Part shown: positions 1 to 64,000 of the stretch, in pieces
How positions within the stretch are numbered: the stretch's first letter is position 1
Layout of the letters: the number at the start of each line of letters is the position of its first letter
Origin: Onchocerca volvulus
Lineage: Eukaryota > Nematoda > Chromadorea > Rhabditida > Onchocercidae
Reading direction: 5' to 3'
Assembly (NCBI GenBank): GCA_000499405.2
Contig: HG738137.1
Coordinates: forward strand, 21,166,603 to 21,230,602
Length of the DNA: 64,000 nucleotides
Notes under the pieces: generated by a model
What the model was told of the DNA's origin: nothing
Seen by the model: the letters and a program-made list of their open reading frames with translations, nothing else
Database searches by the model: none
Made by a program: the position numbers and the translations under genes

Positions 1-80
1 AAAAAAAAAATGTTCTCCCATTATTTAATCGAATGTAATCACAGGAAAGCAATATTGTTGACACTTTTTGGAATTGCATT

Positions 81-3000
81 TCAGTGAAATATCCAATCGC
101 TTGATGACATACCTTCACTAAATAAAAAAAGAAAAGAAATCTGAGACAAAACTTTATTTGGAAAGAAGTAGCAAAATCAATAAAGATATTTTGCAAAATC
201 TGTTGTGAGCAATTAATTGCAAACTATTGTTACAATAAAGACAAGAAATTACTCAAACTTACGAGCTATTTTCATGGGACAAATTAGTGAATCCAACTAC
301 TGAACTAGTACGCCAGTGATCTCTTCGATTTGCGAAAACTTTTTTTTGTTTGTAACAGGTCAAACCAAATACAATGCCAGTAACGAGAAAGAGTAGTATG
401 CAGAAAATAATGCCCAGATGCTTTGATTCGCCAAGCTCACTAGTAACGCTACTTCTGTCATCTGCTGATGCATTTTCTGCAAAACCGGAATAATTGTGAA
501 TTCAACACAGTACTCTTCCTGTTGTCACTTCCGGGTACAAACATATCTTGAAAAATGCAAAAAAAATCTTTACAAATTTTGGTACATAAGCAGGAAAAAT
601 TCATTCAAACTTTATTTGGCTATCCAGAATCTGATCTAATTTATAATTTTCTCAACTAATCCTTTTTATTTACATTGAAATACTTTTCGGAAGGATTTGT
701 AAAGATTTGTTGCATACCAGATTCAGATTTTTTTTTTTTCGCAGTTATCAATTCCTTTTTAGTTATTATTATAGAAATGATGGAATTGAATCTTTCAGCA
801 TCTATTTTTTCATTAGCTATATCTATACTTTTCCAACAATTAACTTACAACATTGAGTTATCTGATAAACTATATATGGAAAAAAAAGCTCTTACATTCA
901 TTTAAAAAAAAAAAATGCTTTTCATCATCTCTCGTTAAAAAATATAAAAAAAGAACCGGCAGTATAATATAAAACGAATCCTTTGTTGGTAATACTGATA
1001 TCGGTTTCAAAATAAACTGTCATCACTTCAGCGGTACTTCGTAATAAATCTGTGAAAATTTCAATTCCACTCGTACTGCAAAATTAATTTATCATGAGAA
1101 ATACGATTCTATTTTCTGGCAGTTTTGAGCATGCTCCATACAGTTTCATTAAAAAATTATGATAAAATTGAGTATTCCGATGTAGACTGTAATGAATTCA
1201 GTGCTAAAATGCTAATCAAATTTTCGCAATTATTTTTTGCATTACAGAATACAATGAAAAAAGCTTGAAACAAACATTCTAATTCGTCTATCAGTTATAT
1301 TAATGCCATCGAAAATTGCGAGCACATCTTCGTTCGGCTCAAGAGCCAGCTCAGTGATATTCGCAACAACAACGTATCCTTGCGGTGCGGTTATCAAGTA
1401 TTGGCATTTCATCAAATTGCAATAATGACCAGGATAATCCGGTGATGTAAGTTGCTTCCATAAACCTTCTTTTGCTTCCAATTCCAAAGAGCCACATTCA
1501 CATACTGCGAATTATGCTTAGTGAAAATTTAATTAAAAAATTCTAAATTCACATCTGGAAACACTTATAATTTTGATTGCACGTTCTTGATATCAGTTAT
1601 CTTTTACTGTAAGAAAAATTAAACTAATAGTTTGTGGGTTAGAAATTCAAATTGATGCTTTTACCATTTTACAATAGAAAACAACTATTTTACTGCAAAT
1701 AGACTATGTTGCAGATGAACAACAATGATTGCGGATTTTCCAAAATGATATGAAAAACTAAGCAGACTTATTACATGAAAAATCAGAGTCTTTATGTCAT
1801 TAAATTTGTCCTTGCGTTTAATATATAGAAAAATTAACTCGATTTCCATTTGTAATTGAAGTCGAATTGAGCAGCACGCCTGTTGATATCAGATGCTAAG
1901 TGATACCAAATCATCATTGGTAAATCGTTTGTTACCTCTTCCGTTCCACTCTCAGCAAGCATTGGTTCGAAACTAAATATATATTCGTAAATTGTTGCAA
2001 TTTTTACATGAAAGCATAGCCTAATATAAAATTCGAGCTAAAATATTACAACTTTAGGGATTTGAATCCTCACATTCCATCTCAGAACTCCAAATCGATG
2101 AGTTCTTTTTGGATATATATATGATTTCCAATGATATTATTCACTAAGTTGATATATTATTTCTATATAAATTCAAATCATTTCCAGATTTTCCAATTTC
2201 TTCATATTGTAGCAAATTACCTCCACTATATTACAATACCATTTCTATTTTTCATTTAACATTAAATTCCTCAAATCCCGATGTTTCGTTACTTTTTTAG
2301 TTTTTCTTTTATCTTCTGCTATTCAACATGGTCAGCCAATCAGATCATTTCTTTCAACTACAGTAATACATAAGATATTTCTTTTGCTAACCAAATCAAT
2401 CAGATTTCATATGGATTTTTTTTTTCCACATGACTAGTGTATCAGTTTTAATAAAAAGCATCTCTACATAATTCGTGATCTCAAAGAATTTTGAGAATTG
2501 AAGATACGAAGGATTTTATAAGATATCGAAAACTCAACAGTAATGATGTTGCTCAGTATTCAGCATCAAAGTTAATAACCAGTGATAGAAACATGAACAT
2601 TGTGGAAGAATATTGGATAAGGACAACTATTTCACTGAATATTTGATCCTGGTTCCTTTCCGTACAAATAAAATTTAAATTTAGGATTGTACTCATATTT
2701 TATCTTTAACAGAGTTTCAAAAAATACAAATTTAGGGAAATTTCGCATACATGGTTATGTCTCGTTCATTGATATGTGAAGGGATGATATTGTAATTATT
2801 GATGTTCGTCAATACTTCCAGAAATTCTTCTTCCCCATTCTTGAAAGTGTAAGTTATATTCACTATTAATCGTATGCGATCCGTATCTGAGGCCTTTAAT
2901 AAGTATGAAAGTTAATCATATATACTTATTTGCGCAATCTTTGTTACAAAAGTATTTCAAAGACTATAATTTTAAAACATCCATCAAATTATCAATAAAT

Positions 3001-6000
3001 ATTTGGCTCAAACTGATCATTATTGAATGCATATTGTTATTGGGGAAATTATTTCTCTTATTTACTTTTGTAAGAAGCGCTTATCTGATAAATTGGAACT
3101 TACAGTTACAGGACGATTAAACTGAAAAAAACAGTCTAGGAAGCCACAATCCATCGGTAAATTAAATGAAAACATTCCGGTCGATGATGAAAATTCCAGT
3201 GGTTGTGCTTCACCTTTACAACGACAATCTTAAATTTTCAAAAATTTTACACATTTTTTAACTTTCTGAAATGCTTCTTTTAGCAAATTATTCAGATGTC
3301 TGCTGTTGATCTTATGATCCAATTGCATCTTTCTTATATCTGCTTATCACTTTCGTTGATAAACATAAAACATTTTAAAAAATTGAATAATTTCATAGAA
3401 GAATATATTACCGTCTTTTTTTTGCATGGCAGTAATAGTCATATTGAATCCATTATTTGTAACCGTCGAATCAGTAATCATTCGTAGCACGCCAGTTTCT
3501 CCACTGAACGTAAAAAATCTATTACGACTTGTTGATAATTCACCGGTGCGGCTGCAACATTTATTCAATCTTCAGTTTATTTATTGTATCTGTAATTTTC
3601 TTGTATTAATAATAGAACTCCAATATTCACAGCATTTAAATTTCTTTCATAATCAATTCCTAAAACAATTAATTAAATGATTGAAAGAAAGCAAAAGTGA
3701 AAGGTGAAAGCACACCAGATCCACAAATCCCACGTATTCATTCATAAGAGATAAGGAATAAGAAAAAACGCAAATGAATAAAACACAGATGATAATATTG
3801 ATAAAAAACCATGATTTATAACTTTTATCTTTCCTTGCTCATTCCGAGGAAGTTACTCAATCGTTACTGATATCATGAAATGGAAATGCAAAAAAAGCTT
3901 GCTATACAGAAAGGATCAATATCAAAGAGCCATTTAAGTGATGACAAAAAAAAAAAAGCAAAACTGTCGATTGTGAAGCGATTTATTTCTATGCCAAATG
4001 CATTCATATTCTATTAAAATCGATGGAAATATTCGCTGAACAAAAATAAACTTTATTAATATCATAAAGTAACCAGTATTTGTACTACACCTTATTAAAT
4101 GTCTGGATGAATGCTTCGATCGGTCCAAAAAGTGCACGAAATCGGAACCATGTTCTAGATTAAACTTATGAATTTCTACGATTATCGTATTATGATGTGT
4201 AGAATCGATGGAATATTGATCAAGTTGAAACTCTGTTTCACAATCCAATTTATCACAATATTCAAGAGGAAATCCGGGAGATGACAATATTGTTGGACGA
4301 TCAATTCGAATGATATAACTCTTCGGAAAACATTTGCATGCTGAATAATTAATATTTTTTTTTTTGATCATAAAATGATAAAATTACAGTTAAATTATTG
4401 TTTAAATATTAGCTACAAATAAGATTAATAAAACAAATTCTAATTTAAAATTTTCTTTCCCCACTTATTTGTTTACCAAATAATTTTCACAATGGGCTAA
4501 TGTAACAGGGAAAGATTTAAGCGATCGAAAATACTTATTAGATTAATTGGCTTAGATCTATCGAAATTGCTTTATCTAAAATCAATTTTCAATAAAATTG
4601 GAACTTACGGCTGTCGGTACGACTGAATTGAGCTTCAAATAAGAATTTGTTGCTCGGTTTAATCGGAAACAATTCCCGTTGCACTACTGTTACTTGTATC
4701 AGTATGGAATTTGTCCGCGATATTATTTCTTTTGGAACAGCATCTATTAATCCAGTATTCCTACAGAAAACCGAAAAGTTCTTTACATCACAGCGCAAAA
4801 ATTATTCAAAAATTTTTGTTAGCATTTGAAACAATTTTTGCAACGATCAAAGTTCGAAAATATTTCGAAATTAGTCACACTTATTCGAAGAGTTCAAAAA
4901 TGTTTTAAATTCAGTCATACTTACTCGAATAATGGAGAAATGGCTTGATCCGCTGGAGCCTGATAATTCTCTGTCTCATAAATGGTAAACTTAGCTTTTG
5001 AAGCAAGCGATTTTAGATTCAGTTTTATACTATAGTTTTCACTGGTATTTAACATATAAGCACAACCAGCAAAATATGCAAAATTAATTGGTGGACTAGG
5101 TAATGCTCTATCTTCACCTGTCGCTTCGTAAAAGAATATCGGACAGGAATTAGCTGTAATAAGAAAGTTTGAAATATCGAAATTAAAGTCAAAAATAAAA
5201 ATCATATCGATGAAAATGGAAAATATTTAGAATATTTATAGTAAAATAATATTTGGGCATTTGAATAAATAGTTTTTTATTTAAACTATTCTTGAGGCAA
5301 AAAAAAGATGGATTAAAAAATTAACTACTTAAATTACAAATATTCAAGATGAAACAATCATGGCGAGGTTGCTTTTGTCACATACAAGTCAATGTGACTG
5401 AATTGAAGTAATTTAAATCAAGGTACCTCTGTAATCCCTTAACTTTATTCAAGATCTTTGTTATGATAAAATAGCGGTCCAAGTTTTGAAATATTATTCT
5501 TTTGCAGAAAAACAGAAGTTAATTATCAAAACGTACTTAATGAAGTGGTATTAATCCTATAGAAGCGAGCATGAAAACCAACGGATGTTTCTGTACTGTC
5601 AGTAACAAATTTCAGGATGAAACCACTACTGATAGAAGATGCAAATGATGGCCAACCGATGTCTTTTCCCGATAGCCTAAGTTTTTTATATTTATTTGAC
5701 AAAATTTTCATTAAATTGATGGGCAGTGAAAATTTACAAGAAATTTAACTCTTTGGCTCTTAATTTATTCAATTTATTGTCAATCAATCATCATGATGGT
5801 TTAAAAATCTACTCCATCATTTAGTACAATGCTTATTAACTATGAAGCATATGCATGCCATTCATTTCAACTTTCAAAACTGGTCATACATGTTCCTGGA
5901 TATCTCCGTGCTAATTAACTGCCATCACTCTCGAATTATGGAGCGAGACCAAATAGATTTTAGGAAAAATGGGAATATTTTGAAAAAAAGAAAACAAACA

Positions 6001-6822
6001 ATAATAAAAAAAAATAGAAATATGAAGAAATTTTCTGCAAGTTACATACGTGGCAATACGCGCCGAATATTGAGTATTCGCAAAAATGAATGTTTGATGA
6101 ATCTCAAGAAAATCATGTCGTAGCTCAGTTTCAAATGAAATGATTGATAAATGAACTGCTTGACCCGGAACTGCATCTATCTAAGAATGATCTGATCAGT
6201 AATTTTTTGACGTAATCGAAGGAATACATTAACAAATTCGGAGAGACAATCGTTTGGAGAAATTTTCCGCTTTACTGTATTTAAATTCCTTTTATATTTA
6301 TATTTTTTATACTTCAATAAATTTTTGACTTTCAAATTCAAAAAAAAAAAAACAGGCACAAACCTCATATTTACAATTTAAATTGTTGCAGTAACTAGCA
6401 GGATAACCGGGACTTTTTAGTTCACCAGCCGCAACATCAATACCGAAATTGGCAGATCGGCATTTGCATGCATCCAAACGGTTCGTTCCTACATCTAATG
6501 ATCGTACTTTATGTAAGGTTATTATAGAATGATCCGAAATTTCAGATCAAATATATATTTTAGGCAGAACTAGAGCAGTCTAAATATGGGAAACGGTTGG
6601 AAGACAAGTACCCAAATTTTCATATGGCATCGTTATGTTACAATTAGCTTTGCTAATTAATATTTCATATATTTTTGACTTAAATCTCAAAAATAGTTGA
6701 AAAATTCGTCTTCAAAGGAATTCATCAGTGATCTTACCGGCACAAATAGCATTAGTAATGAAAGTGAAGAAGGTAATGAAATGAACAGGTAGCCGAGAGA
6801 AGCTCGTCGGTGCAATTTCCAT
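81..6822 (-). CDS. Five-CUB-domain type I membrane protein
   Basis: Fifteen exons join in phase into a 752-residue protein: 6738-6822, 6364-6494, 6050-6180, 5537-5676, 4925-5153, 4609-4760, 4091-4340, 3412-3551, 3104-3228, 2751-2893, 1839-1972, 1276-1504, 957-1075, 263-476 and 81-117. The start MEIAPTSFSRLPVHFITFF is a signal peptide, and the AG of an acceptor-like TTTCAATTGCAG lies 2 nt upstream of the ATG. Five CUB-like units follow (about residues 36-160, 166-289, 290-419, 420-553, 554-668). Units 1, 3, 4 and 5 open with a Cys-x-Cys pair (CKC, CKC, CRC, CEC), and 1, 3 and 5 contain the CUB-typical SPGYP, SPGFP or SPDYP. A hydrophobic helix at about 691-711 (GIIFCILLFLVTGIVFGL) and a 40-residue cytoplasmic tail complete it. 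CUB proteins usually act in extracellular binding or endocytic uptake; the ligand is unknown. No protease domain is visible. The family assignment is strong, the orthologue is not identified. Confidence 0.85.
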
Positions 6823-6836
6823 CACTGCAATTGAAA
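6823..6836 (-). promoter_or_regulatory. Candidate trans-splice acceptor of CUB gene
   Basis: On the minus strand TTTCAATTGCAG is followed by TG and then the start ATG. A T-rich AG acceptor this close to a start codon is typical of nematode spliced-leader addition. An ordinary intron acceptor after an untranslated exon would look the same. Confidence 0.4.
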
Positions 6837-8929
6837 CGCGTCGAGAAATATTTTGCAATAAAGCACGGGTTTCGTTGATTGTATGGTGGTGGGATGGTGA
6901 TCGGTTGGGTATAAGCATCATCACTGTTGATGGCCTGATGTGATCGGGGTATGATCGAATTACAAGCAACAATAAACAATGCTTATATGTTAAAGGCAGT
7001 GTGATGACGCCAACAGAAAAATCATCATTGATCATTCAGGAATTTCAATTTTGCTTGAAATTCAAAAAATCTTTTCAAATCTTCACTGTCCTGATATTTT
7101 TCCATTTTTCCTATAAAATGCATATCGGCTCATATACTGTCATTCGCTTCAACCCAAACAATCACACTGATATGTAAAATTTATTTCTCGAAAGTTAAAA
7201 GATATTTGAACGAGAATAATAAGGATTACCGCCCCAAATCCTTAATCTTTTCATTAGAGTGATAACTTAATTTAAAAAAAAAAATTATAAAAACCAAGAT
7301 TTGTGGTGCTAATCACTAATTCTTTAATTTTAATTTAAATATAAAAAACTATATTTCAGTTTTTGCCCGAAGGCATTCTTTGAACTTCGCAATGAGCACG
7401 TGAAAATTTCCTGACAAACAAATTTTTCAACGGAAGTATCGAGAAGTACCGTTCTGCCCTTCATTGTCAGTGGAAGTTTTTTGAAATTAATGAGAATTAT
7501 CCCGTCACTCATCTTTCGCGAAATTTTTGTATTTTAGGTTTAAGTCGAGAAGTTTGTCAAATCTATTTTTCACGTATCTCAAATAATCAATATGAAACAA
7601 GTAACTTTATTAACCATTTTTTTTTTTCCCATTTCATGAATGGAAGTGCATCGAAAGCTATAAACTTTAATTTACCGCTCATTTCCAAAATATACATTGC
7701 TAGAATAAGAGAGAGATATAAATAAAAATATCCATAAAAAGGGAAAATAAAAGCAACAAGGCACTTGAAAATAAAAAAAATAAAGAGGAAAAAAGAGAGA
7801 AAACTGCATAACAATGTTAGACAGAAACCCGCAGCAACAAAACATCAAAGACAAGACAAAATCAACAAATTATTAGCTAATAAATGCACCGTACCGGTTG
7901 AAAATTCTGTTTCTAATGATTAAATCATTTATTGTCACTAATAGAAATTTATTTCCGTGAACAGAACGACAGCACCATTATTTTTTTAAATCTTAATCCC
8001 AAAAGTTTCTGAATTCTATCAGCAAACTTTTTTCCTCCAGTATCCATTCGGTCGTATGAGCACACAACGCTTATCAAAATCGGTGCTACGTTTATAAAAA
8101 TTACAATGATTCAGCAGATTGCAGAAATGAACATATATGAAAAGAATGAATTCAACAAAATCCAAACCGAAAATTAAATCCAAAATTTTTTTTGTCCTGT
8201 AACCATTGAGATTTTTTATTTTTTCTTAGTCTAATTTGTTCGAGCATGAAGAACAATGAAGCCCTATTTTAATGGACGCTTCTAAAGTACAAATTTTGCA
8301 CAACAAATCTATTATGGCAATATAGTATTATCGAGCGATTTATATCGGAAGAAGAGAAGCATACTTGAGATATTTATAGCATGTAGATATTACCTATTGT
8401 TAGGACATCTTACTATTAATAATTTAAATTTTATTTCCTTAAAGATTATATGGTATCATATAATTTTTTTGAGACAACTAATATTTTTCTAGTTAAAGCT
8501 TAACACATTCAAAAGACTTAAATATTTCGAACTGTCATTATGTCTACTCAGACCAAGACCAACACAACTACAAATCTATTTTTGAGACGTTAAATAATCA
8601 TTTATTGACTTATGACTACTCCAAAAATATTTGCTGGTAAAGCAAAAAATATCTTCTCTTCAGTCAATAAAAATTTTTTCCTTCTTTTTTTTGCATAATA
8701 AATAATGTCGTCTTTAATAATCAGTAATCGGCTGTAAATCAAAAGATAATAACTATGAGTTTTTATTATAACTTTCTGCACATTATCTCTCTTACCTAGC
8801 ATGTGAATACAAGCAGCTTTTGTTATGTTATGAATGAAACACGCATCACAGCACAGTTTAGAACCGACTTATTAAGATATTATCTGAAGAAAAAGTTATA
8901 CTTTTCATATGAAAAAAAATTCCAAAAAT
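6823..8929. other. Intergenic, no gene seen
   Basis: About 2.1 kb between two minus-strand genes. It would hold the promoter and 5' UTR of the CUB gene and the 3' UTR of the angiomotin-like gene. The open frames here are short, rich in Phe/Tyr/Ile from poly-T and poly-A runs, lack splice support and resemble no family I know. Confidence 0.6.
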
Positions 8930-11900
8930 TTAAACATCCCAGATTTCTTCGGCTTGTTTTCCGCATAATTCCTCATTAGCGATGATAGCAGTATCGCTTG
9001 ATTTTGTAATCGATCGACTTGAAATTCTAGAATATATATCTTCATTATCAGAAAATGCCAAATCATAATGTGGTGGTATTGAAATTGGTCGCGTATAACC
9101 ATTCAAATTTGCGCTGCACATTCCCTTCGCATCAATAGAAGAATTGTTTTGATCCGCGAATATTTCCTCTTGACATGATGAGGAATGTGGGAATACTGTT
9201 AAAGCTTTGCTAGTTGAACAAGTAGCGGCGATGACAGCAGCAGCAGAACCGGCACTATTATCATTTGACAAATCCAATGGTATATCGGATGACGTGGGAA
9301 GCGCATCTGGTGACGAAAGATGCAAATCGGTAGGTAAAAGTGCTGTTGCTGAATTTGCCCTCAGATGTACATGAACAAATCCAGCACGTGTTCCGGATGA
9401 TGTGCGCCCATGATGTACACATCTGAAATTATTATGACTGGAATATGAGTGGGGATCATAATTACGACCTAGTCAACACCACGCCGGAAACTAATCACAA
9501 AGGCAATTCTAAGAATAATGAATTGCTGAATCGTTGTCTATTCATAGAACTGTAAGAAAAGCTAAAAAGTTGGTCAGAAGTTTTGAACTTGACCAGAACA
9601 ACTATGTCGTATAGCTTCAATGACTAAATAAAACGGTTATGAAGAAAAATCGATATAAAATAATGTTCTTTACGACAATAAGCTCATATTCAACTATAAT
9701 TTTTTTTTTATCTGTCTATTTTCGCATTCCTATTGATTGCATACTTACTGATTATACTTACACACACTTACTGAAAACTCAAACTTGTTGCAGTCTAGAA
9801 TTAAAAGAAAAAAAAAAAAAAAAAAAACAAAGCTGACTGAGTCAATTCTGTCTTATATCCAAGTTATACAAAATATAAAAAACTACCGATTACGGGAACG
9901 TTCTGTTGTAAAACAGCGTCTATCAGCAATTTTTAGACGCATTTGTTCCATACGCGCCATATCTTCGCGAAATCTAAATATGATATTAACTACAAAATAA
10001 AATTCAGAAAAAAAAAAGTCTCCAAGAAGTCACAATAATAAATTAATAAAAGTAGAAGTTACAGAATGTAGCGAAATTTTCAAACTTATAATTTCAAATT
10101 TCTGAAATAACTAATATTAATGAATATAAAATAACAATGTACCTGCGATCATCACCATTTCTAATGCGATCAATTTCTCTTTCCAGCAAACTTGTTCTAC
10201 TTTCTGAAGTTTTGCGCTCGTCTTCCAGTTTTTCAGATAGTCTTTCTTTCTCTTCCGTCAGTTCTGCTATCTTACGATCTTTCTCACTCTTTTCTTCTTC
10301 CATTTTTTTCAATTTGCCAGAACTTGGAAAATTTTATTAAAGTCAATAAATATAAACCTGGTTTAAAATGAGGAAAAATCCGAGAATTTCCGCTATGCAA
10401 TAAAACTAAACATTTCAAAACATGAACTAACAGTGTATCCGACTGAGTAGCTATTGCCATTTTATTTCGCTGCATTTCCTCGTGGAATTTGGCTTCTAGT
10501 TCGATAACATTCTTTTCTAGCTGCGCAATGATATCCTCTAAATGAGAAAAACTTTAGAGAAGTGGTGACACAAAAACATCAAAAGAAAAACACTCATTTA
10601 CCAGATAACACGAAATTTCTAAGTCATAAATTACAGTGGACAGGCTTGTTTCCAGTATATGAATAAGTACCTTTCGCATGAAGAGTCTTTTTGAGCTTTG
10701 CCAATTCATCACTTTCTGGATTTCTAGTACTCGAACCCTTTTTCATTCCAACTGAAACACTTTCTTTAGCCAGTTGCATTTTCAGCTGAGCATTTTCCAT
10801 CTCAAGTTGCGCTCTTTCACGGTTCCATTCATCTTCTCGAGAACGCTTATCGAACATTGATTTCTGAAATTAATTATAAAATTCGGAGTTTGGTTTAAAA
10901 CTATGTGTGGCGGGAAATAGGGATGAAAATATTTTAGAATTCATGTGGAATGACAAGAAAGTAACAAACTTCAACAGCTTTCTGCAAAGATTCTGCCCTT
11001 TCTACTCTTTCTGTAAGCTCCTCTACTTCTTTTTCTTTCCTCCATGCCTTTTCTTGTGCATTTCCGAGAGCTTTCTCCAAAATCTAAAAGAAGGAAACAC
11101 GTCCCATTATACAGAGAAAGGAAAAAAAAAAACACTAATAAAATAAGTGAAAAGCATACCTGAATATGATTCCTTTGATCTTTCAAGGTAACTTCCAATG
11201 CTTCAATATCCATTTTTTGACGTTCCTTACATGTCATCAGTTCTTTATCTGAAAATGAGTAGAATTCAGGAAATATCAGAGATTTCATCCATTTAACCAT
11301 CGGAAAAAAATGAATAAGTAAAAAATCAAATATTTTATAAAAGTGGTATAAAATTGTGGTGAATTTTGATTTATCAAGATCTCTTCCCTACCACATGATA
11401 GATTTCAAGATATATGAGAAATGGACAAACTTTGGGGAATAATTTCATTGAGCAATAAATTAAGCTTGTTAATTTGTTCTGACTGATCTTCTGCCTGTAT
11501 CCGTCGTATTAATTCAGCAATTTTCGTTCGCAACATTTCGTTTTCAGAAGTACATCTACAGTCATCTTTCAATATATAATGATGCAAACTGATGTAATAT
11601 TGTAATAAAAAAGAAAGAATAACGCTATAAACAGAAAATAAAACACACCAAGTCACTACAGGATACCATCACATAATAACACAAGCATAAAAAATTCACT
11701 ATTTCAACTCTGAACATACCTCGCTATTTGTTGTTCCATTTTCATACGTGCCGCTTTTTCAAGGTTGTCTTGCCTCTCCTTGTGTGCTGTTAAATTTTCA
11801 TACTCCTTTTCGATGGTTTCATAGGCTTTTTCCAACTTAAAAAACCAAAAAATGATGATAAAACACTTAGTTACAAAAAAATAAAGACTATAAAAAATGT

Positions 11901-13545
11901 ATGTATTACAACCAGTAGAAATGAAGCAGGAGTAAATCTTAAAGATATACAAAAAAAAAAAAAAATTAATGATAGGAAAAGACCTGTTGTAAACGACTGG
12001 TTTTAACAGTTAAGAAGTCGCACTGCTGCTTCAGGGCAGAATTTTCGTCTTGCAGCGCCCGAACTAAATTTTGATTAGCAATTAGCTGTGCTTTCAAATT
12101 CGCGTGTTCGTTCCCATCAAAAGGTGGACTTGGATGATAAACTGGTGAGACAGATTCTGTGACTCTGAAACTTTTATATTGCTTAGACTGTTAGAACAAC
12201 AATAAATAATGAATATAATTAAATATACACAATACAATTCCGAAAAAATATTTTTTAAACAGTCTACTATAAACATTTAACACTATTACGCAACCTTGTA
12301 ATTTCTACATTTTTTTGAATCTGTTTCTTAGTAACTGAGATAACAGTGAACTGTAGAAGTGCTGTTAAAATACAATTAATATCAATATGGCAAACATACA
12401 ATTCGTTTTTTTGGTCGTTGATTGTTATGAGACATGGCTGTGAATGACTCATCGGTGGCATTTGCTGTTGAGCAGCGGTTGCAGATGAAGTTGCAAAGCC
12501 TCTGAAATAAAAGATAATTTTCGAAGAAAAATACAACAAAATATTTTATCCTCGATAAGTTACAATAAATCCTTACGAAAAAACAAAAATAATAAACAAA
12601 AGCAATTACTGTCTTCTATTCTGATAAAATTTTAGAATTATTACATGCTTAATAAAGCACGTCCAACATTTGGAAGCTTTATCTTTTAGAATATCGAAGC
12701 AACTAGAGCTAAGCTTGATTTTTTTTTTTTTTTTTTGGGGGGGGGGGGAGGCACAGGACATTGTTTTATGAGAAAATGTTGAAGATAAATGTAAAAATAT
12801 TTACTTAATCAGTTCATGATTAGTTCGATTTGACAGCTGCTGCTGTTGAATTACTTGTGACTGATATTTGCTAATCATCTGCTGTAATTTGGCATCTTCC
12901 ACCCCATCAATTTCATTGTCATCCACTACAAATATAATTATCTGTAAAGCAACAATGAAATAACTGAGAATTTTTGCTAACATTTGAAATAACCCATTTC
13001 ACTAATTTAATTAATTCCACCTGAAATATATAAAAAAACAAATACTGTAATTGAATACGATGGAAAAAAAAGCAAAGCTCAATTATTTCAGTTTTTCTCA
13101 ATTATAATAACCAATCAGAGTTGATTTCCCTTCAAGCTAACTGCCATTTCTTGAATACATCTTGAGATACCAAAAAGTCAATTCGAAACATTTCGGCATT
13201 CATGTAGGACATTATTATTTGACATTATTACTTGTTAACAAGCATTATTATTTAATATTTATTGACTTACCAAACCAAGTCTCATATGTTACACTAGCTA
13301 ATTCAAATACCAATAATTCGAGACAATAATGCTATAGAAAAGAATAAATTTAAAAGAAAGGAATGAAAAGAGAACAAACCTTGTTGAGTATTTATCTTGT
13401 TATTTGAAGTGGAAATATTATGAGCTTCATGCAGTAATGAGTTCAGGATTCGACCTTCCTGCAAATGCATGGGACTTACTGCGTGCACACGTCGATCGCG
13501 TGGTTCTATCGACCAACTTCGTAGTTCGCGTCGTTCGCTATCCAT
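8930..13545 (-). CDS. Angiomotin-family coiled-coil protein
   Basis: Thirteen exons join in phase into 690 residues: 13380-13545, 12805-12925, 12400-12501, 11984-12164, 11720-11835, 11431-11555, 11160-11248, 10970-11083, 10671-10863, 10432-10537, 10143-10322, 9887-9973 and 8930-9422. Residues about 150-525 are coiled coil and follow the angiomotin coil block by block: a YENL..KERQDNLEKAARMK segment, then KDQRNHIQILEKALGNAQ, then REDEWNRERAQLEME, then a QLEKNVIELEAKFHEEM segment ending in TQSDT. In vertebrates angiomotins sit at junctions and the cortex, bind merlin and PDZ proteins, and retain YAP. The Ser/Thr-rich C-terminal exon carries HLRANS (546-551), PPHY (643-646) and the terminus EEIWDV. 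The N-terminal region has only a degenerate SPVY. I started at the first ATG (13543-13545); an in-frame GTG lies just upstream. The match to angiomotin is from memory of the vertebrate protein. Confidence 0.75.
12721..12748. repeat. T16-G12 homopolymer junction
   Basis: A run of sixteen T is followed directly by twelve G on the plus strand, within the intron between exons 2 and 3 of the angiomotin-like gene. G runs of this length are out of character in such AT-rich DNA. It may be a true mononucleotide microsatellite or a sequencing artefact. Confidence 0.9.
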
Positions 13546-14288
13546 GATCTTTTCGTTCACTTTGTCACTCTAACTGACCAATGAGCAAATTACTTTTTGA
13601 AATTGATTAAAACTGAAAAGAAAAGATTCCAAATCATTCCGGAAACAGTGACTATAAATTTTTAGTAACTAACAGAATAAAGGGTAGTAAAATTACTTCG
13701 CATTTCAACAATTGTAGTATATATCGCAAGACGACAAAAATTCCCTAAGATTAGCCAGAGGAAATCAATCATCGGTGATAATCATAACATCAAATCACAA
13801 CGCTGTTATCATGCTCTAACAATGCATCGACTTTTAACCACTGACAATGCTTCCTATCAAGCCATATATGCCTATCATTGGTTGCAACAACATGCGGTCA
13901 TATTTAACGCGGTTCTCGAGACTTCTGGTTTTTTGTATGAAGTACCGTCTTTTCTTTCGCCGGGTGGTTAAGAAACGGGTTTGATTGGTCTTTGATTCTA
14001 GAATCATCCGCTCTTCATCACTCTTTCTCTATTTCTATGTCGTACGCACACCTTCCATGCTTAAATCATATCATACCCATGATAGTAGCTATCTCCTGTT
14101 ATCACTGCCTTTGATCAATCCTTGTTCTTTGTGGGAACTTTTTATCTTAGCATTCTTCACTGCAATTTTAGTAATTTTGCTTGCTTTTAGTATAACACTT
14201 CGATAAAAGTATATTATTCGTTCCTTATGTGCAGATCAGATTGTTGGCTGAATTCTTGATACAGAAGTATAATTTCAGATTTTATTAG
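13546..14288. promoter_or_regulatory. Shared divergent 5' region
   Basis: This 0.74 kb lies between the starts of the angiomotin-like gene (minus) and the SelT homologue (plus). The two genes are arranged head to head, so the segment must contain both promoters. By eye the part at 13850-14000 is less AT-rich than its flanks. I see no defined TATA element or repeat. Confidence 0.5.
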
Positions 14289-16002
14289 ATGATTACGAAT
14301 CAAATTGGCACAGTTGTCTTAGGCATAGCTCTGCTCTTATCCTTACGTGATATTTATGGACATTCCAAAGATGAATATAACGATGATGAGATGTTTGAAA
14401 AGGAATTTGGTGATGAGGTTGGTTTTTTTTACAAATTCTTGCAAAAAACAGGCGGTATTTTAAAAATTTTGCAAATTGCAGAATGAATATTTAGATTCTT
14501 TTGTTCCTTCTATCAGGGTCCATCATATCTTTTCAGCATTGTCAAAAGAACTTTCTATTCTAGGAAACTGGCGAAAAATTGGAAGATACAGACCATATTC
14601 GAGTTAGGCAAGGATCACACTTCACTGCACCGCCACATACTACTAAGAAACTTCCTAGCATGAAGTTTTTATTTTGGTTAGATTTACATTTACGGTTTAG
14701 GAGGATATTACGAGAAATAATGTTCACCAAATTTCCATTTATTTCTTCTAGCATATAGTCGTGAAGTTTTAACTTTATCTTAACTTTCTTTACACTTAGC
14801 CCGACCTTATATGGTACAATTGTGATAAAGTGTTTTCGTGATTAATTCATATCAAGTCATATTTGCATGGAAAATATAAGCTTTTGTAACTTTAAACACG
14901 TAACTTACACATAATTATAGTGTTTCGTGTGGTTATCGGCAAGCATTTGATGAATTCTCCCGCTACATACATGAAAAGTATCCTTCAATGAAAATTGATG
15001 GTGCCAATTATTCACCTAAAGCATGGAAAAGCATTCTGGCACAGGTTGGGAATTATTTCTTTGCTTTATTCTATATATTAATTAAAATTCATTATTATTT
15101 AAAATATGGCTGAAAACTTAGATTAATTTATTGATTCCGGAAGTATGCACCATGCCCCTAATCTCTAAAACTAGCTAATGATTGTTTAGTATTGGGCTTT
15201 TCCATTTAAACTCTGACAGAATGTCCTATAATATACTTTTTGATGTCATATTCATTAAGCAAACTTTGAAATAATGTTGGGATTGTATAAATTAATTTAT
15301 TAAGTAGGATTAACAATTAATTTATCAGTGATGCAATATTTTGAATAAAAATTCCGAGACATAAAAGAAATATATTTCAGATTATTGGATTGGGAAAGAT
15401 AGTTTTTATTGTATTAATTGTAATGGGGCAGGATCCGTTTGCATCGATCGGACAGCCTACACCGCGCATTTTTGCGTGGGCTTTGAGCAATAAAGTTTCA
15501 TCGTGCATGATGTTGTTTCTTCTTTCTAACACTATCGAAAGTAAGTTGTGTAGTTTTGGCTTCTGATCAGCACATTTTGAATTGTTAATTTGAAATGATT
15601 CGGAAATAAACTGATTTATGCTTAACGGTGAACTGGTTTTTCTGAGAACTAAATAATCGAAAATTTGCAAACCGATTTATTTTAGGAGTGATTTTATGTA
15701 CAGAAAACTCGTTTATTTGAATTCAAAATTGAATATTTTATTCTTGTTATACTTTATTTTAGGTTCTCTTATGTCAACAGGAGCGTTCGAGATTTATTTG
15801 GGTGATGAACAGATATGGTCAAAGCTTGAAAGTGGGAGAGTGCCGTCACCATCAGAGCTAGTTCAAATCATCGATCAGCAAATGGAATTGCAGGGTGCAA
15901 AAGTGAGCTCACTATCAAATAATTTTTTCGATTTGATTTAATGGTCTCTCTCAGTTTTCTTTATTTCAGGTTTCTGGTACATTTGCATTTGATTCGTCCT
16001 GA
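14289..16002 (+). CDS. selt-1: Selenoprotein T homologue (Cys form)
   Basis: Six exons join in phase into 232 residues: 14289-14417, 14564-14676, 14921-15044, 15381-15540, 15763-15902 and 15970-16002. An N-terminal signal or anchor segment (GTVVLGIALLLSL) is followed by an acidic linker. The thioredoxin-like fold opens with MKFLFCVSCGYRQAF; the redox motif is CVSC at about residues 81-84. A hydrophobic segment follows (IIGLGKIVFIVLIVMG), then the family signatures GQDPF, PTPRIFAWA and STGAFEIYLGDEQIWSKLES. In animals SelT is an ER-membrane thioredoxin-like oxidoreductase. Vertebrates have Sec at the second motif position; here the codon is TGT, so no UGA recoding is needed. The codon for the first motif Cys is split by an intron (TG|T). 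At 232 residues it is longer than human SelT because of its N-terminal linker. Confidence 0.93.
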
Positions 16003-18203
16003 TGAGCCATCAAAATGATTACCTGCTCAAAAACGTATAATTACAATTATGGCAGTTGAGTTACTGTATTTGTTGTTTACAACTTAGATGTATATGAGTT
16101 TAATTTCTTCCAAACGTTTTCACTTTTTCATTTCCAATTCCAAATCTAAAAATAGCTTTAGAAAATTTTGCCGTAGTTGATTCGCAGACTTTTCGATTTT
16201 CCTGCAATTTTTACAGTGCAAGTTTTCTTATGTATGAAGACGACAGTAACAGTGAACTGAGAAAAAGTGATACACCAGCTTCCAAATTTTTGTATGCATT
16301 GTATTTGGACCCTATTAGGAATATTTCGCTCTCAGTAATGAGTCGAAGTGTCTTGAATTACTGTACTTGTGTTTCACTGATTATTTTCATATTTTTACCC
16401 ATTTGTTTAGCCCACATATTTCTAGCTTCAAAGATTTTGATCATTTTTCATAATCATCATTATTATCGTTATCCCGAGAACAATGAATTATGTTCTAGTC
16501 TTTTCTTATTTATCTTTCAATTCCATTCAATTGCAAAAGTGAAAAACTAACGTAATTTTGATAGAATTTAAGAGACATTCCTGTGTGAATCTATTTCATG
16601 ATGCAATTTTTTTTACTTCCTTACAGTGCTGTTACCTTCACTCCATTTGAGATTCGATGTTGGTAAAACTAGTCGATTTCATAATCAGCATCTACTCTCG
16701 TAGTGTAGCGACACTTCATCATTGATTAAGCAAACAATACAGAAGATGCGCTAGCTGACATTTTCATCATTTAAAAATGCCGATTTGTTCCAAGATTAAA
16801 CTTAAAAAATTGATGAGATCAAGGCAGTCACTGAAATTTCTCCAGATTTTGCTTATCCTCTAAGCCAAAGAGTATGCCACTTATATTTACAGCTTTTTCG
16901 AGTTTATGTTATTTTTAGTATTCATGTTTTCATTCTATTAAAAATGGAGATATTCGATCAGAACTTTACTTACAGTGCAGCTAAAAAAGATATCAATTCT
17001 GAATCAGTGAAGAATATCGAACAAATTTACTTCAACATCCGAAAAATCTTGAACTTACTTTTGTAATAGTTGATATTAAGGATATGCGCGCAAGTAGACA
17101 CAAATTATGCGAATGAGCGAAATTTTTCAAAATAAAATTCATATGTTTTACTTGCGCTTAACAAAGGAAAAAAAGGAAAATTCCTGCGTGTAATGATATA
17201 ACATATAGCATAGCACATATTACTAATTCATCAACGATGAAAAGAATATCTAGGAAACTGAATTAACTATGCATCAATATTTTTGGAGATTTTATTCTCA
17301 CAAAAAATGGAATCCTGTAACGACTCTGTCTTTAAATGGTTTACCTAGAGAAATTGCTGTTCACTTAGAACTAGATCTACAATTCATAATAATAACTATA
17401 AATCAGACAATTCTGAAGAAAACCAATTAATTTGATCAAAAATTTGAGGTAATATACGGAACAAGTATTTTTGCCAGAACGTAGAAGATTGGGTTCATTT
17501 CTCAAAAGAAAAAAAGAAAAAGGATTTGAGAGATTAAGAAACAAAGAATAAGGAATTATAAGTAACGATGAATTTATCTTGAAAAAGTTTGTTCAAACAG
17601 AAACATAATGATAGGCAAATTTTGATGTAGAAAGAAAATAAACTTATTTTCAGAAAGACTTCGTATATTTGAAGAGCTTCACTCTGCACATCAGGAGAAA
17701 TAAAACTTATACAGGAGAACACTAAAAAAATACTTTGTCTAATTATTTCAAATACACACAATACAATATGAGCAGAATTGAGGCAAAATAGAAAAAACAG
17801 CACAGGCTCCCGGATCATATTCAAAAAACATTTGTAGGCACCAAATTCAAATTCTCTCCATAATCAAGCAAATTTGAATATGAAAAAATCTTCATGCAGA
17901 AATACATTGCTATGCAATTTTGCTCTTTTTTATTTCCCTTTCTTATTCGAAAATAACAAAAAACCTCTCATTCTCAACTATTATTATGAAAACTCCTGGT
18001 AAATATTCTCTTTCACAAACTATGCGTATGTATTTGGTGAATTCTGATATTTGATTATGAATTAAATAGGAAAGAAAACGGAACTATAAACATCGAAACA
18101 GTGGTAATTTGATAAGATCATGGAGCAGTTGGAAAAGCATTTCATTCAGCTAAGAAAAAATGGAAATAAATTAATTTACACATATGTGAAAAGAAAAAGA
18201 AGC
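16003..18203. other. Region between convergent SelT and MO25 3' ends
   Basis: About 2.2 kb between the 3' ends of two convergent genes. No full gene is supported. On the minus strand around 17640-17730 there is a short segment that reads like one MO25 exon (listed separately). The rest is AT-rich with short unsupported frames. Confidence 0.55.
17655..17720 (-). pseudogene. Possible MO25-like exon remnant
   Basis: On the minus strand an acceptor-like GATGTGCAG is followed by an open segment reading SEALQIYEVFLK, and the frame through the acceptor gives SPDVQSEALQIYEVF. This lines up with [14 protein letters not shown] of the MO25 gene just upstream on the same strand (identities at Q, E, A, V, F and several conservative changes). 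An ENL.L string about 140 nt upstream could match the preceding MO25 stretch ENLKLMM, but a stop codon intervenes. It could be a decayed tandem copy or a chance match; the evidence is thin. Confidence 0.25.
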
Positions 18204-21048
18204 TCATGCTTTCATATCCTGTATTTGTTTAATGAGATAAGCTTTCTCGTCATTGAACTGTTCGTCTTCTGTACGATCGGTGTGGAAATTAGTAAGAAAT
18301 TCGACCAGTTTCTCTTTATTCCTCAGTAAAATATCAGCAACAGCTTTCGATTTGTTCGGATTTGCCACAAAAACCTGGAAAACTGAGATTCAATCTATCT
18401 GTAACTAACAGACATAATTTGTTCTTCGTTGATCATGACTATATTAATTATGAAATAATGTATATAACAAGTTATAGATGATTAAAGTGTTTCGATTTCG
18501 ATTTTTTAATTTCTGGATCTAACTAATTCTTGGGAAAGATTTTGAATCTGCTCTACGTAGAAGCACAAGTTCAATCTTACGAGCTTTGGGTGAAGAACAG
18601 ATAGCTTGTTTGATGAAAAGTCATTTAAAATTTTAAATCATATCCATTGGAGAACAAAAGATCGCTTAATAATTTAAAATTATTGAAAACAGTAAGGATA
18701 ACCTTGAAAACATGAAACGCTTCAAACTGTATACTACGACTTTTCTCCTTGAGCATATTCATCATGAGCTTGAGATTGTCTGCATTATTGATATATCTCG
18801 TCATTATATTAAAATTGTGACGATCCAACAGTAATTCGCCTAACAACTGGAAAATATATAAAATTACGAAACAGACTAATTTTTTCATTGATCAAAATAT
18901 TTCTCTGAAACTTCATAATAAATTATTGACAATTATGCTAATAACATCACAAGAATATAAACCTTCAAAGACTGTCTTCTCGTAACATAATTTTCTGAAT
19001 TCAATAAATTTTGATAAGACTGGAAAAATTCATCGTATTTGTTATCTAGAAATTCAGCACAAACTGCCTTATGTCTCGTGACTAATTCTTTAAATGTCGA
19101 AAATGCGTCTGATGCAATATCAAAAGTAGACACCTGAAACAAAAAGACATCGTTGAACCTGACTATATTATAATTTGGAAATTGAATTAATGAATAATTA
19201 GAAACTTCATTTCATGAATGAAACCATCTTCCTTGAAATTCCAATAGTCAGTTGCCGAGAAAAACCGTCTCACAAAAGATAATTTAGTATGCTCAAAGTA
19301 AGCTGAATAATATTCACAAATTATTTCATTTATAATACTCACGGTTTCCGTATTAACAAATAGGGTAAATTTTTGTCAAATTTCTCATGATTTCCAAATA
19401 AAATATTATGCTCATATATTATTTACTATCCGTACTGAAATAATGAAAAAGGATTTTATTAAAGTCTGAAATACATGGAATCTATTCGTTTACAAGCACG
19501 TACTAGTATGTGAAAATTATCCAATTTTCGATTATTATCCTTTACCGATTAGAAAATTACCAACTAGAAGTTTATAATTTGAAACGTTACAAATTATCAG
19601 TCAATAATAAAGGCAATTTTCTCGTAGAAATAGAAAACTAACTTCAACATAATTGAAAAATTTATAAAAATCATTGCCATAAAGAACCAATTTCGCAAGA
19701 TTTTCATGCCGAATACATTCTCTTAACATGCTGCCACAAGTAACAGCTATTTCAGGAGTTTCATATCTGCAGAATAAAAACGCTTATGGATCAGAAATTA
19801 CGTAATCAATTCACAGAATTTATTGGTAGAAGGAAACATCAATAATCTTAATAAACTATAATGATGAGCTTCCCAACAGTGTGAAACCACATTATTTTCT
19901 TTTTTCTCACTCTATATTCTTTATTGAACGAAAATATATCCTTTTTGCCTTTGTTCATATAAGATTGTAACTTAAGACAAAAACAATATTTAATAGTTTT
20001 CAATTCTATTTTCGTCTTGAATCCCTATCAGTGTTATATTAACTTCGTGCTTGCATGACAAAACATTCTATCTACGTTGCAAATTTCGGCCAAGTATAGG
20101 CAAATATTTATTACACTGAGAAAATTCGTTATTTACAAAAAAAATCCCTTTTCTGCATTCTTCAAAAGAATGCTTATTTCTGTAGCTATTTCGCCTTTTT
20201 TTTTTCTGATTAATATATTTATGGCCTTATACGCTTGCGATCAACGGTATACTTAATACAGTTTGATTAATTTCATCATTACTATTCAAAATGACAAAAT
20301 CAAAAGCTTACCCTTTAACAAGTGCTTCAAGAATTTGTGGTCGTGTATGCACATATTCTACCGTTGGTGAACGTGTTCCAATCTGTCGCCGCAGAAGATT
20401 GTTGAAAATTTGTGCAACATCCTTTTTTGCTTCAAAATCAAGCTTTACCAAGTTCTGAATGAGCATTGGAAGAATGGATGAATTGTATGCTTCTTGAGCC
20501 AATTGCGCCACCTGTAAAAATTATTTATTTTTGGGTGTAAGAGTGGCATCACGATTTCTCTGATTTCAATCGTCCGATCTTCAATTATTGGACTTCTTAC
20601 CATTAGTACTATACAAACACTTGAATGCTAACAACTTTAACTAAGAAATCGTATTTTGTTAGGACAAATATAAATGAAAAATTTTTTAAATGTAGTGAGA
20701 TCCTGAAAGAGCTCATATATTTTGGATTTATGTCAAGAAGGAAATGCAAAAAAAAAAAAAAAAGGAAGCAAAATTTCTCTTTAAATAATCACAGAATCAG
20801 CGCTAAGTCAGGGAAGAACCCTACAACAAATTATGAAAGAAATTAACCTGTTCCATATTTGGCTCTTGACTCTCTTGTCCATAAATGATACCTTTGATTG
20901 CCTGTAATGATTTGCTCACTTCTTCCGCAACTTTTTCATTTTTTTTATCCCCTCGTTCCAATCTTTCCAGTTGTGTCAATGAGTCCTTCAAATTCCTAAC
21001 GATATCCGGTGGTGATTTGTGCGATTTGCCAAACAATGGCAAGGGCAT
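18204..21048 (-). CDS. mop-25: MO25/CAB39 scaffold protein
   Basis: Six exons join in phase into 336 residues: 20848-21048, 20312-20511, 19643-19766, 18963-19133, 18703-18846 and 18204-18374. The length compares with 341 in human MO25-alpha. Landmarks along the helical repeats are [18 protein letters not shown] at the start, [108 protein letters not shown] and [19 protein letters not shown] at the end. MO25 stabilises STRAD in the LKB1 complex and activates several GCK-family STE20 kinases in the cytoplasm. An acceptor-like ACTTTTAG lies about 15 nt before the ATG and may receive a spliced leader. Which nematode MO25 paralogue this is cannot be settled here. Confidence 0.96.
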
Positions 21049-24000
21049 TGTAAAACAACACAAGCTAAAAGTCGAAAATTTTTTGAAAATTCAAAATTTG
21101 AGAATAAGAAAATACACCAAGAACGCTAAGTATTACTAAAAAATATTGTACAACTTTGATCAAATATAATCACTGAGACAATCCTATTTTGACAATATGA
21201 ACTAGGAACCTTCAAGCTTTTTGTTGAACTAAATATACTAAACAACATAAATATGAAAATCATTACTGCTCAAATGAAGAATAACACACTGAGGACGAAG
21301 AGAAAAAAAAAAATTGAAGAATAATGACAAATAAGTTTAGAAAAGCCATAGAGACGAATGATATCTATCTCAAAAAGGGACAAATTATCCATGTGATCGA
21401 GAATTAAGAGAAATAATGGATAATAGTGGAACGTTTTCCGGAATTTCCAAAAAACGCTTAAACACAAAAACGAATGAGCATTTACACCCACAGTTATAAT
21501 GATTTATTATCACCGGAAAAAGCTTGTTCAAAGCAGTAAAGAATAAAAACTGGAAACACTTTGTACTTTCAACATTTCTTCTTTTTTGATGATCATTTTA
21601 TTTCCTAAATGAATTTCAGATGAAGTAAGCAATAACTTAAAATGCCTAAATAAAAACAGGAAAAAATATTTCAAAGTAAAATATTTGAAATGTTCTTTAA
21701 TCTATTATGTACGAAGAGTATCTTTGCATAAAATAAGCTTCAAGATTGATATTAAAAAAAAAAAATCAAGTATAAATAAAAACGCAACAGAAATACTAGA
21801 ACTTAAATGAAATAAAGTCCGTAATTCCTGAGTATAACAAAACTTCATAAGTATTTCACTAAATGTTTCCAGAAGTCTTTTTTACTATTGAATAACCACT
21901 GATAGAATACTTCAAATCGAATTTATGGAAGATGAAGTCAATTATAATTATCATCGTTGTAAACATGTATGGCTATGCTATTTCTCTTCCTCTATATCAT
22001 CTAGTTATACGAGACAAGACTCCGAATACACCAAAAATACAGGAAACATCGATAAAACACGAGAAAAGCGGGAAATTTTGGTCGCTTAACTTATGATTAA
22101 TGATCATACTCGAGAGGTGGGATTTTGCAACCGATTCATTTTTTCGACACGAAAAATTTTCTAAAAATCAAATCTGGTTGTAAAAATAGTGACGGGTGAA
22201 GAGACATTTGAAAAATTCAAAAAATGAACCGATCAGAAAAGAAAGAAGAGAAAGAATCAAAATATAAAATATAGAATAAGAAGGGATCTATAATCATCAA
22301 ATACGAAAAGTGTGTTACAGTGTATTACTTAATGTTATAGAAACAAAAACATATGGATGAATAGAGAAATCAATCAATTGGCAAATACTAATTAATCGTG
22401 AGTGGAAAATGCCGTTCTAACAGTAATTAATGTACACAAATAAAAATATGAATATCCATAAAGAATGCTCGGAGGGGTTTTTTGTACATAAACAACATTA
22501 AAAAAAGAGTAGAAAACTTTTCTTTTATAATTTTCTGATGAATTACTTCTAATATTTGACAAATTGGGATATTAAGCTATCGTTTTCGAGCGTAATAAAA
22601 CATTTCCTATCTCAAATTTATTTGAAATATTTCAGATAGTTGTAGTTGTTATTATGAACGAAATTTAGATCCATCTCAATCTTCTAAGAATACTGTGATC
22701 CCCCAAATAATTCTACTATTTTTTATGAAACTGGTAAAGTTCATAATATTTAAAGCATACAATTCAATTACTAAAAATAATAGTTTCTATACATGCACGT
22801 TGAATAACTATTTACACCGATAAATGTGACAGTTGATTAAACTGTGTAGTAAAAAATACCACTACACCTCGTTCCTACAAATTGTGTGTAAAGCTAGTGT
22901 TTAAAAATGATTAAACTACAGAGAAAGTAAACGAATTAAACAACTCGAAATTCGAACTTTGAATAGAAAACTCGTAAACGAAATAGAACATACGAAAGTA
23001 TACAAATTTGCGTAAGCAGACAGATCGCATACCTTTAAGAATGTCATATACATTATTCCCAAATAACATCGAGGTAAGTGGAGTATAATCGTTTTTGATG
23101 ACAAATAAAGAATGAGTGGCAATTTGCGAGAAAAAGGTTCGAGAAAATGGTCGCTGTGTATGACGTTATTTTTATCTTGTAAATCATAACGTCTCCATTG
23201 TTGTCACTAAACTTCCTTCTCAAACGAAATATTCGGAAGCAACTTCCGATGCTTTCTAGCTGATCCTTGTAATATTATCAACTAAGAAGCACATGACGTA
23301 AAATTATTCCACTGCAGAAAACAAATTGAATATTTGAATATTTTTTTCAGCGCCATTTGATAACAACTTAAACTCGTTGATGAATAATGAGATATGCAAT
23401 CAGAAACTATTACGCAGTAATAATGATTAGAGCATCTTTCTGAATCGTCCTTGACTCTCTGCTGGCATTCTTGAACGCAATTTCAACCTGCTCTACAGTA
23501 TAATATTGATCAAAATCGCATCATACTTGATGCAAACTTGATACACTAAAATTCGTATACTTCTAAAAACAGTATCTTCCCATGAACTGTAAATCCTACG
23601 AATAATGAAAATTGCAGGTTATAATGAATTTCTGAATTTAAGGTCAAGATACATTACACAATATGAGATGAGTTTTTCTGTGATTTAACCTATATCGTTT
23701 ATTTATATGATAAAGAGTGGTAAATTTACCATACAGTCCCTAATACAACGCTGACAAATTGTCTCGATGAAAAAATATTTAATTCAATATTCAATTTATG
23801 AAAAAGAAATTTTCTAACGTTCCTGAAATCTATACAGGAATAATAATTCGGAAAGGAATAATCGCATCACATCGAGTCGCATCATCGCATGACATTCAAC
23901 CGTACCACATCGATCTTACCACATTCGGATCACACTAGCGCACAATACCGATACAAATGGGAAAAGATCATGGAAACGATGCATCTAAACAACACAATAT

Positions 24001-26866
24001 TCATCTTCTATCATGTAATCATTCCCCCTCAAAGTAGTATACCTCGACGCAGACAGCAGCCTCTACCGATGCCGCTATGAAACTTTGGTCGTCTCTCGCT
24101 TTCAACATGACATTCTAAGCGTGATGTGTGTGGTGCGGTATGCGTGAAAATAATTGAATTGGTTGATTCGGGAATGTTTTTCGCTGTTGGGATCGGTCTG
24201 TTTCTACATTTGGATTATGGGTTCATGATCTCTAAGGTTATCCGATCTTTGTTCTCTCTCGATAGCATGATAGTTAAAGATGCTTTTCATGCCTCTGGAA
24301 ATACTGTGCTAATGAAGTGTATTGCATTGTATATATCTTTGCGATGTGCAAGTGACACTACTTGATTGTCGGGGTGACAGTTAATGAGAGGGATGAGTGA
24401 AAAGCGAACATTGCCGCCTATGATGGGTAGCCAAGCAGTTCTGCATTTTTTTTGCAAAATATGCTCGATGTTCGAAGGGACATCCGCCAACAATAACAAC
24501 AGAAGTGGCCGTAATATATTTTATTTCATTCTTCGAAGGCTGTACATAATTTCTTGTTAAAAACAGTGATCTGCAAAAAAAAAAAAAAAAAGCAAAAAAC
24601 ATGATTGCTAAGAAAGCGTAGGAATCGAAGCTTTCCTTAATGGACAAAATAATGAATGTGAGATGTCAGTCATGATAGCTCCTAATCGAGTATGAAGTAG
24701 AGTTATCCAAAACTTAAAACTTTGATTCTCTTTGGAAAGAAAATTCTGGTCGAATTGTATAATTTGGTTTGTGGTCTGGTTGGTTTGGAGATTGTTTCTT
24801 CTTGCTGTGTGATTCGATTAGGTCAGCAATAGGCTTTACTGGGGTTTATACGATATTATACACAATATCGTGCTTAAACAATGATAAGGATTAAATGAAC
24901 AATATGCAATAAATATCAGAGAGTACCAACAATCTCTAAATGCTTACTACGCTATCGTATTTATCCTTTGTAACTGTTTGGTTTTTTCGCTTCACCACTA
25001 CGGATGCTCCTACTGAATTGTCATTGGTATTGATCTAAACTGTGGCTTCTGCTACCGTTGAATTGCGTCAAAATGGTACTACTGAAACTGTCGAACTGTA
25101 TCGAACTTGAACTCTTACTCCAAAATCCTGACCTAAATCCTCTCGAGATTCCTCCTCCTTATTGATCTACAGCGTTTCGCCTCGTGATTTGTCGATCGCA
25201 TTTTGTTTATCTGTGAATCGAAGCGTTTTGGTGGCAAAGATGTTTATCGTCCTTTTGAAACTATGTCGCGTCACTTGATATTTAGTGCTCCTTATTTAAA
25301 ATAATTGTCTTGTCACTACTTGACCTTTAATATCTCTTGTTTATTATGATTGCATAATTTTCGTCAACATCCCCCCGCTATTTGGCCTTTAGAGATTCCT
25401 ATCTATATACAACTAGTAAAATTTTTCGAATTTCGCCACAATTCCCACACGAATAATTTTAGTGACATAATAGATCCGTCTAGATACAGCAGAAAATATT
25501 TTTCGCAGTTGCAGTTGTTTGTCTTCAAACAAAAAATGAACTTCATATATCAACATTCATGAGAGACTGATAATCGACCTCCAGGAAAACTTTTGATGAA
25601 GGTGAAAAAGATGGCTCAGAACAAAACAGATCGAACACGAATTTGCTGTGATCTCAATTATATTAAGTTTCAAATTTTTAAATCATTCTTGAATGATTTC
25701 TGGCGATATATTATCTCTCCAAAGAATATATGCTATATGTTTTTATTCATCCTTATTATTTTTTAAAATCTTGACAGTATCGTTCTATGCGATGATAATG
25801 TTGCAAATTCTTACAACTCCTTGCTGAGCCGTATTCAAAACGGGTATTTTATAACCTACTCCATAAACAACGCTTTAATTATGTAAATATCAAAAGAAAC
25901 ATTTGTAGAACTGGATGATACAATGTCAGAGATATAACAAAAAATGAACTTCAGTCTGGGTTTTGGCTAAATCCTATGAAAATTGCAAATATCATTTTGG
26001 AAGGATTTTCTCACACTTTTGATATAAATTGGAAAATGAAAAGTTCTGATTTGTCTAGTCCTTTGCACAAGGCTTCTCAACTGATATTATTGGTTGTACT
26101 TCTGTTCTTAAGACTTTTAAAATGCAATTATGTTAGCAGTGAAAAAATGATGGTAGGAAGTTTATCAGCATTTCTACTTGCTTTTTATTCGATTATTTGT
26201 TATTGAATGGGAAAGGGTATGATATCAGCAGCATATAAGCCATCTGTTTTTGTGAAATGAATTCAGTATTTTCATATTTAAATGGAAATAATAAAACAAC
26301 TACATATAATATCGGAAATGGAATGTATTTTTGAAAATATTTGGTTAAGAAATTCCAGGTCTTATAACTTTTACACCTTCTTTAGTCCAAGTTAACATGA
26401 ATAGTATTTAAGATAATAAATGGACACAAAACAAATGATTGCATCCTGTTAAATGCATCCTGATTAGTGATAAGATAATTATGAATAAATTGATATTTGA
26501 GAACAAAAGCTTGTAATACGCAAATGTTAAAAGCTTTCGTCCGTAGGAAACATAACATTCCGACAATGAAATCATTAGCGGGTTGATCTATGGAGAACAG
26601 TATGATTTTCCACTAATCAATTGCGAAAAATTTTTTATTCAAATTAGATACATTTTTAAAATAATATCATTAAATGCATGTTCTCCTCATAATTTGATAA
26701 AATCAACCTCAGCAAACAGTATCTTCAGTTCAAGTCTACAAATCCATCCACCGATTCTAATATCAGCAACATTTTATGCATTTTTCATATAATTTACAAA
26801 AAAATTTCAAAATTAAAAAATTCTCAACATATCCTGCTATTTTTTTATTCAATAAATTAGCGAATA
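21049..26866. other. 5.8 kb gene-poor region
   Basis: No gene is supported. Open frames are short, mostly hydrophobic and without family resemblance or good splice partners. The stretch about 23820-25260 looks by eye less AT-rich than its flanks, with runs such as ACATCGAGTCGCATCATCGC near 23870. It could hold a distant promoter, an untranslated 5' exon of the MO25 gene, or an unrecognised noncoding transcript. Confidence 0.5.
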
Positions 26867-27595
26867 TCATTTCTTCAGACTTTCTTCCGTTGGATTTAGT
26901 GATTGAGTTTTCTGATAATGATTACGACTGAACACAGATGTTCCACTGAATGCAGTTCCGATAGATAATCCAGAACGTCCATCAAAAATTAACGTTGTCT
27001 TGATAAGGTACCAACCGAGTGCCATGGAAAGCAAAATCATACAAATAATGACGAATATTGTTAGTGTAATGATGCAATACCGTAGAGTAATGAATAATTC
27101 AGCAGCTTGCTCAAAAAAATGATTGAAAGATTATCACAATTAATAGTAATCATTGAATGAAGATATTATTTGAAAATTTAAAGAAACTTCGAAATTTTTT
27201 AATTTAAATTTTGGATTAATACAATTCGTTGGAACGCAATCAAACAGAGAGATAAGAGTTCCATATTTTAAAAGACTAAAATCTCTTATATTTTCAAGCC
27301 TTACATTTCAACAATCTTCGAATATTTCTTTTCGATTTTCTCTTTTCTCCTATCAAATCGTAAATTATAAATAATATACCTGAGCAGCTAACTGGATATC
27401 TTCCATACCACACGCTTTGAAACATACGTTGCCCGAAAAAATATCAGTAGCAATACGGGATAAAGGAGGGGCATCATACTGCGCTGCCACTTCCGCTCCA
27501 GCAGCTTTTGGCGACGATGTAAGCAAATTCTTGAATCCATTCAAAGTACGCGATACATCCGAAAATATTTGCGACACGTTGATTTCATTCGACAT
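26867..27595 (-). CDS. Small one-TM protein, unknown function
   Basis: Two exons (27380-27595 and 26867-27109) join in phase into 152 residues starting MSNEINVSQIFSDVSRTL. The intron has a standard GT donor and an unusual but T-rich acceptor TTTTTTTGAG. The first exon is soluble and ends in a Cys-containing stretch (GNVCFKACGMEDIQLAAQ). The second opens with a single membrane helix (CIITLTIFVIICMILLSMAL) followed by a Ser/Thr-rich tail of about 45 residues ending in EESLKK. There is no signal peptide, so a tail-in or tail-out single-pass topology is likely. I do not recognise the family; it may be nematode-specific. The gene is isolated, with kilobases of empty sequence on both sides. Confidence 0.65.
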
Positions 27596-30500
27596 GCCTG
27601 CGTTATTCGAATCTTTCCTAAAAACTCAAAAATTGGCTGCTTAGATTGTCAAGTTTTCCACGCCTAAATAGTTCATCAAGAATTTCCTTGAAATAATATC
27701 AGAATTTAAGATTTATAAATTCAAAAAAAATTTTCGTCTCAGCCTTAGTCCTTATGACTTTAAATAATCATTGAAAAAACGAATAATTTGTGAGTGATGC
27801 TTCATTGCTTCATTTGTGAATGAAACATGTTTAAACAAGAAATTTTCGGATAAGGATAAGATGAAACTAAAATTTCGTAGCGGAATAATTTTCACATATC
27901 CATGGCTTTTTTTTTTTAATGTGAAGATAGATCAGCTATTAGATAAAATCCGCAGTAAGGAATGATTTTAAGTACTATAAAAAAGAATTATAAATATTAA
28001 AATCTAAAAGTGAAAATGACAAAAACTGTACAGCAACATTAAGAAACAGAATCTTTACTTTTCTTAAAACAATTAGTTGTTATAATAGATAACAAACAGC
28101 AATAGTTTTAGTTATGAGAAAAAATGCAGAAATTTTTGAGCTTAAAAATAAGTTATAGAAAAAAATTTTCTACCTATCGGGTAAGAATTAAATTGCACAT
28201 ATAAAATTAATTTGGAGAAAGGAACTATACTTATATTGTTTTGCTGCATTTGTGATTCTTTAGAATAAATTTATGAAATTTAAAAAATAGGTAAAGAATA
28301 GTAATATAGCGATTTGTGAGATGAATTAAACGGACGACAAAAAAACAGACCGATGGTTACATTATCGTGAGCATAAACGTTTACCATTGAAGACCAGAAA
28401 GAAGGATTCATTACATGGTGATGGCATCCTGTGTAACAATTTTTCGGTGTGAAAAATTTTAGTAATGCAGGTTCGGCAAGTATTTATACACTTTTTTTGA
28501 CTACATGGGAAAGGATATATAAGGAAATTGAACTTAAAGTTCACTTTTAGAGCTTAAATCGACAAGAGATTATGCATGAATGAAAGTAGGTGATTAGTTA
28601 AGTAAATATACGGATATGTTTATCACCTCATTGTATTGCCGCAAATCTTTTCATGAATAACTGCTTAAAGAACCAAAGTGTAATGAAACATTTGTAAATG
28701 CTATTTTTGCTAACTTTATAGCTTGCTTTGCAACGCAAGCCAAACATATACGGTAGTCATAGATTTTGGAATAATTTCTTGCTTATTTCTTGAAAATATA
28801 GACTGAATGAAATAAATACACAATTAATTGGTATAGGAATTCACGAAGACAACAGAATTTATCGTTCTTCATTGAGTAAGTAATCTGAAATAAGGAAGTG
28901 AAATAGAAAGATAAGACGTAAGGACTGGTTAAGATCAATTGAAAACTCACCCAGTTTCACAAATCTTGTTCTGATTAGCAAGATGGAAGACGTTACACAA
29001 AGATTGAAAACAATGAAACTGGTTCCTAATTAAAAATACAAATCATCTTCAATTTACGTCAATTTTCTCGCTTTTCCAAAATAGATATGCTTACTATTAC
29101 TTTAAGTGCATTTGCTAGCAGTTATCTTCAGAAATAATTGAGGACGCTTTTATATCGTTTATTTATAAATAATTTTTTATGAGTGAAACGAAAATCCATC
29201 TATTATTATCCTTCCCATTATCTAAGTTTGAAAATTCGGAAGTATGTTATGCTTAGGGATAACGTAAGTAGTGTTAAAGGAATTTTTAAAGTTTGGATGT
29301 CATATTATGCTTAAGATATAACTGTAGCACGTAGTAATACAATAAAGACAAAAACAAAACAGATTTGCTTCTTCTTCTTCTGACTCGTCACATTGAAGGC
29401 GTAAATATTTTAATAATAGAGAAGCAACATAAAAGAATTTCTCATTTAATTTGATGAATTACTATTACAAAGAATGACAGGAGAAGATGCAAGCCAGTCA
29501 TTTCAACAACAATACGGAAAATCTGAAGCGAATAAATTTGATGGAGCACTAATGTTTCATTCCTTCTCAGATGAAACTGAATTTGTACAACTCATACTTT
29601 TAAATGAATAAAACTATTGCGATAGAAACAATCTGCTTTTATATGAAGAATAAAAGAGGCAAAATGAGGCTGAATGATTTCATCGGTATGGGCTACAATG
29701 ATACAACCTATATTCGTCACTACTGACATCGGTGTGGTGCTCAAGGACATCGCTGATCCCTAATATATCATATGGATCACACTTTGCTAAAAATACATTG
29801 TGCTAGAAGTATGACTGTAGAGATGTTTACAAAAAGTTGCCCTCTTCTAGAAAGGAAGGAAGGACAACTACAGTAATCGCTTGCAAACCATGAAAGTGTT
29901 GTGAACAATTTATACACATGTCATTGAGCACAAATAAAATGAAATCTTTGAGTGGTACCTTTGATGCTATATATGCATAGCAGCCAAGAATGCTTATTCT
30001 GCCAAGTGTAATTTAGGCATTGTTGGTGACACAAGGCATTGTGTCCATTGCAATCGAAACTATATCTTATTCTATTCTGGATTTGTCATTTCCCAATCGT
30101 GCCTATCGTTTACATTTTAAATTATTCTCGATGCAGAAAGAATCCAAACAATGTTTTTTTTCCCTTTCGAACTCCAATCGATTACTTTGAACTTCCATTT
30201 CTATCATTCATCTGAACAACATTGGCAATCTACCAGAATGTCTTGCTATGAATCAAAGTTATGTATTTCAATAATACCCTCTCCAGGCTGCACTTAGTTC
30301 TTGTCTGCAGTGAATTTGTCACAAATTTTTTAATATTATCTTCTGCCATTTACTTACCTCTACATGTGATCTATATCCCAATCTTCACTTCATACCTCAG
30401 AATTATGAGTGCATGAAGTGGAACCTAGAATTACCGTTCATTTGATTCATAATCCTTTGATTGCCTTCGAATTCTTCACTTAAAGAAATATAAGGATTCT

Positions 30501-31322
30501 CAAGAGAGTTCTAAATAATACTTAAAAAAAAAAAAAGATTACTCATCTTTCGAAAACTTTCCCATAAAGGAAATTTCCGTATCTCATCTTTCAAAAACTT
30601 TCCCATAAAGGAAATTTCCGAAAGTTATAAGAACAACCTAATAATACAATCTCAGACCAACTAAACATGGTTATTCGCGAGACATATTCCAAAACCTGTG
30701 CTGCAAATACAAGAATGCCTGAGTCAATGTTCGATCTTCGATTTACTGAGTCATTTTAACTTATCTTCACAAAAATGACCATTTAAAAAATAACACAGCA
30801 ATTTGAACCGGAATTAATATGATAATAATATGTCTGGAAAATTAGAAAAAACTGCATCACTGCAAAAAAACACATCAGCAAAATAAATTGTATTTAGGCT
30901 ACTAATAACAGTAACAGAAGTAGCAATTATGAGAGATACAAATAATCACAGGATAGTAAAAGTAAGGTTTTATGTGAGAATGAAATGATTTTCCTTGAGA
31001 TTATTATGAAAATAAATGAGATTTGTTAAAAGCATGTTGCTTGAAACATATATCTCATCTTTCAGTACGGATGAGAATTAGATTTCTCTTTGCATCTTTA
31101 ATAAAAGAAAGAGAGAGATTAATATAATTCTAATTTCCTTGCTATTCGGAAGCAAAAAAAAGTCAGTAAAATAATCCATAGTTTTTCTTTACATTAAACT
31201 GCAAAATCCTACTGATTCTACTTTTTGTAAATACAACTGAAAAGTTAAATTAAAGGAATTAAAATAAAATACAAAGAAATCAAGCGCAGATATAAAATAT
31301 AAAAACGAATAAGTGCGAATAA
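27596..31322. other. 3.7 kb gene-poor region
   Basis: No gene is supported. It contains a 41-bp tandem duplication at 30542-30624 and an isolated plus-strand frame of 45 codons at 29474-29611 that matches nothing I know. The right end should include the 3' UTR of the SR140 gene. Confidence 0.5.
30542..30624. repeat. 41-bp tandem duplication with GGAAATTTCC
   Basis: Two nearly identical copies start at 30542 and 30583 (period 41). Each begins CTCATCTTTC and ends with the self-complementary decamer GGAAATTTCC. The copies differ at one internal base and at their last bases. The palindrome resembles a kappa-B type site, but that is only a sequence resemblance. Confidence 0.85.
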
Positions 31323-38051
<6,729 letters not shown>

Positions 38052-39313
38052 TTCTTAGAAATAATCATAATCAATAAACTCACTCTCCTTCGTCGGTAGC
38101 GATCCATTCCTGCGACCAAACTGGACCAGTATGAACGTTAATCTTCTGTAATATAGTACTACTATTACTATTGAATATTACAAACCATTACATAAATTCC
38201 TCCCTTCTTCTCTTCCCCACCCCTCTCCCCTCTCGCTCTTCAGACAAATGGCGGCCTATAGATGAGAACCGATAACTACACAAGTTTTCACGCAGCAGCA
38301 TAAAATACAGCCTTGCAAATTATACATCCTACAGCATCCATATAATCTGTAATGGTCATGAGGCTTATTACGAGTTATCAACAACGAAAATTAGAACCTT
38401 CGCTTAGAAATGGAAACGATACAGCACTATTTTCTGTGGCATTACTGAAGATGAGTTGCCCAAAAATAAAATGAAATGAAATTCAAAATTCAATGAATAG
38501 GTTATGAACATGACATATCCTTCTTTTCACTTATTTAAAAATTTTATGTAGCGCAACTTGGCATTTATCTGCTTAGAGAAATTTTATTACCTATTCACCA
38601 GTTGTTATGAATTTATGTATAAGCACTTTTAATAATAAAAAATGTTAAAATCATACAAAATCGCTACCCATATAATATAATATACATACAAACATAAGAA
38701 ATTCGTACATTTCCAAAAACAAATTCCTTTCATAGAATTTCTTTCGACTGAATACAATTAGAAATTCCCATTTAATAAACAAAAGTAGTGGGAAAACAAT
38801 AATTCAAAATGATTACTACTCTGAAATGATATTCAAAAAAGTATAACTCGGGAACAACTTCGAATTTTGAATGATACATATTCACAAATAAGTCAAAGCA
38901 GGCTCACAAGATGAATGAAAAATTAAAATATATTTTCTAGCAACATCAAGAATTAATGACTTGCATAAGTTATATCAACCATTGTGTTCTCTGTACAATA
39001 AAGATTTTTAAAATTTCCACAAATGAGGCTAAAAAGCGAGAAGTCCTCGGATTTATAAAAAGACTTGATTTAGTTTTCTTGTTATAGCTCTCGAAATTAA
39101 ACAGAAAAAAAAAATGACTGTTGTAGAAAAGGAATACACCAGATAAAATATATGACCAGGAATGAATATTTTAAATATTAATCCTTCTCTGTATAATATG
39201 GAAAAACAACTTAGATTCATTACATTTATCATTCAGGAATTCCCCTTTTTCCTTATATTCATATGCCTCTTTTCTCTTTCTGTTTCCCTTCTCTGAATTA
39301 AAATTTGATTTTC
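38052..39313. other. Spacer between PIKfyve and SR140
   Basis: About 1.26 kb between two genes on the same strand; it contains the PIKfyve 3' UTR and the SR140 promoter or intercistronic region. No coding sequence is supported. Read on the minus strand the order is PIKfyve then SR140; the distance is long for a nematode operon, so I do not call one. Confidence 0.55.
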
Positions 39314-42300
39314 TTAACAATCAGCAGACGACAAGACTGAACCAAGGCCAGTCCACTGATCTGGTGCAACCGGAAAGTATGTGTCAATAGCATCAAAGAA
39401 TCGTGTACAGTACATTTCTGGAGAAATAACAGTAGGCAGATGTGCTCCAGGTATCGCTACGATTTTTACCCAGCTTTCCAATTTCTTATCAAGCGTATAG
39501 GTACGCATATAATCCACAATACCAAGAATTAATTCATTGTTCGTTTCATCTACGCCAACAAGCAAACTGTAATCCATTACATACTGAAACAAAAAATTCT
39601 TTTAGCTGTTTAGATACTTGTAATGAAATTATGAAACAGACCACACTGAAATCACTGGTGATAATTTTTATCCTTTACTGATGAATTAAGCATTCAATCA
39701 ACTACAGAGAATGGTAAATATGTTTTTACATTTGAAACACAGCAGTTTTAGTTATATATTTCAATGGCATTGACTGACTACATGAAAATGATTTTCTCTG
39801 GACATTCTAAATTATAATCGACTTATTGTTGCTCAGCAATTCATTAATTAATGAATCAAGTTTAAAGCACGATAAAAAAGAACCTGGGCGGAAAGAAAAT
39901 GGCTATCATTGCTGATAGCCATACTTAATGCTGCTTTGGAATGAGGATGTACATAAAGCTGATTATTCCAAAGATCTTTTACTAAATTTTCATCCAGTAA
40001 CACCAAATCTGCCGTTCGTTTTCCTTCCGATGCCATTCTATAAAATTTATTGGACTCACATATATAATAAAAATATATAGTAAAACGAAACACCAAATTT
40101 CTATCTTTCAGAAACGCAAACCTATTTCTTTGTGAGCCTTTCAGATCCCATACTTGCTTCACATTTCGGCGATAAAATAGATATTCCATAACCAAAACAT
40201 CAACTTTCAACTGTTGACCACTGTTTTTGTTCTTGTAACAAATCCTGTATACACCATAAACCTAAAACTATTTCCAAATACTGACAAAAGTGTTTAAAAA
40301 ATCTTTTATATATACATATTTTTTGTACTCTGCTATAATTTGCGATCTTTTGATTACTACCCAGTAAATATGTAGCTGATGACTGCGAAAGCTAAATAAT
40401 TTTTCACAAATATCGTACTGGTTGAGGTAGTTTTATTTCATCATATTTTTCTGTTCAATAAAACATAAAACTCTGCTTCCTGTAATTAATTTATATCCCT
40501 ACTATACTATATCTTATATATAAGTTTGCATAAACTATTTCATTTTTATTAGTTATATTAGCAAGAAAATACCTTGCAAAGTGTTGTTAACTTATTATCA
40601 GTCATAGCGGTAGAAACATAGCTAAAGTAATTTGGACCAAATTTCACAAATGATTGGATTTCAAATCGAGACATCTGTTTGAACACAAATCGGTCATCCT
40701 GTAAACAATATGTGAAAGAGGTTACGAAATTCACTTACTTTTATCATCCAATTATTATCCACTCACTGAATGTAGCAATCTATTCTTTTTTCAACTCATT
40801 CTTTTATTTCTTTATATAGCAAAAAATTGTTCAAATGACAATGAAACTCGCCTGTGTACGATAAAATGAAGCTCCAGATTTACCACCCTGGGGACTCCAA
40901 CTACGAGATGAGCTTAGAGATCTAATAAAGCAGTCTTCACCTTCAATAAATAACAACTTCCGCAACATATGGAATCTTTCAGCATAATAAATCTGAAATG
41001 TGAATATGTGGTAATAACTTGCTACAAATCATTTATATTATAATAAAACACTGGATAATGGCAAAAAACTCAAAATTAAAATATAAGCTTAAAAAATAGC
41101 GCAAAATTCGGAAGAAAAATTCAAAATTTTCAATAAGAAAATCCAATCTCCCACCTTTACATAATATTGTGCCCTATCATCAGCAAAATCAACTTCAATG
41201 TGTTCGTAATTTGCCATTGAATTTAATTCGACTCTAAAAGTGACTATCAAGCAAAATTTTGTATTTCACGATGAACAAAACTTCATTAATACAGAACAAA
41301 ATCTTTTTTCTGATGTTTACTATTTATTTCTTATTCTATTAACATAAAATTTTTCCAAAATTAAACTGCTACTGTTGAAACAACATCTACTTGAATTTAA
41401 CTTGAAAAACATAGAGTATAAAAATGTTTAAAATTTTTAAAAATTACTTTAAAAAATTTTAAACACTCACTCATCAAAGATATTATAAGCAGAATGACGC
41501 TGTTTTCTTCGTTTCGAGTTATATTCAACTGATGATAAAGCATAAGCGATGATAGAACCAATATCCGGATGTGTTGCACCCTTGCGATCGATCATGTCGC
41601 GTACGACTACTGCTGCTAAACCGGCTAAAAACAACGGATGAAAATGGCATGCCACAAAAAGTGCTGATACGACGCATCAAACTTGTTACAATCCGTTATT
41701 ATATGTTAGAACTTCTAAAACTGAATGTTTTTTTTTTCTTTGAAATAAATTATGCAAAACCAGAGAAATATAAAATATGCAATCAGTTTCCATAAGTGTA
41801 AACAAGCCTGATGGGAGAGGCAAACTGAAGTGATGCTCAGCGAGGAATGGACTCTCCAGTGGTGTGAGTTCAAAATCTAAATTACCGACTTGCATGTGAT
41901 TCGTTGAGAGTGTTTGTTCGTTATTTATTTTATTTGCTTCCTGAATTACTGAACCGAATAATACTGCAGAGTTTGGGATATCTTGTCAAATAATGATTAA
42001 GAGCATTATGATTAATTGAAATTTTTACATTTATAAATACATTTTAAATCAGTATCTAGAAGTTCGTTTTTTCTTTTACAGTTTATTTACTTCACCTACA
42101 AAACGTTAAAGAATGATTAATAACATTCAAACCAACAAATAATGTCAAAACAAAAAGTCTAACCACATTTTCCCCCACAGCTGATGTAAATCCAAAATTT
42201 ACTGTCAAAATACCACTGCTATTAGATTTTTTAATAGTTCGAATCTGTTGAGAAAAATATTGACACTGTTCATTCCATACATTTATTGTATGCTGCAAAA

Positions 42301-45300
42301 TGTATCGACAACGACAAACTGTATCAGTGGCCTGTAAATGTCTTGAGCGATATATATATATATATATATGCATTTCATTATTGTGGCCTATTGGGGAAAA
42401 TTCATAAATCTCATAAATCAACTGATGCCTATAACTCTATTAGTGGATATAAATGAAAAATAAATTAATAATTTCGTTATAAATGAAATAATATTTATGA
42501 AAGACCTGAGTGTAAACAGCATCGTTTGAACGAATCGCAGCAAGTTCGCCAGCAAGCGTACCACTTGGATCAAAACATTTTATCGTGGAGCTGGAAAAAT
42601 ATAAATATATGGAGGCATTGAAGCTTACAAAAAGTGATACTAAAAAATACTGAATAACCTGAAGGCAGAGCGAGCATCTCTTAAAATCTTTACTGCTTGT
42701 GCATGACATGTCGAATACAAGCTGTTTTCAATATATTTTGACAAATGTTCGGTCTGTTCTGACATAATTTTGAAAATGATCGCTGCTTTTTCTTGTATTT
42801 CACTTTTCGACTCGGCGACAAATTTTGGAGTAAACATTATCGGTTCAACAGCACAAACCAACGGACTGAAAGTCACATGGAATGGACGCACCTAGAAGAC
42901 AAAATTAATTCAGTATATCTAATAATTGCTGCCTAATGTAAATTTGCAAATTCAGAAGAAATTTTCTGTCCTCTCTCTGATTGTTTCTAGAATTATACCA
43001 ACATGAAAGAGTAATTATTTCAACATCAACAACATCAAATATTTTGTTTATTTTAAAACACATCCTTTTTACAAAAAAATTAAAATAGAAAAGAAATGGA
43101 ACCAGTAAAACTTTGAAAGTCGTGACCAAATTATTGAGAGCGATATTGCGTTCATGCTGATGAAAACAACAATGTTCACATTTCTAAACAAAAATTAACT
43201 GCAGAAAGAATTATGAACTTGTGAAGCCCTTTTTAACAAGCTATTTCCTTATTTTCATCATAATTGACTAATTCAAATAAGTCTCACAATACCCAAAGTA
43301 TAATTCTATCATTGTTGTTAAAAAGAAAATGCCGGCTGAATTTTGCAATGATTCGAAATGTAAAATGATACTTAATAGCATCTCAAAATTTATCGTTCTT
43401 CAACAAACCCCTATCAATACAGCTATTATACCTTGTGATAAAAAATTCTGCTGTTTTATCTGCAGCGAGAAAAGGGAAATAAAGTTATAAACGAAACCAA
43501 GAAATTAAGTATGAATTCATTTATATTGTGAAAGAGCATGGAAATGCTTCTTTTTTTCTAATATCTTGGTACTTCTTTGCAATGCGATTAAATGCTGCGT
43601 GGAAAGTGCCATCAGTCATTTTCATTATGTTATCTTTAGTTAAGCAAGTCACTTTCTTTCTATTATGCTTTTTTGCATATTCAAAAGCATATCTGCATAT
43701 CCTCTCTGAACCGGATCTAGTAATAATTTTAGTGCATTGAAAAGATTCACCAGTAAGTCTATGCTCTATCCCCGTATAAACGTCAATTTTTCTATGCAAA
43801 ATAACGCTATGAATGATGAAAATATCTCGCCTACCTGCAAAAGTGAATTAATTTTGCATGTTGCATAAGCACCATTTGCTAAATAATTCAAATAACGAGC
43901 AAAACTCAACCGACATATATTTTCCGTCAATGGTACTACCGAGGACGACGATTTGCACCTAAGTAGAACGATAAGATAAAATAATGAGTAAACACAACAA
44001 TTAGCAAGCCAAGATTCTATAAAAGAGAAAATAATAAATTCCGAAATATAAAAATCGGAAAAAAACAAGAGCGAAATAAATCTTGAAATTATAAATGAAG
44101 CCGTAATTTAAAGATTTGTTGATTTATGTAAAGCCTTTATAACAAAATTTATTCAAATTGCAAATTGAAATTTTGCATACTTTGCGCAGTAATGCCAGGT
44201 AAGTAAGATATCGTTTTGCTCATCCAGTGTTGCATTGCTGAATTCACCATTTACACGCAGATAATTCTGCGTTGTTATTTCCACACAAGCGTTCCTATGA
44301 ACAAGTCTTCGAGAATGTTCCATCATTGGCAAATCACAGTTTGCAGATGGACATTGATATGCTCTATTGAAGCAGTACCTAAAATGATTGTAAATCCGAT
44401 AGTAACCTGTAAGAAAATAAAGCATTTACTCCATTCTTTTGGAGGTGACTTTCTACTTTTAACTATAAATTTAAAGGAGATAATAACAAACTTTCTTAAG
44501 AAGTCACCCAATGACATATCATTAACACCATAATAGTCCATATTTACAACCCAAGGCCGAATGCAAAACAGTGGTGCATTCGGTGACTTTGCACAGAATG
44601 ATCCGAAAAGAACTGATATTTGTTGATGAACAAATGGATCCAGCACATCTTCGATCTCTCTGTCAGGAACTGTTTCTTTCCTGCAAAAGATACCTATAAT
44701 CAACACATAAATTAACTGATTTTTTTCTTTGTCTTCCTATTGAGATCATCTCTATAAGCAGCGAATTTATCATACAAATAATCTAATTTGAATATTGAAA
44801 TCTAACTAAAGTTGACATATGATTTCAATACTTTCTGAAATTAATGCTGGTAAAAGTTTATTGCTACCTTAAGCATTTCAAATAGGTTTATCATTGTGTT
44901 AGTACAATTATCTTACTGAAAAAAAGAAAAACATTTCAAAAATAAATAAACCGTAGATGATTCCGATTCTGTTTGTTAATGCTATACCGAAGTAAACAAC
45001 CAGAAAAAGCTCGAAAAGAGGCGACATCATCTTCATCCACTTCCGTCAAAGTGATATTTTTCACAAAAGGATGAACAGACCTTTCTAACAAATAATTTTC
45101 TTCTGTTTTAGAATCTGAGCATTTCCTGAATAAAATTTCATTCCGAAAAGCAGGATTTCTTCAAGAGCACCAAAAAACAGAAATTTTTGAAGAAAAAAAA
45201 CAGATAATTAGATAATTCTGTTAATAAATATTCCTTTTTCATCATGACTAAAAACACAAAAAGAAATTTATTCCATATTGCAAAATCTTCACCTGTTGCC

Positions 45301-48300
45301 ATTATTTTCAACTGATAAACTGTTAATGAAACGACTGAAAAACTTTCTCAATGAACACTGCCGGCCTTTTGATGTTTCTAGAAAGGGAATTCCAAAGTTG
45401 ATCAGTGGAGAAGATGATAGAGTGGATTTCTTTAAACGCTTACAGAAACTGTCCTGGAAATTTCTAAATCAATCCATAACATGGAAACCGAAAGTATTTA
45501 AAATTTTTCACATACAACTGAATGAGGAATAATATTGAAAAAAATAACCTCATTTGTGCCCAGTTCAGCAGCATTAACGGAACAAATATCACAGACCGCA
45601 GACCGATTTGTCAAAGTCGTACCGCAACTAGACAACAACTCTACTTCAAGATGATTGGAATACAGTGTTAGAATTGCATAATGTAAGATCCGTTTAGCTG
45701 CCCTCAAATCTCTTTTTGAGTTACCCCGCAATAATACAGAACAGCCTAATTCTGGTGGGCATTCCTCAAACATCTGAAAAACTAAGTTATCGCTACTTAA
45801 TTTTTTTTTTTTTTTAAATGAGTATGTTTTATAAAAACCTGGAAAAGTTTTGAAAATATAACTCCTCAAAGAAATTTTACTGTTCGTTATTTTTCTACCT
45901 TTCTCTAGCATTTTAATGAAATCCATAAAATTTCTTTATCGAAAAGATTTTCAAATTTTAAGGATAATTTTAATTAAAAATGATTCTTACTAATAAACAT
46001 TTGTATTTCCCATTCGCTAATTGAATCTTCTCTTGTCGAAAAAATGGACAAAATCCAATTTTTTGGTTCAGAATCTGTGCATCAAGTGAAGGCATTACAT
46101 CAGCTCCAGTACTTCTTGCAATTCTTTGCAAAACACGTGGTTTAATGTTAGAAACTAGTGTGACTCCAGCGTGTAATAACATCTGTACAGCTAGGCCAGA
46201 TACATTACGCTCTACCAGAACTACTGATGGCCGATGTGAAAGCATTCTCTCTACCTGATTCCGCAAATATTCACTTTCCTATAATTAACTTCTTCCTATA
46301 AAGAACAATGATAAAAATTCTCAAAAAAATGAATCTTCAATCTGAACTAAAATAATAAAAAAGTGATTCAAGGATATTTTACAGCAGTAGAATTCAAACT
46401 GTATTTCTTGTAACATTCAAAATTGCACCTGTGAAATTATTGGCTCAATTGAAGAAAGCTTATCGTTAACTCGTTCATATTCAATGCTCCCTTCCAAGGT
46501 CAAAATCGATGCATTACGAATCTCGTTTGGCATCGATTCATGCCGAATACTTTTGCTACATACTGTCCCTTCTATTATCTGGAACAAATATAGATTGTAA
46601 TGATGCTCCTAAAAATTAACTACAGTCAGAATTACCATAGAATCAATAAACTTGAAAATAAAATCAAAACTCCCACTTCCATCTACTTTCATCCTATAAA
46701 AATAATAATAAATAATAATAACAGAAGAAAGCATCAGTTTCTCAACCAACTATAACAAATGACTCTTTTCACTGAACAAAACCTTTAGAGTTATTCATTT
46801 GTCAACAGTTACTGGCTCTTCTTTCTTAAGCTATTTGTTCAGGTATAGATGAATGCATTAAAAATGCATTGAGTTATCAATGGCATATCGCTTATTAAAG
46901 ACGAATATCAACAAACTAACTTTCGCGGAGGGCTTTTCAACTGCAACATGAAGGCTTTTGATGTGAGCATGTTTCATGACATTAACACTTTTACGTCCCT
47001 CCATATCAACTTTAACCATTGATGAAACAACATGACTAACAGTCCATATGATTTCCCACCACCTAAACTTTTATTTTATAGTTCTTTCTTCATTAAATGA
47101 ATGAATGGTATGTATTTTATAGATTCGAACTATACGAAATGCTTTGCAGAGATTTCATTTTCCAGCCAGATATAATATCACAGCAAAACTGTGTTATGAT
47201 TAACACAAGAAATCAACTGATAACAGATAAAAAAAAAAAAAAAAAACTAACTCTCTCGGATCTAATCCTTCACGATTAAAAAGATGTAAAATAAGTTTTT
47301 CGAATTGAATTTCAAAACATCTTTCGATTGTTTCACAGAAAAAAGGGTCTTCATTTTCTGATTTCGATGAAGGAATTTTTGGCACGATTTGCTCATCATC
47401 CAGTTCAGTAACATAAAAATTTGACGTACTTTCGATGTTTATGTTATCTTTCTGCGAAGCTGAGTGTGAGTAATCCATAGATTCTGGCTTCTGAAAGTAA
47501 TTATATTAAGTTCGGTTAACTAAAAAAGCTATGGAAAAAGATTTTAATTTAGTAGTATTTAAAAAAAAGTAAAAAGTCTATACTTGGGAATAAAAAATTA
47601 AAAAAACGATTTCTAACAAATTATTTAATAAACTATCTGCAGTTGCATGAAAAGCATGAATTACGAGAAAAACATGGAACATGGAAAACAAATCGCAACA
47701 AATCATATAACCCTAGCAGCTCACTAGCAGCACTCATTGTTAGAATCCTAACAATGAGAATTCTTCTAAACTAGAAGAGATAGTTTTTAAATTTATGTTT
47801 TTAATTTTTTTTTTTTTTTTATTAACAACAAACCAAGTTTGATGAATCCACAGGCTTCACATTATCCGTCATTTCAATATTTTTCACCCATTCCGGTTCA
47901 TGATCATCATCAACATCAAAACGTCCTTGAGCAACCGAACATTGAACATCTGATTTATACATAGCTAATTCCGTTACAGAAAGTTGAGTAGGAGAATCAA
48001 GTTTCATTGATGATTTTTTTGGATTTGAGCAATGAAGTGATACTCCATTCTCATTGTTCTCATCTTCAGCAACAGATGAATTCAGTGACCAAGATACTGG
48101 TCCTACAATGCGTAATAAACATTTTATTGCAAAGTTACACACATAATGACTTCATTTTTAAAAAATCCTGAATTTAAGGTTAAATTTACTGTCATAATAT
48201 TGAAATCAACAAAATCCACTCAATACAATTTAAAAAACCTAGAAATTTATTGCCAAACCTTTTCCAAAATACAAATACCTCAACCTGCAAAAATTGTGGA

Positions 48301-49831
48301 TACTGAAACGTCTGTTTTATGCACCGATTTCTGATCACAAGTTGATGAATTGGATTTATTCTCTAATTTTGATTCTGTTTGTGGTAAATTCGATATTACA
48401 ATATGTGCGCAGTAATTACACAGTCTTAAATCACCTGTATAACCTGCAAAAAATAAATGAATTGTGATTCTTTTTAACTAGCTGCCTGGTAATCTAAAAA
48501 ACACTCATTTCTATTTTTCATGAAAGTAACCTAAGCATCTCTATGTAGAGGCAATAGCCAAACACTAAATAAGGAGAAATATATTTGAAATTACAAACTG
48601 ATAAAAAAAGATCGAATAATAACAGCTTTATTAGTCTGCTGCCAGTCAGAAATTTCACATACCTCATTTATGAAGCTTATGTTCTATTATTATTACTAGA
48701 ATGTACAATCAAGAAGCTGAAAATTTATTTCTACATATTTCAGTATTTTACTCAAATCGCTTAAGAATAAGATATTATTCTGAAAAAAGAAAAATAATTC
48801 AAGCCGACCTAATAATGATCCAGAGACTTGGACACCACAACATTTTGAACAAAATATTTGTCCACATAAACGACAATGATGTCGCCTTCTGAAGGCAGTA
48901 AAACGTTCCTGGCATTCGTAACATTCCCGTCCACTTGAATCTGGCATCCAGTATCGTCGAAAATCACTTCTGTAAGTCAACTTGGGATATTTGACAGAAA
49001 TTCGATCGCTAAAACTTGCTAAATTTATACAATGGTATTTCCGAAAACTGCTACTAAAACAGAGTGATGTTTTAATAAATTTAACCTTTCATAATCCAGG
49101 AGATCAGGATTTCGCCCTTTAAAAACGGAAGCAAAACGAACAGATGATCTTTTTCCTTCTTCCACAATATCACTGATATTTTCATTGCTTTCCTTTGAAT
49201 CCATCCTCGTTTTATCGACTTCATTTTCTGAAAATTCAAAAACATGATAAATAGCTATTAAATTGCATCCTACTTACTGATATCACAATTTTAATATATC
49301 CGAATTACCAAAAACTAAATGTGAATAGTAAAAATGAAATAATAGATGAAGCGTTGGTTCATTCAAGAATTTGTCAATCATGAGTCAAATAAATGAGCAT
49401 AGTTGTTACTTCTCTTACTCACAGTATAAGAGAACAAAAGTAGTGAAGAGACATGAAGTAAATTCTGAACTATGATAAAATAATATGAAGTAAGCGAAAG
49501 GAATTTAGTATAGGTAAAAATGCATCAAAGTAAAAACTTTACTCGTAGGGATGTTTGGCGTCTTTTCTGCTTCTTCATGCTTGGACTGATCGGAATTTTT
49601 GCAGTTTTCAGACGGTGATTTCGATACAGTGGTTTCATCTATCGCATCGCCTGCTATGCTGATATCTTTCGATGACTTGAAAATTCGATTGAAAAAGTTG
49701 CCGAAAGTACCGGATGAAGTGGATGCTATCGCTGTTACCGTTTCATTGGCTAATTCTTCAGGATGAGGGGTGAAATAAGTAATGCATGTAGCGTCATCAA
49801 TTGGTTCCATACCTTGGAATTGTTGCCACAT
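39314..49831 (-). CDS. ppk-3: PIKfyve/Fab1 phosphatidylinositol 3-phosphate 5-kinase
   Basis: About 27 exons give roughly 1,530 residues: 49543-49831, 49086-49227, 48809-48969, 48285-48443, 47834-48102, 47252-47490, 46921-47062, 46429-46578, 45991-46278, 45549-45773, 45293-45453, 44988-45125, 44492-44680, 44181-44378, 43835-43958, 43127-43183, 42659-42891, 42506-42590, 42164-42331, about 41808-41940, 41471-41624 or 41615, 41155-41233, 40852-40992, 40573-40698, 40122-40261, 39884-40037 and 39314-39583. FYVE finger at about 144-212 (WMPD, RRHHCRLCG), chaperonin-like region about 430-620, Cys-rich region (YQCPSANCD, HYCAKC), and C-terminal kinase with GGKSGASFY, VFKQM, DLKGS, MDYSLLVG and DKKLESWVK. 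It makes PI(3,5)P2 on endosomes. The DEP domain of human PIKfyve is absent. Start uncertain (49879, 49831 or 49810), and the junction near 41.6-41.8 kb is unresolved. Confidence 0.95.
42350..42369. repeat. (TA)n microsatellite
   Basis: About ten TA units within the PIKfyve intron just upstream (on the minus strand) of the exon at 42164-42331. Confidence 0.9.
43521..43799 (-). pseudogene. icd: Rickettsiales-like isocitrate dehydrogenase fragment
   Basis: An open stretch of about 92 codons lies inside the 651-bp PIKfyve intron 43184-43834, in the sense orientation of the host gene. It reads DVYTGIEHRLTG, then TKIITRSGSERICRYAFEY, then HNRKKVTCLTKDNIMKMTDG, then TFHAAFNRIAKKYQDI. These are central-domain signatures of isocitrate dehydrogenase. 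The CLTKDNIMK and FNRIAK forms are those I associate with Rickettsia and Wolbachia Icd, whereas animal mitochondrial IDH3 typically has AVHKANIMK. Homology fades at both ends: upstream only RKID precedes DVYTG where an ENEED-type sequence is expected, and the last residues before the TAA do not fit. It has no start region, no 3' half and no splice link to the PIKfyve exons. I read it as a decayed nuclear insert from a Wolbachia-type endosymbiont. Source not confirmed by search. Confidence 0.75.
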
Positions 49832-52800
49832 TAAAATTATCTTAATATTATATTGGATGGAATTTTGTTGAGAAGACATAAACATACACAGACAAAGACA
49901 TAAAATGATGTATCAATAGTATCTTTACCCGACACTGATTCAAAGTGCTATATACGATGAGAATGAGGAAAGTCAATTTGACGACATACAATAAGTATAT
50001 TCTTAGTATTATTGTTCAAAAAGAGAATACACTGTACAGCAATACAAATGAATCGTCTTAAAGAATAATAATGAGTCAAATTAAATCTATGTGCGAGATT
50101 TCGTAGTCACAATAAATCAATTTAACAAAAAAACGGATAAAATTGTTATATATTTGAATCGAATTTAACGAACTTCATAGCGGTACCGCATCAAAAAGGA
50201 ACTCGATGAGGTCATATTATTTTGTCATCTGTCGTCATTTCAACGAGTTTGGGCTCGGAGTTTGGTTGCTGCAGCTTTTAAAAAATATGTTTGAAACCTT
50301 GCAATCCATTTGTTTTGTTATAATGAGCCATGTGTAAAGAATAGTAGTATAGGACGTCTTCTGTTCTTGCTATTGCAGCAATGAAACTACAGAGCATATT
50401 AAAATATCTGGACATGCTTATCAAATTATTCACTGTATGATTATTTACTTAGAATTATCAGTAAGCACGAAAATTCCAAAAAACAGCGAATGTAATTTGA
50501 AAAGTTCGTATCAAAAATTCATAATCCATAGTTCATATAGGAGTTTGACCCGTCATTGGTGAGAGACATGCACGTAATTAATGATGTTGATATCTGAGGA
50601 ATCTCAAATATATATATATATGACACGTCTTTTTCAAATTTGTTAACCTGAAAGATATGATTTTTGAATGGTTTTTGAGTATTTTCTGGGAATAATATTT
50701 GAGACCCTCAGAAAATTGGGAGAAGAAAGAATATCTGAAATGGTAGATGATGGATGAATGTTCATATATGTGCATTTCCAACGAATAGATGAGAGAAAGG
50801 CAAAATTTCTATTACTTCTTTCATAAAATTGGCTGTGCCTGGGACAACTGTCATCAATTTAGAATTTAATTTTAACAGCTTTATTGAGCGGCACTATTGT
50901 GAACGTTAGATAATATTGGAGAGAGCCGCTACTCAATAATTAGACTGCTTGGAAAATCGGATAAGGTGTATAATTTTTTTGAACAAGAAAAAGTAATGTA
51001 AGTGCGATATTTTTGATAATTTTAGTGTCTAAGAGATTAGGGAATTCCGAAATTTCGACTTCTAAATCTCCAACTTTTCTCAAAATGGCATTGCAATTCT
51101 TTTTATCAAGAAATGAGGGAACGGATTATTCATAATCCAATAACTTTATATTTTAAATGAATATTCAAATAATTCAAGATTAATATGCGATTAAGTAGTA
51201 GTGCTCGGAGATGTGAAAAAAGACGAAATGAGGGTGTTCATCTAGTGATCTTGAAGAGACTACTTTCTCAGCGAATTCTTTTCATAGCTATTGATGTCAC
51301 TCACTTTTGAATATTGAAAAGTTACCATAAAACGATTTTCAGAAAGGACAAAGTTGCCATAAACTAAGAATCGTTTTCTCAAGTTCTTATCTTTTAGCTT
51401 TTTCCCTGAACACCTTCATTTTATCTGCCAAACCAAAAATTGACACAATCATTTCAGATCGGTTTTAATGATCTTTCTTTTCTGTCTCAAGAGAGCTCAG
51501 TGATTACCAGTAATTGCCTTTTGTTTTCAGTTGTTGAAGTTCTTACTCCTTTCATGAATGATATTATATAAATGCTATTTCCATGCATTTTTTGCTTATA
51601 GTGTATTTAAACAAAGTAATGAGAGTAGCAGAAGTTAAGTTCATCTGATGATTTAATTTCGCTTTAAATCGCACTGAAATTTTTTTTTTGTTGTTTGTGT
51701 TCCAAATTTTATCTACAGAGTCCTTTTTTGGTTCAAATCTTATATTTTATTTATCACGCGATGGTCCGATATCATTAGTTCTTGACAAATTTATAATGTT
51801 TCTTCCATATTTCAGAAATCGGTTTTTCTAAACTGCTTTCATTCATTTGTTCATTTTTTAATATCCTGGGACGGATTGCCAAATCATAATATTTTCAAAT
51901 TTAAAATTGTTTATAGAATTCAGAATATAAGTTTCACAAAACAATAACCAGTCGATAATGAGTATCCCTGAAATAAGATTTCCATGAATTTAGCTAAGTG
52001 TTATTTTGTATACTAACCTTGGGAACGGATTTTTAAAATTTCGTTTTCTCCATGCTTCAGATGCTATCATACTTATCATTTCTACTAAGAAATAATATTT
52101 GCAATTTTTTTGATATTTGTAAATATTTGTAGTTTTTTTAGATTGAAATTCAGGCTTAATGCAATAAGCAGACATCTGGATATCAAACTTGAGACTAAAT
52201 TTGACTTTACGTCATTTTCAGTTAATTATTCATAAAATTATCTGTCCTTATGCATAAAAGGATAAATTACTGCCTATCATAATTTTTGATTTTACTAATT
52301 GTTATTTGTATTGTTCATGATTAATCACAAACGTTTTTAATGTTATGATCATAAAAGAGTGGCTCCAAATTCTTAAATTCTTTGAAAATTCGTTACCAAC
52401 AACAATAATTTTGCAAGATTGCTTCCAAATTTTGATAACTCGATTTCATCGATTTATTATTCTCTGCGATATGTCATCGCATATTTAGTTGTAGCGAATG
52501 ACTGCTTTCGATTTTTATTGATCCCATCGATTCTTTACCAGAATTTTTTCTGCATTTATCTTGGAAATTGGTGATCAGTTGCAGATAGCTCATCGAATCA
52601 TTATGTTGCTGTTTGTTGTTGTTGAAGATCTACTCTTCTGCATTCCTGCTGCTGATTAGACGAGGATGTCCTGAAAGTTCACTCTTTCAAGAAAAGCTCC
52701 AACCACCAAACATACACTCTCTTATTACTAATCGACAGAAGCTTGCTCTTTCTTTTTCTTTTGGAAATAACATTTGAATCTTAGTAATGAAGAGCAATCG

Positions 52801-55086
52801 TGAATTTGTTTAATTTTGATGTAATTCCTATATTATATTGTCTGTTTAATTTTATTTAATCCGATATTGCATCACAAAATTTGAAAATAATTTGTTATCT
52901 TTTGTCTCTCTTTTAGTAATAATTCAATTTCATAATAAACTATAATAATTATATCTCAACTGATAACAGCAACTATGATCAGTTTTTTTACATATTTATT
53001 ATTAAAATGTTGATAGCATTTTTTGGAACTTGATTTTGCAAAATAAAATATATAAGAGTAAAGTAAATTTTGACGGGTGAAAAATTCTTATTTAAAAAAG
53101 TCATAGTTTTTTTTTTTTTTTTTTAATTTTTATATGGTAATCGTAACATATCAGCATTATAAGTGATTCTGATTTATATCCGATTGTTGATAAAATAGGA
53201 AACTGGTAAAGGACCGATTGTTTTTTGAAGCTTACTGCTATTATAACAGTTTGCGATCGATTCTTTGTTGATTTTTCACATTCTTTCCTAGGATTTGGTT
53301 GTTGATTATGTCAATATTTCTAATTTTGTCCTTGATTTCTTTTCCTACTATTCGTTCAACATGCGTTCCAAGCCGAAGGAAGATCTTATTTCATCAACCA
53401 TTGATCATCCTAAAATTATTCTCTCACATCATGCTAAAATTGCATATCGGTTACATAAAACAACCAACAAAACTTTGATTTGCTCTTATGTAAAAATATT
53501 TCGTGCACCGAATATGCTTCCTGTTCAATCCCAATGTTCAATTTAATCGAAACTAATAACTGATATGTAGAATAAAATGAAAATTCAGAAGTATGTGTAT
53601 ATGCGTGTATATATGTTCCAACTTAAAAAGTTCGTATAATGTGCGGCTGAATCGTATCGATCTTTGCTAGTGATGATTCATTGTTGAAGATTGAATCCAG
53701 CTAAAGGTATTTATGAATAGTAAAAATAATAGTTGGTGATTGTCAGATACGTGATTTTATATCCAGTTATCTCCATAATCAATCGCTACTAATTTACTCT
53801 TAATTTTTAATAGTGAAAAAAAAGATGATGATATATGAGTATCGTCCTTCATTGTAATTCATTTTTTTATTCACCGCTCGTCTCAATGTGAATATTGTTG
53901 TATAGGTTATATAAATCACCAAAAATAGATGGATTTGATTTTTTTTATGATGCAAAAATAGTTTCCATTGCTAGATATATAATTTAACCGTGTCCTGATG
54001 TCTTGGTTTGCTTGCTTCATCCTTAATTCTGGCGGGGGGGAGGAAATTTGATATTGAAAGTTCTCTGCATCATAACAAAAGGATGAAAGAAAAAAGCCGA
54101 AATGCTAACTATCATTTTGTTGTTTATGGCATATTTACCAGTATATTTGTTAATTTTACAAAAATTATAGTCATAGTAATCATAATCTTATGTTTAGAGT
54201 TTCAAGAAATTTATTTGCAAATACATCTCTCATGCAGTGCAATGTCAAAACCCATTATGATATCATTTTTGCCACAGTTATCTCTCCGCTCTTTCTATCT
54301 TTTTATTTTTTCTTTCTATTCGCCTCTGCTATTATTGCCTTTTTCGCGCTATCCGTTTATCCATCCAATATCTTGTTTTACTGACCGTAACAACTCAATG
54401 ACTGAATAGATTTAATTACCATATATTAATTCTATTCTGAGCTTCTCCATAATATCAGATGTAGTATTAGAGTCACCTATGATTTGTTATTTTATCAATT
54501 CAAATATAGGTTTAACTTATTTTTCGAAATTTGAGGAAACAAGTTCTGATTCAAATTTTGCATTAAGTAAAAAGTGCCTTTGTTCTTATGTAAAATAATT
54601 TATTTAATTTAGCAATTATGACTATCTTCAAAATTGCCATAAGAATTTTGATAATTCCTATTGCAAATGAAAAGGTTTATTGATTTGGGATACAAACGTT
54701 TCATTTATCAGTTTGTATAATAATGAAGTCGGAAAAGATGACGCTAGAATGTTGATGGATGGTTATCAATTGACTGATGGCAGTTGGTGATGCATATTTT
54801 TATTATTGCTATAAATTCTGATAATAAAACTACGACTATAGCCGTTCATTCCCTATTTATTGATATCTAAAGGACGCTGACAGTTGAGAAGAAACATTTT
54901 TATTTTTCGTTATCAGTTCTGAAATCGAGCCTGATAATTAACTGATTTTCGCTGTTCGGTGTATTTTTTCTGCAGTCGAGCTTTGTGGGAAAATATAGAC
55001 TTTTTCATTTATTTATTTTTTTGTATTATTCATTGTACTATTGCTATTATCATTCTGTCCATCTCAAATTCACCAGTCCTTACACA
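49832..55086. other. Region between divergent PIKfyve and SCHIP1-like genes
   Basis: About 5.25 kb between two genes that point away from each other; it must contain both promoters. An acceptor-like TTTTTTCTGCAG at 54964-54975 precedes the SCHIP1-like first coding exon, so an upstream noncoding exon or a spliced leader is likely. Short T-rich tracts and an ATATATATAT run near 50611 are present. No coding exon is supported. Confidence 0.5.
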
Positions 55087-58000
55087 ATGTGGCAATCTCA
55101 TGAGATAGTACCCAACACAGAATCGCAACATAATTTATGCACTAAATCACTGTTACATAGTTTAGTAAAATCGCGACGTATTGGAAGTGTAAGTTCAAGT
55201 TCCTTGGATCAACAGAGCAATAGTTCAAGCTTGGAATCCATTGAATCATGTGCTTTGGATGGTAACCAGGCTTTATCTACATCATGTTCTGAAGATTCCT
55301 TCGAAATGTCCAGTACAACTTCGAGGCCAACTACTGAAGATCCTTCACAACTATCACTTCAGGGTTTAAACTTGACATCCAGTTTTCTGAGTTCAGAAAA
55401 TTTTGTGCAACAATCGAATATACTTTTTGATTATCAAGATCGAAAATCTTCTGAATGTAACAGTTCAGGCCAAATGTCGAGAGATAGTTTAGAACCATGT
55501 AGCTCGTTAGAGAAACACAGTTTACAAAAAAATACGGATTTACCAACAAAGAAGAATCCAACAAATTATCATTTTGACCGTTTCGATGAGCCAAATAATC
55601 TCCGAGAAATTTCTCGGGATGGGGCAACTGTAAATAACACTGTGAATAGGGATGGAATGAGAAATACCGAATCATGGCCCATGCGTCACAGCATCTCAAA
55701 TATATGGAAATCCAACAATTCTATTAAAAGAGATAAAGCTTCGTTACGTGAATACATCGACAAAGAATTGGATAATTTAGATACATGTTTACCACAGTTA
55801 GATTTTAATAAACTGGAAGAAAAATTAAACTGTGCAGCAAAAGAACGAATAATAACGGAAAGGAAATTACTTGGTGAACAGGTTCATTTTAGTTTCTTGT
55901 CTTTCATTTCCTTTTAAATTATATTTAATATCAGTGGCTTTAATTATTAATATAGTTTGCATAATACCATTTTTTAAGAAACTATATATCAATTATTATA
56001 GAACGATAAATAAAGTACCGTTGTTTAACTGACTATAACTTATAGACTAGACTCTCTTGAATCGAGCAGATCTGTAAGACTGACATTTATAAATTTGATG
56101 AGTTATTATATTATGAGGTTCTGTGTTAGGCAGTTTTCTAAAGCAGCATAATCCGGTTTATTTTATATGAATTTGGAGAGGTAAATCGGATGATTTTAAA
56201 AATTTAAACAATCTTAAAAATCTTAAGATATTTGAAAAAATGGAAATTTCAGACTAAGCTTATGTTTTATGTCTTTTTTTTTTTTTGGTTTTAATGCATC
56301 TGTTCTTATTAAAGAATATATATTTTTTAAAAGGGATCGTATTGATGCTTGCAAAAGAGAGTCAAAATTAGGCAGTTTTAGAAGTCTTCAAGATACTGAA
56401 TTGGATGTTAAACTTGAGCTGCTTTTTGAATTAGAAATCTCCAGTTTTTTCTTGCAGAATTGCTCTTTAAATGGGCTTTCATTTTACTTTTGAAATGGAT
56501 TATTGTAATAACTGCTTGTGAATTCTGAATTCTGAATTTCCTTATGAGTCCAAATAAGTTTTTAATATAGAAAAGATTTAATAAGATAAATTGTCTTTTT
56601 GTTGGTTCGAATACACTTCTTTTAATTATTAGTGCAATTATGATATTTTTTTTTTTCTTCATAATTTCACGCAAGCAGTGCAATTTAGCTTTGACAGAAC
56701 TTCTTCTGGAAGTTCAAAAGTATGGAATCAATGTAATATATTTTCGATATATTTATTTAGTGACAAAGTGTTTGTGACTGAAGTGACTCTGTAGTAATTT
56801 CAAGGCTTTTTGTTCTTTAATTATTGAGCTGCAGAATTTTAACTGGCAGACTTATTTTCAAACACTAGTTTTAGATGCATAATTGATTAATTAAAAAAGA
56901 CTTAAAAAAATAGAATCAACAAATGATATCGAAAAAGATTTTTGTCATCAATGTGCAGTGATATATCAAAAAATTTCATTACAGAATTATTTGCCTCTTT
57001 TCACCGTATTTGAAAAATATGATAAATGTAATGCTTTTTTGACAGGTGCGTCGACGTTTAGCACTTCAAGTAGATCAGTATACAGCAGAACCAGCTCCAC
57101 GGGTTTACATGAGGCCGTCGAAGTCAAATCTCGGCTTTCGCTTACAAACAGCCATGAATTTGCAAGTAATTTTTGCAATCTTACGCTGAAATATGTACTC
57201 TTATGGAGTAGATTGGATGGTTTTTGGTGTAAAATAATTAGAAAGATTTTTATTGTTCCCAATCGTTTTGAAAAAATGTGTTTTAGATAATTTTCCACAT
57301 CTTTTTAATAATTTAAGTCGTGGTAACAAATTTCTTAAATCTTTATAATTAATTTGTCAGTAATAATTTCCTTCAATCTTATTTTTTTATATTTTCGTGT
57401 ATTTATTAGGTTTGTTATATCAACGATCTGAAAGATGAGGAAGAAGATGAAAAGGAAAGTTCGGATGATGATTTTTCTGTGCCTAAATCGAATTCCGCAC
57501 CAAATTTGCGAAGTTCGGTGATTAATGGCTCCAATTTGAATGCTTCGGAGTTACGTCAAGCTGTATCAGCTGTCAGTAAGTATAAATGTATTGCTTTTAA
57601 ATTATGAAGTCAATTTATATCGTAGTTTTTCAGCAGGGAAATTTCTTTTTTATTTTTTAGATATCTTGAAATTTCGTGCGCGAATTCATCCACCCTTTGT
57701 TTCATAAATTTCAAAATGCCTCCTTTAGAATTTTAGCTCTTTTCTATCAGTGAACTTGATATCACAAATTTCTTTTCTAATGTAATTTCTATTTTATTGT
57801 TATTTTTGTGAAATCTTTGACAAGAATTAGTTGTTTTTGCTATCATATTCATTTTGCATGAAAAAGTTTCTCTTATCATCTTATATCTGCCTTCTCTGAG
57901 CTGCTTTATCAATGTTTCAAGAACGCCGTTGATTTTTTTACTGCACTCCAATTTTAGTATATGAATGTTACACAATATTGATCTATAGCCGGGTGGGAGA

Positions 58001-60133
58001 ATAGCGAAGATTGGAGTAGCAATTCGAGTTCGAATCTAACACGTACATGATACTAACATAATGCCAAGAAGTCAAATTCCTGTGAGCACTTGAACGTGCT
58101 TACAGGGCTAAATTCTTGGTAAACAACCGCTGTCTTCGTCGATCCTTTGGTGCCTATACATCCTTGGCACCGAAAATTTGCCACAAAGACACAAAGCTAT
58201 ATACATTCTTCATGCAGACTTATTATTTCAGGATTTAAGGAAAATAAATAAATACCAAATTTTCTATTCTTGATCATATTTCGTTGGCTTTTATAGAAAC
58301 ATATATTATTTCAGATATCAGATTGTATTTGAGAAATAAGAGGGGCAATGGAAAGTGTTTGATAATCTTTTTATTCTTATCTTCAGTGTATGTATTTCTG
58401 CTGAATCTTTTTAGTGCAGATAGGTTACAATTATACTTACTTTTTTTGTTTAATTATGCAGAAGAAAAACGACAAGTTTTGGAAGAAGAAACGAAAATGA
58501 TGCTTGCAAAAGCGAAACAAGCTGCAAAAATGCAGATGGAAATCGAGAAACTTAATACGGATCGATTTATTACAGCTACCCCTCCGAAAGTTTCCAGGTT
58601 TTCGTACAAATTTTTTTTTGGTTCGGAAAGTCTTTTTTTTTTTTTGAAAATTTCTAGTTTCCTCCGAAGCTTTTAACTTTTCAGTACATTACATCTCTAA
58701 AAGCTTTTTTATTTTTTATAATACTAATAATTTTGTATAATGCATTCGAAAGCATTTGAATCCAAATTTCAGATTGCAGTTATCCAAGATGACACGTCAA
58801 CAGCTCATTGAAATAAGCGAAAAGATTAGCAAGCGTATTAATGGTACTTTTTAAAAATTTTATTAATATGAAAAGAAAGGCAAAAGGACAAAAATAATGA
58901 CAAAATGGAGTAAATCTGTTAGGAGATAAGTAGAAGGGATGATTATTTTTTTTTTTTTTGGAGAGGCTATAAAAAATTCTTTAGAGAGCCATAGATAAGG
59001 TTAAATCTACTTAACGTTAAATCTACTATTTCACAGCGATGAAAGTTAATAACTGAATTGAGTGATTAATTCAAATATATTTATCTTCATAATTTCAACA
59101 AAATGACAGTAGTAATTTGTTCAGAGCGATTTCTTATTGTTTTTAGAAGAGAATGCGGAATTAATGAGGCTACTAATTGAAAAAGATTCGCTGTATATGC
59201 AGCAGGACTCGATGCTTGTCGATATCGAAGATATGATACAGTAAGTTGTCTCCAGATGATTCACTGAGATATCCTTCATGTTATTTTTTGTTCCTGATAT
59301 ATTAAAGTATTTTTTTCCGGTGTTTTCTAAATGTGAACAAGCAGTTGTTTCTTGAATAACGATAGACTAATTTTTTCACAGGAACGTAACATCTTTTAGA
59401 TATTATTGTGATCTTTCCTTCCATTAACTGACAAATTATCTTCCACATAATATGAATCGTTTCTAAACATGTTAGTAAGCTTCCTTTCAGTACATTATCA
59501 ATATTTGCACTGTAAACTTTTCCCTAAGGAGATTCTAGTCTTCTGTAGAAATTATACGAAATAAATTCTCCTACATCAAAAGTTTTGGATGTAAAATTCG
59601 TAAAAAAATATTCCTTTAACGGCTACCATGGGAAGATAATGAATATCTCAGAAAGATTAATTTCATCAAGACTAAAGAACCTTACTTGTTTCTACTCATT
59701 GTAAATGTACTATTTTTTTTTTTGGCCAGTTTTTTACAAGCTTAATGTCATATAGCGTTCCTGTGACTTCATACTACTAAATCATAAACATTCATCGAAA
59801 GAGTTTATGCCACCTAACCTTGTTTGGCTTGGAATAATACTAAAATGGCTGTAAAAGTGTTTTTATACTGAGAGTGCATAACGTATTCATTCTGTTCTTT
59901 TTTGATTTGAGGAGCATTCTTTTTAACGTCACTTTGTTAATATTTTTTCCTTTTCTCGTTTTGTTTATATTTCGTCAAATTACTTCGATTTCCTTTTCGC
60001 GATTTCATCAGTTTTGGAAGAGCTGTATTTCAGGCATGAGAGCAATTCGGAATCGCTGAATTTGCCCGATTTTTTGAAGGTACAAACAACCCCTCCTGTT
60101 ACCATGTCTAAATTTCGTATTTTCAATAATTGA
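55087..60133 (+). CDS. SCHIP1 (schwannomin-interacting protein 1) homologue
   Basis: Seven exons join in phase into 493 residues: 55087-55881, 57046-57165, 57410-57575, 58462-58597, 58773-58843, 59147-59240 and 60034-60133. I took the first ATG (MWQSHEIVPNT); an in-frame GTG at 54985 is upstream. The first 265 residues are a Ser/Asn-rich, probably disordered region. The conserved C-terminal block begins with LGFRLQTAMNLQVCYINDL, matching the SCHIP1 signature RLQTAMNLQVCFIND, then an acidic stretch, LAKAKQAAKMQMEIEK, and a leucine-zipper segment (KMTRQQLIEISEKI, ENAELMRLLIEKD, DSMLVDIEDM). In mammals SCHIP1 binds merlin and ankyrin at the cortex; in Drosophila Schip1 is linked to Tao kinase recruitment in Hippo signalling. 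The final residues after DIEDM are divergent. Introns of up to 1.2 kb are larger than in neighbours. Confidence 0.88.
57981..58190 (+). mobile_element. tRNA-headed structured element (SINE-like)
   Basis: In the SCHIP1-like intron 57576-58461. TAGCCGGGTGGG at 57986-57997 fits the tRNA A box (TRGCNNAGYNGG) with one mismatch, and AGTTCGAATCT near 58027-58037 fits the B box (GGTTCGANTCC) with two. Their spacing is normal for an internal polymerase III promoter. Downstream, 58064-58119 forms a two-part hairpin (CCAAGAA with TTCTTGG, then CCTGTGAGCAC with GTGCTTACAGG), and 58149-58171 a second perfect stem (GGTGCC with GGCACC). No complete tRNA cloverleaf is evident, so this is more likely a tRNA-derived short interspersed element or a small noncoding RNA than a working tRNA. 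Its composition is richer in G and C than the flanking intron. Confidence 0.5.
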
Positions 60134-61629
60134 TTTAGTTTTCTTTTTTTTCTTCTATCTCGTTAGTTATCATGCACTATGATAATCATCTCAAGAATCA
60201 TTACTCAGTAAAGACTTGTGGTATTTAGTCGATATGCCTCATTCATTGTGAGTTAAGAACAAGAAAATTCTATGCAGCTTATTGAGATAGCCGACCAAGT
60301 AAAGAATTGTAGTTTTAAATTCTGTTCTAAAAGCTTTTTATCATTTCCTCTAATCGTCTAATTGTATTGATTGTAACTGTACTGTTAATGCTATTAGAAA
60401 TGACTGTTGGGCCTGATTTACATAAGAAGTTAAAAGGCTGAATCTTTATGTGTAAATCAGTCCAAAATTCATTTACCGCTTTTTCTTATAGTTTTCTTCC
60501 AATTTTGTATTTTTTATGCACGGTTGAAATGCCATTGTTTCCCTTCATTTATTTAATAGAAAGTATTTTAAAAAAGTGCTGAAATGATAGTACAAATTAA
60601 TTAGCATTGGTAAATAAATTTAATGATGATTCTTCGTATGTGACCTGCGGCATCATTAAATTTTTGATTTTGAGGTTTCTGAAAGAGGGAGAAATTTTCA
60701 TTGTAATGTCGCTACCTAATGGAAAAATCTGTTTTATTTACTTTCAAAACATTTCATCAAAAAGAGATTGAATATGGTTGTTGTTAACCATAGTGTTCTT
60801 CAGTTTAATCTGAAAATGAGGCTGCAAAATTGGTTGCAACTTAAAGAAACATCATTTCTTGTTTTCGGTGCTAATTAACTTTTTTTATTGAATTAGTCTT
60901 GAATCATTGACCTGTAGTCATTTAATTTTGTTGGAATTTATTGTGAAACTTGAATGTTTTAATCGATAATTTCTATTTTTGTTGTATTGTGCCATATAAT
61001 TAAAAGTGTTTACAAATTTTATGTTCCTTTGGGGATTTGGTGTTTCGAATATCTTTTGGTTAATATGCGATGATAGTTTTGCCGCCTATTTTTCCATTTT
61101 TGATTAGTGAACATTTTCGACATCTCGTTTCTGTGCCATTAACTTCCCATTTATGAATATCTGTAGATATCGTTCATTTCGCAACTTTTGAAATTTTTAT
61201 TAAACGAAGTGGTGAAGTGACATAAACGTAAGAATTTCATCTCAATAAGGTTGAAATTCCAATATCTTTTCATTTAATTTATAAAGTTATGGCCAGCTTC
61301 AGAGAGATTTTGATATGCACAGCTGATACGAACTGTCAAATATTTTAAAAACAGTTTCTTACCGTAGAAAATATTTAGTTGGTTTTCAAGATTTTTGCTT
61401 ATGAAATAAATTTCCCCTGAAGAAACACTACTGCTGCGTAATGACTTACGAGTTCATAATGTAATCACTATCTTATTTCTGTAACTTTCAGTGAAATAAT
61501 ATTTCCTATTCCATGAGTACCAAAGTGATTCTATTCAATGCTTCCAAGAGCTATAAAATTTGTTGCTGAACTTGAAATACATATGAATGACTCAAAAACT
61601 TAGTAATTAGTAGAAAAATCTGAATTAGA
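60134..61629. other. Spacer between convergent 3' ends
   Basis: About 1.5 kb between the 3' ends of the SCHIP1-like and deacetylase-like genes. It would hold both 3' UTRs. I see no coding sequence or repeat. Confidence 0.5.
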
Positions 61630-63825
61630 TTATCGATTGGCAGTTGAGTTTCCTGTACCAGTAGGATCTCCAAGTTTTGGATATACTTGTGGGCAGGTAC
61701 CACATATTCGAAGAATCCGAGTTTTTCCATTGCAAGTGAATGAACAGCTGGATGGATTCTGTAAACAAAAATTCTGATCTTCATATAATTATGAAATTAG
61801 ATTTTTTTAAATCACTGCCTTGCAAATTCGTGAATAATCGACAATGCTCACGTGCCACTGACGGACAATTTAGGCGTGCACAAAATCATGGTCATTATCT
61901 ATAAAAATAAAAATGTAAGTGTTCGATGTTCATTTCCACACAACTCTTCAAGTTCTTCACCGACTGATTTGAAATTTTGATACAACGTTGTATTCGAACA
62001 GGCGTGTGTTTTTATATGGATAGGGGCGCGTTGTTTAAGAACTTTCGGAAATTTAAGATTTTGAACAAACGAACATTTACATTTTTATTTATATAGACAA
62101 GCTGGAGCTGATCAGCTTCAGCTAGTTTTATATATATATTTTCTGATTCATCAAGTCTTGACAATGTTGCTATTTGCATTGTTATGAATCTCGAAAGCTT
62201 TACTAGGAGAAAGCAATGTATTGTGTTTTGACCTTCTAATCTGTATTTACTACTCTAGTTTCAGGTCAACTTTGCAATCCCGATTCTTTTCTAATCCAGA
62301 AGATAGAAAAATATTTTTTGAAGAATGTACATCTTGCTTTCAATGCTTTGAGAAACTCACTTCACAGGGAGTAACATTGCTTTTAAGTGGTTCATTGCAC
62401 TGCCACGGTTCAAAGTTATGAATATGTAATAAACGTGTGGGCCGTCTAATCCACTTCAGTGCTTGCGTGGCTGTTACAAAATATACATTCGAGTTCTTTG
62501 ATATCTGAAAGAATATGGCTGAAATCTCAAGAAAGAAGATCTACAGTAGGGCTGGTAATCAGTGAGCATAATTTAAAAGAGTCAAAAGAAAGAAAGCAAA
62601 ATATAAACTATTTCTCAATACCAGTTAGTTACTATAGGGAGAATAGATGGAAAATGTTAATAAGAAATTCAATTGAATAAAGGAATTGGAATGTGACTGA
62701 AACTGGTTGAAATGGTTGGGAGGAGAATCAAAATATATCCGACATCTTTGTAGATGGCGACGTTTCAATTATTTTCTTTAATTTTCACGCATCTTACCCT
62801 TACCGACAATATTCACAACCTTTTTTTAATATTTAAAATCAATTTAATAATACAAAATGTAAGTACGTTTTTGTAGAACTACATCATCTTTAATAAAATA
62901 TAAAAGAAATCTAAGCACTGCCGTATTCAACAGTTGTCCAAATTTAAGGTTAAAAGCAAAAACAAAAGTTATGCAATTACTTTTTCGATGAATAATTTGA
63001 GGGCAATAATGGTTCCTTCATTTGATAATGCATCGAGGAAGTCATTATCAACAGTTAACAAATACGGAGCTCTATTGTAATTATATGAACGATTGAAATT
63101 CATTTCCAATATCTCCGCAACATCCAAAGGAGAATCGTCACGCTACAAATGCAAAAACTTTAAGACTTAATTTCGCCAATGCTGGACACGCATTTTAATA
63201 TCCACACTAAGCCTAATGCTTTTCTTTTTTCCGATTATCTAAAAGATTTGATATGAAATGGAGAGGAAAATCCGTTTTTTTTTTTTTATCATTTTGATAT
63301 TCGATTCTTGCTCAACTCACTCCAGTCATTTCATTTTCTCCAGAAATACCTTACCATCATCTATGATTTCTATTTCATCTTTGCAAAAAAATCAACAATA
63401 CAATTCATTACGTAAATTTTAATGAAAGAATATCTTTCGAAGAAAATGAACAAAATAAGTTCAAATTATATTTCATTGTACTATTTTCTATTTCTAATTT
63501 ATTGAATAAATTTCCGCATTGTTTTTATTCTACTTATAAGCGGAATAAAAGCCTGAATTAAACTGAACATTTTCTGGTAAATAAAGAAAACATGCGCGGA
63601 TAGCTTCTTTCAGCATGCTGAATTCCTTTTGCGAGCCTAAAGCAGTAAAACGATTTATTGGTATTTCCCAAACATTTGGATGAGCTCTCTTCGGGCAGTT
63701 ACTTGATGAACACTTCCAGGCTGTATTATATGCTAGTGTTTGTGGCCAATATGGTCCATCGCTTACACTCATTGTATTATCATAGAGGAAGCCAAACTTC
63801 TCCATCATATCAAATTGATTATCGC
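61630..63825 (-). CDS. Polysaccharide/chitin deacetylase-like protein, 3' part
   Basis: Four exons are visible: 63569-63825, 62981-63142, 62361-62504 and 61630-61758; the 5' part lies beyond the window. The first reads GDNQFDMMEKFGFLYDN, then SVSDGPYWPQTLAYNTAWKC and NVWEIPIN, as in the nematode deacetylase-like (LGX-1 type) family. The next has EMNFNRSYNYNRAPYLLTV. The third has VYFVTATQALKWIRRPT and NFEPWQC. The last is a Cys-rich tail (SCSFTCNGKTRILRICGTCP, YPKLGDPTG) ending at a TAA. The catalytic Asp/His motif would lie upstream, so activity cannot be judged. Such proteins are secreted and thought to act on chitin of the eggshell, sheath or cuticle. The donor of the first visible exon (AAAT|GTTCAG) is weak and was chosen on phase. 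Confidence 0.85.
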
Positions 63826-64000
63826 CTAAAAATGTCTATACAATGTTCTCTAATTGATCACTGATAATACAGCGATTCATTCTGTTTTCGCCCTTAATAT
63901 GATCGTCTTCCCATTCCTTTATGATCGGTACAATCAATCAATCAATACAATGGATACATAATTATGATTATATAATTATAATCATTTGCATGAATTTGAC

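Follow-up and report, generated by a model that had tools for sequence, protein, structure and literature searches.

The window analysed here, a stretch of 64,000 nucleotides from Onchocerca volvulus located at C2:21166603-21230602, contains a PIKfyve-type gene on its minus strand, and an intron of that gene holds a short piece of isocitrate dehydrogenase (icd) DNA of Wolbachia type. The gene and insert comprise the following features.

39317..49088, minus strand: PIKfyve-type gene, the span supported by its FYVE, Cpn60_TCP1 and PIP5K domains (not its true ends)
48699-49088, minus strand: FYVE domain, from the ORF domain scan
45973-46278, minus strand: Cpn60_TCP1 domain, from the ORF domain scan
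39317-40261, minus strand: PIP5K domain, from the ORF domain scan
43835..43958, minus strand: upstream exon, ending ...INSLLQ, its 5' edge placed by eye from the acceptor signal
43184..43834, minus strand: predicted intron with the insert, 651 bp, starting GTAGGC and ending GTTTAG, phase 0
43112..43183, minus strand: downstream exon, beginning KCEHCC, its 3' edge placed by eye from the donor signal
43561..43784, minus strand (C2:21210163-21210386 on the contig): Wolbachia icd fragment, read as a nuclear Wolbachia transfer (nuwt), with DNA matches to the icd genes of the Wolbachia of Onchocerca ochengi (wOo) and of Dirofilaria immitis (wDi); it corresponds to the middle of TIGR02924

Domain matches were found in four of the five ORFs scanned, and FYVE, Cpn60_TCP1 and PIP5K follow one another in order on the minus strand, which we take to be the PIKfyve arrangement. 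Searches of a PDB set with hand-joined exon peptides did not find PIKfyve, one returning a chance match to ribosomal protein S16 (E 0.68) and the second nothing. The intron is predicted from splice signals and phase, not from an aligned homologue or RNA; it contains stops in all three frames, and the exons on either side of it join in phase 0 (...INSLLQ to KCEHCC...). A first-pass annotation of this DNA had proposed a filarial host and an insert inside a sense intron of PIKfyve at 43184-43834, with the exons joining in phase across it (SLLQ to KCEHCC), and each of these proposals agrees with what we find: the intron has GT...AG ends and the insert lies on the same minus strand as the gene.

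The icd piece sits within a stop-to-stop ORF of 108 codons (43521-43847, minus strand), for which the best curated family (NCBIfam) is TIGR02924, ICDH_alpha, an NADP-dependent isocitrate dehydrogenase family, at E 2.5e-40 over ORF residues 15-99. The match covers model positions 115-199 of 473 (85 positions) and includes neither end of the enzyme, as had been suspected, and the ORF fails the family's test for a working gene, scoring 139 bits against a curated cut-off of 561.35; it is not full length. The isocitrate dehydrogenase motifs quoted earlier are present in the minus-strand frame at 43521-43799, where about 92 codons had been taken as bacterial; by DNA homology, the Wolbachia-derived part is only 43561-43784, on the minus strand, 224 bp or 74 codons. 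Homology at the nucleotide level stops sharply at both ends against wDi and wOo, the two supergroup C genomes aligned. Protein-level matches run slightly longer (ORF residues 5-99 in the contig search, 43557-43805 for the window against wOo), an excess that we read as probable chance extension into host sequence, and the remainder of the 108-codon ORF outside 43561-43784 is host sequence.

Over its 224 nucleotides the insert is identical to wOo icd at 219 (98%) and to wDi icd at 203 (91%), and wOo was the best match, with wDi next, among 41 Wolbachia-genus genomes (37 matched), among which wOv, the resident strain, was not identified. The tree check proposed in the first-pass annotation places the insert as sister to wOo (support 99/93), and the two together join wDi at 94/78. 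After removal of three duplicates, the 37 rows of the tree comprise the insert, five other Anaplasmataceae and 31 of the 37 Wolbachia genomes that matched. Because just 4 of its 34 inner branches carry a star, while 18 stay open, we rely only on its insert/wOo/wDi corner. The two identities and the grouping with both strains bear out the Wolbachia-type origin first proposed, and there is nematode DNA on both sides, PIKfyve-type exons flanking the insert on the 28.3-Mb contig C2. All 48 candidates among free-standing proteins of 0.55-1.75x the query length carry an Iso_dh Pfam domain, the best-scoring being 72% identical over 77% of the query, and the genome-contig search returned at least 525 confirmed relatives, of which the best 80 were listed and 8 of those 80 loci used.

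When did the piece arrive? Of the five differences between insert and wOo, two are changes in wOo itself, two are nuclear changes when both wOo and wDi are taken as the reference, and one is ambiguous. The nuclear-side change at position 45 has the same base in 6 other rows of 40, and at position 185, the ambiguous one, the insert has the base of most rows whereas wOo and wDi share another; the nuclear-side changes could partly be states of wOv, which is absent from the comparison. Judged from these alignments, the source is the supergroup C Wolbachia lineage of Onchocerca, and the transfer postdates the split from the wDi lineage. Because the insert shares 98% of its bases with wOo and its branch arises later than that of wDi, the transfer is not the ancient one that had been supposed, an age ruled out by the tree position together with the pattern of differences from wOo and wDi.

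The host sequence surrounding the insert, about 127 bp, occurs a second time in the genome in uninterrupted form, and its two halves align as follows.

43487..43562, plus strand: left host half, its last 2 bp common with the Wolbachia piece; 71/77 identical, with one 1-bp gap, to G000:C2:2285840-2285916
43783..43833, plus strand: right host half, its first 2 bp common with the Wolbachia piece; 49/51 identical to G000:C2:2285920-2285970

In the flank copy at C2:2285840-2285970, which lies 18.9 Mb away on the same contig and about 1.1 kb downstream of where GMPPA ends (GMPPA match E 4.7e-45), the halves are collinear, 3 bp apart and without the Wolbachia insert; the stretch containing it, L019, has no match to the wOo genome at E up to 1e-3. 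This paralogous empty site is the one useful addition of our analysis and gives the junctions at base level. Each side shows a 2-bp overlap of host copy and wOo, AT on the left and TC on the right; at local base composition, an overlap of at least two bases is expected by chance with a probability of 20% at each junction and 4% at both; the three target bases GGC of the empty-site copy are missing at the insertion site, and the comparison of the two sites revealed no target-site duplication at the junctions. The flanking sequence was found in two places, the window's own included, by a search that ignores common words and gives scores to the top candidates alone, such that more copies are possible, in a host assembly of 94,684,704 bases against the 96,340,582 published (PMC12693587), from which some small contigs could be absent. 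The copy of the host sequence in the window stops one base short of the PIKfyve-type 5' splice site (window 43833-43834; L019:4971), an end that chance, copying of an intron or patch repair may each explain.

The insert is one of several Wolbachia pieces in the window and the genome. Compared with the wOo genome, the whole window contained two DNA matches at E up to 1e-4, one at 43561-43784 and one at 720-864, and the reversed window contained none; within 43184-43560, the search for further Wolbachia DNA against wOo yielded only a 27-bp match (E 0.08) that we take as chance. The piece at 720-864 is 82% identical over 147 columns to wOo at about 736.4 kb (L169:16413-16554), within a 207-codon minus-strand wOo ORF. 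With 653 nuwt regions in this genome, the probability that a 64-kb window includes at least one is 35%, and that it includes at least two, 7%; this window has two.

Two further icd pieces lie elsewhere in the host genome, on C4 and C3. The first, at 1488-1995 of L006 (G000:C4:1214853-1218158), is decayed, 81.5% identical to wOo and with two stops, and is joined, overlapping by 3 bp, to a second Wolbachia piece from about 785 kb in wOo; a further weak 61-bp Wolbachia match lies at 498-558. The second is 94% identical and belongs to a patchwork at 1334-1838 of L007 (G000:C3:18867734-18870952), in which four Wolbachia pieces stand 0-7 bp apart within about 500 bp, drawn from wOo at about 774, 213, 73 and 810 kb and including the icd start (positions 2-74). 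L007 holds a fifth piece at 2679-2759, and window positions 43477-43510 match this same locus at 28 of 34 bases.

Taken together, we are confident that the insert is a nuwt, a short icd piece from the supergroup C Wolbachia of Onchocerca that lodged in a PIKfyve intron, probably through end joining, and that is most likely spliced out and functionless. A double-strand break in the intron's host sequence would have been repaired, probably by end joining, with a Wolbachia icd fragment captured at the break, three target bases replaced and 2-bp overlaps at the joins; the insert would then be removed with the intron, and its open frame would simply be inherited from the source gene. Capture of a fragment during break repair fits the 2-bp overlaps, the three lost bases and the lack of a target-site duplication, though these do not prove it, and it also fits the genome's two other icd pieces, one of which sits in a patchwork of Wolbachia pieces while the other is joined to a further Wolbachia piece. 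The overlaps themselves hint at end joining and no more, and speak weakly for any repair pathway. In numts and nupts, organelle fragments have likewise been captured at breaks, often as patchworks; the source here is a bacterial endosymbiont, not an organelle.

The first-pass annotation had named a nematode IDH3 gene as the finding that would overturn a bacterial origin. The insert does belong to the same superfamily, and the mitochondrial NAD-IDH model matches the ORF at E 1.6e-24, behind TIGR02924, but the host's own genes are far more distant. The host-genome IDH search gave 14 matches, comprising 3 Wolbachia-type icd pieces, 10 overlapping stretches from the three host IDH genes and a single weak hit, L017; leaving out L017, protein identity to the insert is 46-55% for the host genes but 96% for wOo and 89% for wDi, and with 98% nucleotide identity to wOo besides, an IDH3 exon or pseudogene has a vanishingly small chance of being the source, and that origin is already refuted by these identities. 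That symbiont reads were wrongly joined into a nematode scaffold is a more substantial concern, given that the worm carries Wolbachia, that the symbiont's genome was assembled in the same project (PMC5310847) and that the insert is 98% identical to wOo, a close relative of the resident strain. Nevertheless, we consider a chimera very improbable: two of the 5/224 differences from wOo are absent from both wOo and wDi (wOv not being in the comparison), the insert occupies the precise point at which a host sequence is interrupted, an intact copy of that sequence elsewhere differing there by the loss of just 3 bp, and hundreds of such inserts have been published, with cloning having confirmed junctions for four of the seven O. 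volvulus nuwts longer than 1 kb (PMC5310847).

The order of events within the intron leaves more room. A single patchwork repair might have brought the host pieces and the Wolbachia piece together, instead of the latter entering a pre-existing copy; patchworks of Wolbachia DNA exist in the same genome, the ages of host copy and insert do not differ significantly (P 0.12-0.22), and the copy's end lies beside the 5' splice site. Because the two host halves run collinearly in the other copy with just 3 bp between them, one later insertion is simpler, and we regard the single repair as unlikely. Improbable, in our view, is the further idea that a composite patch of ectopic host and Wolbachia DNA built the 5' end of the intron, or that the GMPPA-side copy is a retro-copied intron piece ending at its 5' terminus; if the composite patch were true, symbiont DNA would have helped to enlarge, even to create, a spliceosomal intron.

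Returning to the captured fragment, could it still encode something? The 108-codon open frame in sense orientation invites the thought, as do the transcribed and partly translated nuwts reported in O. flexuosa, some of which reportedly share transcripts with nematode genes (PMC5429809, as far as the accessible parts of that report go), such that silence of the insert cannot be assumed. The annotation had remarked that the insert kept a long open frame; however, in 4,000 simulated trials each, the 74-codon frame stays open in 90% with 2 substitutions and in 86% with 3, and since openness is expected after two to three random substitutions, it is no evidence of selection. Only 85 of the 473 model positions are present, without either enzyme end; one clear nuclear change leaves the protein sequence as it was, while the other clear change and the ambiguous difference both alter it. 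The upstream exon's frame, moreover, stops at the 23rd intron codon and differs from the icd frame, therefore retention of the intron alone would leave icd unexpressed. A functional bacterial peptide kept by the worm, or a new exon, is thus extremely unlikely, and the insert is probably a dead, neutral passenger.

Events of this kind are already catalogued for this genome, and the insert is ordinary. As given in the accessible parts of the two reports, Cotton et al. 2016 (PMC5310847) screened with NUCMER and then TBLASTN at 1e-15 and counted 531 putative O. volvulus nuwts, mostly fragmented and largely nonfunctional, and Vancaester et al. 2025 (PMC12693587) screened with nucleotide HMMs at 1e-30 and obtained 818 matches in 653 nuwt regions, the C-origin inserts in Onchocerca averaging 434 bp. 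Both screens, so described, look able to find the insert at 43561-43784, and it is very probably among the published nuwts already; our literature search for nuwts and isocitrate dehydrogenase together found no paper. The insert resembles those nuwts in being a short, truncated, nuclear supergroup C piece without sign of function, and nothing in the accessible parts of those reports sets it apart in kind, being here intronic, in sense orientation and with a paralogous empty site. The nuwts of the Wolbachia-free hosts O. flexuosa and Acanthocheilonema viteae, in the portions of McNulty et al. 2010 available (PMC2882956), are likewise short (means of 159 and 174 bp), and some lie on fragments that also carry nematode genes; they average 78% and 81% identity, whereas the insert here matches the gene of a living strain at 98% of its bases.

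In conclusion, the single locus matters little in itself, and it shows that function should not be read into an open frame when a symbiont insert is fairly recent. It offers a clean example of the entry of a symbiont fragment, with an empty-site paralogue in the same genome, and pooling base-level junctions like these could address the question of which repair pathway operates.
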